A stretch of DNA of 64,000 bases from Leeuwenhoekiella nanhaiensis (GTDB taxonomy: Bacteria; Bacteroidota; Bacteroidia; Flavobacteriales; Flavobacteriaceae): contig NZ_KZ319287.1 in NCBI RefSeq assembly GCF_002744755.1, positions 620,001 to 684,000 on the forward strand, given 5' to 3'. The translations under genes were made by a program, and so were the position numbers. The notes beneath the pieces are model-generated. The model was given only the letters and a program-made list of their open reading frames with translations, was not told where the DNA came from and did not search any database. Position 1 is the first letter of the stretch, and the number at the start of each line of letters is the position of its first letter. Of the stretch, positions 1-64,000 are shown piece by piece.

Positions 1-3000
1 TTTATTGAGTTCTGGTTGATGGATCCTTTTATTTATGCGGAGAATGCAGCAAATACAGGAGGGAAACTGACCTTGAATCTGGGTAATATCTCTGAAGATG
101 TACTTAAAGACGGGCGTAAGCAGTATGAAAATGGGTTGCCTCAGGATGGCTCTGCCTCAAATACGGTTTCTACCGTGTGGGGTAAAGTGCCTACCAATCA
201 GGCTTTGATTTACGCTTTTGATACCGAGGGGCAGGCGCGACTCAATCAGGATGTAGGTTACGACGGGTTGAGTGATGATCAGGAAGCACTTAACTATCCC
301 GAATTTGCAGGGCTTGATGACCCTTCGGGAGATAATTATCAATATTTTGTTTCTGCGCAGGGTTCGGTTTTAGAACGCTACAAAAAATACAACGGGCAGG
401 AAGGAAACTCACCGGTAGATGTCACGCAGCAGGATCGCGGTTCAACCACTGTTCCTGATGTGGAAGATTTTAACCGGGACTTCACGATGAATACGGTTGA
501 CAGTTATTATGAGTATGAACTCGATATTAACCGTCAAAGTCTCAATGTACAAAACGAATATATCGTAGACCAGCGGGATATTGAGGTAACCCTTCAAAAT
601 GGGAACACCCTTCCGGTTACCTGGTATCAGTTTAAAATTCCCATCAGCCAGCCTACAGGAAGACAAGGCGGCATCAACGACTTTAGATCTATTCGCTTTA
701 TGCGCATGTTTATGAGCGGTTGGAGTCAACCGGTCGTTTTGCGTATGGGCGCGATGGATCTCGTGCGCGGAGATTATCGTCGCTATCTTTACTCGCTTGA
801 TCCCGACGAGTCAGACCCCGATACCGAAAATACCCGCTTTGAGGTGACTTCCGTAAATATTGAAGAGAACAGCAATCGCAACCCCATTCCTTATGTATTG
901 CCTCCCGGTGTTTACCGTGAAGAGCTTATAAACAATAACAACAACATTCGTCAGAATGAGCAGTCGTTGTCTATTGAAGTTTGCGATCTGGAAACTCAGG
1001 ACAGTCGTGCGGTATATAAGAACTTTAGGCTCGATATGCGCCAGTACGAAAACATCGAGATGTTTGTGCATCTGGAGTCTTTACTGAATGAGAACCCCGT
1101 TCAGGATAATGAGGTTGTTGCTTTTATACGAATGGGAACCGATCTTACGCAGAACTTTTATCAGATCGAATTACCCTTAACGCCAACGGCTTTAAACACG
1201 AGCAGTCCTGATTTGATTTGGCCGGAAGCCAACCGTTTAAAATTGCCATTGGAAGTTCTGGAAACCGTGAAAGCGACCTTTTTTAATGGAACTTTCAATA
1301 CGCTTCAGGATCAAATAACCTATTTTGATCAGGACGGAAACCCTATTGTAGACCCCGCGGGAACACCTTATGAGACCGGAAGAGTTCGGGTAGGGATAAA
1401 AGGAAATCCCAGTTTTGGGGATGTACGGCTGTTGATGCTGGGTGTTAAAAATGGAAACGATGAAGGTGGCAGAACCATATGTGCCGAAACCTGGTTTAAT
1501 GAATTGCGTCTTAGCGGACTTCAAAATCAGGGCGGTTGGGCCGGTATTTTAAACCTGGATGCCAATCTTGCCGATTTTGCGACCGTTTCAGGTACAGCCC
1601 GTCAATCTACAATAGGTTTCGGAAGCATAGATGCAGGGCCTAATCAACGGGCGCGCGAGGACGTGAAATCCTACGATGTGGTTAGTAATGTGGAGCTGGG
1701 ACAGCTTTTACCAAAGAAATGGGGGGTTAAAATTCCTTTCAATTACGCTAAAGGAAACCAGACGATCACACCCCAGTACGACCCGCTTTATACAGACATA
1801 AAACTCGAGCAGAGTTTAGCAAATGCCGCCAATGCTGCCGCACGTGATAGTATAGAAAACGTTGCCATTGAGCGAACCACCCGGGAGAGCATCAACTTTA
1901 TCGGCGTGCGCAAGGAACGTACGGGTGATAAAAAGCCTATGCCATGGGATGTGGAGAACCTGACATTTGCGTATAGCCACAATCAGGAAAATCATAGGGA
2001 TTTTGAAATACAGGATGCAGTAAATAAGAATGTGCGTCTGGGGGCAACGTATGGCTTTGCTTTCAAGCAAAAACCTATTGAGCCTTTTAAAAAGAATGAT
2101 TCCCTCTTTACGAGTAAGTATTGGAAGCTGCTGAAAGATTTCAATTTCAATTACCTTCCGGCAAGTGTAAACCTGACCTCAAATATCACGCGGCAATTCA
2201 ACAGACAGCAATTTAGAGATCTTTTGGCCAATGAAAACTTTATCAATACCACGCCGGTTTACGTGCAACGTAACTATCAGTTTGATCGCAACTTCACGAT
2301 AAACTTTCCAATATCGCAGTCGCTTCGGGTTAATTTAAATCAATATCAAAACCGGATTGTACGAAATTATCTGAATCAGGATAACAGTATTGACCCCAAT
2401 GCCGGTGGAGTTTACACAGAATTCTTTGATGTGGGTACTCCGGACCGTCACAATCAAAATATGCAGCTCAATTATGATCTACCCGTTGGAAAACTTCCGT
2501 TTCTTGATTTTGTAAAATCAACCTATTCCTACAGCGCAGACTTTCAGTGGACACGGGGGTCGTACCAGCTGCAGTCGCTTGAGGGAATTCCAGACCTGGG
2601 GAATTCGGTGCAAAATGCTAACACGCACACGCTTCAGACTACATTAGACATGAAGAGTTTGTATAATACGTTAGGTATTTCAAAGAAAAATTCCGGTCCC
2701 ACTTCCCGGGAGGCAAGAAGCCGGGCTGTACCTACGCTGGGTAACCCGCAATCTGCTCAGGGAAATCAGGCTCAGGCAAATTCAGGCGGAAGCAAAACCA
2801 AAGATTTACTCATAGATATTGCAAGCGGTATTAAGCAAATACAAATCAACTACGAGCAAAACAACGGAACTTACCTTCCCGGATATTTACCCGGAGTTGG
2901 CTTCCTGGGAACGACCCGTCCCACGACCGGCTTTGTATTTGGAAGTCAGGCTGAAATTAGGGATTATGCTGCCCGCCAGGGTTGGTTGACCTTGTATCAG

Positions 3001-4161
3001 GAATACAATGAGCAGTACAGTGAGATTGAAGGTCGAAAACTGGACATACAGGCGCAAACCAGCTTCCTGGAAGATCTGACGATTGATATTAATATGAATC
3101 GCATTTATCAGGAAACCTATGCTGAAAATTATAGGGTAAATCCAACGACACTAGAATATGCGAGTCTTACCGGGAACACTCTGGGTAATTTTAGCATTTC
3201 TACCCTGATGCTAGGTACAGCATTTAATACAAGTTCATTAGAGTCTTCTCTTAATTTCAACCGTTTCCGTGAAAACCGGTTAATAGTAGCTGAGCGTCTG
3301 GCTGAAGATTTCTATGGAAATGATCAGTACCCACGAGATGAGAATGGCTATCCGGTAGGCTTTAGCCGTTCGAGTCAGCAAGTATTGCTTCCGGCATTTT
3401 TATCTGCCTATACTCCTGGTAATGCGGAAAGTGTTTCGCTGGGTGCTTTTAGAAGCTTCCCACTGCCCAACTGGAATTTGAAGTATACCGGGTTTATGAA
3501 ATTTGACTGGTTCAAGAAGCGTTTTAAGCGTTTTTCAATCAATCACGGGTATCAGGCAGGTTATACGATCAATCAATTCAGAACAAACCTCAATTACAAC
3601 AGGAGCTTAAATAATGGTCCTGAAGATGCTCAGGTCAATCAGGCGGGTGATTTTATGAGTAAGACTTTATATTCAAACATAAATCTGACTGAGATGTTTT
3701 CGCCGCTGATCAGATTAGATTTTGAGATGAATAATTCGGTTAAAATACTGGCGGAGCTGCGCAAAGACAGAACCCTCTCGTTGAGTTTTGACAATAATTT
3801 GCTTACCGAAATTCACGGAAATGAGTATATAATAGGGCTGGGATATCGCTTAAAAGATATTAGATTTGCCACCAATATAGGAGGTAAGCGTACCATCTTA
3901 AAGAGTGATTTAAACTTTAAGGCCGACTTGTCCCTAAGACAGAATGAAACGATTGTAAGATATCTGGATGTTGATAACAGTCAGATTACAGCAGGGCAGG
4001 ATATTTACGGTCTTACATTTAGGGCAGATTATGCGTTGAGTAAAAATCTGACCGCTATTTTTTATTACGATCACGCGTTTGCGACTTATGCGATATCGAC
4101 CGCATATCCACAAACGACCATACGATCAGGTTTGACTTTGCAATATAATTTTGGAAATTAA
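1..4161 (+). CDS. sprA: SprA, type IX secretion translocon (5' truncated by window)
   Basis: This is the C-terminal part (about 1,386 residues) of SprA, the very large outer-membrane channel of the type IX secretion system, which exports gliding adhesins and other C-terminally tagged proteins. The frame is open from base 1 and begins FIEFWLMDPF, a stretch I recognise from SprA, so the start lies to the left. Family members are roughly 2,300-2,400 residues, so about 40% is missing. The sequence is rich in Asn, Gln and aromatic residues in alternating beta-strand patterns and ends in an aromatic strand (LQYNFGN), as expected of an outer-membrane barrel. gcvH follows after 12 bases, an arrangement I recall from other flavobacteria. 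The family call is secure; the boundaries at the left are not visible. Confidence 0.95.
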   Translation, partial: FIEFWLMDPFIYAENAANTGGKLTLNLGNISEDVLKDGRKQYENGLPQDGSASNTVSTVWGKVPTNQALIYAFDTEGQARLNQDVGYDGLSDDQEALNYPEFAGLDDPSGDNYQYFVSAQGSVLERYKKYNGQEGNSPVDVTQQDRGSTTVPDVEDFNRDFTMNTVDSYYEYELDINRQSLNVQNEYIVDQRDIEVTLQNGNTLPVTWYQFKIPISQPTGRQGGINDFRSIRFMRMFMSGWSQPVVLRMGAMDLVRGDYRRYLYSLDPDESDPDTENTRFEVTSVNIEENSNRNPIPYVLPPGVYREELINNNNNIRQNEQSLSIEVCDLETQDSRAVYKNFRLDMRQYENIEMFVHLESLLNENPVQDNEVVAFIRMGTDLTQNFYQIELPLTPTALNTSSPDLIWPEANRLKLPLEVLETVKATFFNGTFNTLQDQITYFDQDGNPIVDPAGTPYETGRVRVGIKGNPSFGDVRLLMLGVKNGNDEGGRTICAETWFNELRLSGLQNQGGWAGILNLDANLADFATVSGTARQSTIGFGSIDAGPNQRAREDVKSYDVVSNVELGQLLPKKWGVKIPFNYAKGNQTITPQYDPLYTDIKLEQSLANAANAAARDSIENVAIERTTRESINFIGVRKERTGDKKPMPWDVENLTFAYSHNQENHRDFEIQDAVNKNVRLGATYGFAFKQKPIEPFKKNDSLFTSKYWKLLKDFNFNYLPASVNLTSNITRQFNRQQFRDLLANENFINTTPVYVQRNYQFDRNFTINFPISQSLRVNLNQYQNRIVRNYLNQDNSIDPNAGGVYTEFFDVGTPDRHNQNMQLNYDLPVGKLPFLDFVKSTYSYSADFQWTRGSYQLQSLEGIPDLGNSVQNANTHTLQTTLDMKSLYNTLGISKKNSGPTSREARSRAVPTLGNPQSAQGNQAQANSGGSKTKDLLIDIASGIKQIQINYEQNNGTYLPGYLPGVGFLGTTRPTTGFVFGSQAEIRDYAARQGWLTLYQEYNEQYSEIEGRKLDIQAQTSFLEDLTIDINMNRIYQETYAENYRVNPTTLEYASLTGNTLGNFSISTLMLGTAFNTSSLESSLNFNRFRENRLIVAERLAEDFYGNDQYPRDENGYPVGFSRSSQQVLLPAFLSAYTPGNAESVSLGAFRSFPLPNWNLKYTGFMKFDWFKKRFKRFSINHGYQAGYTINQFRTNLNYNRSLNNGPEDAQVNQAGDFMSKTLYSNINLTEMFSPLIRLDFEMNNSVKILAELRKDRTLSLSFDNNLLTEIHGNEYIIGLGYRLKDIRFATNIGGKRTILKSDLNFKADLSLRQNETIVRYLDVDNSQITAGQDIYGLTFRADYALSKNLTAIFYYDHAFATYAISTAYPQTTIRSGLTLQYNFGN

Positions 4162-4173
4162 TTTAATACAACT

Positions 4174-4554
4174 ATGAGTTTACCAGCAGATTTAAAATAC
4201 ACTAAAGATCACGAATGGGTGCGTATTGAAGGCGATACGGCAACCGTGGGTATTACTGATTTCGCTCAGGGCGAATTGGGGGATATTGTTTATGTTGAGG
4301 TAGAGACTGAAGGCGAGACCTTAGACCGCGAAGAGGTTTTTGGTACTGTTGAAGCAGTAAAAACCGTATCTGACCTGTTCCTACCCCTGAGTGGTGAGAT
4401 TATCGAGTTTAATTCGGCTTTGGAGTCAGAACCAGAAATGGTAAATGAAGATCCTTACGGAAAAGGCTGGATGATTAAAATCAAATTTTCTGATGAGGCT
4501 GAATTGGATGCCTTATTAAGCGCAGACGTGTATCAGGAGCTTATAGGTGGGTAG
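4174..4554 (+). CDS. gcvH: Glycine cleavage system H protein
   Basis: Lipoyl carrier protein of the glycine cleavage complex. It shuttles the aminomethyl group between the P and T proteins and is reoxidised by the L protein in the cytoplasm. The 126 residues match the usual length. The lipoylated lysine is Lys63 in the motif [13 protein letters not shown]. The N-terminus ([10 protein letters not shown]) and the segment [17 protein letters not shown] are characteristic. None of the other gcv genes is nearby, so in this genome they are scattered. The gene lies 12 bases behind sprA and its last 8 bases overlap the next gene, so the three are probably cotranscribed. Confidence 0.97.
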
Positions 4555-4933
4555 ACTGCTGCGATATGGGGTTTATGGCTATACGCTATTTGTAGCGGTA
4601 ATTTGCCTGATGCCTATGCCGCATATAAATGAGGCGCCAAAGCATAGTGATAAGCTTGTGCACGTAATTACCTATGTGGTGTTTACCCTCTTGTGGTTTA
4701 CGTTTTTTTATATTTTACAGGCAAAAACTAATGATTTTAAACAGTCTTTGATAAAATCTTGCGGTTTTGCGCTAGTTTATGGTATAATTATTGAGGCATT
4801 ACAAGCATTGGTAACAAGCTCGAGATCAGCAGATTTTAATGATTTTTTGGCGAATCTGGTTGGTATTTGTGCCGCAGTATTAGTCATTTATGCTTTTAAG
4901 AGTCAATTTTTAAAAGTGAAATCAAAATTTTAA
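4547..4933 (+). CDS. VanZ-like small membrane protein
   Basis: Small integral membrane protein of 128 residues with four predicted membrane segments (about residues 8-24, 40-58, 70-92 and 98-115). The pattern 'HSDKLVH' after the first helix and '[11 protein letters not shown]' before the last are typical of the VanZ-like family, whose founding member gives low-level teicoplanin resistance; the role of the flavobacterial proteins is unknown. The best start is GTG at 4547, overlapping the end of gcvH by 8 bases, which suggests translational coupling. No ATG is available before the first membrane segment. Confidence 0.8.
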
Positions 4934-4986
4934 TTTCGAGTTCAAGCCTTTTTTATTTAAATTAGCAATCCTTAACAACAAGATTC

Positions 4987-5715
4987 ATGGAACCTAAGAA
5001 AAATCCTAAAGCAGATCTGTCTAAAAGAAGTGTACTCTTCTTTCAGTTAGGTCTTATTTTGATACTCGGGCTGACGTATATGGCTATCGAGTGGAAAACG
5101 TATGAGAAAGAGGCCATTGATATCGGACAGCTTCAAATGGATGACGAGCTGGAAGAAGACGTGCCGATTACAGAGTTAAACACTCCACCACCACCACCAC
5201 CGCCACCACCACCACCACCAGCACCCGAAATCATCGAGGTTGTTGAGGATGATAAAGAAATTGAAGAAACCGTAATCGAATCTACTGAAACCAGTCAGGA
5301 AGAAGAAATCGTAGAGGTTGAAGAAGTTTCTTTTGAGGAAGAAGAAGTTATTGAAGACGTTCCTTTTGCAGTTATCGAAAACGTACCGGTTTATCCTGGT
5401 TGTGAAAACGAAAAAGGAAACGACGCCAAAAAAGCGTGTATGTCTGAAAAGATCAGTCAATTCGTAAACCGCAAGTTCAACACGGAGCTTGGTAGTGAAT
5501 TAGGTCTTTCTGGTATTAATCGTATTTATGTGCGTTTCAAAATTGATCAAAAAGGAAATATAGTAGACATAGGATCCCGTGGTCCGCACCCGCGTCTAGA
5601 ATCTGAAGCAGAGCGTGTAATCAAGTTATTACCGCAAATGACTCCAGGTAAGCAGCGTGGTAAGGCAGTTGGGGTACTTTACTCACTTCCTATCGTATTT
5701 CAGGTACAGGATTAA
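4987..5715 (+). CDS. TonB family energy transducer, paralogue 1
   Basis: TonB-like protein of 242 residues that would couple the inner-membrane proton gradient to outer-membrane transporters. It has a short cytoplasmic N-terminus, one membrane anchor (about residues 16-35, FQLGLILILGLTYMAIE), a periplasmic linker with 12 consecutive prolines followed by a Glu-rich stretch, and a TonB C-terminal domain (about 130-242) starting at VPVYPGCENE and ending YSLPIVFQVQD. The proline run is coded almost only by CCA. A clear terminator follows at 5740. The next gene is a paralogue with the same layout, and the same C-terminal domain recurs in remB and in the M56 protein at 47152. Confidence 0.93.
   Translation: MEPKKNPKADLSKRSVLFFQLGLILILGLTYMAIEWKTYEKEAIDIGQLQMDDELEEDVPITELNTPPPPPPPPPPPPAPEIIEVVEDDKEIEETVIESTETSQEEEIVEVEEVSFEEEEVIEDVPFAVIENVPVYPGCENEKGNDAKKACMSEKISQFVNRKFNTELGSELGLSGINRIYVRFKIDQKGNIVDIGSRGPHPRLESEAERVIKLLPQMTPGKQRGKAVGVLYSLPIVFQVQD
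5185..5220 (+). repeat. CCA trinucleotide tract (poly-proline)
   Basis: Twelve in-frame proline codons, eleven CCA and one CCG (the sixth), inside the periplasmic linker of the first TonB gene. Such a tract can change length by slippage in steps of three bases without breaking the frame. Confidence 0.9.
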
Positions 5716-5739
5716 TCCTAATAATCTGGTAAAATATCA

Positions 5740-5773
5740 AAACCCGTCCGCGAAAGCGAGACGGGTTTTTTTA
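5740..5773 (+). terminator. Rho-independent terminator after TonB paralogue 1
   Basis: Inverted repeat with arms AACCCGTC and GACGGGTT (inner pairing CGC/GCG, GAAA loop) followed by seven T residues. It lies 25 bases behind the stop codon of the TonB gene, so the second TonB gene probably has its own promoter or depends on readthrough. Confidence 0.9.
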
Positions 5774-5826
5774 TGGCAAGCTTCTTGTTAAAGTTTTAAG
5801 TATTAGTAACCATTAAAACTTTATTT

Positions 5827-6603
5827 ATGAGTAATTCTCAACAAAGCGAATCTCGCGCTCGGCAAAGCGCAGATCGCACAACAAGCAAGCGCGATGTAAA
5901 TCTACGAAAAAACACGGTTGTGTATTTTCAAATGGGTTTAATCGTGGCGCTCACGTTAGCAATTGTAGTGCTAGAACTCAAATCTCCAATTACCCGATAT
6001 GAAACGCCCCCGGCGCCAGACATCGCAACGCTATCTTTGGATGACTGGAGCGAACCCTTAAGGCGTGAGGAGGTAAAACAAGAGCCGCCTAAAGCACCAG
6101 ACGTATCAGAGCTTTTACCGCCTGTGATAGAAGAAGATGATGTCAAAATTCCTGATTTTACTTTTGTAGACCCTGTGCCTCCCACTACCGATGGTCCGAT
6201 TACTGATGAAAGTTTTGAGCCAATTCCTGATGAGCCCGTTGAGACTACTTCTTTTATTGTAGTTGAGCGCGTTCCGGTTTTTCCGGGATGTGAGGGCTTT
6301 AATTCTAATGAAGAGCTAAAAGCCTGTATGCAGGAAAAAATGAATCAGTTCATTAATCGTAATTTTGATACAGGCATTGGGGAGCGCTATGGTCTGCAAG
6401 GCGTCAATAAAGTAGATATTCAGTTTACTATTGATGAATTTGGCAAGGTAATCGATCTGAAAACCCGTGCTCCACACCCCGCTCTAGAAGAAGAGGCCTT
6501 GCGCGTTATGGAAAAATTACCTCAAATGGAGCCCGGTAAGCAACGGGATCGCAATGTGCGTGTTATTTATTATCAACCCATAAAATTTAAGGTTCAGGAC
6601 TAA
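5827..6603 (+). CDS. TonB family energy transducer, paralogue 2
   Basis: Second TonB-like protein, 258 residues. It has a basic N-terminus of about 35 residues rich in Ser, Arg and Gln, one membrane anchor (about 36-55, MGLIVALTLAIVVLELK), an acidic Pro-rich linker and a TonB C-terminal domain (about 145-258) beginning VERVPVFPGCEGF and ending QPIKFKVQD. The linker lacks the long homopolymeric proline run of its neighbour, and the C-terminal domain is diverged, so this is an old duplication. It is bracketed by terminators at 5740 and 6625 and may be a single-gene unit. Confidence 0.92.
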   Translation: MSNSQQSESRARQSADRTTSKRDVNLRKNTVVYFQMGLIVALTLAIVVLELKSPITRYETPPAPDIATLSLDDWSEPLRREEVKQEPPKAPDVSELLPPVIEEDDVKIPDFTFVDPVPPTTDGPITDESFEPIPDEPVETTSFIVVERVPVFPGCEGFNSNEELKACMQEKMNQFINRNFDTGIGERYGLQGVNKVDIQFTIDEFGKVIDLKTRAPHPALEEEALRVMEKLPQMEPGKQRDRNVRVIYYQPIKFKVQD

Positions 6604-6624
6604 AGATTACTTTTCTAAGTTAGT

Positions 6625-6658
6625 ACAGCCCGCCTCATAAGGCGGGCTGTTTGTTTTT
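6625..6658 (+). terminator. Rho-independent terminator after TonB paralogue 2
   Basis: Perfect 10-bp stem, ACAGCCCGCC and GGCGGGCTGT with a six-base loop (TCATAA), followed by a T-rich run. It lies 21 bases behind the stop codon. Confidence 0.92.
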
Positions 6659-6751
6659 AGTCCCTGATGGGTGTGTTTGAAAGTATTCGAGTCTGTAAAA
6701 AGAGGATGTTGAAAAAATAGTATCTTTCCGGCTCCTAAATCTCATAAGTTC

Positions 6752-8854
6752 ATGTCATTCAAGACTTTTGCTGCAGGCATAGCCTTTTTTTTAGTTTCTG
6801 CGTTGCAGGCTCAGCTTATCACCGGTAACTTTGAACAGTATCCTACTTTTGAAGAATGTGAAGAGGTTGCGGCCGTTGAACTTTCGGCTTGCTTCAATGA
6901 GACCCTGATCAATAAAATAAAAGCTGAATTTAATATGCCTCAACGGGTTATTGATGAGCAGTATCAGGGTGACCTGGTGGTGCTTTTTGAAGTTACTGAA
7001 GAGGGAAAGTTTGAGTTGCTGCACGTCACCGGTATTTATGAGGAATTACGCAGCGAAATCACCCGCGTATTTACTGAATTGCCTCAGATAAAACCGGCAA
7101 CCTACAATGCCCGTCCAACGTATATGCAGTTTAATATGCCTATACCTATTCCGTTTTCTAAAGATTCTTCCGCAGTTAAAGAGTTTAAAACAGGAGCCGT
7201 ACCCGTCAAAAAGCTTGAGGAGCAAAGTGAGTACGATGCAATAAAAACCTTTCCGTTTGAAAATAGAGAATACCATTCACAATTATTCATTCCGTTTTCT
7301 CATGAAACCTACAGTCGGTTTGATCAGGAGCTCAACCGGGTAGGCACCAATACGCATACGGCAGGAAAGCCGTTTACTTACGATAATGTCAATGCTTATT
7401 ACGACTTTAAAGAAGCTCGTGAAGGTTTATATAAAAAAAAAGAGTCGTGGTTTGGGCGTAAATTGTGGAATGAGCATATGGTTACCCTGCAAGGGGAGGA
7501 TTATTGGTTTACTTTAGATCCGGCTGCAGACCTTCAGTTGGGCTTTGAGACGGACGATAATGAAGATCAAAGTTTTACCTATAACAATACGCGTGCGGTT
7601 ATCTTTCAGGGTGGTCTGGGGAAGAATTTAAATTTCTACACCGTGGTTTACGAGAGTCAGGGCACTTTTGCAGGTTATTTTAATAGATTCGCACGATCTA
7701 TCAGACCTGACGGAGGTAATCCAGCCATTGTTCCCGGAAGGGGGGTAGCTGCAGAATCTGCTTCCGGAGATTTTGATTATCCGGTTGCCGAAGGCTATCT
7801 TTCCTATACGCCAAATAAATACTTCAATTTTCAGTTTGGTCACGGTAAAAATTTTATAGGTGACGGTTACCGTTCTCTTTTGCTTTCAGATAATGCGAGT
7901 CCGTACCCATTTTTTAAGCTGAATACTACCTTCTGGAAACTTAAATATACCAATACCTGGATGTCGTTACGCGATGTGCGGCCTGAAGTTGTTGCAGACG
8001 GCTCTTTTAAAACCAAATATATGGCTAACCATTATTTGAGTTTAAATGTGACTAAAAGACTGAATATTGGGCTTTTTGAAAACGTAATCTGGACTAACGA
8101 TAACGATCGGGGCTTTGACCTTAATTATTTAAATCCTGTAATTTTTTACAGGGCGATTGAATTTTCCACGGGTTCTCGGGGAGGTAACGCCCTGATCGGG
8201 TTGAGTGGGAAATACAAATTCAGCGATCGCTTTAATGCCTATGCTCAGGTCATTATTGATGAATTTTCTACCGGAGCCGTTTTTAGTAATACGAAGTCGT
8301 TTCAGAATAAACAAGGCGTACAGCTTGGTTTTAAATACTACGATGCTTTTAATGTAGATAACTTACAGCTACAATTGGAGTTTAATCAGGTACGGCCGTA
8401 TGTTTATTCTAATAATGAGATAGAACTCAATTACGGGCATAACAATCAGTCTATGGCGCACTTGTGGGGAGCGAATTTTAGAGAGCTTATCGCTATTGCG
8501 CGTTACCGCAACGACAGGTGGTTTGGTGCAGCCAAAATTATTTATGGAGAACGCGGCTTTGAGATTGGGGATATCGATCAGGTCTATTACGGTGGAAGCA
8601 TTTACGGAAATGATGAAAATATACCATCTGAATTGGGTATAGAAATAGGACAGGGAAATAGAGCCAACACCTTTTTGGGTAATGTTGAAGTGGGGTACTT
8701 GGTAAACCCATCTACAAACCTGAAACTTTATGCCTCCGTTTTGTATAGAGATCACCGCATTGAGCAGTTTGATCCTGTAAATCTTGCAGAACGTACAGTT
8801 TGGGTGAATTTTGGTTTTAGGACCGATTTGTTCAACTGGTATTTTGACTATTAA
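6752..8854 (+). CDS. remB: RemB-like outer-membrane gliding protein
   Basis: 700-residue exported protein. It has a signal peptide (about 1-20, ending LQAQ), an N-terminal domain (about 26-135) that aligns with the TonB C-terminal domains of the two upstream genes (PxFEECEEV, then ELSACFNETLINKIKAEF, then ITRVFTELPQIKPATYN), and a long beta-strand-rich part that ends in Tyr (LFNWYFDY), typical of an outer-membrane barrel. Position after sprA, gcvH and tonB and overall length match RemB of Flavobacterium johnsoniae, a protein linked to gliding motility. The family assignment rests on my memory of that gene order and on length, so the name is probable rather than certain; the barrel plus TonB-like N-terminus is seen directly. 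Confidence 0.72.
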   Translation: MSFKTFAAGIAFFLVSALQAQLITGNFEQYPTFEECEEVAAVELSACFNETLINKIKAEFNMPQRVIDEQYQGDLVVLFEVTEEGKFELLHVTGIYEELRSEITRVFTELPQIKPATYNARPTYMQFNMPIPIPFSKDSSAVKEFKTGAVPVKKLEEQSEYDAIKTFPFENREYHSQLFIPFSHETYSRFDQELNRVGTNTHTAGKPFTYDNVNAYYDFKEAREGLYKKKESWFGRKLWNEHMVTLQGEDYWFTLDPAADLQLGFETDDNEDQSFTYNNTRAVIFQGGLGKNLNFYTVVYESQGTFAGYFNRFARSIRPDGGNPAIVPGRGVAAESASGDFDYPVAEGYLSYTPNKYFNFQFGHGKNFIGDGYRSLLLSDNASPYPFFKLNTTFWKLKYTNTWMSLRDVRPEVVADGSFKTKYMANHYLSLNVTKRLNIGLFENVIWTNDNDRGFDLNYLNPVIFYRAIEFSTGSRGGNALIGLSGKYKFSDRFNAYAQVIIDEFSTGAVFSNTKSFQNKQGVQLGFKYYDAFNVDNLQLQLEFNQVRPYVYSNNEIELNYGHNNQSMAHLWGANFRELIAIARYRNDRWFGAAKIIYGERGFEIGDIDQVYYGGSIYGNDENIPSELGIEIGQGNRANTFLGNVEVGYLVNPSTNLKLYASVLYRDHRIEQFDPVNLAERTVWVNFGFRTDLFNWYFDY

Positions 8855-8869
8855 CTAAAACATTTAGCT

Positions 8870-9277
8870 TTGAAATTATTAAGAAACAGTATTGCAGTTT
8901 TTATGCTCCTCATCTTGAGTTCTTGCGAAAAGAAAACTGAAAAACCGGAAATCATCTTTGATTCCAATTTTGCACACGTAGTCTATTTTTGGCTAAATAA
9001 TCCGGATAGTGCCGAAGACCGTGCTGAATTTGAAAAAGCCTTGAAGCAATTCTTAAACACGAGCGAATACGCGCAAACCAAATTTATAGGCAAGCCTGCT
9101 AACACACCTCGTGATGTGGTAGATAATAGTTGGACGTATTCTATAATCCTAACCTTTCCATCAAAAGAAATTCAGGATCAGTATCAAAAAGAGCCAGTGC
9201 ATCTCAAGTTTGTTGAAGAAGCTTCGCATTTGTGGGAGCGGGTACAGGTTTACGATGCGGTGGGTATAGGTCATTAA
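8870..9277 (+). CDS. Dabb-domain (stress-responsive A/B barrel) lipoprotein
   Basis: 135-residue predicted lipoprotein: short signal peptide and lipobox (LILSSC, Cys19), then a Dabb-type ferredoxin-like barrel (about 33-130) with the typical start FAHVVYFWLNNPDS and the typical end HLKFVEEASHLWERVQVYDAVG. Dabb proteins form small alpha+beta dimers; the function of secreted members is unknown. The start is TTG at 8870, which gives a clean MKLLRNS signal sequence; no ATG is available. It begins 15 bases behind remB and is probably cotranscribed with it. Confidence 0.85.
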   Translation: MKLLRNSIAVFMLLILSSCEKKTEKPEIIFDSNFAHVVYFWLNNPDSAEDRAEFEKALKQFLNTSEYAQTKFIGKPANTPRDVVDNSWTYSIILTFPSKEIQDQYQKEPVHLKFVEEASHLWERVQVYDAVGIGH

Positions 9278-9342
9278 TTTTTATAGTAAGGCCGGCCCTT
9301 GATTTATTAAAACCAGAGGCTTTTAGATATCTTCAAGAACCC

Positions 9343-9373
9343 TTGTGCAGATGCCGTGTGTGTGGTATCTTTG
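9343..9373 (+). promoter_or_regulatory. Bacteroidota-type promoter for ctaB
   Basis: -7 element TATCTTTG at 9366-9373 with a TTG core (9343-9345) 20 bases upstream as a candidate -33 element. It places transcription start near 9380, which excludes the GTG at 9356 as start of the following gene. Confidence 0.6.
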
Positions 9374-9391
9374 CACGACTTTTTAAAGCCC

Positions 9392-10300
9392 TTGAAAAAC
9401 ACGCTTTTGAGCCTTGCAAAATCTCATAATTTAGCCCCTTCCGCCTGGCAGGATTTTAAAGAAATCACCAAGATGCGTCTCGCCATCAGTGTGGTATTCT
9501 CAAGCATGGCGGGTTATCTTTTAGGCGCATACAGTATAGACTGGCTTACGGTATTGCTGTTGGCTGTAGGAGGCTATCTGATGGTGGGCGCTTCAAATGC
9601 TTACAATCAAATAATAGAGAGAGATCTGGATGCTTTGATGGATCGCACCAAAAACAGACCGGTTGCTGCCGGGCGTATGTCTGTGCGAACTGCTTTTAGC
9701 ATTGCTACAACCTTTACGATTCTGGGCTTGCTGGTTCTCTATATCATTAACCCAATAACTGCGGTTTTTGGGGCAATTTCCATATTCTTATACGTTTGTG
9801 TGTATACTCCACTAAAAACAAAAACACCGCTTTCTGTTTTTGTCGGGGCTTTTCCGGGTGCTATTCCGTTTATGATGGGTTGGATTGCAGCTACGGGAAA
9901 TTTTGGTATTGAGGCCGGAACCTTATTTATGCTGCAGTTCTTTTGGCAGTTCCCCCATTTTTGGGCGATAGGCTGGTTTTTGTATGAGGATTACAAAAAA
10001 GGAGGCTTCTTTATGTTGCCTACCGGCGAAAGAGACCGCGGAACGGCGATACAGGTAATTCTCTATACGATCTGGACCATTTTGGTGTCGCTCATTCCGG
10101 TTTTTGGAGTAACCGGAAGACTCTATTTAACGCCGGTCTCTGCGATATTAGTAGGAATATTAGGTCTGGGGCTACTGTATTATGCCGTTAGACTTTACAT
10201 TTATAAAAACAACCTTACCGCCAAACGACTCATGCTTTCTAGCGTGAGTTACATCACATTGATTCAAATTATTTACGTAGCTGATAAATTTATAAGGTAA
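9392..10300 (+). CDS. ctaB: Protohaem IX farnesyltransferase (haem O synthase)
   Basis: UbiA-family prenyltransferase that adds a farnesyl group to haem B to make haem O, the precursor of haem A for cytochrome oxidase. The two Asp-rich motifs are visible: NAYNQIIERDLDALMDRTKNRP (first motif NxxxDxxxD type) and YEDYKKGGFFMLP in the second loop; about nine hydrophobic helices follow the usual pattern. I place the start at TTG 9392 (MKNTLLSLAK) because a -7 promoter element lies at 9366-9373; the longer GTG frame from 9356 would start upstream of the transcript. Its stop overlaps the next gene by one base, so it heads the oxidase assembly operon. Confidence 0.93.
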   Translation: MKNTLLSLAKSHNLAPSAWQDFKEITKMRLAISVVFSSMAGYLLGAYSIDWLTVLLLAVGGYLMVGASNAYNQIIERDLDALMDRTKNRPVAAGRMSVRTAFSIATTFTILGLLVLYIINPITAVFGAISIFLYVCVYTPLKTKTPLSVFVGAFPGAIPFMMGWIAATGNFGIEAGTLFMLQFFWQFPHFWAIGWFLYEDYKKGGFFMLPTGERDRGTAIQVILYTIWTILVSLIPVFGVTGRLYLTPVSAILVGILGLGLLYYAVRLYIYKNNLTAKRLMLSSVSYITLIQIIYVADKFIR

Positions 10301-10893
10301 TGGATTATACATCGCAATCACAACAGGTAAAAATCGCACGTTCTAAAAAAATGATGCTTTGGTTTGGTATTGTAAGTCTTTCGATGATGTTTGGGGGGCT
10401 TACCAGTGCGTACATTGTAAGTAGTGAGCGTAAAGACTGGCTTCATGATTTTCAGTTGCCGCAGGCTTTTTACATCAGTACCGCGATTATCATTCTGAGC
10501 AGTCTGAGCATGCTGGTAGCTAAGTGGGCGATTTCTAAAGAAAAGAATGCACTCGGTACGCTTGCTCTCGTTGTTACGACTTTTTTGGGAGTTGGTTTCG
10601 TTGTTTTTCAGTTTGTAGGCTTTGGTGAAATTGTTCAGGAAGGCTATTTCTTTACCGGAAGTCAGAGTAATGTGACCACCTCTTTCATTTACGCTTTTGT
10701 TATAAGTCACGTGGTACACGTTGCTGCCGGTATTTTAGTATTGCTTGTGGTTCTTGTGCAGCAGTTACGTGGTAAATATTCTAACGGTAAGACGCTCGGG
10801 CTTGAGCTGGGCGCGACCTTCTGGCACTTTGTAGATATACTCTGGATTTATCTTTTCCTGTTTTTTATGTTCGCAGGCGATCTGATCCACTAG
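10300..10893 (+). CDS. Cytochrome c oxidase subunit III, paralogue 1
   Basis: 197-residue haem-copper oxidase subunit III with five predicted helices. It contains MMLWFGIVSLSMMFGGL in helix 1 and the conserved last segment ATFWHFVDILWIYLF, in which the WHFVD motif is diagnostic. Subunit III does not bind metals but stabilises proton uptake by subunit I in the inner membrane. The ATG overlaps the ctaB stop codon by one base. A second, longer subunit III gene follows after 221 bases with its own promoter, so the oxidase may use both proteins. Genes for subunits I and II are not in this window. Confidence 0.93.
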   Translation: MDYTSQSQQVKIARSKKMMLWFGIVSLSMMFGGLTSAYIVSSERKDWLHDFQLPQAFYISTAIIILSSLSMLVAKWAISKEKNALGTLALVVTTFLGVGFVVFQFVGFGEIVQEGYFFTGSQSNVTTSFIYAFVISHVVHVAAGILVLLVVLVQQLRGKYSNGKTLGLELGATFWHFVDILWIYLFLFFMFAGDLIH

Positions 10894-11056
10894 CTGAAGG
10901 TTCTGTTTTTATTGGCGCCGCCAAATGGATTAAAACTGTGAGACTTGCCCTGAAAATGAAAATTTGTTACTTACGAAATCAGCTTAGCCTGATTTAGAAT
11001 ATTAAAAAACCTTTAAGGATTCTTTTTTTTGAATGGTTATAAATACCGATTATTGC

Positions 11057-11088
11057 TTTGAAAAGCATTTTTAAAATACCTATTTTTG
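11057..11088 (+). promoter_or_regulatory. Strong Bacteroidota-type promoter for the second oxidase subunit III
   Basis: TTTG at 11057-11060, a 20-base spacer and TATTTTTG at 11081-11088 match both consensus elements of Bacteroidota promoters. The start codon is 26 bases downstream. The 10894-11114 gap also holds a 7-bp hairpin at 10976-10995 without a T-run; I see no RNA gene in it. Confidence 0.75.
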
Positions 11089-11114
11089 CAACGCTTATAA
11101 ACCGATATTAAAAT

Positions 11115-12098
11115 ATGAACGCTACAGCTGTTAAAACAGGCACAGAAGGCAAAATCTGGGGAGGCGGGGATGAACAACCTCTAAAAGCGAGTTACGGTAA
11201 ATTAATGATGTGGTTTTTCATCCTTTCGGATGCGCTCACATTTTCCGGTTTTCTCGCAGCATACGGGTTCTCCCGTTTTAAATTTATCAATACCTGGCCA
11301 ATCGCCGATGAAGTGTTTACGCACTTTCCTTTTTTACACGGGGTAGATGCTCCTATGTATTATGTGGCGTTGATGACCTTTATTCTTATTTTCTCTTCTG
11401 TAACCATGGTACTTGCCGTAGACGCCGGTCACCAGATGAAGAAGAATAAGGTGATTTGGTATATGTTCTTTACCATTATAGGTGGTGTGGTATTCGTAGG
11501 CTCTCAAGCCTGGGAATGGGCAAATTTTATTTCTGGTGAGTATGGAGCAGTAGAAACAAATGGTGGTAAAATCATTCAGTTTGTAAATGCGGAAGGTGAG
11601 CAGGTAGCTATTGAATCTTTTGCAGTAGATCTTCCTTCAGACCGCACCCGTTTAACCCGAAGCGAAGCGCTTTGGTATGAGTCTGAAAGCAGTTTACCTA
11701 AATACCAGCTTGCTGAGGTTATTGAAGGATTTAAAGCAAATCCGGATTTGCTGGTACGCACACAGCTCATTGCTGAAAACGGTCAAAAAACCATTCTGTC
11801 ACGAGAGGAGTCTTTAGCCAAGTTAGAAAACGACGGGATGCAGGTGGTTGAAGGAGCTAATTTGGTTCACAATGAATACGGACCTCCATTATTTGCAGAC
11901 TTCTTTTTCTTTATTACCGGTTTCCACGGTTTCCACGTATTTTCGGGTGTGATCATCAACATCATCATCTTTATCAACGTGATCCTGGGAACATACGAGC
12001 GAAGAGGAAGTTATGAGATGGTTGAAAAAGTAGGTCTTTACTGGCACTTTGTTGACCTGGTTTGGGTATTCGTATTTACATTCTTTTACCTGGTTTAA
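11115..12098 (+). CDS. Cytochrome c oxidase subunit III, paralogue 2 (with insertion)
   Basis: 327-residue subunit III. The conserved core is present: helix 1 (KLMMWFFILSDALTFSG), EWANF at the end of helix 4, then GFHGFHVFSGVI and the diagnostic WHFVDLVWVFVFTFFYLV at the C-terminus. Compared with the 197-residue paralogue it carries about 118 extra hydrophilic residues (about 141-258) between two helices, predicted to face one side of the membrane. Long subunit III proteins with a loop here occur in other Bacteroidota. It is followed 45 bases later by subunit IV. Confidence 0.93.
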   Translation: MNATAVKTGTEGKIWGGGDEQPLKASYGKLMMWFFILSDALTFSGFLAAYGFSRFKFINTWPIADEVFTHFPFLHGVDAPMYYVALMTFILIFSSVTMVLAVDAGHQMKKNKVIWYMFFTIIGGVVFVGSQAWEWANFISGEYGAVETNGGKIIQFVNAEGEQVAIESFAVDLPSDRTRLTRSEALWYESESSLPKYQLAEVIEGFKANPDLLVRTQLIAENGQKTILSREESLAKLENDGMQVVEGANLVHNEYGPPLFADFFFFITGFHGFHVFSGVIINIIIFINVILGTYERRGSYEMVEKVGLYWHFVDLVWVFVFTFFYLV

Positions 12099-12111
12099 TC
12101 TTAAAAAATTA

Positions 12112-12126
12112 TTCCGCAAAGCGGAA
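12112..12126. repeat. Palindrome TTCCGCAAAGCGGAA between oxidase genes
   Basis: Six-base arms TTCCGC/GCGGAA around AAA in the gap between the subunit III and subunit IV genes. The identical 15-mer occurs at 57114-57128 and a variant with spacer GAAG at 50797-50812, so this is a dispersed short palindrome. Confidence 0.7.
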
Positions 12127-12143
12127 ACTATAACATAAATATA

Positions 12144-12503
12144 ATGGCACACGATTCAGCACATCACGGTTCTGCTACTAAAAGAATCTGGACGGTTTTT
12201 GGAATACTTTCGATAGTAACCATCGTTGAAGTAGCTTTGGGTATTGTAAGACCTGGGTTTCTTATTGAGACAGACTTCCTAAGAATGCACCTGCTTAACT
12301 GGATATTTATCATCCTTACCCTGTACAAAGCCTATTTGATTACCTGGGCATTCATGCACATGGAGCATGAGACCAAAGGCTTGCGACGTTCGGTTGTATG
12401 GACAGGTATATTCCTGGTTTGCTATTTAATCTTTATTCTGCTTACAGAAGGAGATTACATTTTTGATGTGTATAAAGAAGGTTATATAGCCTGGGATTTT
12501 TAA
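12144..12503 (+). CDS. Cytochrome c oxidase subunit IV family protein
   Basis: 119-residue protein with three predicted helices (about 13-33, 50-70 and 83-104) and the family pattern 'YLITWAFMHMEHETKGLR' after helix 2, as in caa3/ba3 oxidase subunit IV. A His-rich N-terminus (AHDSAHHGSATKR) precedes helix 1. The protein is a small accessory subunit in the inner membrane. It ends the oxidase transcription unit; a terminator follows at 12522. Confidence 0.9.
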   Translation: MAHDSAHHGSATKRIWTVFGILSIVTIVEVALGIVRPGFLIETDFLRMHLLNWIFIILTLYKAYLITWAFMHMEHETKGLRRSVVWTGIFLVCYLIFILLTEGDYIFDVYKEGYIAWDF

Positions 12504-12521
12504 TCCTATATTGAAATTATT

Positions 12522-12547
12522 AAAGACGACTTAGGTCGTCTTTTTTT
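12522..12547 (+). terminator. Terminator after oxidase subunit IV
   Basis: Stem AAAGACGAC / GTCGTCTTT with a TTAG loop, ending in a run of seven T residues, 18 bases behind the stop codon. Confidence 0.88.
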
Positions 12548-12579
12548 ATGTCTTGTTTTAATGCAAACGTTCTGTGATG

Positions 12580-12587
12580 TACCTTTG
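12580..12587 (+). promoter_or_regulatory. -7 element TACCTTTG for the SCO-like operon
   Basis: TACCTTTG matches TAnnTTTG. It lies inside the longest possible reading frame of the next gene (ATG at 12561), so that start cannot be used by this promoter; the ATG at 12660 fits. The -33 element is weak. Confidence 0.6.
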
Positions 12588-12659
12588 CATTCGGTTTCGG
12601 AAAGGTCTCCCGATGCTGTGCATAAAAACCTGATTGACCCAAATTTAGATGATTTGGCT

Positions 12660-13286
12660 ATGAAAAAGTATTTTGTTTTAGGTGTGTTATTCATCCTGCC
12701 TATTGTGGCCTATCTTTTCTTTGCGTCAGGAATTCACAATTTTGCAAAATTACCCATTCTTAAAGAAGACGTGCCAGAGCTACAAGCTGCTTCAGCCGTT
12801 CAATTGCAGAATAAAATAACCGTACTTGGTTTTTTAGGAAATACTATAGAGCGCGAAGGTGGCGATTTGTTTAACCTGAATCAGAAAATCTTTAAACCGT
12901 TCCGGGAATTTGATGATTTTCAGTTTGTCTATCTGGTACCTCAAACAATTGATGCTACAGAGCTGGACAGAGTTAAAACCGAATTGGCCAGACTTACCGA
13001 TATCTCAAATTGGCACTTTGTTAGCCTTCCACAGGAAACTATTACAGCTATTTTTAAAGGTTTAAATACACCTTATGATTTGATGGCTGACGGAGGTTCA
13101 AAGTATATCTTCATTGTGGATAAAGATCGGAATTTAAGAGGCAGGGACGATGATGAGGATGAAGGCGTGCTTTATGGATATGATAGTTCAGACATTGCAG
13201 AATTGTCAAATAAGATGAAAGATGATGTCAAGATTATCCTTGCCGAATACCGTCTTGCCCTGAAAAAAAATAATGCAGATCGCTAG
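12660..13286 (+). CDS. Membrane-anchored SCO/thioredoxin-like protein without cysteines
   Basis: 208 residues starting MKKYFVLGVLFILPIVAYLFF, a single membrane anchor, followed by a periplasmic domain. The domain has the strand order and spacing of the next gene's SCO fold (KITVLGFLGNTIE, then FQFVYLVPQ, then WHFVSLPQETI, then KYIFIVDKDRNLRG), but it contains no cysteine at all, so the copper and disulfide chemistry of SCO is impossible. I infer a degenerate SCO-like partner. The start was chosen at 12660 because of the promoter at 12580 and the clean membrane anchor. It lies 5 bases upstream of the real SCO gene. The family resemblance is by eye and weak; the operon context is strong. Confidence 0.65.
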   Translation: MKKYFVLGVLFILPIVAYLFFASGIHNFAKLPILKEDVPELQAASAVQLQNKITVLGFLGNTIEREGGDLFNLNQKIFKPFREFDDFQFVYLVPQTIDATELDRVKTELARLTDISNWHFVSLPQETITAIFKGLNTPYDLMADGGSKYIFIVDKDRNLRGRDDDEDEGVLYGYDSSDIAELSNKMKDDVKIILAEYRLALKKNNADR

Positions 13287-13291
13287 TTGAT

Positions 13292-14041
13292 ATGAATAAA
13301 AAGAAAACCTATATAGGCATTGCCGTAATTGTATTCATTTTCGGGATTATAGTGATTCCAAAAATAATAGACCGCCTCAAGCGTGGTGAAGTGGTGCAGA
13401 ACGACCGTCTCAATGTCGCCAAACTGGACAGCAAAGAAAATGATGGTGAACTATCCTATATCAACATTAACGGGAAGGACCGAAAGGTTCCGCATTTTGA
13501 ATTTGTAGATCAAAACGGCGATACCATCTCCGAAGATACCTACAAGGGAAAGGTTTTTCTGGTTGAATTCTTTTTTACACGATGTCCTACTATTTGTATC
13601 CCGATGAATCAGAATCTGGTTATGATACAAAATACGTTTAAAGATAATCCTGATTTTGGTATTGCCAGCTTCAGCATAGATCCTGAGCACGATACCCCTG
13701 GAGTTCTAAAAGAATATGCAGATCGATACGGCGTTACAGACCCTGATTGGCATATGATGACCGGGGATCGAGAGGATATTTATGAACTGGCTAATGTAGG
13801 TTTCAATCTGTTGGCTCAGGAAAATCCCGAAATAGAAGGAAACTTTCAGCATTCCGGTTTGTTTGCGTTAGTTGATCAAAACGGTTTTATTCGTTCCCGT
13901 AAAGATGAGTTTGGCAATCCGTTGATTTACTATCGCGGATTTATTCCACAGGGAGCTGAAGAGGTGGAAGGTGAAGAGACTTCGCAGATAGACATCCTCA
14001 TTGAGGATATTAAAAAATTATTGAACAAGAACAACAGTTAG
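13292..14041 (+). CDS. SCO family copper chaperone for cytochrome oxidase
   Basis: SCO1/SenC-type protein of 249 residues that delivers copper to the CuA site of oxidase subunit II in the periplasm. It has an N-terminal membrane anchor (about 6-23), and the copper ligands are all present: CPTIC with Cys98 and Cys102, and His187 in NFQHSGLFAL. The segment FSIDPEHDTP is typical. It is followed directly, with no gap, by the DUF420 gene, so both belong to one operon dedicated to oxidase assembly. Confidence 0.95.
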   Translation: MNKKKTYIGIAVIVFIFGIIVIPKIIDRLKRGEVVQNDRLNVAKLDSKENDGELSYININGKDRKVPHFEFVDQNGDTISEDTYKGKVFLVEFFFTRCPTICIPMNQNLVMIQNTFKDNPDFGIASFSIDPEHDTPGVLKEYADRYGVTDPDWHMMTGDREDIYELANVGFNLLAQENPEIEGNFQHSGLFALVDQNGFIRSRKDEFGNPLIYYRGFIPQGAEEVEGEETSQIDILIEDIKKLLNKNNS

Positions 14042-14617
14042 ATGAACGATCTTGCAAAAAAGGAAAAGCTGTATAATAGATGGATTGTTATACTTTCGGT
14101 AGCCATACCTATCGCAGTGGCGCTTTTATTTATGGTGCGTATTCCTAATGTGGAGCGGCTGGGCTTTTTGCCTCCTATTTATGCCGGTATTAATGCCTTA
14201 ACCGCGATTTTACTCATTACTGCTGTTATCCAAATCAAAAAAGGAAACCGAAACCTGCACGAGAAATTGATGAAAACCTGTATTGCGCTTTCTGTGATAT
14301 TTTTGGTTTTGTATGTGCTTTATCACGCGACTTCAGATTCTACAAAATTTGGAGATACCAATCTTGACGGCGTGCTTTCAGATGCTGAAAATGCTGCGGT
14401 CGGAGTCTTTAAGTATGTGTATTATTTTATTTTGATTACACATATTTTGTTGTCAATAGGAGTGATTCCGTTTGTTCTCATTACCTACGTACGGGCAACA
14501 TTAGGCAAGTTTGAGTTGCATCGCAAGATTGCCCGCATCACCTTTCCAATTTGGTTATATGTAGCAGTAACCGGGGTTGTGGTATATTTCATGATATTTC
14601 CCTATTATCCTGTTTAA
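14042..14617 (+). CDS. DUF420 family membrane protein
   Basis: 191-residue membrane protein with five predicted helices (about 15-32, 44-66, 79-96, 123-148 and 165-186), the layout of the DUF420 family often found beside SCO and oxidase genes and thought to help oxidase assembly. Conserved His residues LYHATSD and LITHIL fit the family. Between helices 3 and 4 lies DTNLDGVLSDAE (residues 105-116), which has the D-x-N-x-D-G spacing and final Glu of an EF-hand or dockerin-type calcium loop. I do not remember this in the usual family members. The gene starts at the base after the SCO stop codon. Confidence 0.88.
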   Translation: MNDLAKKEKLYNRWIVILSVAIPIAVALLFMVRIPNVERLGFLPPIYAGINALTAILLITAVIQIKKGNRNLHEKLMKTCIALSVIFLVLYVLYHATSDSTKFGDTNLDGVLSDAENAAVGVFKYVYYFILITHILLSIGVIPFVLITYVRATLGKFELHRKIARITFPIWLYVAVTGVVVYFMIFPYYPV

Positions 14618-14623
14618 TTAGTT

Positions 14624-14839
14624 ATGTTGAAACGTTTTAGTCTTACTGTACTTTTTCTATTGCTTAGTTTTGCTATGCAGGCGCAGTGCGCCATGTGTCG
14701 CGCCGTTCTGGAAAGTGAGACCGATAACAGTATGGCTGAAGGGGTTAATAACGGAATTGTATATCTTGCCGCAATACCCTATCTGCTCATGGGCGGTCTT
14801 ATTTATTTTATTTACCGAAGCAGACGTAAATCTTCCTAG
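14624..14839 (+). CDS. Small membrane protein with Cys-x-x-Cys after the signal sequence
   Basis: 71 residues: hydrophobic signal (about 5-18), then QAQCAMCRAVLESE with Cys22 and Cys25, a short loop, one membrane helix (about 46-64) and a basic C-terminal tail (YRSRRKSS). It lies 6 bases behind the DUF420 gene. I recall similar short genes at the end of flavobacterial oxidase-assembly clusters. The C-x-x-C could bind copper or haem or be a redox pair; no function is known to me. Confidence 0.72.
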   Translation: MLKRFSLTVLFLLLSFAMQAQCAMCRAVLESETDNSMAEGVNNGIVYLAAIPYLLMGGLIYFIYRSRRKSS

Positions 14840-14976
14840 AGACTCTAAGCTTAGTTGTCTGAAAGTCTCTAAATGTTAATTATTTTAGGTTTAAATGTAA
14901 CATTTACAGCTTTTTTGAGTCTATTTGATGGGTTAAGACTGTAATTTTCAGTCTCGCTGTACACTAAACCATCATT

Positions 14977-15678
14977 ATGATCACCATTAAAGACCTCCAT
15001 AAGTCCTATACTATGGGCGCTAACTCGCTTCATGTCCTCAAGGGAATAAATTTTAGCGTTGAAGAAGGCGAACTGGTGAGTATTATGGGTTCGTCAGGAT
15101 CCGGAAAATCTACTTTACTCAATATTTTGGGTATGCTTGACGAAGCAGATCAGGGGAGTTATACGCTAGATGGTACTCCCATCAAAAACCTGAACGAAAA
15201 GATCGCAGCACGTTATCGCAACAAATTCCTGGGCTTTATTTTTCAGTCTTTCAATCTTATCAATTATAAAAGTGCCCTAGATAATGTAGGGATGCCTTTG
15301 TATTATCAAGGTATGAAGCGCGCTGAGCGAACCGATAAAGCGATGGCTTACCTCGAAAAGGTAGGCTTGGCAAACTGGGCGCATCATATGCCTAATGAAC
15401 TTTCCGGCGGACAAAAACAACGTGTGGCAATCGCCAGAGCTTTGGCTTCTGATCCTAAAGTCTTGCTTGCTGACGAACCTACCGGTGCTTTGGATACCAA
15501 AACCAGCTACGAGGTAATGGAACTTATACAGGGCATTAATGACGAGGGTAAAACCATTTTAGTGGTAACTCACGAAGATGATATTGCTCATATGACCAAG
15601 CGTATTGTAAATCTCAAAGACGGTTTGATCATAGACGATACAAAAATCAATCAGGTAAGAGCGGCATCTCATGTTTAG
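14977..15678 (+). CDS. MacB-type ABC transporter ATPase
   Basis: 233-residue ATPase of the MacB/LolD subfamily. Walker A is GSSGSGKST (38-46), the signature is LSGGQKQR, Walker B is VLLADEP followed by TGALD, and the H-loop is VVTHE. It energises the two FtsX-type permeases that follow; its last 8 bases overlap the first permease gene, so they are translationally coupled. The substrate is unknown. MacB-type machines work mechanically, pushing substrates already in the periplasm through a TolC channel. Confidence 0.95.
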   Translation: MITIKDLHKSYTMGANSLHVLKGINFSVEEGELVSIMGSSGSGKSTLLNILGMLDEADQGSYTLDGTPIKNLNEKIAARYRNKFLGFIFQSFNLINYKSALDNVGMPLYYQGMKRAERTDKAMAYLEKVGLANWAHHMPNELSGGQKQRVAIARALASDPKVLLADEPTGALDTKTSYEVMELIQGINDEGKTILVVTHEDDIAHMTKRIVNLKDGLIIDDTKINQVRAASHV

Positions 15679-16915
15679 TCTGGAGCGTTGGCAGGAAATA
15701 TTTGAAACTATCCGGAAAAACAAACTCCGCACCTTTCTTACGGGCTTATCTGTAGCTTCTGGTATTTTTATTTTGGTCATTCTTCTGGCTTTGGGTCAGG
15801 GAATGCAAAACGGTATTGCAAAAGAGTTTGAGCGTGATGCAACAAATCGTATTTCGGTCTGGAGTGGGGTAACTTCTGTTGAGTATAAAGGGCTTAATCC
15901 GGGTAGATTTGTAGAGATGACTAATGCCGATTACAATTATCTCATTGAGAAATATGAAGATAATCTTGAATTTAAGTCTGCCGTCTACCGTATTTGGAGT
16001 GGTAATTTAACCTACGGCAAAGAAACCGGAAGTTACCGCGTTGAAGGTGTGTATCCCGATTATCAATTTTTAGAAAACGAAAGTATGGTAAACGGGCGCT
16101 ATATCAATTATTCTGATCACGACGACAAAACCAAAGTTGTGGTTATTGGGAATAAGGTAAAACAGGACCTTTTTGGTAAACAGGATGCGCTTGGGAAACT
16201 GATTCAGGTAAACGGAATCAACTTTTATGTAGTTGGGGTATATTCAGATCCCGGGGGCGAGCGTGAAGAGACCCGAGTTTTTGTTCCTATTTCTACGGCA
16301 CAACGGGTTTTTGGTGGTTCAGATAAAGTGCGTAATCTGGGTTTTACACTTAAACCAAAAGCAAACTTTGAAGCCACGCTTGCACAATCTATCAATTTTT
16401 CAAATGAAATAGAAAGCTTTCTCAAAGAGCGGCATCTGGTAGCTCCAGATGATACCAGTGCGATCAACATCAACAATACGCTGGAAGAGGCTAAACGCTT
16501 TTACGATCTTATTGGGATGATCAAGCTCTTCTTTTGGGTGGTAGGGATTTTTACCATAATTGCCGGTGTGGTAGGGGTGAGTAACATCATGCTGATCATC
16601 GTAAAAGAGCGCACCAAAGAGATCGGAATACGCAAAGCTCTGGGTGCTGAACCCTGGTCTATTGTGAGTATGATTTTGCACGAATCGATTTTTGTAACGG
16701 CAATTGCTGGTTTTTCGGGCCTGCTTTTTAGTATGACACTACTGGAGCTTATAGGGCCCAATTTGCAAATGGACTATATACGCAATCCCACAGTTAATTT
16801 TAATGTAGCCATCACAACCGTTTTTATCCTGATACTTGCGGGAGCGCTGGCAGGTTTTGTACCGGCATGGCGCGCAGCACGCATTAAACCTATTGCTGCA
16901 TTACGTGAAGAGTAA
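15671..16915 (+). CDS. MacB/FtsX-type ABC permease 1
   Basis: 414 residues with the MacB topology: one N-terminal helix (about 17-41, KNKLRTFLTGLSVASGIF), a large periplasmic domain (about 42-285), and three C-terminal helices (about 285-310, 335-360 and 375-400). The conserved cytoplasmic coupling segment IVKERTKEIGIRKALGAEPW is intact, and the C-terminus PAWRAARIKPIAALREE is typical. It pairs with the second permease gene 26 bases downstream, probably as a heterodimer. Confidence 0.95.
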   Translation: MFSLERWQEIFETIRKNKLRTFLTGLSVASGIFILVILLALGQGMQNGIAKEFERDATNRISVWSGVTSVEYKGLNPGRFVEMTNADYNYLIEKYEDNLEFKSAVYRIWSGNLTYGKETGSYRVEGVYPDYQFLENESMVNGRYINYSDHDDKTKVVVIGNKVKQDLFGKQDALGKLIQVNGINFYVVGVYSDPGGEREETRVFVPISTAQRVFGGSDKVRNLGFTLKPKANFEATLAQSINFSNEIESFLKERHLVAPDDTSAININNTLEEAKRFYDLIGMIKLFFWVVGIFTIIAGVVGVSNIMLIIVKERTKEIGIRKALGAEPWSIVSMILHESIFVTAIAGFSGLLFSMTLLELIGPNLQMDYIRNPTVNFNVAITTVFILILAGALAGFVPAWRAARIKPIAALREE

Positions 16916-16941
16916 AAAATAAAGAGAACAGCCTGAAGCTT

Positions 16942-18201
16942 ATGTTTAGTAAAGACAGTTGGGATGAGATTATTGAAGCCTTAAGCCGAAATTGGTTTAG
17001 AACGGCTCTTACTGCTTTTGGGGTGCTCTGGGGGATTTTCATTCTGGTAATCCTGCTTGCTGCAGGCAAAGGTCTTGAGAACGGGGTGAAAAAGGACTTT
17101 GGAAACATGGCGACCAATAGCATGTTTATGTGGACGCAGGTGATCTCAAAACCCTATAAAGGTCTGCCAAAAGGACGTCGCTTCAGTTATGACCTTGATG
17201 ATGTGGCAGCTTTAAAGGAAAATATCCCTGAACTGCGCTTTGTATCTCCTCGAAATCAACTTGGAGGTTTTGGCGGAGCTAACAATGTGGTGCGCGGTAT
17301 CAATACCGGGGCTTTTAATGTATACGGGGACTACCCGGAATATATTGAGCAGCAGCCTATGAATATTACTTCCGGGCGGTTTTTAAACTATGGCGATATT
17401 GAATCAAAGCGAAAAGTAGCCGTAATTGGGGAAGGCGTGCGCAATGCCCTTTACGACAAGGGAGAAGATTTTATAGGAACGTACATTAAAATAAACGGCG
17501 TCAATTTTATGGTTGTGGGTACGTACTCCATCGTATCCAGCAATGGGGATGCCGAAGAAGAGCAGAAACAAATTTATGTCCCCTTTACGGCTTTTTCGCA
17601 GGCATTTAATATGGGAAACAACGTAGGATGGATGGCGATCACCGCAAAAGATGGCTATTCCATCACTAAATTGAAAGAGCGGGTTTTTGATATCATAAAA
17701 ACCAGACACAGTATTCATCCCGAAGATGATCGTGCGATAGGAAATTTTGATTTGTATGAACAATATCAAAAAGTAGACGGGTTATTTATTGCTTTAAAAG
17801 CGGTTGCTTATTTCGTAGGAATTTTAGTGCTCCTGTCGGGAATAATCGGGATCAGCAATATCATGCTCATTGTGGTGAAAGAGCGTACCAAAGAGATCGG
17901 AATACGCCGCGCGCTGGGTGCCAGCCCCTGGTCCATTCGCAGTCAGATTCTAACCGAGTCGGTTTTCTTAACCTTAATTTCCGGGATGGCGGGAGTTTCT
18001 TTAGGAGCTCTGGTAATCTATGTGCTAAACAAAATACTTGATGCTAACGGTCCTGTAGAAATGTTTGCAAACCCCAGTGTCGATTTGTCAACCATATTAA
18101 TCGCACTATTCATTCTCATATCCTCAGGCCTTTTAGCCGGCTTCATACCGGCACAAAATGCTATAAAAGTTAAACCCATAGACGCCCTTCGCGACGAATA
18201 A
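16942..18201 (+). CDS. MacB/FtsX-type ABC permease 2
   Basis: 419 residues, paralogous to the preceding permease with the same layout: helix 1 (about 14-38), a large periplasmic domain, three C-terminal helices, coupling motif VKERTKEIGIRRALGASPW and C-terminus NAIKVKPIDALRDE. The two permeases are diverged in the periplasmic domain but nearly identical around the coupling helix. Separate genes for two permease halves suggest a heterodimeric transporter. Confidence 0.95.
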   Translation: MFSKDSWDEIIEALSRNWFRTALTAFGVLWGIFILVILLAAGKGLENGVKKDFGNMATNSMFMWTQVISKPYKGLPKGRRFSYDLDDVAALKENIPELRFVSPRNQLGGFGGANNVVRGINTGAFNVYGDYPEYIEQQPMNITSGRFLNYGDIESKRKVAVIGEGVRNALYDKGEDFIGTYIKINGVNFMVVGTYSIVSSNGDAEEEQKQIYVPFTAFSQAFNMGNNVGWMAITAKDGYSITKLKERVFDIIKTRHSIHPEDDRAIGNFDLYEQYQKVDGLFIALKAVAYFVGILVLLSGIIGISNIMLIVVKERTKEIGIRRALGASPWSIRSQILTESVFLTLISGMAGVSLGALVIYVLNKILDANGPVEMFANPSVDLSTILIALFILISSGLLAGFIPAQNAIKVKPIDALRDE

Positions 18202-18228
18202 AACATCAACAAAAAACGAATCTATTTT

Positions 18229-19380
18229 ATGAAAAAATCTGTTACTATTAGTATTCTGGTTGTCATAGGCCTTGTGTTTGTAGGCTCTCTGTACTATTTC
18301 TACCAGAAAAATCAGGAAGATCCGGTGGTGTATACTACCGAAAAACCTTCACGGCAGACGATTATTAAAAAAACGGTCGCTACCGGAAGTATTGTTCCTA
18401 ATGAAGAGATTTTGATCAAGCCCAACATTTCAGGAATTATAGCTGAGATTTATGTCGAAGCCGGTCAGATCGTAAAGCAGGGGGACATGATCGCGAAAAT
18501 TGATGTGGTTCCCAATGTTTCTTCTTTGGTAAATGCAAAAAACAATATTCAAAGCGCCCGCAATCAGCTGGAGACGGCCAAGCTGGCTTATGAAAATCAA
18601 AAGAGTATTTTCAGCAGGCAAAGTTCACTTTACGAGCGCGGGGTAATCTCTGCAAACGAATTCGATATCAATAAACGCGAATACGACCGGGCCGTGCAGG
18701 AATGGAGACAACAACAGGTGAGTTTAAATTCTGCAGTACAGAACTACGATATTGTGCGTACCGGGACTACCGCCGGTTTGGGGAATGCCGCCACCACACA
18801 GGTGAAGGCAACCATAGACGGGATGGTTCTCGAGATTCCGGTTAAGGAAGGAAATCAGGTTATAGAAGCCAACAATTTTAATGACGGAACAACAATCGCT
18901 TCACTGGCTAATGTAAATGATATGATTTTTGAAGGAAAGGTTGATGAGAGCGAAGTGGGTAAGATTAAAGAAGGTCTTCCTTTAGAGATTACCGTTGGTG
19001 CTATTGAGGATCAAAGTTTTGATGCTACCTTAGACTATATAGCCCCCAAGGGAATCGCCGAAAACGGAGCTATTCAATTTGAGATCAAAGGAACCCTGGC
19101 AAAAATAGACTCAACCTTTATCCGCGCCGGTCTTAGTGCTAACGCATCTATTATTTTGGAAAAGGCGGAAGATGTGCTTGCAGTAAAAGAAGCGCTTATT
19201 CAGTACGATTCAAAAACGCAGCAACCCTTTGTAGAAGTTGAAGTAGGCGATCAGCAGTTTGAGCGCAGAGATGTGAAACTGGGAGTTAGCGACGGAATTT
19301 ATGTAGAAATCCTTGAGGGGATACAGCCTGACGACGCTATAAAAGTGTGGAATGCGACGGTGCCCGTTCAATCTTTTTAA
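18229..19380 (+). CDS. Periplasmic adaptor (MacA/HlyD type) 1
   Basis: 383-residue membrane-fusion protein: N-terminal anchor (about 5-24), lipoyl-like half motifs (IVPNEEILIKPNISG and the later TTQVKATIDGMVLEIPV), a coiled-coil hairpin (about 95-170, rich in Gln and Asn), and a beta-barrel with C-terminal proximal domain. It would bridge the ABC permeases to a TolC channel. It starts 27 bases behind permease 2. The hairpin is short, as in MacA-type adaptors. Confidence 0.92.
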   Translation: MKKSVTISILVVIGLVFVGSLYYFYQKNQEDPVVYTTEKPSRQTIIKKTVATGSIVPNEEILIKPNISGIIAEIYVEAGQIVKQGDMIAKIDVVPNVSSLVNAKNNIQSARNQLETAKLAYENQKSIFSRQSSLYERGVISANEFDINKREYDRAVQEWRQQQVSLNSAVQNYDIVRTGTTAGLGNAATTQVKATIDGMVLEIPVKEGNQVIEANNFNDGTTIASLANVNDMIFEGKVDESEVGKIKEGLPLEITVGAIEDQSFDATLDYIAPKGIAENGAIQFEIKGTLAKIDSTFIRAGLSANASIILEKAEDVLAVKEALIQYDSKTQQPFVEVEVGDQQFERRDVKLGVSDGIYVEILEGIQPDDAIKVWNATVPVQSF

Positions 19381-19444
19381 ACCAAATTAAAATCAGATGT
19401 AACGTTTCTGATAAAACAACTACTTATCAAACAGAATTTCAATT

Positions 19445-20887
19445 ATGAAGAATATTTCAGTCATTTTTCTTTTGGTTTTTACCGGATTGTCTGGCTTCGC
19501 TCAGCAGAAGTGGACCCTGCAGGAGTGTATACAGCGTGCACTTGACGAAAACATTCAAATACGCCAGGCAGAACTGGATCGGGATGCGGCCGGCCTTGAT
19601 AAGCTTGATGCCGTCGGGAATTTTTTACCCAGCCTTAATGGTAGTGCCAGCGTTTCAGAAAATACCGGTTTGAGTTTTAACCCGGTAACCAACAATGCTC
19701 AGACTACTACGTTTCTCTCAGCTACCGGTAGACTCAATGTAGGATATACGCTGTTTGACGGTCTGCGAAATTTCAGACAGGTGCAACGTGCCAAGTTTAC
19801 GGCTCTCGCAGCGCAATACAATCTGGAAAAGCTGGAAGATGACATCGCTCTGATTGTGGCAAACGGATATCTTCAGGTTATTCTCAATAAAGAAAATCTA
19901 AAAGTTTTACAGTCTCAGAATGAAGTAACCCGTCGTCAGATTGACCAGACTAAAGAACTTGTAGATGGAGGTGTTTCGCCACGCGGTGACTTGCTTGAAG
20001 TACAGGCACAAAATGCTACCGAATTGCAAAATATAGCGGCTGCAGAAAATGCTGTTCAAATTTCACTGATTAGCCTTGCCCAGACGCTTTTGATTCGGGA
20101 TTATAGAAATTTCGATATTGCTGAAGGAGATTTTAATATCTATGGGGAAGAAATTTTAGCTCTTAGTCCGGAGCAAATTACGCAGTCTGCTAAAGAGGAG
20201 CGTTACGAGATTAAAATAGCTGAAAACAATCTGGATATCGCAGAGAAAGACGTGCAAATTGCAAAAGGAGCTCAGTATCCTACGATCTCGGCATTTTTTG
20301 GTTATGATACCCGTTATACAGATGCCACTTCATTTTCTCAAAGCATAGACCAGGACAATCCATTTACTGAAGAGCAGATAGGATTTGTTCAGGGTACAGG
20401 ACAACCGGTTATAGGTCAAAGCCCTAATTTTATAAGTAGTATTGTACGTCCAGATCCTTTTATTGACCAATTGTACCAAAATGACGGTATCGGTTATGGT
20501 TTATCATTAAATATACCTATCCTCAACGGCTTTCAAACACGCAATTCTATTCAGCGAAGTAAAATTGCGGCAGAGCGTGCGGCAATCAATTTAGAACAGG
20601 CACAGCTTGATCTGGAATCAAACGTCTATCAGGCTTATCTGGATGCTCAGGGTGCCTTAAAAACCTTTCAGGCTGCAGAAGCTGCGGTAGAATCTCAGGA
20701 GCTGGCTTATTCTTATGCGAAAGATCGCTACGATGTAGGTTTGATCAACGCATTTGACTTTAGTCAGGCCAAACAACGATACGACAATACTCAAATAGAT
20801 CTCAATCGGGCTAAGTACGATTATATTTTTAAATTAAAAGTGTTAGAACTTTATTTTGGAGTGCCCGTAGATCAATTGAAGTTTTAA
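19445..20887 (+). CDS. TolC family outer-membrane channel
   Basis: 480-residue outer-membrane efflux protein with signal peptide (ending LSGFAQQ), then WTLQECIQRALDENIQI, the usual start of flavobacterial TolC proteins, and two structural repeats of long helices (about 60-245 and 290-470). The repeat boundaries show the motif YTLFDGLRNF in the first half and LNIPILNGFQTR in the second. It sits between the two adaptor genes in an apparent operon (gaps 64 and 31 bases), so it probably serves both. Confidence 0.94.
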   Translation: MKNISVIFLLVFTGLSGFAQQKWTLQECIQRALDENIQIRQAELDRDAAGLDKLDAVGNFLPSLNGSASVSENTGLSFNPVTNNAQTTTFLSATGRLNVGYTLFDGLRNFRQVQRAKFTALAAQYNLEKLEDDIALIVANGYLQVILNKENLKVLQSQNEVTRRQIDQTKELVDGGVSPRGDLLEVQAQNATELQNIAAAENAVQISLISLAQTLLIRDYRNFDIAEGDFNIYGEEILALSPEQITQSAKEERYEIKIAENNLDIAEKDVQIAKGAQYPTISAFFGYDTRYTDATSFSQSIDQDNPFTEEQIGFVQGTGQPVIGQSPNFISSIVRPDPFIDQLYQNDGIGYGLSLNIPILNGFQTRNSIQRSKIAAERAAINLEQAQLDLESNVYQAYLDAQGALKTFQAAEAAVESQELAYSYAKDRYDVGLINAFDFSQAKQRYDNTQIDLNRAKYDYIFKLKVLELYFGVPVDQLKF

Positions 20888-20918
20888 ATCTGAAACTATT
20901 TATTTTAGTAATTAAACG

Positions 20919-22184
20919 ATGAAAAAGAAGACCTTAATTATTATTCTTGCTGCTATAGTTGTTCTTATTTTGGGACTCATTGGGGCCAAAAAGGCGGGAC
21001 TTTTCGGCAAATCGGGGAATTTTAAGCCCGTTGAGGTGCAGGAGATTGTGCTTGAAGATGTGGTGGAAACCGTTGCGGCCACCGGAAAGATTCAGCCTGA
21101 AGTGGAGGTTAAAATTTCTTCGGAAGTTTCAGGTGAAATTATCGAGCTTCCTGTTGTTGAAGGACAACAGGTAGAGAAAGGAGATTTGCTTGTGCGTATC
21201 AATCCAGATTTGATTCAGTCTGCATTAACTCAGGCGCAGGCTTCCTTACAAAACATACGTGCAAACCTGTCTCAGGCTGAAGCTACTTTAAAAAATGCAA
21301 AAGCAAATTATGAGCGTAACAAAACGCTTTTCGAGAAAGGGGTGATTTCAAAATCTGCTTGGGATCAGTCGGTTTCTGATTATGAGGTGGCACAGGCTAA
21401 TGTAAAATCAGCTTACTATAGCGTACAAAGCGCGGCGGCTAACGTAAATCAGTCCCGCGATAACTTATCGCGCACCACCATTTATGCGCCTATAAGCGGT
21501 ACCATTTCACGTCTCGATGTCGAGTTAGGCGAGCGCGTAGTAGGTACCCAGCAAATGGCCGGTACCGAAATTATGCGGGTTGCAGACCTGGGCAATATGG
21601 AGGTTGAGGTTGATGTAAATGAAAACGACATTGTCAAAATAAATATCGGCGATTCTACGCGAGTGGAAGTTGATGCGTATCTGAAGAAAATTTTTAAGGG
21701 TGAAGTAACCGAAATCGCTAATTCTGCGGAAAGCAACTTGACTGCAGATCAGGTTACCAATTTCAAAGTAAAAGTGCGTATTCTGGAAGAATCGTATGCA
21801 GATTTACTGGAAGGCCAGCCCGAAAGATATTCGCCTTTTAGACCCGGAATGACAGCAACCGTTGATATCATTACCAAAAGTGTGAAAAATGCGATTGCTG
21901 TACCCATTAGCGCGGTGGTTATTAAAAGTGATACAACCCAAATCAACGTGGCTTTTGGCGAGAATCAGTATGAGGCGGTATTTGTAAAAGACGGGGATAA
22001 GGCTGTTTTAAAACGTATTACTACCGGTATTCAGGATGATTCTGATATAGTTATTACTTCAGGTCTTGAAACCGGGGAGACGGTTATTACCGGGCCTTAT
22101 AACACGGTTACCAAATTACTTAAAGACGGAGATCTGGTAGAGGTTAAAAAAGATGCTAAATTTGGGCCTTCAGAAGAAGACTAA
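20919..22184 (+). CDS. Periplasmic adaptor (HlyD/RND type) 2
   Basis: 421-residue membrane-fusion protein with an N-terminal anchor (about 5-24), lipoyl half motifs (VEVKISSEVSGEIIEL and TTIYAPISGTISRLDV), a coiled-coil hairpin (about 95-180, LTQAQASLQNIRANLSQAEA), a beta-barrel and a membrane-proximal domain. It is more similar in motifs to RND/MacA adaptors than the first adaptor is. The two adaptors differ strongly, so they are not a recent duplication. tsaB starts 3 bases after its stop and is probably cotranscribed. Confidence 0.93.
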   Translation: MKKKTLIIILAAIVVLILGLIGAKKAGLFGKSGNFKPVEVQEIVLEDVVETVAATGKIQPEVEVKISSEVSGEIIELPVVEGQQVEKGDLLVRINPDLIQSALTQAQASLQNIRANLSQAEATLKNAKANYERNKTLFEKGVISKSAWDQSVSDYEVAQANVKSAYYSVQSAAANVNQSRDNLSRTTIYAPISGTISRLDVELGERVVGTQQMAGTEIMRVADLGNMEVEVDVNENDIVKINIGDSTRVEVDAYLKKIFKGEVTEIANSAESNLTADQVTNFKVKVRILEESYADLLEGQPERYSPFRPGMTATVDIITKSVKNAIAVPISAVVIKSDTTQINVAFGENQYEAVFVKDGDKAVLKRITTGIQDDSDIVITSGLETGETVITGPYNTVTKLLKDGDLVEVKKDAKFGPSEED

Positions 22185-22187
22185 ATT

Positions 22188-22859
22188 ATGGCAATACTCC
22201 TGTGTATAGAAACTACAACAACTAATTGCTCTGTAGCTCTGGCTAAAGATGATGTGATTCTGTCCTTTAAAGAAGATATGGGGCTTAATTATTCACACGC
22301 CGAGCGTCTGCACATCTATATTGCAGAAGTGCTCAGGGAAGCCAATATTTCAAAATCGGAAATCGATGCGGTTGCGGTAAGTAAAGGTCCGGGATCGTAT
22401 ACCGGTTTACGCATAGGCGTTAGTGCTGCTAAAGGCCTTTGCTATGCACTGAGTGTGCCTTTGATTGCTACAAACACACTGAAGGCTTTGGCGATGCAGG
22501 TTAATGATCCCTGCGACTATATTATTCCGGTGCTTGATGCGCGTCGTATGGAAGTCTATAGTGCGATTTTCAACTCAGAATTTAATGAGTTGCGGGGTAT
22601 TGAGGCTCAGATTGTAGCGGAAGATTCTTTTCTGAAGTATCTCGATTCGGGTAAGGTAGTTTTCGTAGGTAATGGTGCAGCAAAGCTGAAAGATCTGATA
22701 AAACATCCCAATGCTCAGTTTAATGATGTTGCTTTGCCGTCCGCACGGGAAATGGTCACTTTGGCTGCTGCCAAACATAAAATAAGCGACACCGAAGATG
22801 TCGCTTATTTCGAGCCTTTTTATCTAAAAGACTTTTACGTTACTTCAAAAAAGAAGTGA
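22188..22859 (+). CDS. tsaB: tRNA threonylcarbamoyladenosine biosynthesis protein TsaB
   Basis: 223-residue ASKHA-fold protein that pairs with TsaD to put the t6A modification on tRNAs reading ANN codons. Typical segments are ILCIETTTTNCSVAL at the N-terminus and AVSKGPGSYTGLRIGVSAAKGL (about 63-84). The position behind an efflux operon is incidental. A 12-bp inverted repeat lies inside its 3' end (22780-22810). Its stop codon is 3 bases from the stop codon of the convergent mechanosensitive channel gene. Confidence 0.95.
   Translation: MAILLCIETTTTNCSVALAKDDVILSFKEDMGLNYSHAERLHIYIAEVLREANISKSEIDAVAVSKGPGSYTGLRIGVSAAKGLCYALSVPLIATNTLKALAMQVNDPCDYIIPVLDARRMEVYSAIFNSEFNELRGIEAQIVAEDSFLKYLDSGKVVFVGNGAAKLKDLIKHPNAQFNDVALPSAREMVTLAAAKHKISDTEDVAYFEPFYLKDFYVTSKKK
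22780..22816 (+). terminator. Intragenic hairpin in tsaB, possible terminator
   Basis: Perfect 12-bp inverted repeat AAATAAGCGACA / TGTCGCTTATTT with a 7-base loop, inside the last 80 bases of tsaB, followed by CGAGCCTTTTTAT. It may act as the tsaB terminator although it is coding, because there are only 3 bases between tsaB and the convergent gene. Confidence 0.5.
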
Positions 22860-22862
22860 TAC

Positions 22863-23720
22863 TTATTTACCGCTAAAGCTTGCGCCGCTTTCGTTAAAAA
22901 CGTGAACATCGCGCTGTGGGAATGGAATCACAATGCCCTGCTCTTCAAGTCTGCGTTTACCTTCTTCAAGCACATACCAGTGCAATGCCCAGTAATCATC
23001 GTTAGTTGCCCAGAAGCGTAGCGAAAGGTTTACAGAACTGTCTGCTAATTCGGTAACTACAATCATAGGTTCTGGATGCGGATCGTGCAACACGGTTTCC
23101 TGCTCATTCACGAGTTTCAACAGAATTTCTTTAGCCAGTTTGATATCGCTGTCATACGAAATTCCCCAGGTTTGCGCGTTACGTCTTATGCCTTGCGAAG
23201 TGTAATTGATGATGTTGTCATTAGAAAGCTTTCCGTTTGGGATGACAGCTTCCTGATTTCCGAAGGTGATTAGGCGGGTGTTGAAGATGGAAATTTCCTT
23301 AACCGAACCGTCAACGCCCTGAGCAGAAATCCAGTCACCTACCTTAAAAGGTCTCAATAAAAGAATGAGGACACCCCCGGCAAAATTGGCCAGCGAACCT
23401 TGTAATGCTAAACCAATTGCTAAACCGGCAGCACCAATCACAGCTACCAGAGAGGCCGATTCTACGCCTAGTTGAGTTATAACCAGTACAAATAAGAGGA
23501 TTTTTAAAGTCCAGTTAATAAGATCTGCGATAAATTTCTCCAAAGTGAGGTCGTAGTCTTTTTTCGCAAAGAATTTTTTGACCAGTTTGTTGATGACTCT
23601 TATAATCCAGAATCCAATAATCAGGGTTAGAATGGCCCCAATTAGACTTGGTAAAAAGTCTATAATTTTTTCGCCAAATTTATTGGCATAATCTTCTACT
23701 TGGTTGATGTCAAATTGCAT
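22863..23720 (-). CDS. MscS family mechanosensitive channel
   Basis: 285-residue small-conductance mechanosensitive channel. Three membrane helices (about 24-44, 69-87 and 93-125) are followed by the pore-lining TM3 signature GAAGLAIGLALQGSLANFAGG and the beta domain start RPFKVGDWISAQG; the C-terminal alpha/beta domain ends RDVHVFNESG. It relieves turgor on osmotic downshift. The gene is a single unit convergent with tsaB. The 23721-23954 gap upstream holds its promoter region, but I find no clear TAnnTTTG element there. Confidence 0.94.
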   Translation of the reverse strand: MQFDINQVEDYANKFGEKIIDFLPSLIGAILTLIIGFWIIRVINKLVKKFFAKKDYDLTLEKFIADLINWTLKILLFVLVITQLGVESASLVAVIGAAGLAIGLALQGSLANFAGGVLILLLRPFKVGDWISAQGVDGSVKEISIFNTRLITFGNQEAVIPNGKLSNDNIINYTSQGIRRNAQTWGISYDSDIKLAKEILLKLVNEQETVLHDPHPEPMIVVTELADSSVNLSLRFWATNDDYWALHWYVLEEGKRRLEEQGIVIPFPQRDVHVFNESGASFSGK

Positions 23721-23954
23721 ATATTATTTTTTTACAAAGGTCTGAGATACACCGCAGAAATAAAAAATACCGCTGTTTAAATTACGTTAATTCTAGGGCC
23801 TTGTCTTTGTGTTAGTTTACTGAAAATAATAGGTATTTATTAATAGTAAATAATCTCAAGGCAAGCCGCAGCTATTGAGAAGAAACAAAGTTTGGATTGC
23901 GAGGCATCCCGATAGCTATCAGAACGGCGAATTATATCTTTAGGCGAAACCAAT

Positions 23955-23987
23955 AAAAAAACCCGCAGTCTTTACTGCGGGTTTTTA
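23955..23987 (-). terminator. Terminator of the dodecin gene
   Basis: Perfect 13-bp inverted repeat (arms AAAAACCCGCAGT and ACTGCGGGTTTTT, loop CTTT). On the minus strand the hairpin is followed by a T-rich run (ATTTTTTT complement side), 18 bases behind the dodecin stop codon. Confidence 0.88.
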
Positions 23988-24005
23988 TTTTTTAAGAAGC
24001 CGTCT

Positions 24006-24206
24006 TTATTTTACTTCGAAGGTAATCTTAACATTTACTCTAAACTCAGAAACGGTATCTCCGGTAACAACTGCACTCTGCTCACGTACATAAACTGAGC
24101 GAATATTTTTTATTGTCTTTGAAGCTTCCTTAACTGCGTTTGCAGTGGCCTGTTCCCAACTTTTGTTAGAACTCGCCATTACCTCTATAACTTTTAAAAC
24201 TGCCAT
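24006..24206 (-). CDS. Dodecin family flavin-binding protein
   Basis: 66-residue dodecin: a 12-subunit hollow sphere that binds and protects flavins in the cytoplasm. The pattern VLKVIEVMASSNKSWEQATANAV, then ASKTIKNIRSVYVREQSAVV and the final strand FRVNVKITFEVK fit the family across its full length. The tryptophan that stacks on the flavin is at position 17. It is a monocistronic gene with a strong terminator. Confidence 0.94.
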   Translation of the reverse strand: MAVLKVIEVMASSNKSWEQATANAVKEASKTIKNIRSVYVREQSAVVTGDTVSEFRVNVKITFEVK

Positions 24207-24292
24207 AATTATCTATTTTGGTTATTAATTTTTGTTGATTTCTCAATTTACGATAATTCGGGCACTTTAGCATTAAGGATTTGTTAATCTAC

Positions 24293-25195
24293 CTAGCCAT
24301 TTATAGCTTCAACGCTATTTATGCGACCCTGCAACATCTCCTTAAGCATTGTTTCAATTCCGTTTTTAAGGGTAAAGGTAGAAGACGGGCAACCACTGCA
24401 GGCACCCTGTAATACGACCTGTACATTCTTCGTTTCGGGATCGTAATGCTTAAACATGATATTACCACCGTCACTGGCTACAGCCGGCTTTACGTATTCT
24501 TCGATGATGTTTGCAATTTCTTTTGACGTATCATCCAGATTTTCAAATTCCTGTTCTTTTTGAGCTTCAACCGCCTGTGGGGTTTTCTTGAAATTTTCAG
24601 AAATGATTTCCTTTCCGTCTTCAATCCAGTTTTTGATAAACTCGCGAACTTCCTGGAAAACCGAATCCCATTCGGCAACCTCAAACTTTTGGATACTGAC
24701 GTAGTTCGAATCCATAAAGACTTCTTTCACAAACGGAAAGTGAAAAAGTTGAAGCGCTAAAGGAGCGTTTTTAGCTTCGTCAATATTTTTAAACTCGAGT
24801 GTTTCGGTAACGATCTTTTTGTTAGTTACAAATTTTAGTACGGCAGGGTTAGGAGTACTTTCGGCATAAACCGTAACCGGAATTTTTTTAGAAGAAGCAT
24901 CTTCAATGATCACAACCCCATTGTCATTCAAAAAGTTTTCTAGCTGACCCGCAAGCTCATCCTGTACATCAATCCAGTCTACAATGCTAAACTTTTCGAC
25001 TGCAATAAAATTCTGGGAGATGTATACCGTTTTTACAAATGGCAGGTAGAATAATTGCTGGGCTAAAGGCGAATTTTTAGCTTCATCAATGTTATGAAAC
25101 TCGTAGCTGTTATGATCTACTAAAAATTTATTAGCCTGAAATTTTTTAATTGCAGGATTTGAAGTAGGCTCTATTGTGATTGCAAAATTGCTCAT
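24293..25195 (-). CDS. Nfu/NifU-type iron-sulfur cluster scaffold with two N-terminal domains
   Basis: 300-residue iron-sulfur carrier. Two tandem Nfu N-terminal domains (about 1-95, starting FAITIEPTSNPAIKKF, and about 106-200, starting VTVYAESTPNPAVLKF) precede a linker and the NifU C-terminal domain (about 225-298) with the cluster-binding CxxC in GACSGCPSSTFTLKNG. Each N-terminal repeat contains a matching NIDEAKNSPLAQQLF / NIDEAKNAPLALQLF segment. Duplicated N-domains occur in other Bacteroidota. A -7 element on the minus strand at 25212-25219 fits a monocistronic gene. Confidence 0.93.
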   Translation of the reverse strand: MSNFAITIEPTSNPAIKKFQANKFLVDHNSYEFHNIDEAKNSPLAQQLFYLPFVKTVYISQNFIAVEKFSIVDWIDVQDELAGQLENFLNDNGVVIIEDASSKKIPVTVYAESTPNPAVLKFVTNKKIVTETLEFKNIDEAKNAPLALQLFHFPFVKEVFMDSNYVSIQKFEVAEWDSVFQEVREFIKNWIEDGKEIISENFKKTPQAVEAQKEQEFENLDDTSKEIANIIEEYVKPAVASDGGNIMFKHYDPETKNVQVVLQGACSGCPSSTFTLKNGIETMLKEMLQGRINSVEAING

Positions 25196-25211
25196 GGTAA
25201 AAATTTTGCTG

Positions 25212-25219
25212 CAAATTTA
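25212..25219 (-). promoter_or_regulatory. -7 element TAAATTTG upstream of nfu
   Basis: The plus strand reads CAAATTTA, so the minus strand has TAAATTTG, matching TAnnTTTG, 16 bases before the start codon. No clear -33 element. Confidence 0.45.
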
Positions 25220-25335
25220 GCCAATTTAGCCGGGATGCGTATTTTTTTGGGAGCCTAACTCGCGTAGCAGTCATAATTTATTTAGATTTACAGCGTTAGC
25301 CTTAAAATAAGACTAACGGCATTTTCATAAGCTTC

Positions 25336-26334
25336 ATGTTGACTAAAAAAATACTCTTCAGTTTATTGCTTTTATGGGGCTTATCGAGCCGGGCACAGGA
25401 AGGTATCCCGGTATATTGGGACTATCTTACTGAGAATCTGTATCTGCTGCACCCTTCAATGGCAGGAGCGGCAAACGCTAATCAAATACGTCTTACAGGA
25501 AGACAGCAATGGTTTGATGTGGAGGATGCTCCAAATTTGTACACAGCTTCGGTTAATGGTCGGGTAGGAGAGAAAGTAGGTCTTGGTGCCATTTTATTCT
25601 CTGATGAAAATGGAAATTTCTCGCAGCGTGGTGTTTTCGCGACTTTTGCCTATCATTTGCTGCTTTCGCGTAATTATGTAGATCTCAATCAGCTTTCTTT
25701 TGGTGTAAATGTGGGTGTTATGCAAAACACGCTTGATGAAAGCGCCTTTGATTTGACTGACTTTGACCCGATTATTTCCGGCGGAAGCCAAACCGACAAC
25801 TACTTCAATGTAGACATCGGGATGTCGTATTACTTCTTGGATTTCTATGCGCACGCTACGGTAAAGAATGTTTTGCCACGCGAGCGCGCCATGTTCACAC
25901 CTCAATTAGAATCAACAAACCAACGTCGTTATTTGGCCTCTGTGGGTTATGTATTCGGGAAATACAACAGTCCGTGGAGTTATGAGCCTTCTTTGATGTT
26001 TCAGGCAACAGATGAAACTCAGGAGGTGAGCATTGATGTTAATGGAAAAGTATACCGCAAATTTGACTGGGGTAAATTATGGGGTGGCCTCTCCTATCGA
26101 CGCAATCTGGATGGAGCCCAATATTTAAATGGAGATGGAAGCGTTACGAGCCAGCGTTCGCAATACCTTACGCCCTTTGTGGGAGTGACCTACAATCGCT
26201 TTTTAGTGGGCTATACCTATACGTATCAGCAAAATGATATTGTGCTGAGCAACGGTTTTCACCAGATCACCCTGGGATATGATTTTGGGGAGCGACGGGA
26301 GCCTTATGAGTGCAACTGCCCGGCGATTAACTAA
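25336..26334 (+). CDS. PorP/SprF family outer-membrane protein
   Basis: 332-residue outer-membrane beta-barrel protein of the PorP/SprF family, whose members help type IX secretion and anchor or export large partner proteins. Signal peptide (ending LSSRAQE), then YWDYLTENLYLLHPSMAGA, which matches the family start (NPAxAG region), and a C-terminal strand ending FHQITLGYDFGE. Family members usually sit next to a large adhesin gene; none is adjacent here. The gene starts in a 140-base gap that holds a small hairpin (25294-25318), and it ends with a 4-base overlap to the convergent murI. Confidence 0.88.
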   Translation: MLTKKILFSLLLLWGLSSRAQEGIPVYWDYLTENLYLLHPSMAGAANANQIRLTGRQQWFDVEDAPNLYTASVNGRVGEKVGLGAILFSDENGNFSQRGVFATFAYHLLLSRNYVDLNQLSFGVNVGVMQNTLDESAFDLTDFDPIISGGSQTDNYFNVDIGMSYYFLDFYAHATVKNVLPRERAMFTPQLESTNQRRYLASVGYVFGKYNSPWSYEPSLMFQATDETQEVSIDVNGKVYRKFDWGKLWGGLSYRRNLDGAQYLNGDGSVTSQRSQYLTPFVGVTYNRFLVGYTYTYQQNDIVLSNGFHQITLGYDFGERREPYECNCPAIN

Positions 26335-27119
26335 AAGTCAAGAAATTCTACTTCTTTAGTAAAATCAACATCGCTGATTAAGTTGGCAAGTGTGTCTACC
26401 GAGGCGTTGGTATAGAACCTGTGACTTCCCTGTTCTGCGGAAGTATTAATCAAAGAATTTAACTCTAAAATCTTTTTGGTTTGAACGGCTACGGCACGAC
26501 CGCTATCAATGATTTGCACATCAACCGGAAGCATTTCTTTTAGAAGAGGAATCAAATAGGGGTAATGGCTACAACCCAACACGAGGTAGTCAATTTTTTC
26601 CGCAATCATAGGATCAAGATAGGATTGGAGTAGTTCGCGCGTTTCGGGCGTGTTGATTAGTCCGTTTTCAATGCGTTCGACCAATCCTTTGCCAATGATT
26701 TCAATCACGTTTAATTCGCTCGCATATAGACTTGACGTTCTTGCAAAAAGAGCGCTACTCAAAGTGCCTTTGGTTGCTAAAATGCCTATGGATTTACTTT
26801 TGGAAGAAAGCGCTGCAGGTTTAATGGCAGGTTCTATACCTATAAAAGGTACTTTAAAATTCGATCTTAGATAATCTATGGCGTTCGTTGTTGCCGTATT
26901 GCAGGCTACAACAATGAGTTTGCAATCCAGTTCCAGTAATTTTTCGGTATTTTTTACAGAAAGCGCCCGAATTTCATCAGCTGATTTTTCGCCATAAGGC
27001 GCATTACGGCTATCTGCCAGATAAATACTGCTTTCATTAGGAAGAAGGTTGATCACTTCTTTCCAAATCGAAGTGCCTCCTACGCCGCTGTCAAAAAATC
27101 CTATGGGTTGTTTACGCAT
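26331..27119 (-). CDS. murI: Glutamate racemase
   Basis: 262-residue racemase making D-glutamate for peptidoglycan. The two catalytic cysteines are present, Cys73 in VACNTATTN and Cys183 in LGCSHYPYLIPLL, and the Asp10 acid/base region is FFDSGVGGTSIW. It lies downstream of the skp-like genes, but a strong minus-strand terminator at 27126-27165 separates them, so it probably has its own promoter. Confidence 0.97.
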   Translation of the reverse strand: MRKQPIGFFDSGVGGTSIWKEVINLLPNESSIYLADSRNAPYGEKSADEIRALSVKNTEKLLELDCKLIVVACNTATTNAIDYLRSNFKVPFIGIEPAIKPAALSSKSKSIGILATKGTLSSALFARTSSLYASELNVIEIIGKGLVERIENGLINTPETRELLQSYLDPMIAEKIDYLVLGCSHYPYLIPLLKEMLPVDVQIIDSGRAVAVQTKKILELNSLINTSAEQGSHRFYTNASVDTLANLISDVDFTKEVEFLDF

Positions 27120-27125
27120 GGCCCA

Positions 27126-27165
27126 AAAATAAAAAACTGCCCTTTCGATTGCTCAAAAGGGCAGT
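27126..27165 (-). terminator. Terminator after the skp-like genes
   Basis: Perfect 10-bp stem ACTGCCCTTT / AAAGGGCAGT (27136-27165). Read on the minus strand it is followed by TTTTTTATTTTT. It separates the ompH-like gene from murI. Confidence 0.9.
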
Positions 27166-27189
27166 GAATTTAAATTATTTTTAAAGAGA

Positions 27190-27702
27190 TTAGATGCCTA
27201 ATTCTTTTTTCACATCTGGCATAAGGTCGTAACCATCAGCAAGAATTAAACCGGTTCCGGTAGTGCTGTCAAGTACATACTTGAAACCTTTTGCACGAGC
27301 TACTTTTTGAATGGCCGTACGTGCTTTTTCGATTATAGGTTGTAATGCTTCACCTTCTTTCTTTTGAAGATCTCTCAAGGCATTCTGACGGTATTCCATA
27401 ATCTTGTTGCGGGTTTGCTCTACTTCAGCCTGACGCTGTAAATTCGTTTCGTCAGTTTGGTTTGGAGCTTCATTACCGTAACGTGTCATAGTTTTCTTAA
27501 GCTCCTCTGCCATACTGTTCATCTCTGCGTCGTATGAGTTTTGTAATTTTTCTAAGTCGGCCTGTGCCTTTTTGTATTCGGGCATAGAGGTAAGCAACTC
27601 TTGAGTCGCGATGTGAGCAACTTTTGAATCTTGAGCTTGCATAAATCCTGTCGTTCCTAAAATTAGGGCTAAGGCTACAACTAGGGTTTTAACGTGTTTC
27701 AT
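27190..27702 (-). CDS. OmpH/Skp-family periplasmic chaperone 1
   Basis: 170 residues with a signal peptide (ending TGFMQAQD), a long Glu/Gln/Lys-rich coiled coil (about 50-120) and the conserved C-terminal segment AIQKVARAKGFKYVLDSTTGTGLILADGYDLM. Skp-type trimers hold unfolded outer-membrane proteins for BamA, whose gene is two genes upstream in the same direction. It is the last gene before the terminator at 27126. Confidence 0.94.
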   Translation of the reverse strand: MKHVKTLVVALALILGTTGFMQAQDSKVAHIATQELLTSMPEYKKAQADLEKLQNSYDAEMNSMAEELKKTMTRYGNEAPNQTDETNLQRQAEVEQTRNKIMEYRQNALRDLQKKEGEALQPIIEKARTAIQKVARAKGFKYVLDSTTGTGLILADGYDLMPDVKKELGI

Positions 27703-27773
27703 TTTTCTGATATTAAGTGTTATAATTATTTAAAATGTAATTGCCCTTTTAAACTCGTGACCGGAGTAACTTT

Positions 27774-28718
27774 TTAATTTATTGAATCTTTTTTCTTTTT
27801 TCTACTCTCTAAAATACTGTCTCTTCTACGCTGGCGCTCTTCTAAAATTTGTTGTCTGCGCTGCTCGGGTGATAACGTGCCCGGTGGAGTTTCTCCCGGT
27901 AAACCTGGTGGATTTCCTGAGGTATTTCCTCCAGATCGTGCCGCTTCAATAGAATCTTTACGACGCTGACGCTCTTCAAGAATTTCTCGTCTGCGACGCT
28001 CAAATTCTTCCCGTTTTGCGTTCTGTAACGAATCTCTTGAGGCTCTGCGTGCTTCGATGAGCTGCTCGCGTTCGGTTTGTTTAGCTTCGGCGGCTGCCTC
28101 GCGTGATTCCCGTTCACGTACTTCTTCAACACTCAGCGACTCACTGCGCTCTAAATCTTCTTTATCAGAACGTGATTGTACCTGATTGCGTTTTGAAGAG
28201 CGTTTGATGCTCAATAAAATCTGATCGCTTACATCGTGACGCTTATCAGCATACAGCATAACTAGGTCTGACGATTTATCAAGTACAAAGTCATATTGTC
28301 TGGCATTGCCTATCTCCTGAACCGCATTAAATACCTGATCCTGTATGGGCTCTATGAGAACGCTACGTTGTTTCATTAAATCTCCTTCAGGTCCAAAACG
28401 CTTTTGCTGATATTCCAATATTTCATTTTGCATAAAGCGAATCTCATCTTCTCGCTCTTTGATAAGTTCCTGAGTGAGTAACACCCGTTCGTTTTCAAGA
28501 GCCTGCTTCATTTGCTCAACTTCGTTGTTTCGCTTTTCAATCTCGCTCTTCCACTCGGCAACGCGTTTGTCGAGTTGGGTCTGAGCTTCCTGATATTCCG
28601 GTACATTTTCTAAAATGTAATTCATATCCACGTAACCTATGCGAATACTCCGTTGTGCTTTAGATTCTGTGCCCAGCATAACCAGGATCAGACTGAAAAT
28701 AAAAACGTGTGTTCTCAT
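27774..28718 (-). CDS. OmpH/Skp-family periplasmic chaperone 2 with extended C-terminal tail
   Basis: 314-residue Skp-like protein. Signal peptide (ending LGTESKAQ), Skp core (about 25-185) with SIRIGYVDMNYILENVPEYQEAQ and FDYVLDKSSDLVMLYAD-like segments, then an unusual tail (about 190-314) full of Arg, Glu and Asp with repeated ILEERQRRKDSI units and a short Pro/Gly linker. Skp proteins are normally about 160-190 residues, so the tail is extra. The tail is probably helical and highly charged. The gene lies between bamA and the shorter skp-like gene. Confidence 0.9.
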   Translation of the reverse strand: MRTHVFIFSLILVMLGTESKAQRSIRIGYVDMNYILENVPEYQEAQTQLDKRVAEWKSEIEKRNNEVEQMKQALENERVLLTQELIKEREDEIRFMQNEILEYQQKRFGPEGDLMKQRSVLIEPIQDQVFNAVQEIGNARQYDFVLDKSSDLVMLYADKRHDVSDQILLSIKRSSKRNQVQSRSDKEDLERSESLSVEEVRERESREAAAEAKQTEREQLIEARRASRDSLQNAKREEFERRRREILEERQRRKDSIEAARSGGNTSGNPPGLPGETPPGTLSPEQRRQQILEERQRRRDSILESRKKKKDSIN

Positions 28719-28752
28719 AGATACTACTACTTTAGAAAATATCGTGCCAAAA

Positions 28753-31338
28753 TTAAAATTGCTGGCCTATAATGAAGTGTGTCTCCCATCCGTTAGGACC
28801 ACCCACGGTACCGGGAATAGGATCAAATCCATATCCAAAATCGATACCCAGCAAACCAAAGGCCGGCATAAATATACGAATACCTGCACCAGCAGAACGG
28901 TTCACTAAGAACGGATTATAGTCTCTAAAATTGTCAAATGAAGAACCGGCTTCTGCAAATACTAACGCATAAATAGATGCGGAAGGTTTTAAGGTAATAG
29001 GGTAACGCAGTTCAAACTCAAACTTGTTGTAGATGGTAGCACCATCATTAGGATCCAAATCAGGATTCTCTGAACGATCTTGTGGAAGTACTGATTGGTT
29101 AGGATATCCTCTTAATCGAATTACTTCACGCCCGTCTAACGCAAAACCTCCTAAACCATCACCTCCCAGGAAGAAGCGGTCAAAAGGCGGTATACCGCGG
29201 TCGTTATTGTACGCGCCTAAGAAACCAAACTCTGTTTTACTGCTCAAAACCAGTTTACCTATTAATGAAGTAAACCACTGACCCTCAAACTTGATTTTAT
29301 AATACTCTAGCCAGTTAAAACGTTCCTGGTCAATCTCAGCTACCGCCTGTCGGTCTCCTGCAGCAAGTGCAGCGGCTCTGTCATCGGCAAGCTGTTTGTA
29401 ATCGGTGCCATTCCATAAGGAGTAGGGAGGGGCAAGCTTAGCCGTTAAATTGAATTTAGACCCAGATCTTGGGAAAATAGGGTTGATGTCTGTTTCGTTA
29501 CGTGAAATACCGATGGTGTAGGCGAGGTTTTCAGAAGAACCGTTACCAAAGGTAAACAGACCTACATTGTAATTTTTTAAATCAAAATGCTGGAAACTGA
29601 TCGCATGCGATATGGTAAAAAAGTTATCAGGAACTTCAAGACGTTTAGCCAACCCGATTGAACCACCGGTGATCAAAAACCGTTGATCTTTATCAGGTCT
29701 TGCCCGGCCACCACCGCTAAAATCAAAACGGTACTGTACACTATGTGAAAAACTTAACTGTAACTGCACCGGCTTTTTACCTCCCAACCATGGTTCAACG
29801 AGTGAAGCACTGTAGGTTTGATAAAAGGTACTGGCCTGAGCACGAAGACTAAATTTTTGTCCATCGCCCATAGGAAGCGGTTTGTAGGCTTCCTTATTAA
29901 ACAGGTTTTGGATGGAGAAGTTGTTAAACGACAGCCCCAAAGTTCCTACGAAGCCACCGCCACCGTAACCTCCCTGAAGTTCAATCTGGCTGGCACCCTG
30001 CTCTACGAGGGCATAGTTGATATCAATAGTACCGTCATACGGATTGGCATTCAAAAACTGCGGATTAAGCTGTTCCGGATCAAAGAAGCCGGTTTGCCCC
30101 AATTCACGGGTGGTTTGTAATACAGCTGCCTGGCTGTAACGCTGCCCCGGGCGGGTACGCAGGTTACGGTAAATTACCCGGTCTTTGGTCTTGTCGTTAC
30201 CGGTTATGGTGATGCGATCAAAATAAGCCAGTTTACCTTCAGTTATACGTATTTCAAAATCTATGGTATCGTTTTCTACGTTGGTTTCAACCGGATTTAT
30301 AGATGAAAATAAATAACCACTGTTTTTGTAAAGATTAGAGAGGTCGTCTGCATTAGGGTCTCCGTCCTTAGAAATACGTTCCTTTAGTAAGACGCCGTTG
30401 TAAACATCTCCTTTTTCAAGACCCAGTTGCCTGGCGAGTTCGCGGTCTGAATACACGGTGTTTCCTAAGAAATCTATGTCACCTATGTAATACTTGTCTC
30501 CTTCTTCAACGGTAAGTTTTAGAGTAATTAAATCTTCTCCGCTTTTAATAAGGGTGTCAGAAACGATTCGGGCATCCCTAAAACCTTTCTCCTTGTATTT
30601 GTCAATTACAGAAACCTTATCCTCGGCATAGTTTTCTGCGATGTATTTTGAACGTTTCCAAAAGCGAATGAGATTTTTCTGCTTGGTATTTTTCATCTGC
30701 TTCCGAAGTTTCGAATCAGATAGTTCATCATTACCAATAAACTCAATTTCTTCGATTTTAACGCGGTCGCTCAATTCAACATTTACAAGCATATCAACCT
30801 TTTGACCTGCCAGAGTATCATTTGCGGGTCTTGTGATAATGGTCACCTTAGAATTTAGGTATCCCTCTTTCTTGTATTTGTTTTCGATATAATATTTGGT
30901 CTTGGTAATCAGGTTTTCAGTTACCTTGGTACCTTTTTTAAGATCATTGTCTTTAATAATGTCTTTGGTCTTTTTCTCCTTAATACCAGTTATGGTAACC
31001 TTGTTAAGTTCAGGCACCTCTTCGATTTCAAATTTCAGATCAACAACATCACCATTGATGGTGGCGTAGAGATTGATATCGCTAAACAGGTCAAGATCCC
31101 AAAGCTTTTTAATCACATTACTAATGCGGTCACCGGGAAGGTAAACCTGCTCGCCGGGTCTCAGGCGGGTAAATGCAATTACGGTTTGCTCGTTGTATTG
31201 TTTTGCACCTACAACCGATATCTCACCGATGGTATACTGTTTACCGTTTGAAACGGGTAAATCCTGCTGTGCAAAAAGGGAGGTAAACGTAAAACAGCTT
31301 ACTAATAGGGACATTAAAAGGCGCTGTTTAACAGGCAT
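28753..31338 (-). CDS. bamA: Outer-membrane protein assembly factor BamA
   Basis: About 861-residue Omp85 protein that inserts beta-barrel proteins into the outer membrane. Signal peptide MPVKQRLLMSLLVSCFTFTSLFAQQ, five POTRA repeats (about 40-440) and a C-terminal barrel with the surface-loop motif LRGYPNQS (VRGF type) and final residues GWETHFIIGQQF. I chose ATG at 31338: it lies 4 bases after the uppS stop and gives a proper signal peptide. The longer frame from TTG at 31371 adds 11 residues inside the uppS gene. It belongs to the operon DUF6089 - uppS - bamA - skp - skp. Confidence 0.97.
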   Translation of the reverse strand: MPVKQRLLMSLLVSCFTFTSLFAQQDLPVSNGKQYTIGEISVVGAKQYNEQTVIAFTRLRPGEQVYLPGDRISNVIKKLWDLDLFSDINLYATINGDVVDLKFEIEEVPELNKVTITGIKEKKTKDIIKDNDLKKGTKVTENLITKTKYYIENKYKKEGYLNSKVTIITRPANDTLAGQKVDMLVNVELSDRVKIEEIEFIGNDELSDSKLRKQMKNTKQKNLIRFWKRSKYIAENYAEDKVSVIDKYKEKGFRDARIVSDTLIKSGEDLITLKLTVEEGDKYYIGDIDFLGNTVYSDRELARQLGLEKGDVYNGVLLKERISKDGDPNADDLSNLYKNSGYLFSSINPVETNVENDTIDFEIRITEGKLAYFDRITITGNDKTKDRVIYRNLRTRPGQRYSQAAVLQTTRELGQTGFFDPEQLNPQFLNANPYDGTIDINYALVEQGASQIELQGGYGGGGFVGTLGLSFNNFSIQNLFNKEAYKPLPMGDGQKFSLRAQASTFYQTYSASLVEPWLGGKKPVQLQLSFSHSVQYRFDFSGGGRARPDKDQRFLITGGSIGLAKRLEVPDNFFTISHAISFQHFDLKNYNVGLFTFGNGSSENLAYTIGISRNETDINPIFPRSGSKFNLTAKLAPPYSLWNGTDYKQLADDRAAALAAGDRQAVAEIDQERFNWLEYYKIKFEGQWFTSLIGKLVLSSKTEFGFLGAYNNDRGIPPFDRFFLGGDGLGGFALDGREVIRLRGYPNQSVLPQDRSENPDLDPNDGATIYNKFEFELRYPITLKPSASIYALVFAEAGSSFDNFRDYNPFLVNRSAGAGIRIFMPAFGLLGIDFGYGFDPIPGTVGGPNGWETHFIIGQQF

Positions 31339-31342
31339 CTGT

Positions 31343-32083
31343 TTAATTAATTTGCTCACTCGTCTTTCCAAATCGTCGTTCTCTTTTCTGATAGTTATAA
31401 ATTGCTTCGTACAGATGTTCTTTTGTAAAATCGGGCCACAAAACCGGCGTAAAATAGAGCTCGGCGTAGGCTATTTGCCATAATAAAAAATTACTTATAC
31501 GTTGCTCACCGCTGGTGCGTATAAGTAAGTCTACGTCAGGCAAATCGTGCGTGTACAAATGCTCTTTAATGACTGACTCGTTTATTGAATGTGGCGAAAT
31601 TAAGTTTTTTTTAACTTTTTGACTGATTTCCTGAACAGTTTTTATAAGCTCTTCCCGTGCTCCGTAACTTAAGGCCAGGGTAAGCTTTAAACGCTTGTTA
31701 GTCTTTGTTTTTTCAATAACTTCGTTAAGCTCGTTCTGAGCTTTTGCCGGCAGGCTGTTCAGACTTCCAATGGCTGACAGGGAGATGTCGTTATCCTGTA
31801 GTGTTTTAATCTCTTTTTTAAGCGAAGACACTAAAAGATTCATCAGGGTGTCAACTTCAAGCTTGGGGCGGTTCCAGTTTTCGGTAGAAAAGGCATAGAG
31901 GGTCACATAAGGTACGCCTAGCTCAGCACAAGCTTCGATAGTCTCGCGCACGGCTTTAGTTCCTTTTTTATGTCCTTTAACCCGCAATAATCCTTGATTT
32001 TTCGCCCATCGCCCGTTGCCGTCCATAATCACAGCGATATGGGCGGGCAATGTTTCAAGGTTAATCTGGTCTAAAAATTCCAT
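31343..32083 (-). CDS. uppS: Undecaprenyl/isoprenyl diphosphate synthase
   Basis: 246-residue cis-prenyltransferase that makes the C55 lipid carrier for cell-wall and polysaccharide precursors. The catalytic Asp21 lies in AVIMDGNGRWAK, and the C-terminal motif RTSGEQRISNFLLWQ carries the substrate-binding Arg residues. The gene precedes bamA by 4 bases, a common arrangement in Bacteroidota that ties lipid carrier synthesis to envelope assembly. Confidence 0.97.
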   Translation of the reverse strand: MEFLDQINLETLPAHIAVIMDGNGRWAKNQGLLRVKGHKKGTKAVRETIEACAELGVPYVTLYAFSTENWNRPKLEVDTLMNLLVSSLKKEIKTLQDNDISLSAIGSLNSLPAKAQNELNEVIEKTKTNKRLKLTLALSYGAREELIKTVQEISQKVKKNLISPHSINESVIKEHLYTHDLPDVDLLIRTSGEQRISNFLLWQIAYAELYFTPVLWPDFTKEHLYEAIYNYQKRERRFGKTSEQIN

Positions 32084-32093
32084 CTAAATTGTT

Positions 32094-32786
32094 TTAAAAA
32101 CCGCAATAGCATGGTTGCCTGCCAAAGGTATAAGTTATTGTCAATCCTGAAAACATATACCAGTCATTATTATTGATGTTGCCAAAACTAACACCTCCAT
32201 ACGCCTCATCACCCGGAAAACTTCCGTCCAGATTATCGGCAAAGGTATACCGGGCACCCACTTCAATCGCCAAAACGAAACTACTGCTTACCTGAGCCTT
32301 AAAGCCCAGAACCATTGGGATCGCGACGTCAAGCTCGCGATCTGTTTTTACCAAATCATTTTCAACCGCATCAAGTGCAAAAGAATCATGGTAAAAACCG
32401 GTAAGACCAGTGTACAGGTAGGGGCTTGCAGGTCTGTTAAAACTGGCGTGCATGTCAAAATCCCAGAAGGTATATTCTACACCCAGCGAGCCTTCAATTA
32501 GAGATTTACTAAATTGATAACCCCGATTTTGTCTGCGTAAATCATCACTTTTTAAATCGGAAGCCTGCAGGTTAGCGTATAATAGAGTAGCTCTGAAGGC
32601 GTGTCTGGGACTGCGGTTCCATTTGGCAATTCCCCCAAGCACCAGGGCATTCGGATCGATGTAATTGGTTTTACCCACATCTCCTATAAAGTTGCTACCC
32701 CCGGCATAGAGCCCTATTTCGTAGGTTTGACCAGCGCCGTTAACCCAGAAAAGCAGCATTAAAATAAGAACTGTAAAATACCTCAT
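32094..32786 (-). CDS. DUF6089-like outer-membrane beta-barrel protein
   Basis: 230 residues with a signal peptide (ending WVNGAGQ) and an eight-strand-like beta-barrel; start of the mature part is YEIGLYAGGSNFIGDVGKTNYI, which I recognise from the DUF6089 family that sits before uppS and bamA in flavobacteria. The C-terminus is YMFSGLTITYTFGR followed by a Cys-x-Cys tail (QPCYCGF). Function is unknown. A -7 element on the minus strand lies at 32804-32811, 18 bases upstream of the start. Confidence 0.8.
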   Translation of the reverse strand: MRYFTVLILMLLFWVNGAGQTYEIGLYAGGSNFIGDVGKTNYIDPNALVLGGIAKWNRSPRHAFRATLLYANLQASDLKSDDLRRQNRGYQFSKSLIEGSLGVEYTFWDFDMHASFNRPASPYLYTGLTGFYHDSFALDAVENDLVKTDRELDVAIPMVLGFKAQVSSSFVLAIEVGARYTFADNLDGSFPGDEAYGGVSFGNINNNDWYMFSGLTITYTFGRQPCYCGF

Positions 32787-32803
32787 CGATTTTAAAAAGT
32801 TTG

Positions 32804-32811
32804 CAAATATA
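32804..32811 (-). promoter_or_regulatory. -7 element TATATTTG before the DUF6089-uppS-bamA operon
   Basis: The plus strand reads CAAATATA. It gives the operon its own promoter behind nadK. Confidence 0.55.
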
Positions 32812-32827
32812 ACAATAATGTCTCGTG

Positions 32828-32840
32828 TCGCATCATGCGA
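32828..32840. promoter_or_regulatory. Palindrome TCGCATCATGCGA upstream of the bamA operon
   Basis: Perfect 6-bp arms around one base, about 17 bases upstream of the -7 element, in the -33 region. It is a plausible operator site; a second hairpin (AGGAAG/CTTCCT) lies at 32848-32866. Confidence 0.4.
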
Positions 32841-32882
32841 TCTGGTTCTTCCTCATAAACAGGAAGTATGCTGATTTATTGT

Positions 32883-33767
32883 TTAGTTGCGCTTGTCTTC
32901 GCCCCAAAGTAGTTTTTTGCGGAGCGTGGTTAAAAACGTGTCCTCTTCAAGCAAAACAAGCTTGATGTTGAATGGGGCTTTGGTGAGTGTCATTTCAGTT
33001 TCTACAGGCAAAGTAGCGATGCGTGAATCTAAGGAAACCAAATGATCTGATTCACGACCACTTACTTTCAGTTTTATTACCGTAGAGTCTGGTACCACAA
33101 TAGGTCTTGCGTTGAGGTTATGCGGAGCGATGGGCGTAATAATAAAACTGGAGGTTTTGGGCATAATAACCGGGCCTCCGCAACTCAGGCTGTACCCTGT
33201 AGAGCCTGTGGGAGTAGAAATAATAAGGCCGTCTGCCCAGTAATTGGTGAGGTGTTCCCCATTTAGCGAAGTCTCTACCGAAATCATAGAAGTAGAGTTC
33301 TTGCGGCTTACGGTAATCTCATTGAGCGCAAAATTGAGCTCTTCAAGCGTAGCATTGGGAGATGAAGACTTAATGCTTATCAATGACCTTTCGGTAATGC
33401 TGTAATTATTTTTTAGAATTTCTTCAACTGAGGAAACCAGCTTTTCTTTACTTACCGTGGCCAGAAAACCCAGTCTACCTGTATTGATGCCTACGATGGG
33501 GATATTGAGATCGCGTACATAGGTTATGGTTTGAAGGATGGTTCCATCGCCGCCTATGCTAAAAAATAAGTCATACGAGTTGTCAAGTTCTTCAAAGGTG
33601 CTAAAATGCGAGTAAGTCTTGTCAATATCTTCGTTGTCGTGAATAAGCTTCAAAAAATGCTCTTCAATAATGACTTCAACACCTTTCTGATCGAGAAGGT
33701 CCAGAAGCTGCTGCACATATTTGCCAGAACCTTCGTGATAGAATTGACCGTAGATACCTACTTTCAT
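32883..33767 (-). CDS. nadK: NAD kinase
   Basis: 294-residue ATP-dependent NAD kinase, the source of NADP. The diagnostic GGDGT motif (Asp74) is in FFSIGGDGTILQT, followed by NTGRLGFLA and the NE/D motif ALNEITVSRK. The segment YWADGLIISTPTGSTGYSLS is complete. It is the second gene of a minus-strand run after the CBS protein, with 12 bases between them. Confidence 0.97.
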   Translation of the reverse strand: MKVGIYGQFYHEGSGKYVQQLLDLLDQKGVEVIIEEHFLKLIHDNEDIDKTYSHFSTFEELDNSYDLFFSIGGDGTILQTITYVRDLNIPIVGINTGRLGFLATVSKEKLVSSVEEILKNNYSITERSLISIKSSSPNATLEELNFALNEITVSRKNSTSMISVETSLNGEHLTNYWADGLIISTPTGSTGYSLSCGGPVIMPKTSSFIITPIAPHNLNARPIVVPDSTVIKLKVSGRESDHLVSLDSRIATLPVETEMTLTKAPFNIKLVLLEEDTFLTTLRKKLLWGEDKRN

Positions 33768-33779
33768 AAAGGATAGTTG

Positions 33780-34442
33780 CTAGATGTTCAGGTATTTTTC
33801 GAGATATTCAGAGCGCTCTCTCAATTCTTTGACAAATGCGTCTTCCTGATGCTGCGACACAATGGTGTAGCCATATCTTCTAAAGGCCTGCAATATGGTG
33901 TTGAAGCTGGTATCGGCTCCTATTTTAATGGATATCTGAGCGACATCATTAGCGATGCGGGAAATAAAGGCACCTAAAATTTTTCCGTCATTTGATTCTA
34001 CAATCTGGCTTACTTCGCTAAAACTGTAGTCGTGCAAACCATGCTCTATCACAATAATGCTTCCGGTTTCGTTGAGAAAAGGCGTGTTGTTGAAATAGGT
34101 CATAACATCCGCCAGCTCATAATAGCCCAGATAAGTCGCGCTTTCGGCATCAAGCACCGGCATTAAATTGGTGCTGTTTTGCGCGAAGATTTCTACCACA
34201 TTAAGCCAATTGGTTTCGGTTGTCACAAAAAAGACTTCGTACATATGCGCGTGATCTGCAATTTGCTCTGTAGCTTCCAGGCAATGTACGTCGTTCTCAT
34301 TAAGGCATCCCACGTAAACTTCTTCACGGGTAATAGGAATGTGAGAATAGGTAGTCTGCGAGAATAATTCCTGCGCATCACCTACCTGACGCTTTTCTTC
34401 AAGCGGATCAATGTCTTTTAATATATAATCGGTTATTTCCAT
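33780..34442 (-). CDS. CBS-domain protein
   Basis: 220 residues with two CBS-like repeats (about 5-70 and 75-140), followed by an ACT-like C-terminal domain (about 140-215: IIVIEHGLHDYSFSEVSQIVESNDGKILG). CBS pairs bind adenosyl ligands and regulate partner enzymes. It precedes nadK by 12 bases and is divergent from pdxJ, an order found in other flavobacteria. I infer a regulatory role in NAD metabolism, but the partner is unknown. Confidence 0.82.
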   Translation of the reverse strand: MEITDYILKDIDPLEEKRQVGDAQELFSQTTYSHIPITREEVYVGCLNENDVHCLEATEQIADHAHMYEVFFVTTETNWLNVVEIFAQNSTNLMPVLDAESATYLGYYELADVMTYFNNTPFLNETGSIIVIEHGLHDYSFSEVSQIVESNDGKILGAFISRIANDVAQISIKIGADTSFNTILQAFRRYGYTIVSQHQEDAFVKELRERSEYLEKYLNI

Positions 34443-34498
34443 AGCTGCTGATATAGCAATTTAATCAAAAAAGTAAGGGGCAACGCCCTGTTACTTTG

Positions 34499-34506
34499 TA
34501 TTTTTG
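34499..34506 (+). promoter_or_regulatory. -7 element TATTTTTG before pdxJ
   Basis: Matches TAnnTTTG 23 bases upstream of the pdxJ start codon; no convincing -33 element. The divergent CBS-nadK genes start on the other side of the same 87-base gap. Confidence 0.6.
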
Positions 34507-34529
34507 CACACAAAGTTACAATTATTGAA

Positions 34530-35243
34530 ATGACTAAATTAAGCGTAAATGTTAATAAGATCGCAACCTTGCGCAATGCGCGAGGGGGTAATGTGCCAGA
34601 TCTGGTTAAGACCTCTTTAGATATAGAATCTTTTGGTGCACAGGGAATTACTATTCACCCCCGTCCCGATGAGCGGCACATTCGTTATCAGGATGCGCGA
34701 GATCTTAAAAAGGTGGTCAAAACCGAATTGAATATCGAAGGAAATCCGGTTGAGAAATTCATCAATCTGGTTCTTGAAGTGAAGCCCGCTCAGGTTACAC
34801 TGGTCCCTGATGCCGTAGATGCCATTACCTCAAATGCGGGATGGGATACCATCGCGCACCGGTCATTTTTGCAGGAAGTTATCGCAGAGTTTAAATCAAA
34901 TGGAATACGAACGTCCATATTTGTTGATCCTGTGCCTGAAATGGTAGAGGGAGCTAAAGAAACCGGAACAGATCGAATTGAGTTATATACCGAAGCTTTT
35001 GCGGTAGGCTTTAAAGAGGGTCACCCAAATGCGGTGAAGCCTTACGTTGAGGCCGCTTTACTGGCGCAGGATTTGAATTTGGGCCTGAACGCAGGGCACG
35101 ATCTTTCGCTTGAAAACATTAAGTTTTTTGCAGACAGTATTCCCGGATTGCTAGAAGTTTCTATAGGTCACGCGCTTATTGCCGAAGCACTCTACATGGG
35201 CCTTGAAAAGACAATTCAATCCTACTTAAAAGCGCTATCTTAA
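34530..35243 (+). CDS. pdxJ: Pyridoxine 5'-phosphate synthase
   Basis: 237-residue TIM-barrel enzyme that condenses 1-deoxyxylulose 5-phosphate with 3-amino-2-oxopropyl phosphate to give pyridoxine 5'-phosphate. Motifs are [15 protein letters not shown] at the N-terminus, [13 protein letters not shown] with the catalytic His, and [11 protein letters not shown] near the C-terminus. It shares its last base with the start of the hydrolase gene that follows. Confidence 0.97.
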
Positions 35244-36019
35244 TGAGTTTGCACAGCAGTATCACAGGTGAAGGAAAAGCCTTTGTTATCCTCCACGGAT
35301 TTTTAGGGATGGGGGATAACTGGAAAACGATGGCCAATCAATTTGCTGATGCCGGTTACGAAGTTCATCTGGTAGATCAGCGCAATCACGGGCGTAGCTT
35401 TCACAGTGAGGTTTTTAATTATGATGTGCTGGCGCAGGATTTAAAGGAATATTGTGAAGAGCATGATCTGAGCGATATTATTTTGATGGGACATTCTATG
35501 GGAGGTAAAACGGCGATGTTTTTTGCGATGCAATTTCCTGAGCTTCTTGATAAATTAATTATTGCTGATATTGGGCCCAAATACTATCCGCCGCATCATC
35601 AGCAAATTTTAGATGGGTTGAAGGCGCTGTCAGAAAGTGATTCTGCCCGTAAATCAAGGGGGGATGCAGATGAGTTCCTCAGTTCACACATCAAAGATTG
35701 GGGCACTCGTCAGTTTTTACTAAAAAACCTCTTCTGGCAAAAAGATAAAACACTGGCGCTTCGTGTAAATCTTCCGGTGTTAACACGTGAAGTGGAGGCT
35801 ATTGGGCAGGCGCTTCCAACTCAAACGGTATATGAGGGTGAAGTACTCTTTTTAAATGGTTTGAAATCAGATTATATTACTTCAGAAGATAAGGCCTTAA
35901 TTGAGGCGCACTTCCCCAATTCGAAAATAATAGGAATAAAAGATGCCGGTCACTGGCTTCATGCCGAAAATCCGGAAGATTTTTACGCTGAAGTGATGCG
36001 TTTTTTGGATAAAGACTAG
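35243..36019 (+). CDS. Alpha/beta hydrolase (YbfF-like esterase)
   Basis: 258-residue alpha/beta hydrolase. The nucleophile elbow is GHSMGGK with Ser85, the oxyanion region is ILHGFLGMGDNW, VDQRNHGRS follows the second strand, and the catalytic His is in KDAGHWLHAENP. These motifs match the YbfF-type esterases that act on short acyl esters or acyl-CoA. The substrate is unknown. The start overlaps the pdxJ stop by one base, so the two genes are cotranscribed. Confidence 0.93.
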   Translation: MSLHSSITGEGKAFVILHGFLGMGDNWKTMANQFADAGYEVHLVDQRNHGRSFHSEVFNYDVLAQDLKEYCEEHDLSDIILMGHSMGGKTAMFFAMQFPELLDKLIIADIGPKYYPPHHQQILDGLKALSESDSARKSRGDADEFLSSHIKDWGTRQFLLKNLFWQKDKTLALRVNLPVLTREVEAIGQALPTQTVYEGEVLFLNGLKSDYITSEDKALIEAHFPNSKIIGIKDAGHWLHAENPEDFYAEVMRFLDKD

Positions 36020-36212
36020 TTGCTCTTATTAAAAACTTAGTTTATTAAGAAAAAGTCTGGAATATTTAGAGCGTTTAAAGCGCTTAGAGCCGCCTAAAAG
36101 GATTTAACATCCTGTTCTCATTATAGTATTCATAAAAATCGTTCAATTATTCTAAGAACTCAGGAAAATTTTATAACATTGTTTCAGAAATTTACTATGC
36201 ATACATAGCAAT

Positions 36213-36220
36213 TAAGTTTG
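36213..36220 (+). promoter_or_regulatory. -7 element TAAGTTTG before the FadL-like gene
   Basis: TAAGTTTG matches TAnnTTTG, with TTTA 18 bases upstream as a weak -33. It lies 49 bases before the chosen start codon. The rest of the 36020-36268 gap is AT-rich with two small inverted repeats and no visible gene. Confidence 0.5.
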
Positions 36221-36268
36221 TTTGTGCATTTCATTTCACTCTTAATCATCAATATTTTAATCCTTATC

Positions 36269-37504
36269 ATGAGAAAAATTTTACTAGCATCCTTATTTCT
36301 CCTGGCTTCTGCTACAACGTTTGCGGGAGGTTACCGGGTGGGACTTCAGGGTCAGCGGGCTCTTGCAATGGGGCACACCGGGGTGGCGTATGTGAATACA
36401 GCCGAGCTTGCCTTTTTTAACCCGGCCGGATTGGTTTACCTGGAAAATAAACTGAATGTTTCTGCCGGAGGTTTTGGGGTGTTCTCCAGTGTTGCCTGGC
36501 AAAACGAAAGCACCGGTCAGTATGCGAAGACCGATAGCCCTATGGGTACACCATTTTACCTGTATGGTTCTTATGCGGTTACCGAATGGATGAGTGCAGG
36601 TCTTGCCGTTTACACTCCTTACGGAAGTACGGTAGAATGGCCAACAGACTGGGCGGGATCTCATCTGGTAAATAACATTGAATTGGCGGCGATATTCGTT
36701 CAGCCTTTGCTTTCATTTAAGATTAATGATGTTATGAGCATAGGTGGCGGTCCTATTTTCGTTACGGGTAATGTGAATTTTAACCGTAATGCAAACCGTA
36801 CACTTACTGATCTTGATGGAAATCGTTCCAATATTACAGTAGACGATAGCGGAGTTACCAACTGGGGTTGGTCTCTGGGAGCCTTGTTTAACGTAACAGA
36901 TAGTTTTAGAATAGGAGCCCATTACCGCTCTGAAATAATCTTAGAATCTACAGAAGGAACGGCTACGTTTGCAAATTTCCCTGACTCACCGCTTACACCG
37001 TCAAATGGTGATACCAGTTTTGAGGCATCGCTTCCTTTGCCGGCTGAGCTTACAGTAGGTCTTTCTTACGACTGTGATAAGTGGGTGTTTAACTTTGATT
37101 TCACCCGAACGTTCTGGGATGTTTACGAAGATTTAGATATTATTTTCGGTAACGGAAGGGAATCAATCAACCCAAGAAACTACAACAACTCTTCAATTTA
37201 CAAGTTTGGTGTAGCTTACGCTCCAAGTGATAAATTTACTTTGAGAGCGGGGTATTACTACGATCAGACTCCTATTAAGTCGGGCTATTTTGCGCCTGAA
37301 ACACCGCGTAACGATGCTAATGGTTTTACTGCAGGTTTGTCATTTGATATTTCAAGCAGTTTTGCTATTGATGCCTCATTCTTATATGTGAGATTTAAAG
37401 AAATCAATGAATCATACGATTACGTGGACGACGGTTCTTCTTTCGGTGGGACCTATAAATCAAGTGCCTTTATTCCGGGTATCGGAGTTACCTATAAATT
37501 GTAA
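36269..37504 (+). CDS. OmpP1/FadL family outer-membrane transporter
   Basis: 411-residue FadL-type barrel for hydrophobic substrates such as long-chain fatty acids. Signal peptide MRKILLASLFLLASATTFAGG, then the family start GYRVGLQGQRALAMGHTGVA and AFFNPAGLVYL (NPAG hatch motif), ending FIPGIGVTYKL. I start at ATG 36269, because the longer reading frame from 36218 puts a second hydrophobic segment before the signal peptide and begins next to the promoter element. The GDSL lipoprotein gene follows after 18 bases; a transporter plus secreted esterase suggests uptake of lipid-derived compounds. Confidence 0.93.
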   Translation: MRKILLASLFLLASATTFAGGYRVGLQGQRALAMGHTGVAYVNTAELAFFNPAGLVYLENKLNVSAGGFGVFSSVAWQNESTGQYAKTDSPMGTPFYLYGSYAVTEWMSAGLAVYTPYGSTVEWPTDWAGSHLVNNIELAAIFVQPLLSFKINDVMSIGGGPIFVTGNVNFNRNANRTLTDLDGNRSNITVDDSGVTNWGWSLGALFNVTDSFRIGAHYRSEIILESTEGTATFANFPDSPLTPSNGDTSFEASLPLPAELTVGLSYDCDKWVFNFDFTRTFWDVYEDLDIIFGNGRESINPRNYNNSSIYKFGVAYAPSDKFTLRAGYYYDQTPIKSGYFAPETPRNDANGFTAGLSFDISSSFAIDASFLYVRFKEINESYDYVDDGSSFGGTYKSSAFIPGIGVTYKL

Positions 37505-37522
37505 AAAAGAAGCTATAGCATT

Positions 37523-39082
37523 ATGAAGAATTATATAAAAATATTGGCTCTGTCTTCCGTTTTTCTGGCTGCCTGTGAGGCGGAGCTCGAAAATCCAATC
37601 GAAGATGGAGGAGTGTATACCAGTGGCTCAGCAGATTTCTCAAACTACGTTGCAGTAGGAAACTCGTTGACTTCGGGTTACGCAGATGGCGCATTGTATA
37701 TCACAGGACAGGAAAACAGTTTTCCAAACATTTTGGCCGGGCAGTTTGCCCTGGTAGGCGGCGGTGAGTTTACTCAGCCCTTGGTAGATGACAATCTTGG
37801 TGGGCTTTTGGCAAATGGTACCCAAATCACTCAGAACCGTTTTGTGCTTGCGGTAGATGCTCAGGGTAACCCTGCGCCTACGCGATTAAGCGGAACGCCA
37901 ACTACTGAAATTGGGAATATTTTAAGCGGACCGTTCAATAATATGGGTGTGCCGGGAGCAAAGAGTTTCCATCTGGTTGCTCCGGGATATGGAAATATTG
38001 CCGGTGTGGCTGCAGGTGCTGCAAACCCTTATTTTGTGCGTTTTGCCAGCAGTGCTAACGCGACGATTATTGAAGATGCGGCTGCTCAAAGTCCCAGCTT
38101 TTTCTCACTTTGGATAGGTAACAACGACATTTTGAGCTATGCTACCAGTGGTGGTGTAGGAGTAGATCAAACCGGAAATGTAAACCCTGCATCTTACGGG
38201 CCAAATGATATTACAGATCCTAATGTGTTTGCCGGAGTTTATAGTCAGGAAGTGAACGCGCTAAGTGCTTCAGCTTCAGGTGGGGTTTTGTTTAACATTC
38301 CTGATGTTACTTCCATTCCGTTTTTTACCACGGTGCCTAATAATGCGTTAGTGCTTACCGCCGAGCAGGCTGCAAGTCTTACCGGATTTTTCAGAGCTGT
38401 GAGTGGTATTTTTATTCAGGGTGCGATTCAGCAAGGAGTTCCTGCAGCTCAGGCTCAGGCATTAGGTGCACAATATGCAATCACTTTTAATGCAGGTCCT
38501 AACCGATTTATCATTGATGTACCGGTTACGCAAACCAATCCGCTTGGTTTCCGTCAGATGACTGCAAATGAATTGCTTTTGTTGACGATTAACCAGGGAG
38601 CTCTAAGAACTCAGGGTTACGGTTCAGTTGCATTAACTCCTGAAGTGCTTCAGGTTCTGGGAAAACTGCAGGTGGGAGGAACTCCAACACCGCAGGAAGC
38701 AGGTCTGGTTTTGGCCGCTGTTAACGGCATTGATGATAAAGATGCTTTGGATACGGCAGAGCTTACCGCCATAGCTAATGCCCAGACAGCGTACAACGCT
38801 ACGATTTCAGGCGTTGCTCAAGCTAATGGTCTTGCGCTGGTAGATGCCCGTGCAACCCTGCAGCAGTTGGCTAACGGTGGAATCTCCTATGATGCCGGTA
38901 CCTTAACGTCTACGTTTGCTATGGGTGGTGCGTTTTCGCTAGACGGTGTACATCCTACGCCTCGTGGTTATGCGTATTTGGCAAACCTTGCGATTGATGC
39001 GATCAACTCAACGTATGGTTCTACGGTTCCTAAAGTAAATATTGGTGATTACCCTACTATTACTGTTAGTCAGGCTAATTAA
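37523..39082 (+). CDS. GDSL/SGNH hydrolase-like lipoprotein
   Basis: 519-residue predicted lipoprotein (lipobox LAAC, Cys18). SGNH blocks are visible: block I AVGNSLTSGYADG (catalytic Ser), block III/V region SLWIGNNDIL (Asn of the oxyanion hole), and block V DGVHPTPRGYAYLA with the Asp-His pair. Segments between blocks are rich in Ala, Gln and Gly and are longer than in typical esterases. It is coupled to the FadL-type porin gene upstream and ends in a terminator. The substrate is unknown; an outer-surface lipase or esterase is likely. Confidence 0.9.
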   Translation: MKNYIKILALSSVFLAACEAELENPIEDGGVYTSGSADFSNYVAVGNSLTSGYADGALYITGQENSFPNILAGQFALVGGGEFTQPLVDDNLGGLLANGTQITQNRFVLAVDAQGNPAPTRLSGTPTTEIGNILSGPFNNMGVPGAKSFHLVAPGYGNIAGVAAGAANPYFVRFASSANATIIEDAAAQSPSFFSLWIGNNDILSYATSGGVGVDQTGNVNPASYGPNDITDPNVFAGVYSQEVNALSASASGGVLFNIPDVTSIPFFTTVPNNALVLTAEQAASLTGFFRAVSGIFIQGAIQQGVPAAQAQALGAQYAITFNAGPNRFIIDVPVTQTNPLGFRQMTANELLLLTINQGALRTQGYGSVALTPEVLQVLGKLQVGGTPTPQEAGLVLAAVNGIDDKDALDTAELTAIANAQTAYNATISGVAQANGLALVDARATLQQLANGGISYDAGTLTSTFAMGGAFSLDGVHPTPRGYAYLANLAIDAINSTYGSTVPKVNIGDYPTITVSQAN

Positions 39083-39105
39083 TATTTAAGTAGGTTTTAT
39101 GATAC

Positions 39106-39140
39106 AACGCCGTCAGCTACTGACGGCGTTTTTTTATTTT
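39106..39140 (+). terminator. Terminator after the GDSL gene
   Basis: Perfect 10-bp stem AACGCCGTCA / TGACGGCGTT with a 5-base loop, followed by seven T residues. Confidence 0.92.
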
Positions 39141-39191
39141 TAAAGAAATTATAACGGGACATCTAATCCCGTCGGGTAAAAATCAAATCTC

Positions 39192-39533
39192 ATGAAAACA
39201 CTGATAAAACTATTGCTTACCGCTATTGCGGTAATCGTTTTGGGCTATTTGTTGCCCGGCGTTAGCGTCACATCTTTCTTAACCGCTCTAGTTGTGGCTG
39301 TAGTGATTGCGTTGCTTCGGCTTATTGTAAAGCCTATACTTATAATCCTCACCTTGCCTATAACGATTATTACATTTGGCTTATTTCTACTTTTTATAAA
39401 TGCAATTATCATTTTGCTGGCGGGGTATTTTGTAAGCGGTTTTGTTGTAGATGGAATTTGGTGGGCATTGATTTTTAGCTTGTTGCTATCACTCTTTCAA
39501 TCGGTGCTTTTCGCCCTAATTAAAGAAGAATAG
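39192..39533 (+). CDS. Phage holin family (4TM) membrane protein
   Basis: 113 residues with four hydrophobic helices and almost no loops (about 4-24, 26-48, 50-72 and 85-107). It resembles the PF04020-type 'phage holin family 4' proteins that are common in bacterial chromosomes and are not part of a prophage here; no lysin or phage gene is near. It is a single gene between two terminators or promoters. The real function is unknown. Confidence 0.82.
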   Translation: MKTLIKLLLTAIAVIVLGYLLPGVSVTSFLTALVVAVVIALLRLIVKPILIILTLPITIITFGLFLLFINAIIILLAGYFVSGFVVDGIWWALIFSLLLSLFQSVLFALIKEE

Positions 39534-39563
39534 AAGTAAGCTGAATGCTAAGTGGTTATAAAC

Positions 39564-39594
39564 TTTGCAGGCGTCTAAAAAAGATGTACTTTTG
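39564..39594 (+). promoter_or_regulatory. Bacteroidota-type promoter for tig
   Basis: TTTG at 39564-39567, a 19-base spacer and TACTTTTG at 39587-39594 match both elements; the start codon is 34 bases downstream. Confidence 0.75.
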
Positions 39595-39628
39595 CACTCC
39601 AAATTTTATAGGAAAATTCCACTAGAAG

Positions 39629-40951
39629 ATGAATATTACACGAGAGAATATTGATGAGCTCAATGCAGTACTCAAAGTAGATATTGCTAAAGATGACTAC
39701 AGCGAGAAAGTGCAAAAGGTACTGAAGGATTACCGTAAATCTGCAAACATTCCCGGTTTTAGAAAGGGACACGTGCCTATGGGCCTTGTGCAAAAGCAGT
39801 ACGGTAAAGCGGTAAAGGTTGATGAAGTAAACAAATTGCTTCAGGATAACCTTCAAAAATACCTGACTGAAGAAAAACTGGATGTTTTAGGTAACCCGCT
39901 TCCTAAAGGTCAGGATGGTCTTAACTGGGATGAGGATAACTATACCTTTGAGTTCGAGTTGGGATTGTCTCCAAAATTTGAAGTAGATCTTCAGCCTAAA
40001 GAAGCGATCACCAGCTACAAAATAGTTGTTGATGATAAAATGCTTGACAATCAGATCAAGACCATTCAGAAACAATACGGTAAAATTACCAGCAAGCAGG
40101 AAGTTGAAGCAGGCGATGAAGTGAGTGGTACTTTTGTAAATGAAGAAGCTGATCTTGATAAAAAAACCACTTTTGAGGTAGATAAACTAAAAGGAAAGGC
40201 AAACACTTCAGCCTTTATGGGTGCTAAAGTGGGTGATGTAATCACAGTTACTACTAAAGGTTTATTTGCTGAGGCAGGTGATTACCGTGCTTACCTTGGG
40301 CTTTCTGAAGAGGAGGCTAAAGAGCAAAATTTGGAAGTGTCTTTCACCATCGCTGAGGTAAATCACAGAGAGCCTGCAGATTTAGATCAGGAGCTTTTTG
40401 ATAAATTATATGGTAAAGGTGTTGTGACTTCGGTTACTGAGCTTCGCGAAAAAATCAAAGAAGAGGGAGAGGCTCAATTTCAACAACAGAGCGATCAGCA
40501 GTTGTTAAATGATGTGACTGAAAAGTTAATTGAGAACACCAAATTTGATTTACCTGCAGAGTTCCTGAGGAAATGGATTCAGCAAAGCGGAGAGAAGGAA
40601 TTGACTTTTGAAGAAGCAGCTGAAGAGTATGAGCGTTCTGAAAAAGGACTGCGTTACCAGCTAATCGAAGGTAAAATCATAGCTGATAACAACCTGCAGA
40701 TTACTTTCGAAGAAATCAAAGCCTACGCTAAAGATATGATCAAGGCTCAAATGGCTCAATACGGTCAGGCAAATCCGGCAGACGAAGAGTTAGAAGGTAT
40801 TGCTGCGCGCATTTTGAGCAATCAGGATGAAGTGCGTCGTCTTTCTGAGCAGTTGATGAATAAAAAATTGCTTGATTTCTTTAAAGAAAACGTTAAGTTA
40901 AAAGAGAAGGAAGTAACCTTTGATGAGTTTGTCAAAGAAGTTTACAACTAG
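39629..40951 (+). CDS. tig: Trigger factor (ribosome-associated chaperone)
   Basis: 440-residue trigger factor. The N-terminal ribosome-binding domain carries the signature GFRKGHVP (about 45-52, like GFRxGKxP). The middle domain (about 150-240) is diverged from an FKBP-type isomerase, as is usual in Bacteroidota. The C-terminal arm is helical and rich in Glu and Gln. It assists folding of nascent chains and precedes clpP and clpX, as in many bacteria. Confidence 0.95.
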   Translation: MNITRENIDELNAVLKVDIAKDDYSEKVQKVLKDYRKSANIPGFRKGHVPMGLVQKQYGKAVKVDEVNKLLQDNLQKYLTEEKLDVLGNPLPKGQDGLNWDEDNYTFEFELGLSPKFEVDLQPKEAITSYKIVVDDKMLDNQIKTIQKQYGKITSKQEVEAGDEVSGTFVNEEADLDKKTTFEVDKLKGKANTSAFMGAKVGDVITVTTKGLFAEAGDYRAYLGLSEEEAKEQNLEVSFTIAEVNHREPADLDQELFDKLYGKGVVTSVTELREKIKEEGEAQFQQQSDQQLLNDVTEKLIENTKFDLPAEFLRKWIQQSGEKELTFEEAAEEYERSEKGLRYQLIEGKIIADNNLQITFEEIKAYAKDMIKAQMAQYGQANPADEELEGIAARILSNQDEVRRLSEQLMNKKLLDFFKENVKLKEKEVTFDEFVKEVYN

Positions 40952-40978
40952 TAATTCTCTAAATTATATAGTATCTTT

Positions 40979-41012
40979 AAGGCGTTTTAACTTTGAGTTG
41001 AAACGCCTTTTT
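40979..41012 (+). terminator. Terminator after tig
   Basis: Stem AAGGCGTTT / AAACGCCTT with a 13-base loop, ending in TTTTT. clpP starts 87 bases further on, so clpP probably has its own promoter. Confidence 0.8.
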
Positions 41013-41098
41013 GCTTACAAATCTAAAGGTGTGTCAGCACCTTTTTTAATGAGATCAATTTTTGAGAATTCAGTTCTCAGAACTTTTAAAAAATCACT

Positions 41099-41773
41099 AT
41101 GAATTACGCAGAAGAATTTAAAAAATATGCTATAAAAGATCAGGGTGTTAGCAGTACATACTATGATAAAATTATGAGTAGTATGTATCCTGTGGGGCTT
41201 ACTCCAAATATTATTGAGGAGCGTCAGATGAATGCTGTTGCAATGGACGTATTCTCGCGATTAATGATGGATCGTATCATTTTCCTGGGAACCGGGATTA
41301 ACGATCAGGTAGCAAATATTGTCCAGGCACAGTTACTGTTTTTAGAAAGTACCGATGCTTCTAAAGATATTCAGATTTACATCAACTCACCGGGTGGTAG
41401 TGTATATGCCGGGTTAGGTATTTACGACACTATGCAGTTTATAAAGCCTGATGTTGCTACGATCTGTACCGGTATGGCGGCTTCTATGGGAGCAGTGCTA
41501 TTATGTGCGGGTGCCAAAGGTAAGCGTAGCGGTCTTACGCACTCACGCGTGATGATTCACCAGCCGTTAGGCGGAGCTCAGGGTCAGGCAAGTGATATTG
41601 AGATTACAGCCCGCGAGATCATTACCTTAAAAGAGGAGTTGTACAAAATCATTTCAAAGCACTCCGGGCAGCCTTATGAGAAGGTTTATGAAGACAGTGA
41701 CCGCGATTACTGGATGAAAGCCGATAAGGCGCTTGAGTACGGTATGATTGATGAAATACTCGCAAGAGAATAA
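41099..41773 (+). CDS. clpP: ATP-dependent Clp protease proteolytic subunit
   Basis: 224-residue serine peptidase of the ClpP family. The catalytic triad is Ser129 ([12 protein letters not shown]), His154 (VMIHQPLGG) and Asp203 (DRDYWM). With ClpX it forms the main cytosolic degradation machine. The 5' untranslated region contains an inverted repeat TGAGAA/TTCTCA (41063-41079). clpX lies 67 bases downstream. Confidence 0.98.
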
Positions 41774-41840
41774 AAAAATAGCAGGCAAAGCCTGTAAATA
41801 CGGTTTTAAAGCACTGCTTTAAGATCAAAATGATTGAATT

Positions 41841-43073
41841 ATGGCGAAAGAAGAATTAGAATGTTCCTTTTGTGGTCGTAAAAAGCCCGAGACCAATTTG
41901 CTTATAGCAGGTCTTGATGCGCACATTTGCGACCGTTGTATTGAGCAGGCTCATGGCATTGTGCTTGAAGAAGCAAAGGACATCAACAAAAACAACCTGA
42001 ACAGCGACCTGACGCTTAAAAAGCCCAAGGAGATTAAAAGCTTTTTAGATGAGTACATCATCGGGCAAGATTTTACCAAAAAAGTGATGTCAGTAGCGGT
42101 ATACAACCACTACAAGCGCTTGCTGCAACCTGATACTGAAGATGATATTGACATTCAAAAGAGTAATATCGTAATGGTAGGGCAAACCGGTACGGGTAAA
42201 ACCCTTATGGCAAAAACCATTGCCCGTATGCTTAATGTGCCTCTGGCTATTGTAGACGCGACCGTGTTGACCGAAGCTGGTTACGTGGGTGAAGATGTAG
42301 AAAGTATTTTGACACGTTTGCTTCAGGCTGCCGATTACAATCTGGAAAAGGCCGAGCGCGGTATTGTATTTATTGATGAAATTGATAAAATCGCCCGTAA
42401 GAGCGACAATCCATCGATAACCCGTGACGTGAGTGGAGAAGGTGTTCAACAGGCTTTATTGAAATTGCTTGAAGGTACTACGGTAAACGTTCCGCCAAAA
42501 GGAGGGCGAAAGCATCCGGATCAGAAATTTATCGAAGTCAATACCGAGCATATCCTGTTTATTGCCGGTGGTGCTTTTGACGGTATTGATCGCGTGATCA
42601 GCAAGCGTCTCAATATGCAGGCAGTAGGGTTTAGCGCCAGTATGAGCGATGAGGTTATTGAGCGCGATAATTTGCTTAAGTACATCATACCAAAAGACCT
42701 GAAAGATTTTGGACTGATTCCTGAAATCATTGGTCGTTTACCGGTCTTGACGCATATGGATCCCTTAGATGCAGCTACCTTAAGAGCTATCTTAACCGAG
42801 CCTAAAAACGCAATCATTAAGCAATACGAAAAGCTTTTTGATATGGACGATATCGAATTTGAAATCACTCCGGAAGCTTTAGATTATATCGTTCAAAAAG
42901 CTATTGAATACAAGCTAGGAGCCCGCGGATTACGTTCCTTATGTGAAGCTATTTTTACCGATGCTATGTTTGAGCTTCCCAGTTCAGATGTTTCGGAATT
43001 TAAGGTAGATAAGGAATACGCTGAGTTTAAGCTTGAAAAGTCAACGATAAAAAAGCTTAAAGCAGTTTCTTAA
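41841..43073 (+). CDS. clpX: ATP-dependent Clp protease ATP-binding subunit ClpX
   Basis: 410-residue AAA+ unfoldase. The N-terminal zinc-binding domain has Cys8, Cys11, Cys30 and Cys33; Walker A is GQTGTGKT (114-121), Walker B is [11 protein letters not shown], and the loop that contacts ClpP and the substrate pore (GYVGEDVE) is present. It feeds substrates to ClpP, whose gene is 67 bases upstream. A bidirectional terminator follows. Confidence 0.98.
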
Positions 43074-43092
43074 ACCGCATGTTATAAAATAG

Positions 43093-43129
43093 AAAAAGCC
43101 CGGTAAATTTGATTTACCGGGCTTTTTTT
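43093..43129. terminator. Bidirectional terminator between clpX and the PD40 gene
   Basis: Inverted repeat of about 16 bp (AAAAAGCCCGGTAAAT / ATTTACCGGGCTTTTT) with A-runs and T-runs on both sides. It serves clpX from the left and the minus-strand PD40 gene from the right. Confidence 0.92.
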
Positions 43130-43138
43130 GATCCTATT

Positions 43139-44140
43139 TCAGCGGATTTGGTAACTGTAAATATTGAGTGCTTTTTGACCCAGTGCATCTTTATCTGAAC
43201 TGAAAAATCCGGAAGATTCTGAAGCAGGAATTAGGCCCACTTCATTTGCTGCACTATTTATAGACCTTCCTAAATTTTGAGGCTTGCTATAATCTCCCTG
43301 ATTGGTATAGCAAAGGTACAAATCAAAACCGCCGAAGCCCCGGGTGTTGTTTGAAGCGAAATACATTTGACTACCATAATCGTTGAGGCTGGGAAAATTT
43401 TCATCTGCTGCCGTATTGACCTGAGATCCCAGATTTTTAGGACTTCCCAGGCTTCCGTCAGCGTATACACGGGCAACGTAAATATCGTAACCTCCAAAGC
43501 CACCGGGCTTGTTGCTTGCAAAATAAAGCAGATCGCCATCAGAGTTAAGCCAGGGGTTTTCAATAGAATAAGGGGCTTCAACAGCGAGTACTTTTTTGGG
43601 ATTGCGCCATAAATGACTCAGCTTTGAACCGCGCTCTGCCGTATAAAGTTCAAGGGACATGGAGTTCTCTTTTGCTTTGGTGTAATACACCCGTTTCAGA
43701 TCTAATGAAAAGGTGAGGCCACCATGATTTTCTGTTCCTGTAAAGATACCGGGTAGCAAATGCGGCTGTTCCCAGAGGTGCGATTTTTTTCTGAATCCGA
43801 GTAATTTGAATTCACTCTGATCAAAAAGGCTTCTTTTTGCTGAATTGACTTTTCGGTTTGAAACGACAATTAAGTTGTTGTCATAAAAACCTGTGGCATA
43901 TTCCTGAGCCGTAGTATTAAAAGGCAGTTCTTCGGTATAGAAATATACAGAAGGAAGCTTGTCAAAATCAGAAGGTGTGGGGGTTTCGTTGCGTAAAGCT
44001 AAATCGTGATCACGTAGTTTGCTTTGTGCCGGCAGTAATCCTGAGTTGAGGATTACTGCCAGAGTCAAAGCGAGTAACTTTGAGTAAAAGTAATGTGAGT
44101 TTTGATTTGTTACGTCCAAGCTAGGGGATAGGGGGGACAT
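43139..44140 (-). CDS. PD40-repeat (WD40-like) secreted protein without OmpA domain
   Basis: 333-residue exported protein; signal-like hydrophobic stretch at about 21-38, then a beta-propeller of PD40 repeats (YFASNKPGGFGGYDIYVA, then QMYFASNNTRGFGGFDLYLC). This is the N-terminal half of many Bacteroidota OmpA-like surface proteins (PorE type), but the C-terminal OmpA peptidoglycan-binding domain is absent and the protein ends after the propeller. It could be a truncated or independent partner. It shares a promoter region with, or is cotranscribed behind, the GH3-type gene. Confidence 0.8.
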   Translation of the reverse strand: MSPLSPSLDVTNQNSHYFYSKLLALTLAVILNSGLLPAQSKLRDHDLALRNETPTPSDFDKLPSVYFYTEELPFNTTAQEYATGFYDNNLIVVSNRKVNSAKRSLFDQSEFKLLGFRKKSHLWEQPHLLPGIFTGTENHGGLTFSLDLKRVYYTKAKENSMSLELYTAERGSKLSHLWRNPKKVLAVEAPYSIENPWLNSDGDLLYFASNKPGGFGGYDIYVARVYADGSLGSPKNLGSQVNTAADENFPSLNDYGSQMYFASNNTRGFGGFDLYLCYTNQGDYSKPQNLGRSINSAANEVGLIPASESSGFFSSDKDALGQKALNIYSYQIR

Positions 44141-44185
44141 ACACTAATATTTTAGTTTAAGGGTTTTAAAATTCGTTGAAAGGTT

Positions 44186-45727
44186 TTAGGTGTTCATATT
44201 GGTTTGCGATCCTACCTGGTTTAACACATACAATTCTTCAAGCATTTCGCGGCTGTTGCTCAGGCGGGGAACCTTATGCTGGCCACCCAGCTTGTTTTTT
44301 GATTTTAACCAGTCGTAGAATAAGTCTGTTCGGGCGAAATGAATTTTTGGGGGATTCAGGGTCATGTTATTTTTCCGCTTTGCTTCATAATCGCTATTGA
44401 TTTCCTGTAGCGCTTTGTCAAATACGTTTTCAAACTCGGTTTTATTGTGGGGCAGTACCTTAAATTCTATAAACCATTCGTGAGCACCCTTTTCTCTGCC
44501 TTCCATAAAAATGGGGCCGGCGGTATAATCTACAATTTCAGAATGGGTTAGCGCGGTTGCCTTTTTAAGTGCCTGCTCGGCATTTTCGATAATCAACTCT
44601 TCGCCAAAGGCATTGATGTGATGCTTGGTACGCCCGCTTACACGAATGCGATACGGGTTTATTGAGGTGAAGCGAATGGTATCACCTACTTTATACCGCC
44701 AAAGTCCGGAATTTGTGGTGATGACGATGGCATAGTTTTTACCTACTTCAACTTCTGAGAGCGAAATGATTTTTTGTTCAGGCTGCCCGTAGGCGTCCAT
44801 TGGGATAAACTCGTAAAAGATACCATAGTCCAGCATCAGGAGGAGGTCGCTTGAACCGTTTCGATCCTGAATAGCAAAGAAACCTTCTGAAGCATTATAA
44901 ATCTCGTAATACTTAAAATGGTGTCTGGGCAGAATTTTTTGATACTGCTCGCGATAGGGTTCAAAACTTACACCGCCGTGAAAGTAGACTTCCAGATTTG
45001 GCCAGATTTCAAAGAGTTGTTTTTTGCCGGTGGTTTCTAAAATATTATTAAGCAAAACCAGCATCCAAGAAGGTACTCCAGCGAGGCTGGTTACGTTTTC
45101 CTGAATGGTTTCCTGCACGATGGCTTTCATCTTGACTTCCCAATCACTCATCAGCGATACCTCGTTGCCGGGAGTGCTGCTAAATTCGGCCCAGAAGGGC
45201 ATATTGTCTATTAAGATAGCCGAGAGATCCCCATACGAAGTGCCGTTGCTCTCATACAAACGTTTGCTGCCGCCCAGTCGCAGACTTTTTCCTGTAAATA
45301 GTTGCGAGTCGGGATTGTTGTTGAGGTACACGCAGAGCAAATCTTTACTGGCAGCATAGTGGCAATCTTCAAGTGCTTCGGGACTTACTGGGATGTATTT
45401 ACTCTTGGCATTGGTGGTGCCGCTGCTTTGCGCAAAAAGTTTTACCGGAGAGGGCCAAAAGATGTTGCTTTCGCCCTGACGGCCGCGCTCAATCATGTCG
45501 CTTACCTGCTCGTAATTGGTAACCGGTACCCGGTCTGCAAAATCCCGGTAGGAGCGTATTTCTTTAAAACCGTATTGTTTTCCGATTTCGGTATTTCTAG
45601 CTTTTTGAATAAGCTTGTGCAAAAGCTCGTGCTGTACATCGTGCGGATACTTCAAAAACAACTCCATCTGATGAATCCTTTTTTTTAGGAACCAGCTGGC
45701 GATGGAATTGACTAAGGGTATCGGCAT
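44186..45727 (-). CDS. GH3 auxin-responsive promoter family acyl-adenylating enzyme
   Basis: 513-residue GH3-type enzyme of the adenylate-forming superfamily; plant members link amino acids to hormones, and bacterial substrates are unknown. It has the P-loop-like ATP site FAQSSGTTNAKSKYIPVS (about 100-117), the motif YNASEGFFAIQD (YxxSE), and the C-terminal domain RYKVGDTIRFTSINPYRIRVSGR. The length and motifs match the family. It is divergent from the DUF2797 gene, with which it often co-occurs in Bacteroidota. Confidence 0.93.
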   Translation of the reverse strand: MPIPLVNSIASWFLKKRIHQMELFLKYPHDVQHELLHKLIQKARNTEIGKQYGFKEIRSYRDFADRVPVTNYEQVSDMIERGRQGESNIFWPSPVKLFAQSSGTTNAKSKYIPVSPEALEDCHYAASKDLLCVYLNNNPDSQLFTGKSLRLGGSKRLYESNGTSYGDLSAILIDNMPFWAEFSSTPGNEVSLMSDWEVKMKAIVQETIQENVTSLAGVPSWMLVLLNNILETTGKKQLFEIWPNLEVYFHGGVSFEPYREQYQKILPRHHFKYYEIYNASEGFFAIQDRNGSSDLLLMLDYGIFYEFIPMDAYGQPEQKIISLSEVEVGKNYAIVITTNSGLWRYKVGDTIRFTSINPYRIRVSGRTKHHINAFGEELIIENAEQALKKATALTHSEIVDYTAGPIFMEGREKGAHEWFIEFKVLPHNKTEFENVFDKALQEINSDYEAKRKNNMTLNPPKIHFARTDLFYDWLKSKNKLGGQHKVPRLSNSREMLEELYVLNQVGSQTNMNT

Positions 45728-45735
45728 TTTGTTAG

Positions 45736-45743
45736 TATATTTG
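45736..45743 (+). promoter_or_regulatory. -7 element TATATTTG before DUF2797
   Basis: TATATTTG matches TAnnTTTG, 82 bases upstream of the DUF2797 start; no -33 element is clear because the upstream bases are coding for the divergent GH3 gene. Confidence 0.4.
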
Positions 45744-45825
45744 AGCTTTTAATTCTAAAATCGGTAAAAAAGAGCGTTTAAAATTAGCTTTTTTTTAACT
45801 GAAATCTTCAACATCACTCAAATTT

Positions 45826-46623
45826 ATGCAATACCAGGGCGTACTTACCAAGATGCAAACCGAGCTTGATCATCCCGTGCAATATTATCTGGTTTTTGAA
45901 AATGATTTTATTCACGTTAATCAGCTTTTAGACAAAGAAATACGTATTGAATTCTTAAAATACCAGTGTCTCGCCTGTGGGTTGAATAAAAAAATCTACC
46001 GCCAGGGGTATTGCTACGAAGATTTCTATAAAGTGCCACAGGCTGCCGACTGGATTATGAAGCCCGAACTGAGCAAGGCCCATCTCGATGAAGAAGACCG
46101 CGATCTCGACTATGAGAAGAAGGTTCAACTGCAGCCACATATTGTATACCTGGCCAACTCGAGCAACATCAAAGTAGGAGTAACCCGTAAAACTCAGGTT
46201 CCCACGCGTTGGATTGATCAGGGTGCGCACGAGGCCATAGAAATCGTTGAGGTGCCTAATCGTTATCTCGCCGGCATCACTGAAGTTGCCTTAAAAGACC
46301 ATATCGCAGATAAGACCAACTGGCGCAAGATGCTTACTAATGATATTGAAGACGAAGATCTGGTCGCCACACGCGATGCGCTAAAGCAATATATTCCTGA
46401 GGAGGCGTTAGAATATTTTATCGCTAGTAACTCAGAAACCAATATTGAGTTTCCGGTGTTGCAGTATCCCACCAAATTGAAAAGCCTGAATCTGGAAAAA
46501 ACACCCGAGTATCAGGGCGTGCTTAAGGGTATAAAAGGCCAATACCTACTTTTTGAGGATGGGACCGTCTTTAATGTGCGCAATTCTGAAGGTTACGTGG
46601 TGAGCATCTCTGTTTCCGCCTAA
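45826..46623 (+). CDS. DUF2797 family protein
   Basis: 265-residue cytoplasmic protein of the DUF2797 family. A zinc-site-like set of cysteines is at CLACG (Cys46 and Cys49) and GYCYEDFY (Cys59), and the conserved core is IVYLANSSNIKVGVTRKTQVPTRW, reminiscent of a GIY-YIG-like fold. The function is unknown. It is transcribed divergently from the GH3 gene. The start ATG 45826 fits the length of other family members (about 260 residues). Confidence 0.87.
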   Translation: MQYQGVLTKMQTELDHPVQYYLVFENDFIHVNQLLDKEIRIEFLKYQCLACGLNKKIYRQGYCYEDFYKVPQAADWIMKPELSKAHLDEEDRDLDYEKKVQLQPHIVYLANSSNIKVGVTRKTQVPTRWIDQGAHEAIEIVEVPNRYLAGITEVALKDHIADKTNWRKMLTNDIEDEDLVATRDALKQYIPEEALEYFIASNSETNIEFPVLQYPTKLKSLNLEKTPEYQGVLKGIKGQYLLFEDGTVFNVRNSEGYVVSISVSA

Positions 46624-46702
46624 AAGCCCATAGCCAAAGCCTTTGTATTTCATTTTTTTGGACTAATTTAAAGTCTCAGACGAACTTTTTTCAAATTTTT
46701 TA

Positions 46703-46718
46703 AACTAATTCGTTAGTT
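46703..46718. promoter_or_regulatory. BlaI-type operator site 1
   Basis: Inverted repeat AACTAA-TTCG-TTAGTT with a 4-base spacer, in the -33 region of the blaI promoter. Confidence 0.6.
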
Positions 46719-46719
46719 A

Positions 46720-46735
46720 AACTAATATTTTAGTT
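46720..46735. promoter_or_regulatory. BlaI-type operator site 2
   Basis: Inverted repeat AACTAA-TATT-TTAGTT, identical arms and spacer length to site 1, centre 17 bases away, ending at the first base of the -7 element TATATTTG (46735-46742). A bound repressor would cover the promoter. Confidence 0.65.
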
Positions 46736-46742
46736 ATATTTG
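46735..46742 (+). promoter_or_regulatory. -7 element TATATTTG of the blaI operon
   Basis: Matches TAnnTTTG. It lies 44 bases upstream of the blaI start codon and abuts operator site 2. Confidence 0.65.
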
Positions 46743-46769
46743 AAGTGTTCAGGAACAAAAAACTAATCC

Positions 46770-46781
46770 CTAACTAGTTAG
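46770..46781. promoter_or_regulatory. Palindrome CTAACTAGTTAG just before blaI
   Basis: Perfect 12-bp palindrome 5 bases upstream of the start codon. It shares the CTAA/TTAG half-sites of sites 1 and 2 without the 4-base spacer and may be a third repressor contact. Confidence 0.5.
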
Positions 46782-46786
46782 AAATT

Positions 46787-47149
46787 ATGAAACAACTTAC
46801 CAAAGCAGAAGAAGAAATCATGCAAATCCTATGGGATTTGGGAGAAGGCAATGTGGCAAGCATTCTGGAGGAAATGCCCGAGCCGAAGCCGGCTTACAAC
46901 ACCGTATCTACCATTGTGCGTATTCTGGAGACCAAAGAATTTGTAGGCTATAAAAAACAGGGCAGGGGGCACATCTACTTTCCACTCGTGGCCAAGTCAG
47001 ACTACAGCAGCGCTTCGATGTCAAAAATGGTCAACGATTACTTCAACGGGAGTTTTAAAAGCATGGTCTCCTTTTTCGTCAAGAAAAAAGAGATGAGTGC
47101 CAGCGAACTCGAATCTATTTTAAAGGAAATCAATAAAAAAGACGATTAA
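46787..47149 (+). CDS. BlaI/MecI/CopY family repressor
   Basis: 120-residue winged-helix repressor. The recognition helix region is PAYNTVSTIVRILETKEFVGY, and the sequence starts with the family pattern LTKAEEEIMQILWDLG. It probably binds as a dimer to the three inverted repeats upstream and is cleaved or released by the membrane peptidase encoded 2 bases downstream. In classical systems the signal is beta-lactam; in Bacteroidota the signal for these pairs is mostly unknown. Confidence 0.95.
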   Translation: MKQLTKAEEEIMQILWDLGEGNVASILEEMPEPKPAYNTVSTIVRILETKEFVGYKKQGRGHIYFPLVAKSDYSSASMSKMVNDYFNGSFKSMVSFFVKKKEMSASELESILKEINKKDD

Positions 47150-47151
47150 TT

Positions 47152-48630
47152 ATGGTACGGTATCTACTCGAAGTTTTTGTGATTCAGGCGTTGTTTTTGG
47201 CGGTGTACCAGTTTTGGTTGCGCAAAGAAACCTTTTTCAACGTCAATCGCGCCTATTTAATAGGTAGTGCGCTGGTGGCTTTTGCCCTGCCGTTTATGCA
47301 GTTTGAAATCTTTCAAAATCAAATTCCGCTTCGCGAAAACATTACATTTTTGCCTGAAGTGGTGATCAATGCCGCGGCACCGCAGGCAACTCCGGTAGCC
47401 GCTGAAACACAAACCGACTGGAGTATATACTGGCTTATTTACGCAGCCGGAGTGTTTTTCAGTACCGGAATGCTATTTCGCAAATACCTGGATATCAAGC
47501 GCTATTTCCGATTTAAAAAGCCTTCGGAAAGCGGAACGAACATTATCGAAATTCCAAATAGCGATGCCGCTTTTACCTTTTTAGGAACCATTTTTCTGGG
47601 TGAAAAAATCAACGCCGAAGCACGCCGGCATATTTTGGCGCACGAGGAGGTGCACCTGAAGCATTGGCATGGGCTTGACCTGATGCTGTTTGAAGTACTG
47701 CGCGTAGTATTCTGGTTTAATCCGCTGGTGTACGTTTATCAAAACAAAGTAGCCGAGCTGCACGAGTACATTGCAGATGCCCACGCACTGCGTAAAACCG
47801 AAATTAAATCCTATTATAATCAGTTGCTCAATACCGCTTTCGGTACGCAACAGATTTCATTCATCAATACTTTTTTCAATCATTCATTAATCAAAAAACG
47901 AATCGTTATGTTACAAAAACAATCAAAAAGCAATGCAAAATGGAAGTATCTCTTCCTGCTCCCCCTTATCGCCGGTATTCTCACCTATGTGGGTTGTACC
48001 GATGATAACGGTCTAGCCGAAAATGAGAGTGCGCTAAGTCTGGAGGAGCAGATCGCAGATCTAGAAGCTACAATTGACTCAAAAGATGAGATAAGTTCTG
48101 AAGAAAGGGCTATGGTGGGTAAATTATTAGATAAGGCTAATAGGAAAATGGATGGTCTTGTGCCTCCACCTCCACCTCCACCAAAACCATATAGTGTAGC
48201 TTTAGATGAGGCACCTGTAGGTGAAGAAGTGGAAATAATAGAAGTCGTGGAGACTAAAAGTCAGGAGGTTATAAATGACGTGCCTTTTGCCGTTGTCGAT
48301 GAAGTACCTATTTTTCCAGGTTGCGAATCTTACGGTCAAGAAGCTAAAAAGGAGTGTATGTCTAATTTGGTTTCTCAGTTCGTGAATAAGAATTTCAATA
48401 CAAGTTTGGGTGAAGAATTAGGCCTTACAGGTATCAATCGTATTTATGTACGTTTTAAAATTGATAAAAATGGTCGAGTTACCGATATAGCTTCTCGTGC
48501 TTTACATCCAAAATTGGAGGAAGAAGCTATTCGTGTCGTGAGTATGTTACCCAACATGACTCCGGGGAAACAACGTGGAGATGCTGTAAATGTATTGTAT
48601 TCACTTCCTATTGTTTTTCAGACAAACTAA
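47152..48630 (+). CDS. M56 (BlaR1-type) membrane peptidase with TonB C-terminal domain
   Basis: 492-residue fusion. The N-terminal part has three helices (about 4-22, 36-52 and 90-108), then the zinc peptidase motif HEEVH (164-168) in LAHEEVHLKHWH, and a fourth helix (about 272-287, FLLPLIAGILTYVGC). The C-terminal part is periplasmic: a Glu-rich spacer, a PPPPPPP run (about 336-342) and a TonB C-terminal domain (about 375-492) very close to the TonB protein at 4987 (TGINRIYVRFKID, MTPGKQRG, VLYSLPIVFQ). The beta-lactam-binding sensor of classical BlaR1 is replaced by this domain. Codon use in the C-terminal third looks more AT-rich than in the first part. Confidence 0.93.
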   Translation: MVRYLLEVFVIQALFLAVYQFWLRKETFFNVNRAYLIGSALVAFALPFMQFEIFQNQIPLRENITFLPEVVINAAAPQATPVAAETQTDWSIYWLIYAAGVFFSTGMLFRKYLDIKRYFRFKKPSESGTNIIEIPNSDAAFTFLGTIFLGEKINAEARRHILAHEEVHLKHWHGLDLMLFEVLRVVFWFNPLVYVYQNKVAELHEYIADAHALRKTEIKSYYNQLLNTAFGTQQISFINTFFNHSLIKKRIVMLQKQSKSNAKWKYLFLLPLIAGILTYVGCTDDNGLAENESALSLEEQIADLEATIDSKDEISSEERAMVGKLLDKANRKMDGLVPPPPPPPKPYSVALDEAPVGEEVEIIEVVETKSQEVINDVPFAVVDEVPIFPGCESYGQEAKKECMSNLVSQFVNKNFNTSLGEELGLTGINRIYVRFKIDKNGRVTDIASRALHPKLEEEAIRVVSMLPNMTPGKQRGDAVNVLYSLPIVFQTN

Positions 48631-48632
48631 AT

Positions 48633-49847
48633 ATGCATAAACTTTATCTATTTATTTTTTTAATACTAGCCAGCCGGGCCGAAGCACAAGCTGTTTCGGC
48701 CTCGGTCGTTGCAGACAGCCTGTATGCTGTGGGTAACTACAGCGAGGCCATAGCCGAATATGAAAGCCTGGATAATAAAGACACTTCTGTCTACCTTAAA
48801 CTCGCGCGCGCGCATCAGGCAAAAGGGACACTTGATGATGCTCTCAATTACTATGCGCAGGCCGCAACCGGTACCGATGAAGTCATTGCGATGAATGAAT
48901 ATGGTAAACTGCTCATAACCAAGCGTAAATTCAAAGAGGCCGATTCGGTTTTTACCGAATTGATCAACGTCTATCAAACCAATCCCGATTTCTATTACCA
49001 GCGCGGAAGAGCAAAAGAAATGATCCCTCGTAATATCAGAATAGACGCAACCGATTCTACCACGACTTCAGCACAAAGAATTATTCCGCATATATTGGAT
49101 TATAAGAAAGCCGTTGCATTAGACAGTACCCATCAGAAAGCATTAGGTGAACTAGCCGTTTTTTATTTAAAGCGGAAGGAGTATCCTATGGTTGAAAAAT
49201 TAGCCTTTAAAGCTCTGGAAAGCTATCCTACCAATGTGGAAATCATCAGTACACTGGCGCAGAGTTATTATTACAAAGGCTGGAATGAAGAGGCGATTAC
49301 CTGGTTTGAACGATTAATCGAACTGGGTCAAAGCACGCAATTCATTCACGAGAAACTGGGGAATTCGTATTACAAAGACCGGATGTACGAGAAATCAATC
49401 GAACAATATCTGGAAGCTTTAGATTTTTCACCTGAAGATGATTACCTCCACGCCACGCTCGCCAAGCTATACAATCACGTTGAAGATTTGGAAGCTGCAG
49501 AAATGCATGGATTGCTGGCAGTGCTTTATAAAGACCAGTCGATTGAAGAGGAATACTACACCCTTTCCCGCACTTATGAGATGAAAAAAGACTGGAAAAA
49601 CGCGATGAAATATGCCAATCGTGCTTTGGAAGAAAACCCGGATCATAAAAATGCCGAATACACCAAAGTCATCGTAGCAGATAATTATTACGAAGACCGG
49701 CGTGCAGTCTTAAAGCTCTATGAAGATTTTATAAAGAAATACAGCGATGGCGAGTATGCCAAATACGACCCGGTATTGCGCCTCGCCCGCGAACGTCGCG
49801 ACAAACTCAATCGCGAGATTTTTATGGCAGACGGCGAGGAGCAATAA
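48633..49847 (+). CDS. Secreted TPR protein
   Basis: 404-residue exported protein with a signal peptide (ending ASRAEAQ) and about eight tetratricopeptide repeats across the whole chain (for example ALDFSPEDDYLHATLAKLYNH and ALEENPDHKNAEYTKVIVA). It starts 2 bases behind the M56 gene, so it is the third member of the BlaI-controlled operon; that coupling is typical of Bacteroidota M56 pairs. TPR domains bind partner proteins, here probably in the periplasm. Confidence 0.85.
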   Translation: MHKLYLFIFLILASRAEAQAVSASVVADSLYAVGNYSEAIAEYESLDNKDTSVYLKLARAHQAKGTLDDALNYYAQAATGTDEVIAMNEYGKLLITKRKFKEADSVFTELINVYQTNPDFYYQRGRAKEMIPRNIRIDATDSTTTSAQRIIPHILDYKKAVALDSTHQKALGELAVFYLKRKEYPMVEKLAFKALESYPTNVEIISTLAQSYYYKGWNEEAITWFERLIELGQSTQFIHEKLGNSYYKDRMYEKSIEQYLEALDFSPEDDYLHATLAKLYNHVEDLEAAEMHGLLAVLYKDQSIEEEYYTLSRTYEMKKDWKNAMKYANRALEENPDHKNAEYTKVIVADNYYEDRRAVLKLYEDFIKKYSDGEYAKYDPVLRLARERRDKLNREIFMADGEEQ

Positions 49848-49849
49848 TA

Positions 49850-49884
49850 AACACCGTCACATCGAGCGCAGTCGAGGTGTTTTT
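49850..49884 (+). repeat. Intergenic inverted repeat CACATCGA-GCGCAG-TCGAGGTG
   Basis: Imperfect stem (one mismatch) CACATCGA / TCGAGGTG inside a larger AACACC/GGTGTT pair, followed by TTTTT. It sits directly behind the TPR gene and could end that transcript. The sequence is of a type I have seen dispersed in flavobacterial intergenic regions; recurrence in this genome cannot be tested here. Confidence 0.55.
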
Positions 49885-49963
49885 AAATCCCTCAAATAAT
49901 AATAGCAATAACATAACAATACTTGCAGCAGTTGCTTACTTTTAGCCTTTATTAAAATTGGCT

Positions 49964-50713
49964 TTGAAAAATTATTTACTTCTGGTTACTTTTTTCCTGT
50001 TACTTTCCTGCGATTCAGACAAGGGCTTAAACTGCTTTCAGTCCCCCGGAGAGCCGGTTGCTATCGAATACACCCTTGAGAATTTTACCAAAATCGTAGT
50101 CGAAGAGCGACTGCAACTCATCGTCAAACAGGGCGCCGAGCAAAAAGTAGTTTTAGAGACCGGCGAAAACCTGGTAAACGATATTGAAATCAGCGTTTCA
50201 GACGGAGTGCTAACGTTGTTTAACGACAACGGCTGTAACCTGGTACGCGATTATAACATCAGCAAGGTTGTGGTGACTACTCCTAATCTTACTGAAATCC
50301 GCAATGCTTCGGGCTACGAGGTGCAAAGTGAGGGTGTTCTCAACTTCAATTCGCTCACACTCACCAGCGAGGATCTGGAGGAAGAAGATCTTTATCATAA
50401 AGACGGGGATTTCAGATTGGAGCTTGATGTAAACACGCTAAACATCACAGCAAACGGACTCTCTAATTTTTTCCTTTCCGGCAAAGCCGAAAATGCCAAT
50501 CTCGAATTTCTGGAAGGCGATATTCGCTTTGAAGGCGCCGATTTTGAAGTTCAAAACCTAGAAGTATTTCACCGCGGAACCAACAAAGTGATTGTAAATC
50601 CCATTCAGGCTTTGCGTGGCAGGGTGCTCAGCACAGGCGACCTGATCTCCGTCAACCGTCCACCTGTCGTTGAGGTTGAAGAGACCTATACCGGACGCTT
50701 GATTTTTCAGTAG
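49964..50713 (+). CDS. DUF2807 / head GIN domain lipoprotein
   Basis: 250-residue predicted lipoprotein (MKNYLLLVTFFLLLSC, Cys16). The rest is a right-handed beta-helix-like adhesin domain of the DUF2807 'head GIN' family, with strand repeats such as ENFTKIVVEERLQLIVKQ, VLTLFNDNGCNLVRDYN and FNSLTLTSEDL. I prefer TTG 49964 over TTG 49958 because it gives a cleaner lipoprotein signal. A TACTTTTA element at 49938-49945 is a candidate -7 box. The family is common in Bacteroidota and of unknown role. Confidence 0.8.
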   Translation: MKNYLLLVTFFLLLSCDSDKGLNCFQSPGEPVAIEYTLENFTKIVVEERLQLIVKQGAEQKVVLETGENLVNDIEISVSDGVLTLFNDNGCNLVRDYNISKVVVTTPNLTEIRNASGYEVQSEGVLNFNSLTLTSEDLEEEDLYHKDGDFRLELDVNTLNITANGLSNFFLSGKAENANLEFLEGDIRFEGADFEVQNLEVFHRGTNKVIVNPIQALRGRVLSTGDLISVNRPPVVEVEETYTGRLIFQ

Positions 50714-50740
50714 GAAAATCATTTTACTCACTCATAAGCT

Positions 50741-50812
50741 CCTCCCCTTAAAAAGGGGAGGTGTTTTCAGCTTTGCTGAAAACGGAGGGGTCTTAATTCC
50801 GCGAAGGCGGAA
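50741..50812. repeat. Cluster of three palindromic repeats (REP-like) before era
   Basis: Three perfect inverted repeats in 72 bases: CCTCCCCTT/AAGGGGAGG (50741-50761), GTTTTCAGC/GCTGAAAAC (50763-50783) and TTCCGC/GCGGAA (50797-50812). GACGGAAATCCC at 50829 repeats part of the last one. The arrangement looks like a composite REP or BIME-type element; the third unit recurs in this window (see 12112). Confidence 0.7.
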
Positions 50813-50859
50813 ATCTCACTAACGCCAAGACGGAAATCCCATTCCCTGATTTTTAACCG

Positions 50860-50867
50860 TATCTTTG
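50860..50867 (+). promoter_or_regulatory. -7 element TATCTTTG before era
   Basis: TATCTTTG matches TAnnTTTG, 25 bases upstream of the era start; the -33 element is unclear. Confidence 0.6.
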
Positions 50868-50892
50868 CAACCTATATTAAAACTTAAGTTGC

Positions 50893-51825
50893 TTGGAATC
50901 TCAACATAACAATCCGTTACAGCCCGAATCTGCCGAAAACAAACCGCATAAAGCCGGTTTTGTCAACATTATTGGTAACCCCAACGTGGGAAAATCAACC
51001 CTGATGAATGCGCTGGTAGGTGAGCGGCTTTCTATCATTACCTCAAAAGCCCAAACCACCAGACACCGTATTTTAGGTATCGTAAACGGTGATGATTTTC
51101 AGGTGATTTTAAGCGATACGCCCGGTATCATCAAGCCTGCGTACGAGTTGCAGGCCTCGATGATGGACTTTGTAAAGTCTGCCTTTGAAGATGCTGATGT
51201 TTTGCTGTACATGGTTGAGTTGGGCGAAAAGGAACTCAAAGACGAGGAGTTTTTTAAGAAAATACGCAATACCGATATTCCGGTTCTACTGTTGATCAAC
51301 AAGATCGATCAGGGTAATGAAGAATTGCTCGAAGCCAGCCGCAAACACTGGCAGGAGCAGGTGCCTAATGCGGAGATTTTCGCGATTTCAGCACTGGAGA
51401 ATTTTGGGGTGACCGAAGTATTTAATCGTATTCTCGAGGCTTTACCGGTTTCTCCGCCCTTTTATCCTAAAGATGCCCTTACCGATAAGCCCGAACGCTT
51501 TTTTGTAAATGAAATCATTCGCGAAAAGATTTTGATGCACTACAAAAAGGAAATTCCGTATTCGGTAGAGATTGATACCGAAGAATTTTTTGAAGAGGAT
51601 AACATTATCCGGATGCGCAGCATCATTATGGTAGAGCGTGACAGCCAGAAGGGCATCATCATCGGCCATAAAGGTGCAGCCCTAAAACGCGTAGGCATCG
51701 AAGCCCGAAAGGATCTCGAAATATTCTTTGGCAAGCAGGTGCATCTGGAACTCTACGTAAAAGTCAATAAAAACTGGAGAAGTAGTGAGCGCGAATTGCG
51801 TCGCTTTGGGTATAATGGGAAATAG
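50893..51825 (+). CDS. era: GTPase Era
   Basis: 310-residue ribosome-assembly GTPase. G motifs are GNPNVGKST (28-36), SDTPGIIK and LINKIDQGN; a KH domain follows (about 225-310) with the RNA-binding region IIIGHKGAALKRVG. It binds the 3' end of 16S rRNA. The start is TTG 50893 (MESQHNN); no ATG precedes it in frame. In many Bacteroidota the next gene is another GTPase (der); here the AT-rich island follows instead. Confidence 0.97.
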   Translation: MESQHNNPLQPESAENKPHKAGFVNIIGNPNVGKSTLMNALVGERLSIITSKAQTTRHRILGIVNGDDFQVILSDTPGIIKPAYELQASMMDFVKSAFEDADVLLYMVELGEKELKDEEFFKKIRNTDIPVLLLINKIDQGNEELLEASRKHWQEQVPNAEIFAISALENFGVTEVFNRILEALPVSPPFYPKDALTDKPERFFVNEIIREKILMHYKKEIPYSVEIDTEEFFEEDNIIRMRSIIMVERDSQKGIIIGHKGAALKRVGIEARKDLEIFFGKQVHLELYVKVNKNWRSSERELRRFGYNGK

Positions 51826-51893
51826 TGGCAGCGCCACAGGATCATAATATTAGTTTATATTAGAATTCAGAAATAAATGATACATTTACTTCA

Positions 51894-52805
51894 ATGTCAA
51901 AGGAAAGAATCGAAATAAAGCTAGAATATGTTGGAGATGATCAAGTTGATCTCCAAAATATGTCATTACAAGCTTTAGAGTCTTTTCTTTTGGTGACCAC
52001 TTCTTTAAAGAATATCGCAGAAAATATTACTAAGGATGTGACTTTTACAATCAAAAAAGGATCAGCATATTCTTCTGTTAATGGTTCTACATCTGCCATT
52101 GAAAACATATATAAGTCTATTGATCAGGCTATAAGTGGGGAATCTAATGATGAAGTCATCACTTCAAACCTTAGAAATATTCAAAGAGAGATTCAAAATC
52201 AGGTTTTCAAATATCAGTTTAAATATGCAGATTTTAAGCTTGATGAGAGAATTAAAAAAGCCAAAAAAATAACCAAAAAGAGGAGCAATAGTCAATATGA
52301 AAAAGAATTGGCAATTGTATCGGGCTTCTTTAACTCGATAGGTGGTAATGATCCAAATTATCATTTTGATTTTGGCTTTAATAATCGGCTTAAAGTTGAA
52401 TGTAATATTCTTGACGTTGATGAATTAAAAGATTATTTATATAAGAATATTTCCTGCCTTGTATTAAAGAAATTTTCTGAAGAGGATAATGAAAAAACAT
52501 CTTATACTCATTTAACAGTTTTTGAAGATGGTCAGGAGGCACGTTTTAGACCTTTCATAAAAAAATTGAATAAAGAAACAGATATCTTTAGAAGGTTAGA
52601 CTTGATTTATGAATTTATAGATGCGTCGACATCTAGAATAAAGGATTTGAAAGTTCTATTAAAATCTTACGATTCAATTTTTAATGATATTAATGAATTT
52701 AAGACGTTATTGATCTTAACCAAGAGCTTAAAAAATAATGAGGAAATTAAAGATTATAGATCTAATCTTTTGACCCATTTTGAACATACACTTGATAAGA
52801 TTTAA
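51894..52805 (+). CDS. AT-rich accessory gene A, unknown function
   Basis: 303 residues, no signal peptide, cytoplasmic, rich in Lys, Asn and Ile, with low GC and AAA/ATT-rich codons unlike the flanking housekeeping genes. Visible structure: an N-terminal beta/alpha module (about 4-70: IEIKLEYVGDDQVDLQNMS, LESFLLVTTSLKNIAENI, VTFTIKKGSAYSSVNG), then a charged Lys-rich segment (about 115-140) and helical C-terminal half. The N-terminal module resembles by eye a class of small phage or defence-related proteins with 'ALxxLxxAxRxLN...GSF' patterns, but I am not confident. It is 4 bases from accessory gene B, so the two form an operon. Confidence 0.6.
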   Translation: MSKERIEIKLEYVGDDQVDLQNMSLQALESFLLVTTSLKNIAENITKDVTFTIKKGSAYSSVNGSTSAIENIYKSIDQAISGESNDEVITSNLRNIQREIQNQVFKYQFKYADFKLDERIKKAKKITKKRSNSQYEKELAIVSGFFNSIGGNDPNYHFDFGFNNRLKVECNILDVDELKDYLYKNISCLVLKKFSEEDNEKTSYTHLTVFEDGQEARFRPFIKKLNKETDIFRRLDLIYEFIDASTSRIKDLKVLLKSYDSIFNDINEFKTLLILTKSLKNNEEIKDYRSNLLTHFEHTLDKI

Positions 52806-52808
52806 AGT

Positions 52809-53441
52809 TTGTTTGATATAATAAATACTTTAACGGAAAAAGATATCAAAGAGAACTTTGTGGCTATTGGCACCTATATTGATGAAAACAAAACCCCTTA
52901 TCATGCTGTCATAGTTGTAAAGTTTGATACTGTTATTGAACATATTCATTATACAGGTAAAGAAATACTCTTTGATGACATTTACGATGAAACTTGTTTT
53001 CACAAAATAACTGACACTATTCCTACGGCTTTAATTCCTTCATTTATTGTCATGTGTAAAAATGTGATGAAAAACGCAAATCCTTCCTATGGCTATTTTT
53101 ACTCTGGAGAATATTATGACCAAAATGGCAATCATTTTTCAGAAAAAGCTATAAAAGAAAGGATGACTTGTTCAGGATTTTGTCTGAATCTTCTTAAAGG
53201 ATATCTTGAAGAAGATTATTTATATTACCAGGAGTGGGAAAAATCTGGTTATCCATCAGAAAATTATTTAAAAAATTATGCAAAGAGAAACGGTTTAGAG
53301 ATTGATGACATAAGTGAATCTCATAGGCGTATATCACCTTTGGAAATGTTATGTTCGGCGTATTTCAAAAATTTGCCTATAAGAAAATTTCAAATTGATT
53401 CAAAAAAAGATGAAACGCTAGAGTATTTAAAAAATTACTAA
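52809..53441 (+). CDS. AT-rich accessory gene B, predicted permuted NlpC/P60-like cysteine peptidase
   Basis: 210 residues, same AT-rich composition as gene A, start TTG at 52809 (4 bases after gene A's stop). Candidate catalytic residues in the order His then Cys: His32 in TPYHAVIVVKFD and Cys121 in ERMTCSGFCLNLLKG. This order with 'HxxxxV ... TCSxF' is that of circularly permuted NlpC/P60 peptidases and related YiiX-type folds. No signal peptide or export tag is visible. A third conserved-looking Cys (Cys83) and a Tyr/Glu-rich segment lie between. Hypothesis only; a fold search is needed. The pair sits between era and a TrmH-like gene and looks inserted. Confidence 0.5.
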   Translation: MFDIINTLTEKDIKENFVAIGTYIDENKTPYHAVIVVKFDTVIEHIHYTGKEILFDDIYDETCFHKITDTIPTALIPSFIVMCKNVMKNANPSYGYFYSGEYYDQNGNHFSEKAIKERMTCSGFCLNLLKGYLEEDYLYYQEWEKSGYPSENYLKNYAKRNGLEIDDISESHRRISPLEMLCSAYFKNLPIRKFQIDSKKDETLEYLKNY

Positions 53442-53462
53442 CTTTAATTCCTATCAAAATAC

Positions 53463-53499
53463 AACTAAGAAGGCCCCGCACTGCGTGGCCTTCTTAGTT
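53463..53499. terminator. Long perfect hairpin between island and TrmH-like gene
   Basis: Perfect 13-bp inverted repeat AACTAAGAAGGCC / GGCCTTCTTAGTT with an 11-base loop, between the converging genes. The T-run is short, so it is a possible two-sided terminator or a processed RNA end. Confidence 0.6.
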
Positions 53500-53506
53500 A
53501 AAGAGT

Positions 53507-53968
53507 TTAAGTTAACTTATTGATTCTGTCGAAAATAACTATACTTCCGGCAGCGGCTACGTTTAACGAACTTTCACCGGGCAGCTGAACCATCTCATTA
53601 CATTTATTTTTCAGCTCTTTGGTTAAGCCGTGATCTTCAGAACCAAGTAAATAGACTGCTCTTTGCGGATGAACAAAATTTTGGATAGGCGTAGCCATTT
53701 CGTCTAATTCAACACCTATTATTTTACAGCTATAGGGAACGGTTTCCAGAAAAGCTTCAATTGTTTTATACTGGAATAACGGGATCCGTGACCAAACCTT
53801 TAACACGTCACTGCTTTTCTTTTGATATTTAGAATCAATAACAAAAATGAATTGAGCTCCAAAGACGAAAGCAGTTCTCCATAAAGAACCGACATTTTCT
53901 TCAGTTTTTGGCCTGAAAATACCAATGCCAAAATAGCTTTCTTCACTCATCTTCCATTTTCGTTTCAT
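53507..53968 (-). CDS. TrmH/SpoU-like RNA 2'-O-methyltransferase
   Basis: 153-residue SPOUT-fold methyltransferase of the TrmH family. Motif 1 is RPKTEENVGSLWRTAFVFGA (NxGxxxR), motif 2 LLGSEDHGLTKEL and motif 3 LPGESSLNVAAAGSIVIFDRI; together they form the knotted SAM site. It is short, catalytic domain only, so tRNA or rRNA target is unknown. The start is ATG 53968; ATG 53950 (MSEESYFGIGIF) is an alternative that fits the family start better. It is the first gene left of the 171-base gap before the secreted protein gene. Confidence 0.93.
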   Translation of the reverse strand: MKRKWKMSEESYFGIGIFRPKTEENVGSLWRTAFVFGAQFIFVIDSKYQKKSSDVLKVWSRIPLFQYKTIEAFLETVPYSCKIIGVELDEMATPIQNFVHPQRAVYLLGSEDHGLTKELKNKCNEMVQLPGESSLNVAAAGSIVIFDRINKLT

Positions 53969-54139
53969 TTTGCGACTATTAGGTAATTGGCTCTCAAAAT
54001 AGAATAATTTGGTAAAATTTCAAGTATCAAAACAAAGCTGCTACGATAGAAGAGTCTTATCCTATTTCAACTGTTTTTTTATTTCAAACAATTAACTACT
54101 ATTGCAAGGAATTAACTTTATATTAAGATTTCTCCTGCT

Positions 54140-55618
54140 ATGAAAAAAATGATCCTTTTGGGATTGCTTTTAGCCACTTCTTTCGGCTTTTCCCAAACTG
54201 AAAAAACGTCTTCCCTCAAGGTTGCTGAGAGTGCTCCTTTTGAAGATGACAGCAATACCTATGAGGTCGTTGCTTTAAAAACCACTCCAGAGAATCAAAC
54301 CGGTATCGTGCGTGAAGGTAAGCGCGATCTGGCATTTGAGATTTTTGATGAAAACCAAAAGCGAGTTTTTTCAGAACTAGTAGATATTGATCGTAAGGAA
54401 AAATTTATCGGGCAGGTTTTTGGCGGAACTATCATAAAAGTAATTACGGTAAATGAGGTAAGCCGTGAAGATCGGGAAGTCTCGTGTTACAGCTTTGATC
54501 TCGCCAATCGCAGTGTAACCAAAACACCACTTTTTACTGCTCAGGTTGATCGCAATGAAGATCTGTTTTTCCTCAGCCGTAAGCGTCAAACCAGTATTGC
54601 CATATCTGAGGATTCCCGGTATTTTGCGGTTGCTACCGATGATTTTAATAAAAATTCCAATCAATATACCGTTCGTGTTTTTGACGCACAGGATTTAAGC
54701 CTGAAGTTTCAAAAGGCGTATCAGGATGGTGGTGAACGTTATTTTGAACCCAACGATATTTTTATCACAAATGATGCTGAAGTTTTTGTAGTAGGTAAAC
54801 TCTTTAAAGAGGGGCGTGCCGAGAAGAAGAAAAAGAAAGCGAACTACGACTTTATGCTAAATAAAGTGACCGAGGGTGAAAACACACAGACGCTGATTGG
54901 CTTAGAAAATGAGTTCGTACAATCGCTTAACCTTACCGATGGCGGAGATAAACTCAATTTGTATGGCTTCTATTCTGAAGATAAAGTGAGACGTTTAAAG
55001 GGCAGTTGCAAATTTGTTGTTGACAAACAAACGCTAGCCGTAACCGGCAAACAGGCAAATCCGCTCCCGGTGAGTGTATTTGAAGATTTGTATGGAAACG
55101 ATCGCGGTAAAGAGAAAGCTGATTCTGAACTGTCTAATTTTACATTAGACCATATTCTTACCGACAGTAAAGGTAATGTGTATCTTGTTGCGGAAGAATT
55201 TTACGTGACGGTGGTTTACAGTACCTACGGAATGACGACAATACCACACTATGATGATATTATTTTATTGAAATACAATGCTCAGGGTGAACTGGCCTGG
55301 GGCAGAAGCATCTTTAAAAAGGACGCCTTTCCTTCTTACAACGCCTTTTTAAAAGACGATACTCTGCATATTTTATTGAACTCCGGGAAAAGCCTGACGG
55401 AAAAGGAAGACGGGCGTACCAAAGCCTCAAAAGGATTTTTTGAATCTACTGCTCTGTATGATTTTGAATACAGCCCGGACGGAGAAGTTTCGTATAACAA
55501 GATTCAGGATAATAAAGGAAATACCAAATACTTCCCTGCAAACGGGACTTATGAAAACGGAACGTTCCTCATGATGAGCGGCGGTGGCCGGGAACGTCAG
55601 TTTATGATGCTGAGGTAA
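54140..55618 (+). CDS. Secreted protein of unknown function
   Basis: 492 residues with a signal peptide (MKKMILLGLLLATSFGFSQ) and then repeated beta-strand segments with Asp-Gly or Asp-Asn turns, such as RYFAVATDDFNKNSNQYTV and KGNVYLVAEEFYVTV, which suggest a beta-propeller-like fold. I recognise no family. A central basic run EKKKKKANYD (about 227-236) is odd for a secreted protein. It is a single gene and ends in a bidirectional terminator. Confidence 0.75.
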   Translation: MKKMILLGLLLATSFGFSQTEKTSSLKVAESAPFEDDSNTYEVVALKTTPENQTGIVREGKRDLAFEIFDENQKRVFSELVDIDRKEKFIGQVFGGTIIKVITVNEVSREDREVSCYSFDLANRSVTKTPLFTAQVDRNEDLFFLSRKRQTSIAISEDSRYFAVATDDFNKNSNQYTVRVFDAQDLSLKFQKAYQDGGERYFEPNDIFITNDAEVFVVGKLFKEGRAEKKKKKANYDFMLNKVTEGENTQTLIGLENEFVQSLNLTDGGDKLNLYGFYSEDKVRRLKGSCKFVVDKQTLAVTGKQANPLPVSVFEDLYGNDRGKEKADSELSNFTLDHILTDSKGNVYLVAEEFYVTVVYSTYGMTTIPHYDDIILLKYNAQGELAWGRSIFKKDAFPSYNAFLKDDTLHILLNSGKSLTEKEDGRTKASKGFFESTALYDFEYSPDGEVSYNKIQDNKGNTKYFPANGTYENGTFLMMSGGGRERQFMMLR

Positions 55619-55629
55619 CAAGATAGAAT

Positions 55630-55661
55630 AAAAAAAGCCCCGCACTGCAGGGCTTTTTTTA
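55630..55661. terminator. Bidirectional terminator between secreted gene and arsM
   Basis: Stem AAAAAAGCCC / GGGCTTTTTT flanking GCACTGC-like loop, with T-runs on the plus strand and A-run on the other side, so it ends transcripts from both directions, including the arsM cluster. Confidence 0.85.
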
Positions 55662-55692
55662 TTTTTGCATCCGGCTGCAAGCCGGCCCGCGG

Positions 55693-56661
55693 TTAGCAGC
55701 ATCCACCACCATCATAATGAAAGGTGCTTTCGCTGATAAAAATATCGTCACGACCTAAAGCCTTTAAGGCTCCTGCGGTTTTATCACATACAGCCAGCGG
55801 CTGATTTTTCAGTAATACATGGCCTTTTTTGTCATCAAAATGATTTTCAGAACCGTAATAAATCGCGGCTTTTCCGGTAAAAATACACGGGCCATCTTCG
55901 GGCATAGGATCTTTGATGGCGGCTACCTCAATAGATTCGATATAGATGAGTTCGTCTGTAGGATAGTTTTTCGGGTCGAGAATGCGGTAGGGCTTGCGTG
56001 CACGGATTTCGATAGTTCCAAAACCGGCATCGGTAAGGGCTTTTACATACTCGCTAATCGGAAGGCTTCCGCTGAGGCAGAGCGCACGCAAACGCTCGTC
56101 ATTACGCAGCGTTTCGTTCATTTCCTGCTCGCAGGTAGGATCGCTCATTACCAGTCTTCCGTGAGGTTTCAGCACCCGGTACATTTCGGCGATTGCCTTC
56201 TTTAAATCTTCGGCTTTAAAAATATTGAACAGGCAGTTTTGAGCGGCCACGTCGATACTGTTATCCTCAACCGGCAGGTTTAAGGCATCTCCCTTTTTAA
56301 GGTCTACAAACTCACTTTTAAACCAGGGATTTTGCGCTTCGGCTTCTATAAAATTTTTACGTGAAGCTTCAAGCATTTCATCTACCACATCAACGCCCAC
56401 CACACCGCTTTTCTGGCGCGAGAAATAGGCAAATTGCAGCAGCTCCATGCCGCCGCCAACGCCTACATACAGCACCCGCGGATTGTTAGTCAGGTCGCGT
56501 GCGTTTACGGTGCTGCCGCAGCCGTAATTCATTTCCTGCATGATTTTCGGGATTTTCAGACCCGGCAATTCCCAGATGGGATTGGTTGTGCAGCAAAGTC
56601 CTACATCGGGCGTTAAAGCCGCATCGCGATATACATTCTTGGTGGTTTCTAAGTAGCTCAT
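55693..56661 (-). CDS. arsM: ArsM-like arsenite methyltransferase (arsenosugar type)
   Basis: 322-residue SAM-dependent methyltransferase of the ArsM type. Motif I is VLYVGVGGG (64-72), the acidic motif II region VVGVDVVDEMLE (about 87-98). The cysteine positions match ArsM: Cys143 in QNCLFNIF (the NCVINL-type site) and Cys195 in LCLSGSL (the CVAGA-type site), plus Cys23/Cys24, Cys48 in NYGCGST and a C-terminal GGGCC. ArsM binds trivalent arsenic with cysteines and methylates it. The sequence matches the group annotated with arsenosugar biosynthesis in Bacteroidota. It is the last gene of a six-gene minus-strand run. Confidence 0.85.
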   Translation of the reverse strand: MSYLETTKNVYRDAALTPDVGLCCTTNPIWELPGLKIPKIMQEMNYGCGSTVNARDLTNNPRVLYVGVGGGMELLQFAYFSRQKSGVVGVDVVDEMLEASRKNFIEAEAQNPWFKSEFVDLKKGDALNLPVEDNSIDVAAQNCLFNIFKAEDLKKAIAEMYRVLKPHGRLVMSDPTCEQEMNETLRNDERLRALCLSGSLPISEYVKALTDAGFGTIEIRARKPYRILDPKNYPTDELIYIESIEVAAIKDPMPEDGPCIFTGKAAIYYGSENHFDDKKGHVLLKNQPLAVCDKTAGALKALGRDDIFISESTFHYDGGGCC

Positions 56662-56687
56662 AGTTCCTTTTTTTTGATTTGTATTTT

Positions 56688-57515
56688 TTAAAGTTGAATG
56701 CCAAAACCCTGTAACCCGCTTTCATAGGGCGGAAGGATCTCGGTGTTATCCCAAATTCCGGTGATCAGGGTTCGGGCGTATTCCTGCGGCAGAAACTCGT
56801 TTTGCATGTGTGCGTTGGCGAGTTTATGATTGTACTGCATCGTGTGATGCGTAAAGCCGAAGCTTCCGTTTTGTTCTTCTAAAAGGGCGTACCATACGTG
56901 CGGCTGCCCGTCATTGGCCGGCATCCCAATCACACCCGGATTGATCCAAAGCTTATCATCGTGCTCCTGGTTAAATGGTAAACCACAATGCCCGGCGATG
57001 ATCACATCGGTTTGGAGGGCATCAAAATTTGCCTGCTTTTTCTCCCAGGGAGTTGACTTATAGACAAATTCCGAAACATTGAAGTAATCGCCGTGCACCA
57101 CAAAGATTTCTTTTTCCGCAAAGCGGAATGTGAGGTGATCAGGCAATTCCGAAATAAATTCCAGCGAAGATTTGCTGAGTTTACTCTGTGCATACGGAAA
57201 CCACATCTGGCTAAACCCGTCGCAACGCGAACCCTTTCTAAAATCACAACCGCAATCTTCAGCGCCGTCCCGAAGCTGAATTTCCACATTTCCCAGAATG
57301 CTTCGGGCACCCCAGATTTTAAAGAGCTGTACCACTTCTTCCGGCTGGCCGCAATAGCCCACGATGTCTCCGGTACAGATGCAATTTTCAGGAGGAATGC
57401 CTTGTTTTTCGGCAATACTCTTCAGCTTTTCCAGCGCCTGCAAATTGCTGTAGACGCCTCCAAAAAGCAGCACTTTTCCGTATAGCGAACCCAGATCTAC
57501 CACAGCTTTATCCAT
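56688..57515 (-). CDS. Degenerate metallophosphoesterase of the arsenic-type cluster
   Basis: About 275-residue calcineurin-like phosphoesterase fold with damaged metal ligands. The usual motif I (DxH in SDIHGN) reads FGGVYSN (Gly20, Tyr22), the GNHD motif reads GNVE and GHTH reads GHCG, while GD (CTGDIVG, Asp50), Asn76, His141 (VVHGD) and His176 remain. Metal site 1 is therefore lost and site 2 kept. A cysteine group (Cys88, Cys90, Cys98) is added. I start at ATG 57515 because the longer TTG frame overlaps the symporter gene by 46 bases; the shorter start overlaps by 19. It is coupled to the symporter and ArsM genes. Confidence 0.78.
   Translation of the reverse strand: MDKAVVDLGSLYGKVLLFGGVYSNLQALEKLKSIAEKQGIPPENCICTGDIVGYCGQPEEVVQLFKIWGARSILGNVEIQLRDGAEDCGCDFRKGSRCDGFSQMWFPYAQSKLSKSSLEFISELPDHLTFRFAEKEIFVVHGDYFNVSEFVYKSTPWEKKQANFDALQTDVIIAGHCGLPFNQEHDDKLWINPGVIGMPANDGQPHVWYALLEEQNGSFGFTHHTMQYNHKLANAHMQNEFLPQEYARTLITGIWDNTEILPPYESGLQGFGIQL
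57114..57128. repeat. Palindrome TTCCGCAAAGCGGAA inside the phosphoesterase gene
   Basis: Identical 15-mer to the intergenic one at 12112-12126, here within coding sequence. Confidence 0.6.
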
Positions 57516-58834
57516 GAAGGTATGAGATATACAATTAAACAAGAAGCGATTCCCCAGACATTAACCCAAAGCAAATCGGCATAATTTCCCTGGGTAAGAA
57601 TCCAGCTTTTTGGGATGAGGTCAAACAGCAGGAGAAAACCAAACAGGAGTCCACAACCCACACTCAGGTAAAAACTGATTTTAGGCGCGGGCAGTTTCCA
57701 AAATAAAAATACCGGTGTCAGGCCAATAACCATAGTCCCCGAGATGGTGGTTGCCGACAGGATTTTGGCATCTAAAAAAATGGGGATGGTTCCCAAAATG
57801 ACCAAAACGCCCATAGCGATACGTCCCAGCGTGATGCTTTCGCCCCAATTCAAATCAACCGCAACCAGTTTTGAGAAGGACGAAAACGTGGAATCTAGCG
57901 TAGAAGCTGCCGATGTAATCATAATAAAATTGATGATGAGTAAAATCACGGTACCAAAGGCTTTGCCTACTTCAACTGCTGCCTGGCCCTGCATTCCCAT
58001 GGCCTGAGCATACACGCCCACGATACTGAAAAGTATGATGCAGGCACCGCCCAAAACGCTGGCCCAGAGAAAACTTTTGAGGGTTACCCGCGGCGAACTC
58101 AAAAAAGCACGGTCGGTCAATACGGGATCGTGAAAGGGGTAACTAAACGACTGAATCAGGGCCGCAAAAAGCAGGTTTAGACCCGTTTCAAAACTCCAGA
58201 TTCCGCTATTGACCGTTTGGCTCACGGTAAAACCGGGAACCGAGTAGATGTTTGATAACACCACAAACAGTAAAATGCTAAAAAGCCCCATTTGGATCAC
58301 GTCGGTAAAAATCGAACTGCTGAGTCCGCCTTTTAGTGAGTACGCCAGCGTAAGCAAACTAAAGACGATGATGGCTGCGTAGTAGGCTTCGGAGTCAACG
58401 GTGCCAAAATAGCTGCCTATAACCATAGTGTTGCTCCAAACCTCATTAAACAGGCGTATAGCGATGAGGATCGAAAAGATACGCATCGCGTTTTTTCCAA
58501 ACCGGGTGGTTAAAAACTGATGCAGACTTGTAAAGCCTCCTTTTTTACGCATAAAATAGATGAGTATGCCGGCAACAGCAAAGGATAGGTAGTAGCCTGC
58601 ATAAGCGACTCCGCCTACGATCCCAAACTCAAGGCCCAGGTTTGCAGCATTGGTAATGCTCTTGGCAAAAATCCACGAGATGACGAGGCTCCCGGTAAGC
58701 ATAAACACATTAGGCACTTTATTGCGATGGGTCGCCTTAAAAAAATCATCAGTCGATTTGGCAAGCGGGGACAGTAAAAACAGGATCAAACTTGACCCGA
58801 TAATCAAAACCCATTGCCACATTAGTGTACTCAA
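57497..58834 (-). CDS. Sodium:solute symporter family transporter
   Basis: 445-residue SSF-fold transporter with about 12-13 membrane helices. Typical segments are DDFFKATHRNKVPNVFMLTGSLVISWIFAKS in helix 1-2 and LTLAYSLKGGLSSSIFTDVIQM in helix 5, where Ala/Ser-Gly-Gly-Leu pattern is characteristic. It imports a small solute with sodium; the substrate is unknown. Given the neighbours, an arsenic- or sugar-containing compound or a precursor is possible. The gene starts 12 bases from susD and overlaps the phosphoesterase start by 19 bases. Confidence 0.88.
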   Translation of the reverse strand: MSTLMWQWVLIIGSSLILFLLSPLAKSTDDFFKATHRNKVPNVFMLTGSLVISWIFAKSITNAANLGLEFGIVGGVAYAGYYLSFAVAGILIYFMRKKGGFTSLHQFLTTRFGKNAMRIFSILIAIRLFNEVWSNTMVIGSYFGTVDSEAYYAAIIVFSLLTLAYSLKGGLSSSIFTDVIQMGLFSILLFVVLSNIYSVPGFTVSQTVNSGIWSFETGLNLLFAALIQSFSYPFHDPVLTDRAFLSSPRVTLKSFLWASVLGGACIILFSIVGVYAQAMGMQGQAAVEVGKAFGTVILLIINFIMITSAASTLDSTFSSFSKLVAVDLNWGESITLGRIAMGVLVILGTIPIFLDAKILSATTISGTMVIGLTPVFLFWKLPAPKISFYLSVGCGLLFGFLLLFDLIPKSWILTQGNYADLLWVNVWGIASCLIVYLIPSWIKLW

Positions 58835-58846
58835 ATTCTTAGTTTT

Positions 58847-60286
58847 TTAGTTATCCCACCATACGGGGGTGTCCAGACTGTTACCATTTGTGGCCTGCGC
58901 CGCCTGCCGGTAATTATCTGCGTTCAATGCTTCTTCTTCTGCCGGGTAAGGCATACGCACCGGGATTTTGCCGTCGTTGAGACTGGCAGCAACCGGTTTA
59001 AAAGCCGGGAAGCCCGTGCGGCGCCATTCAACCCAACCTTCATAGCCGTTTATGATATTGGCGATCCACTTTTGGGTGATGATTTGCTGCACCGGAGTCG
59101 TTCCGGGAGCGTTGTAAGCCGCTGATCCCGCAAGGTAATTTGCAGGCAAGTCGGTAAGCCAGTATTCAAAAGCCTGCGTCACGCCGGTGTTGTACAGGTT
59201 TGCTCCATCGGCATTAATATAGCCTTTTGCGGCTGCTTCGGCCAAAATAAAATGGGTTTCCCAGGCCGTCATAAAGTTGGCGTTGAGGTCTGCTGTATTT
59301 TCTCTGAAAAGGGTTCCCGCAAGCGAAAAGTTTGCCGGTTCAATGGAGGTTTGGGAGGCATTGATGCCATTGATCAAGCCGTTGAAATCTCCGGAAGTCG
59401 AATTTGCAAACGGACGGAAGAATACCGCGATGCGATCGTCATTCAATTCTTTTAAAATGTCTTCCATAGTTTCTGAAAGCACAAAGTTGTTAAAATCTCC
59501 TGCCCGTAATTGCGCAAAGCGGAAGCTATTTGGAGCACTTGCCGTAAAGTCAAACGTAGCATTGTCTGCATTGCTCGCGATAAAGTTTCCTTCGGCGTAA
59601 ATGGCCGCGATTTGAGCCGCCACATCTTCACGCCCGGAAATACGCATCAGGGCTTTCAGCTTTAGGGAATTTGCAAATTGCACCCAGTTTTCCAGATTTC
59701 CTGAAAACAACAGGTCGCCTTCTAAAGCAACCGCTCCCTGATAGGCTTCAAGAGCAGCGATACCTTTGTCCAGATTGTCCAGAATTCCGCCTTCGGCGAG
59801 ATAGATGTCTTCCTGTGCGTCGTAGGCAGCAGTAACCGTCCCGTCAATGCCGTTGAAAGCTTCAAAATAAGGTACGTCGCCAAATAAATCGGTAAGTCCC
59901 TGAGCCATGTAGGCTTTTAAAATCAGGGCCGGACCTTCATAAACTTTAAAGGTTTCCACATTTTGAGCCTGTTTGAGTAAAATCTCATTATCCCGCAAAT
60001 TGGTGTAAAAAACCGGCCAGGGATTGCCACCCAGTTGAGGCGACTTCAGCGCGTGACGGTCAAACAGGTTAAAATCGAGCGCGGTGCGATGCTGCGACAG
60101 TAAATCACCGGCGGCAAAACCCTCGTAGCTCATTTGTTCGCCAAAATCATAAATCACCTGCCGCAATAGCAAGCCCGGCTGCACGTTTACCGGCGCGTTG
60201 GGGTTGGTGTTGAGGTCTTCAAAATCTGTGGTGCAGGCTGTAAAAAGCGTCAGACCCAGAATCAATATGCTGTATAGTTTTTTCAT
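58847..60286 (-). CDS. SusD/RagB-like outer-membrane lipoprotein
   Basis: 479-residue SusD-like lipoprotein (lipobox LFTAC, Cys18). Mature start TTDFEDLNTNPNAP and segments AYMAQGLTDLFGDVPYFEAF (about 128-147) and TQKWIANIINGYEGWVEWRRTGFP near the C-terminus are typical of the SusD-2 variant whose ligands are often not glycans. It forms the lid of the SusC transporter encoded 28 bases upstream. Four to five TPR helices make the scaffold. Substrate unknown. Confidence 0.93.
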   Translation of the reverse strand: MKKLYSILILGLTLFTACTTDFEDLNTNPNAPVNVQPGLLLRQVIYDFGEQMSYEGFAAGDLLSQHRTALDFNLFDRHALKSPQLGGNPWPVFYTNLRDNEILLKQAQNVETFKVYEGPALILKAYMAQGLTDLFGDVPYFEAFNGIDGTVTAAYDAQEDIYLAEGGILDNLDKGIAALEAYQGAVALEGDLLFSGNLENWVQFANSLKLKALMRISGREDVAAQIAAIYAEGNFIASNADNATFDFTASAPNSFRFAQLRAGDFNNFVLSETMEDILKELNDDRIAVFFRPFANSTSGDFNGLINGINASQTSIEPANFSLAGTLFRENTADLNANFMTAWETHFILAEAAAKGYINADGANLYNTGVTQAFEYWLTDLPANYLAGSAAYNAPGTTPVQQIITQKWIANIINGYEGWVEWRRTGFPAFKPVAASLNDGKIPVRMPYPAEEEALNADNYRQAAQATNGNSLDTPVWWDN

Positions 60287-60314
60287 CTTCTAAATGTTTT
60301 TGATCCTTCAGGCC

Positions 60315-63300
60315 TTAAAAATTAAAGCCCGCTTTTAAGCCGATGCTGCGGCTGGTGGCATAACTCATATCTTCAACCCCGCTTACAAAAGTGTTGCCCT
60401 GTACCGCAAGTTGTTCCGGGTCAAAATGCGGAATCTCCGAAATCGCAAACAGATTGCGGCCTACCAGCGCCAGGTTGATGTTCATGCCGTTAGCAAGACC
60501 CAGAAACCCGTCTTTCAGATCAAAAGTGTAGCCTACTGAAAATTGGCGCAACTTCAGGAAAGACGCGTTATAAATGTTGTTTTCCTCATGGTTACGGTCG
60601 TAAAACTGGCGGTAGTAGGTTTCTGCCGAAACCGCGGTGGTGTTGGGCACGTACTGCGGATTTTCTGCGGTGCCGGTATTCACAACGCCTTGCGGTACGA
60701 TTCCTTCTTCGGGACGGTTTGCCGTCTCGGCAAGCTGACCGCCCACAGTCCCCAGAGCACGTGTTCGCGAGACGAGTTCGCCTCCCTGACGCCAGTCAAA
60801 CAGGAAACTCAGGTTCCAGTTTTTGTAAGTGAAATCACTGTTCCAGCCCAGCATAAAATCGGGGTTGTAATTGCCCAGTTTTTTTAAAGTGTTGTCTGCG
60901 ATATAGCTTCCGGAAGGTGTGAGAATAAACTGGCCATTTTCGGTCTTTCGGTAACCGGTACCGTAGATATCGCCTATTCTTCCACCTTCTTCCACCTGAA
61001 ACCACACGGTTTGATTGGCGCTGTCGTAGATTCGGCTGTAAGCCAAAGTCAAACGCCCGTCTGCCTGCGGCAGGCTTTCAACCTCAGAACGGGAAGTGCT
61101 GAAGTTAAAAGTGGTGTTCCATTTAAAGTTTGAGTTCAATACTGGCGTGGCGTTAAGAATGAGTTCGACTCCGCGGGTGCGTACCTCGCCACCATTTACG
61201 ACCTGCTGGTTGTATCCCGAAGAAATCGCAATAGGAAGCGAGATGATCTGATCTTGAGTCAGGTTGTTGTAATAAGTCGCGTCAAGCCTGATGCGGTCTT
61301 TTAAAAACCGAATATCAGCGCCTACTTCGTACGAAGTGGTTTGTTCCGGTTTGAGGTTTGCATTCGGAATAAAATTTTGATTGCTGAAGGTAGGCTGCCC
61401 GTTGTAAGGGGTCTGCGAAATGAAAGCGCCGCTGGTTTGATAAGGCTGGGTATCGTTACCCACCTGAGCCACGCTGGCGCGCAGTTGCACATACGAGAAG
61501 GTTTCCGGAAGCTTTGCCACTTCAGAGAGTATAAAACTCGCAGAAGCCGAAGGATAGAAAAATGAAGTCTCATCTACCGAAAAGGGTGTGGCAAGCGCGC
61601 TTGACCAGTCGTTACGCCCGGTGATGTCGAGAAACAGAAAATCGCGGTAACCCAGTTTGGCTATGCCGTAAAACGAATTGATGCGCTTGCGTGATTCAAA
61701 CTGAAACACATCGATGGGAGAAGCCGCGTTGTTGAGGTTAAAAATGCCGGGTTGTGCGAGGTTTACGGTCTGACTTTGTTTGGTTGAGGCTTTTTGATCG
61801 AGTCGGTTTCCGCCCAGCGAAATATCTACAGATAGGTCACCAAAAATCTTGTTGTAATTCAAAAGGAAATCGGTATTTACCTCTCTGTACAACACATCGT
61901 GCTCGGCATAACCCCCGTTTTTAAAACGGTTAGAACTGAAAGCGCGACGCAGTTGGCGGGTTTCGGAAGAGTAATCCATCCCGCTGCGTACGGCAAGGCT
62001 TAGATTTTCGGTAAACTGGTGCTTAAGCGACAGGTTTCCAAAAACACGATCCCGATTGAAAGAGTTGCGGTTTTCATACATAATGAAAAACGGATTGTCA
62101 AAATAGGTGTAGTTAAATGAAAACTGTTGCACACCCTCAAGTCCCGGTTGCCAGTAGCGGCGCAGGCTGTTCATATCCAGAGAGCGCGGACCCCAGGCGA
62201 CAAGCGAATAATTGACGTTTTCGCTTCCATACCCATTAGACGGGCGGTTGTCACTGCCCGAATTCACATAATTGATGGTCGCATTGAAGCGGGTCTTATC
62301 GGTAGGCTTAAAGTTGAGTTTGGCGGCCACCGTCTGGCGGTCGAGATTCACTCCGGGAATGATGGCTTCGCTGCGCAAATCGGTAAAGGAAAGGCGGTAA
62401 TTGCCTTTTTCAAAACCGCTGCCAATGGCTACGTTGTTGATGGTAGTGACTCCGGTTTGGTAAAAGTCTTTCAGATTGTCTGGGTGCGAATTAAATGGAG
62501 TAGGGGTGATGGGAAGTCCGTCATAAAGCGCTGTGTCGCCCCCGCGTACCACGCTCCCGTCTGGCAAGGTAACCGGAGAATCAAATTGAGCAATGAGGGT
62601 GCCCTGATCTAAACGCGGACCCCAGGAATAGGTGATGAGGTCGTTAACACCGCCACCTAAACCGTCAACGAACTCAAATTGTCCCGAGTTGCCCTGCCCG
62701 TATTGATTTTGAAATTCAGGCAGTTTAAAAGGCGTATCTAAAAACACAGAAGTATTTACGCTGATTCCTAAACCCTTGCTTTGGCTTCCGTTTTTGGTTT
62801 CGATTATGATCACACCATTTGACGCCCGGGTTCCGTAAAGGGCGGCGGCACTGGGACCTTTCAATACACTTACCGAAGCGATATCATCGGGATTGACTTC
62901 CATCGCACCGTTACCAAAATCTACTTCCTGAAAACCGGCAGCGGCTTCATTGGTGTTGTTGAAAACCGTGTTGTTATTGATGGGCGTTCCGTCTACGATA
63001 AACAGCGGATTGTTGTTGGAAAAGGAAGCCTCCCCGCGAATGGTAATCTTAGAGGAAGATCCTACACCGGTGGCACCTTGCGATACGGTAACCCCGGCCA
63101 GTTTTCCCGCGAGATTATCCAGAAAGTTGGGCGCTTTTACAGCTGATACTTCTTCGGCTTCAATGGTTTGAACCACATAGCCCAGTTCTTTGGTTTCGCG
63201 CTCCAGTCCCAAGGCCGTGATTACGACTTCATCAAGATCTGTAGTAGATTCCTGCAAAACGATATTGATGGTTTGCTGCCCATTTATTGCGGCGGTTTGC

Positions 63301-63530
63301 GTGATAAAACCAATTGCCGAAAAGCGCAATTGGGTCGCTTTTGCAGAAAGGCTTAAGCTGTAATAACCATTTTCATCTGTGATGGTGTTGGCATCGGCAT
63401 CTACCGCGACAACATTTACAAAAGGGACCGTAGAACCGTCACTAGAAGTGGTTACGGTACCCGAAATTAGAGTCTGGCCGTTTGCAAATGCACAAAGCAA
63501 GAGCATAAGCCCAAAATAAAGGTGTTTCAT
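60315..63530 (-). CDS. SusC/RagA TonB-dependent transporter
   Basis: 1,071-residue TonB-linked outer-membrane transporter: signal peptide (ending AFANGQ), a carboxypeptidase-regulatory-like domain (about 22-95), a TonB-box region near DLDEVVITALG, plug domain (about 110-240, VIIIETKNGS) and a 22-strand barrel ending SRSIGLKAGFNF. The pair with SusD makes a nutrient- or metabolite-import complex. The four TonB-type domains of this window could energise it. It lies 63 bases behind the glycosyltransferase gene, with a 6-bp hairpin (63559-63576) in the gap. Confidence 0.96.
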   Translation of the reverse strand: MKHLYFGLMLLLCAFANGQTLISGTVTTSSDGSTVPFVNVVAVDADANTITDENGYYSLSLSAKATQLRFSAIGFITQTAAINGQQTINIVLQESTTDLDEVVITALGLERETKELGYVVQTIEAEEVSAVKAPNFLDNLAGKLAGVTVSQGATGVGSSSKITIRGEASFSNNNPLFIVDGTPINNNTVFNNTNEAAAGFQEVDFGNGAMEVNPDDIASVSVLKGPSAAALYGTRASNGVIIIETKNGSQSKGLGISVNTSVFLDTPFKLPEFQNQYGQGNSGQFEFVDGLGGGVNDLITYSWGPRLDQGTLIAQFDSPVTLPDGSVVRGGDTALYDGLPITPTPFNSHPDNLKDFYQTGVTTINNVAIGSGFEKGNYRLSFTDLRSEAIIPGVNLDRQTVAAKLNFKPTDKTRFNATINYVNSGSDNRPSNGYGSENVNYSLVAWGPRSLDMNSLRRYWQPGLEGVQQFSFNYTYFDNPFFIMYENRNSFNRDRVFGNLSLKHQFTENLSLAVRSGMDYSSETRQLRRAFSSNRFKNGGYAEHDVLYREVNTDFLLNYNKIFGDLSVDISLGGNRLDQKASTKQSQTVNLAQPGIFNLNNAASPIDVFQFESRKRINSFYGIAKLGYRDFLFLDITGRNDWSSALATPFSVDETSFFYPSASASFILSEVAKLPETFSYVQLRASVAQVGNDTQPYQTSGAFISQTPYNGQPTFSNQNFIPNANLKPEQTTSYEVGADIRFLKDRIRLDATYYNNLTQDQIISLPIAISSGYNQQVVNGGEVRTRGVELILNATPVLNSNFKWNTTFNFSTSRSEVESLPQADGRLTLAYSRIYDSANQTVWFQVEEGGRIGDIYGTGYRKTENGQFILTPSGSYIADNTLKKLGNYNPDFMLGWNSDFTYKNWNLSFLFDWRQGGELVSRTRALGTVGGQLAETANRPEEGIVPQGVVNTGTAENPQYVPNTTAVSAETYYRQFYDRNHEENNIYNASFLKLRQFSVGYTFDLKDGFLGLANGMNINLALVGRNLFAISEIPHFDPEQLAVQGNTFVSGVEDMSYATSRSIGLKAGFNF

Positions 63531-63593
63531 TAAATAAAGGTAGGATTAGTACTTGTGAGGCTTCGGTGAGGAAGCCCTGCTTGAAATAGCGTT

Positions 63594-64000
63594 TTAGGCG
63601 ATACTAAGGGGCGAACCTTTATTGAAGTAAACCGGATGGGAAAAAAGCCAGGCGGTAAGGGATTTAAAGCTGAAAAGGTGAACTTTCTGAACAGCAGATT
63701 TTACTAAAAGTTTCCGTATCTGAAATGGAAGCTTTTTAGCAGTGCTCAATAGCAGAGCGACATCTGCCGAAGTATCCAGATCGTAAAGCGCCGGAAGCAA
63801 TTCGGCATGTATTTTTTTAGCCTGAACCAAACGCAGGATACTGCGCGTCAGTGAGGCGGTTTGCCAGGGTAAATTTAAAAAGGATTGGGCGTCAAAATGG
63901 GTTTTGCTCAAGCCCATCAGGTAGAACCCGCCGTCGTGTGAGGGACCCAGAACCAGCGGACAGGTTTTGAGTTTTTCAGCTGCGGTGAGCAGATGATTTT
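63594..64000 (-). CDS. DUF2064/TIGR04282-like glycosyltransferase (5' part outside window)
   Basis: The frame is open to the right edge; 134 C-terminal residues plus 2 bases are visible. It contains LVLGPSHDGGFYLMGLSK, which carries the DGG(F/Y)YL signature of the DUF2064 family (TIGR04282), a group linked to arsenosugar biosynthesis, followed by a helical C-terminus (FLNLPWQTASLTRSILRL). Nucleotide-sugar-binding residues would be upstream of the edge. It is the first visible gene of the minus-strand cluster, with SusC after 63 bases. The family match is good for a partial sequence, but catalytic parts are not visible. Confidence 0.75.
   Translation of the reverse strand, partial: NHLLTAAEKLKTCPLVLGPSHDGGFYLMGLSKTHFDAQSFLNLPWQTASLTRSILRLVQAKKIHAELLPALYDLDTSADVALLLSTAKKLPFQIRKLLVKSAVQKVHLFSFKSLTAWLFSHPVYFNKGSPLSIA

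Follow-up and report, generated by a model that had tools for sequence, protein, structure and literature searches.

The right-hand end of the window (the whole stretch of DNA analysed here, 64,000 nt of contig NZ_KZ319287.1 from Leeuwenhoekiella nanhaiensis) holds a run of minus-strand genes that continues past its edge to about position 68137. A preliminary description placed six minus-strand genes here and expected an ArsS gene to the right of position 64000; gene calls and profile searches agree with the positions and families of the six, and ArsS is present beyond the edge. Features are listed below, with those past the edge in L002 coordinates (window coordinate = L002 + 55000).

55627..55663, minus strand: terminator-like hairpin with a 17-pair stem just 3' of arsM, from a consensus scan only (L002:663-627)
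55693..56661, minus strand: arsM, arsenosugar-type arsenite methyltransferase, 322 aa (NF038099 575.5 bits, cut-off 400)
56688..57515 (ATG start) or ..57542 (TTG start), minus strand: MPE, cysteine-bearing, ligand-depleted metallophosphoesterase-fold protein (profile, fold and motif comparison)
57497..58834, minus strand: SSF-type sodium/solute symporter of an ArsS-linked subfamily, 445 aa (PF00474 26.2 bits, gathering score 22.8)
58847..60286, minus strand: SusD-like surface lipoprotein (SusD-like_2), 479 aa (PF12771 306 bits)
60315..63530, minus strand: SusC/RagA TonB-dependent outer-membrane transporter, 1071 aa (TIGR04056 591 bits, cut-off 368)
63594..64000, minus strand: 3' part of GT1, a diverged TIGR04282-like gene ending at window-equivalent 64274 (L002:8594-9274; full length 226 aa; 99.3 bits, cut-off 134)
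L002:9284-10351, minus strand: ArsS (TIGR04167 439.2 bits, cut-off 300)
L002:10422-10760, minus strand: AhpD-like protein (TIGR04169 190 bits, cut-off 120)
L002:10926-11738, minus strand: PNP, beyond the window
L002:11880-12560, minus strand: GT2, a second, full TIGR04282 gene (219 bits, cut-off 134)
L002:12589-13137, minus strand: rhodanese, beyond the window

The reading frames of MPE and SSF overlap, and the segment SusC-SusD-SSF-phosphoesterase (MPE), hereafter the cassette, is joined by a common strand and small gaps to a complete synthesis cluster. Terminator-like hairpins are in excess by the consensus scan (34 found vs 18.1 expected in shuffles), and a promoter scan gave no excess (15 sites vs 18.5 in shuffles).

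The synthesis genes are those of the known arsenosugar biosynthesis cluster, since ArsM, ArsS, the AhpD-like protein and one TIGR04282 protein all score above their family cut-offs, and PNP and rhodanese genes are shared as well. The locus is of the arsenosugar type, as proposed in the preliminary description, and is predicted to make arsenic-containing sugars. The NF038099 score rules out a non-arsenic methyltransferase for the ArsM-like protein. The three points on which that description could have failed all fell in its favour: arsenic genes are present past the window, ArsM belongs to the arsenosugar family, and a part of the relatives share the SusCD link. Its assignment of GT1 to the TIGR04282 type is kept only as a resemblance, the score being below the family cut-off; the GKxKTRL motif is absent in 77/77 GT1 ORFs longer than 190 aa (12 + 65, from two sets with some genomes in common). 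In relatives, the known cluster includes TIGR04283 as well (two representatives scanned). The Leeuwenhoekiella cluster differs by the addition of SusC, SusD, SSF, an altered phosphoesterase and GT1, and its gene order is unlike that of most Flavobacteriaceae read. The enzymology of ArsM, ArsS, SSF and SusCD is general knowledge of these families.

SusC has the plug, the barrel and the TIGR04056 profile match, and SusD has the SusD family domain. The nearest solved SusC is BT_2264 (5fq6), with a profile match of 496 bits. The window pair is unlike SusCD transporters generally in sitting with ArsS and an SSF symporter, and no glycoside hydrolase, lyase, sulfatase or peptidase was found among 11 operon proteins (NCBIfam; six also Pfam), which rules out an ordinary polysaccharide utilization locus for the proteins scanned. 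The symporter passes the PF00474 gathering score narrowly and misses the cut-off of the NCBIfam superfamily TIGR00813 (32.6 vs 184). Among solved structures it has a single weak relative (a choline transporter, 32 bits), which says little about cargo. SSF proteins usually take solutes up.

Comparison with other genomes indicates that the cassette is a conserved unit tied to ArsS. Among 199 Flavobacteriaceae, SSF occurs in 30 and ArsS in 148; all 30 SSF-bearing genomes have ArsS, and in 29 of them the two genes lie at most 7.2 kb apart (within 8 kb). A set of 296 Bacteroidota yielded SSF in six genomes, the same six that carry the ars-type phosphoesterase and ArsS, and the cassette was found beyond the order Flavobacteriales. 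The order GT1-SusC-SusD-SSF-MPE is present in 10 of 117 ArsM loci, the window's own included, with an eleventh after extension (the 117 are 116 fetched loci plus our own; genome G178 contributes two and G112, a fragment, was left out). ArsS lies within 94 of these 117 pieces. A scan of named genomes confirmed 232 relatives, and the best 80, which were kept, show MPE adjoining SSF in 80/80 loci, ArsS in 77 (it is absent from three contigs, 6.4, 11.6 and 16.1 kb long), GT1 in 69, SusC in 74, GT2 in 80 and PNP in 78. SSF and MPE occur without SusCD in five of these best 80 of 232 and in two of the 117 ArsM loci. Recurrence of this gene order across many genera rules out a chance neighbourhood.

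Across cassettes, SusC is 68-89% identical to that of the window, and the best other SusC of the same genome scores 681 bits vs 2173. That second SusC lies in a locus of the order ECF sigma - FecR - SusC - SusD - MetallophosN/C - GDPD, and with such phosphoesterase and GDPD neighbours, phosphodiesters are indicated no less than arsenic. It is therefore conceivable, though in our judgement improbable, that the cargo is free of arsenic and serves the pathway as a partner, for instance a headgroup of the glycerol or phosphodiester kind that accepts dimethylarsinoyl-ribose and is prepared by GT1 and MPE. Natural arsenosugars do carry glycerol or phosphoglycerol aglycones, and GT1 travels with SusC in the named genomes. 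However, headgroup import leaves unexplained the frequent absence of ArsM from cassette genomes, as well as the ars-operon kinship and lost catalytic ligands of MPE (vide infra), and the clusters without a cassette among the 117 ArsM loci retain the remaining core genes.

The absence of ArsM bears on what the cassette may supply. Counting ArsM of any kind (at least 60 bits to NF038099, which includes weaker matches of about 66-109 bits), it is kept by 111/118 ArsS genomes without SSF vs 17/30 with SSF, the window genome among the latter (Fisher p = 2.5e-6, genomes taken as independent). In the 130 genomes with completeness of 90% or more and contamination of 5% or less, ArsM is missing from 12/29 with SSF vs 3/101 without (Fisher p = 5e-7, genomes again taken as independent). 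The 80 named-genome cassette loci (best 80 of 232) divide into 42 without ArsM in the fetched piece, which in each case contains PNP and extends 3 kb or more past it, 36 with ArsM and two that could not be judged. Seven ArsM-less genomes bearing SusC were considered as evidence against an arsenic role, and were rejected as such because in all seven ArsS lies near the symporter gene. The frequent absence of ArsM alongside the cassette suggests uptake of ready-made organic arsenic. Import by the cassette is evidently not required, given that 7 of 20 ArsM-less ArsS genomes have no cassette, and another, unrecognised methyltransferase could stand in for ArsM.

The absence of ArsM looks scattered over the ArsS tree, a quick and weakly resolved one in which 11 of 99 inner branches are starred, 41 are open and genome G002 forms a long branch. 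The tree holds 7 of the 13 ArsM-less cassette genomes, picked because they bear the cassette; these rows stand apart from one another, with seven changes for seven rows, at least five of them forced by starred branches. A switch of ArsS to another substrate in ArsM-less species was considered and rejected: with G002 dropped, no ArsS column separates the ArsM-less (7) from the ArsM-bearing (94) rows at the thresholds used, so the substrate of ArsS need not have changed.

It is also possible, if less probable than import of a headgroup, that the cassette recaptures arsenosugars or arsenolipids released by the same cells or their neighbours, for membranes or as a shared good, and does not feed ArsS. 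The common strand and small gaps at the window locus are in keeping with this, as is a fatty-acid hydroxylase gene near 42/117 ArsM loci, a possible sign of a lipid product. Recapture of an end product would nevertheless make ArsS, PNP and GT2 dispensable, yet they accompany the cassette at the frequencies given above.

MPE has the calcineurin-like phosphoesterase fold by profile and structure comparison. Phosphoesterases of the SapH / PH1004 type (3qfn, 2gju, 1nnw, 3rqz) share this fold, superposing over 209-235 residues at an rmsd of about 3 A (VIA Z 22-24), but identity is only 18-25% and four metal-ligand positions are gone. In all 95 MPE sequences D20, H22, H77 and H178 are lost; D50, N76, H141 and H176 are kept, and the full catalytic metal-ligand set is absent. 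We take the metal-ligand motifs to be SDxH, GNHD and GHxH. Ordinary relatives retain the D and H of the first and both H of the last, whereas in MPE these read GGxY and GHxG, and C55 and C98 are additional. These two cysteines, with C88 and C90, are invariant in 95/95 sequences. The idea that all six conserved cysteines are new in MPE was wrong, as C88 and C90 are already present in 11/24 ordinary relatives, including the eight best-scoring, and neither C45 nor C177 is invariant. Around one relative with C88 and C90 (L236/L266), no ars gene turned up. Two genomes, each from a different family, encode MPE fused to a TIGR04169 (AhpD-like) domain (143 and 193 bits, cut-off 120). The cysteine loop (residues 84-97) is poorly modelled, with pLDDT below 50, so a joined thiol site is putative.

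By sequence, MPE is kin to proteins of ordinary ars operons. Its ordinary relatives lie in operons with ArsR, ACR3, ArsC-like or ArsM genes, and beside ACR3 in 10/24 loci (a pair of these overlaps within one genome). Metallophosphoesterases of ars operons, likened here by operon context, include mrme1 and mrme2 of Mucilaginibacter gossypii P3, termed uncharacterized in PMC10652896. The occurrence of MPE relatives in ACR3 operons could point to arsenic resistance or sensing, with SSF and MPE removing or buffering arsenic and SusCD a nutrient pair that has settled in the operon. This we regard as very unlikely, because SusC and SusD are among the best conserved parts of the cassette (80% and 79% mean column identity), SusC is present in most of the named loci, and the usual direction of SSF transport is inward.

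The cluster is therefore best described, with about even confidence, as an arsenosugar operon joined to an import cassette for a pre-methylated organoarsenical. The preliminary description had allowed for uptake, recycling or exchange of an organoarsenical or its sugar precursor; organoarsenical uptake is preferred here on account of the absence of ArsM with the cassette and the ars-operon kinship and invariant cysteines of MPE. We infer the cargo, the direction of transport, the chemistry of MPE and the use of the same substrate by ArsS. SusCD would bind a dimethylarsinoyl-bearing compound, probably algal, and take it through the outer membrane in a TonB-powered step; either this compound or a small product derived from it would then cross the inner membrane through SSF, coupled to sodium. 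MPE, with its four invariant cysteines and no full two-metal site, may then bind the arsenical and, together with the CxxC AhpD-like protein, convert it to a trivalent thiol-bound form used by ArsS. ArsS, PNP and the TIGR04282-type proteins would assemble the arsenosugar as in clusters without a cassette. Species that keep ArsM, L. nanhaiensis included, would have both arsenic sources open to them, whereas in many relatives import would replace ArsM. As a counterpoint, free DMA is small, and a TonB transporter would be unneeded for it.

No description of this import cassette in arsenosugar clusters was found in the literature searched. PMC4435449, which surveys the membrane transporters of ars operons, contains no mention of TonB, SusC, phosphoesterase, arsenosugar or Flavobacter, and mentions a symporter once, in a reference. 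The broader proposal is more tentative, and we give it somewhat less than an even chance: that TonB- and sodium-driven uptake of organoarsenicals leads to arsenosugars without a cell's own arsenic methylation, through a new arsenical-handling protein in which the phosphoesterase metal site of ars-operon kin has become a thiol site with an AhpD-like partner. For the specialist, the surprise is the tight link to ArsS combined with the repeated absence of ArsM.

At gene level, little is known about the uptake, exchange and rebuilding of organic arsenic by marine microbes. If the cassette imports organoarsenicals, it would provide a genetic handle on the uptake step, explain the source of methylated arsenic in species with ArsS but without ArsM, and offer a testable function for a phosphoesterase family of bacterial arsenic operons. 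It would also mean that bacteria pass on and rebuild algal organoarsenic, and do not only break it down.

The right end of the window lies within an arsenosugar-type gene cluster. The six minus-strand genes named in the preliminary description were all found at the locus on that strand, the radical SAM protein ArsS expected to the right of the window is present in the same contig, and the ArsM-like protein belongs by profile to the arsenosugar family. With the contig read past the window, the order of transcription is as follows.

Genes of the cluster, in order of transcription
Rhodanese, minus strand, beyond the window (NF045521)
TIGR04282 protein, minus strand, beyond the window (219 bits)
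Purine-nucleoside phosphorylase (PNP), minus strand, beyond the window
AhpD-like protein, minus strand, beyond the window (TIGR04169, 190 bits)
ArsS, minus strand, beyond the window (TIGR04167, 439 bits)
GT1, a diverged TIGR04282-like protein, minus strand, crossing the window end (99 bits, below the cut-off of 134)
SusC, SusD, sodium/solute symporter (SSF) and phosphoesterase-like protein (MPE), minus strand
ArsM, minus strand, in the window, last of the cluster (NF038099, 575 bits)

The intergenic gaps from ArsS to ArsM are, in order, 9, 63, 28, 12, -46 and 26 bases; taking the ATG as the MPE start codon changes the SSF/MPE gap from -46 to -19. A pattern scan detected terminator-like hairpins 3' of arsM (17-pair stem) and between the PNP and AhpD-like genes, and because of these positions the genes from AhpD-like to ArsM may form one transcription unit. 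The nearest named record to this MPE is from L. parthenopeia (97%).

In a Flavobacteriaceae sample of 199 genomes representing 198 genera, 117 exceed the cut-off for NF038099; group I ArsMs are described as coming from cyanobacteria and Bacteroidetes (PMC5552862). The commonest order in 117 ArsM loci read is AhpD-ArsS-rhodanese-TIGR04282-PNP-ArsM, with ArsS inside 94 of the locus pieces and elsewhere in the remaining genomes. Neighbour clustering places a TIGR04283-type glycosyltransferase gene near 92 loci (two representatives scanned, both above cut-off), and DUF547 and fatty-acid hydroxylase genes near 89 and 42, respectively (one representative of each scanned). The hydroxylase gene lies closely behind arsM in many of its loci (e.g. 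L037:16009-16896, plus strand), a hint that the product may be lipid-linked. Twelve loci contain a gene for a PHO4 phosphate transporter (e.g. L116:2764-3876, minus strand; one representative scanned), which is 3' of arsM among the loci listed. The proposed SusCD link is also kept in some relatives: the GT1-SusC-SusD-SSF-MPE block is complete in 10 of the 117 loci, and an eleventh was completed in G010 on reading further sequence. Two loci (L102 and L107) have SSF-MPE without SusCD, and three (L034, L087 and L133) have GT1 without the other cassette genes.

A pattern-based scan with the MPE alignment, covering one genome each for 84,980 species, confirmed 232 relatives, of which the best 80 were kept; all 80 were taken as flavobacterial by record name, and some are also among the genomes given G handles here. 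In these best 80 of 232 loci, SSF adjoins MPE without exception, and the core genes are nearly always nearby (TIGR04282 in 80, PNP in 78, ArsS and AhpD in 77 each, rhodanese in 73), as are SusD (75), SusC (74) and GT1 (69). ArsM is present in 36. The three loci lacking ArsS are short contigs.

Across 296 Bacteroidota genomes, the MPE profile recovers six at 351 bits or more, with a clean gap to the other matches listed (at most 102 bits), and the SSF profile recovers the same six and none besides at E 1e-25. All six have ArsS, which is found in 121 of the 296 overall, and three lie outside the order. SusC-SusD-SSF-MPE adjoins ArsS in G379 and G368, and is on a different contig from ArsS in G267.

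Within the Flavobacteriaceae sample, ArsS is present in 148 genomes, including all 117 with an NF038099 ArsM. SSF is present in 30, all with ArsS (Fisher p = 7e-5), at a distance of at most 7.2 kb in 29 and of 180 kb in G087. Among ArsS genomes, an ArsM of any kind (at least 60 bits to the ArsM profile) is found in 111/118 without SSF versus 17/30 with it (p = 2.5e-6); with NF038099 alone, the values are 101/118 and 16/30 (p = 3e-4). When the count is restricted to genomes with completeness of 90% or more and contamination of 5% or less, 12/29 with SSF lack ArsM versus 3/101 without (p = 5e-7). Of the fetched pieces for the best 80 of 232 loci, 42 include PNP and extend 3 kb or more past it with no ArsM in the piece, 36 have ArsM and 2 are not judgeable. 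In these pieces ArsM also varies inside genera (Polaribacter, 6 with and 7 without; Winogradskyella, 1 and 7). ArsS without ArsM or the cassette was seen in G046, G063 and G098 (at least 90% complete) and in the less complete G062, G065, G095 and G170.

The ArsS tree (102 rows) is weakly resolved, with 11 of 99 inner branches starred and 41 open, and holds seven ArsM-less cassette rows, six further such genomes being absent from it for lack of sequence. The scatter of these rows takes seven changes, of which starred branches force no fewer than five, and label shuffling gives a mean of 6.9; on this weakly resolved tree they are thus not one clade. No column separating ArsM-less from ArsM-bearing rows was found in the ArsS alignment.

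MPE has a fold of the SapH/PH1004 type (VIA Z 22-24) with altered metal-ligand motifs. In all 95 distinct cassette-type sequences, GGxY stands at the SDxH positions, GNHD has V in place of its H, and G replaces the second H of GHxH; D50, N76, H141 and H176 are kept. C55, C88, C90 and C98 are equally invariant, and C45 and C177 are present in 92 and 93 of the 95. Ordinary relatives outside the cassette gave 25 matches, with loci obtained for 24. In every one of the 24, SDxH retains its D and H and GHxH its two H residues; 11, including the eight best-scoring, have C88 and C90. An ACR3 gene occurs in 10 of these 24 loci (pieces of about 4 kb; L237 and L258 are overlapping pieces of the same genome, leaving nine genes), in operons such as ArsR-DUF6428-ACR3-MPE-MPE or ArsR-ArsM-MPE with ACR3 further on. 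No such ars genes are near the best-scoring ordinary relative (L236; L266 is its 20-kb extension). Phosphoesterases of a family marked by a CGC motif and GNYD also occur in ordinary ars operons, alongside ArsR, ACR3, ArsM or ArsC-like genes. Two cassette MPEs, in G368 and G056, carry a C-terminally fused TIGR04169 domain, scoring 143 bits and 193 bits, respectively, against a cut-off of 120.

Phosphoesterase loci outside the window
L267:7900-11765, CGC/GNYD family in an ars operon
L268:8523-12355, CGC/GNYD family in an ars operon
L269:8052-11406, CGC/GNYD family in an ars operon
L262:9587-10828, minus strand, MPE::TIGR04169 AhpD-like fusion 1
L287:2772-4025, plus strand, MPE::TIGR04169 AhpD-like fusion 2

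The two fusions come from genomes of different families. CPYC is present in 90/93 and 77/77 stand-alone AhpD-like proteins in two sets of loci. The Mucilaginibacter gossypii P3 genome note (PMC10652896) reports two phosphoesterases in ars operons and describes them as uncharacterized.

Across cassettes, SusC and SusD are 68-89% and 68-85% identical to those in the window. The runner-up SusC in the same genome scores 681 bits versus 2173 for the cassette SusC, SusC genes outside the cassette in other genomes reach 1092 bits, and the nearest solved SusC is BT_2264. SSF passes its Pfam threshold narrowly and has one weak solved relative. In Lacinutrix algicola (L158), SusC is in two frames (252 and 803 aa), from either sequencing error or decay. 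The locus of the runner-up SusC in the Leeuwenhoekiella genome has this composition:

L279:4615-13853, plus strand, ECF sigma - FecR - SusC - SusD - MetallophosN/C - GDPD

This locus looks like one for glycerophosphodiester uptake, a weak hint that the cassette's cargo could be a phosphodiester, such as a phospho-arsenosugar.

No published description of the cassette was found under arsenosugars, ArsS/ArsM clusters, organoarsenical TonB uptake, SusC/SusD with arsenic or ars-operon metallophosphoesterases, and no paper on arsenosugar biosynthesis together with TonB, in a search whose coverage excluded most subscription journals. Given the constant company of ArsS, the frequent absence of ArsM from cassette genomes, the ars-operon kin of MPE and the AhpD-like fusion, the data fit a cassette that would import a pre-methylated arsenical feeding ArsS, although the cargo itself is inferred. 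Against this, ArsM is kept in 17 of 30 cassette genomes and 7 of 20 ArsM-less ArsS genomes have no cassette; it is possible that the cassette instead imports a non-arsenic partner, or that it recaptures the product. A further point against import of a pre-methylated arsenical is that free DMA would need no TonB transporter; something larger, such as an arsenosugar or the headgroup of an arsenolipid, would be a better match.
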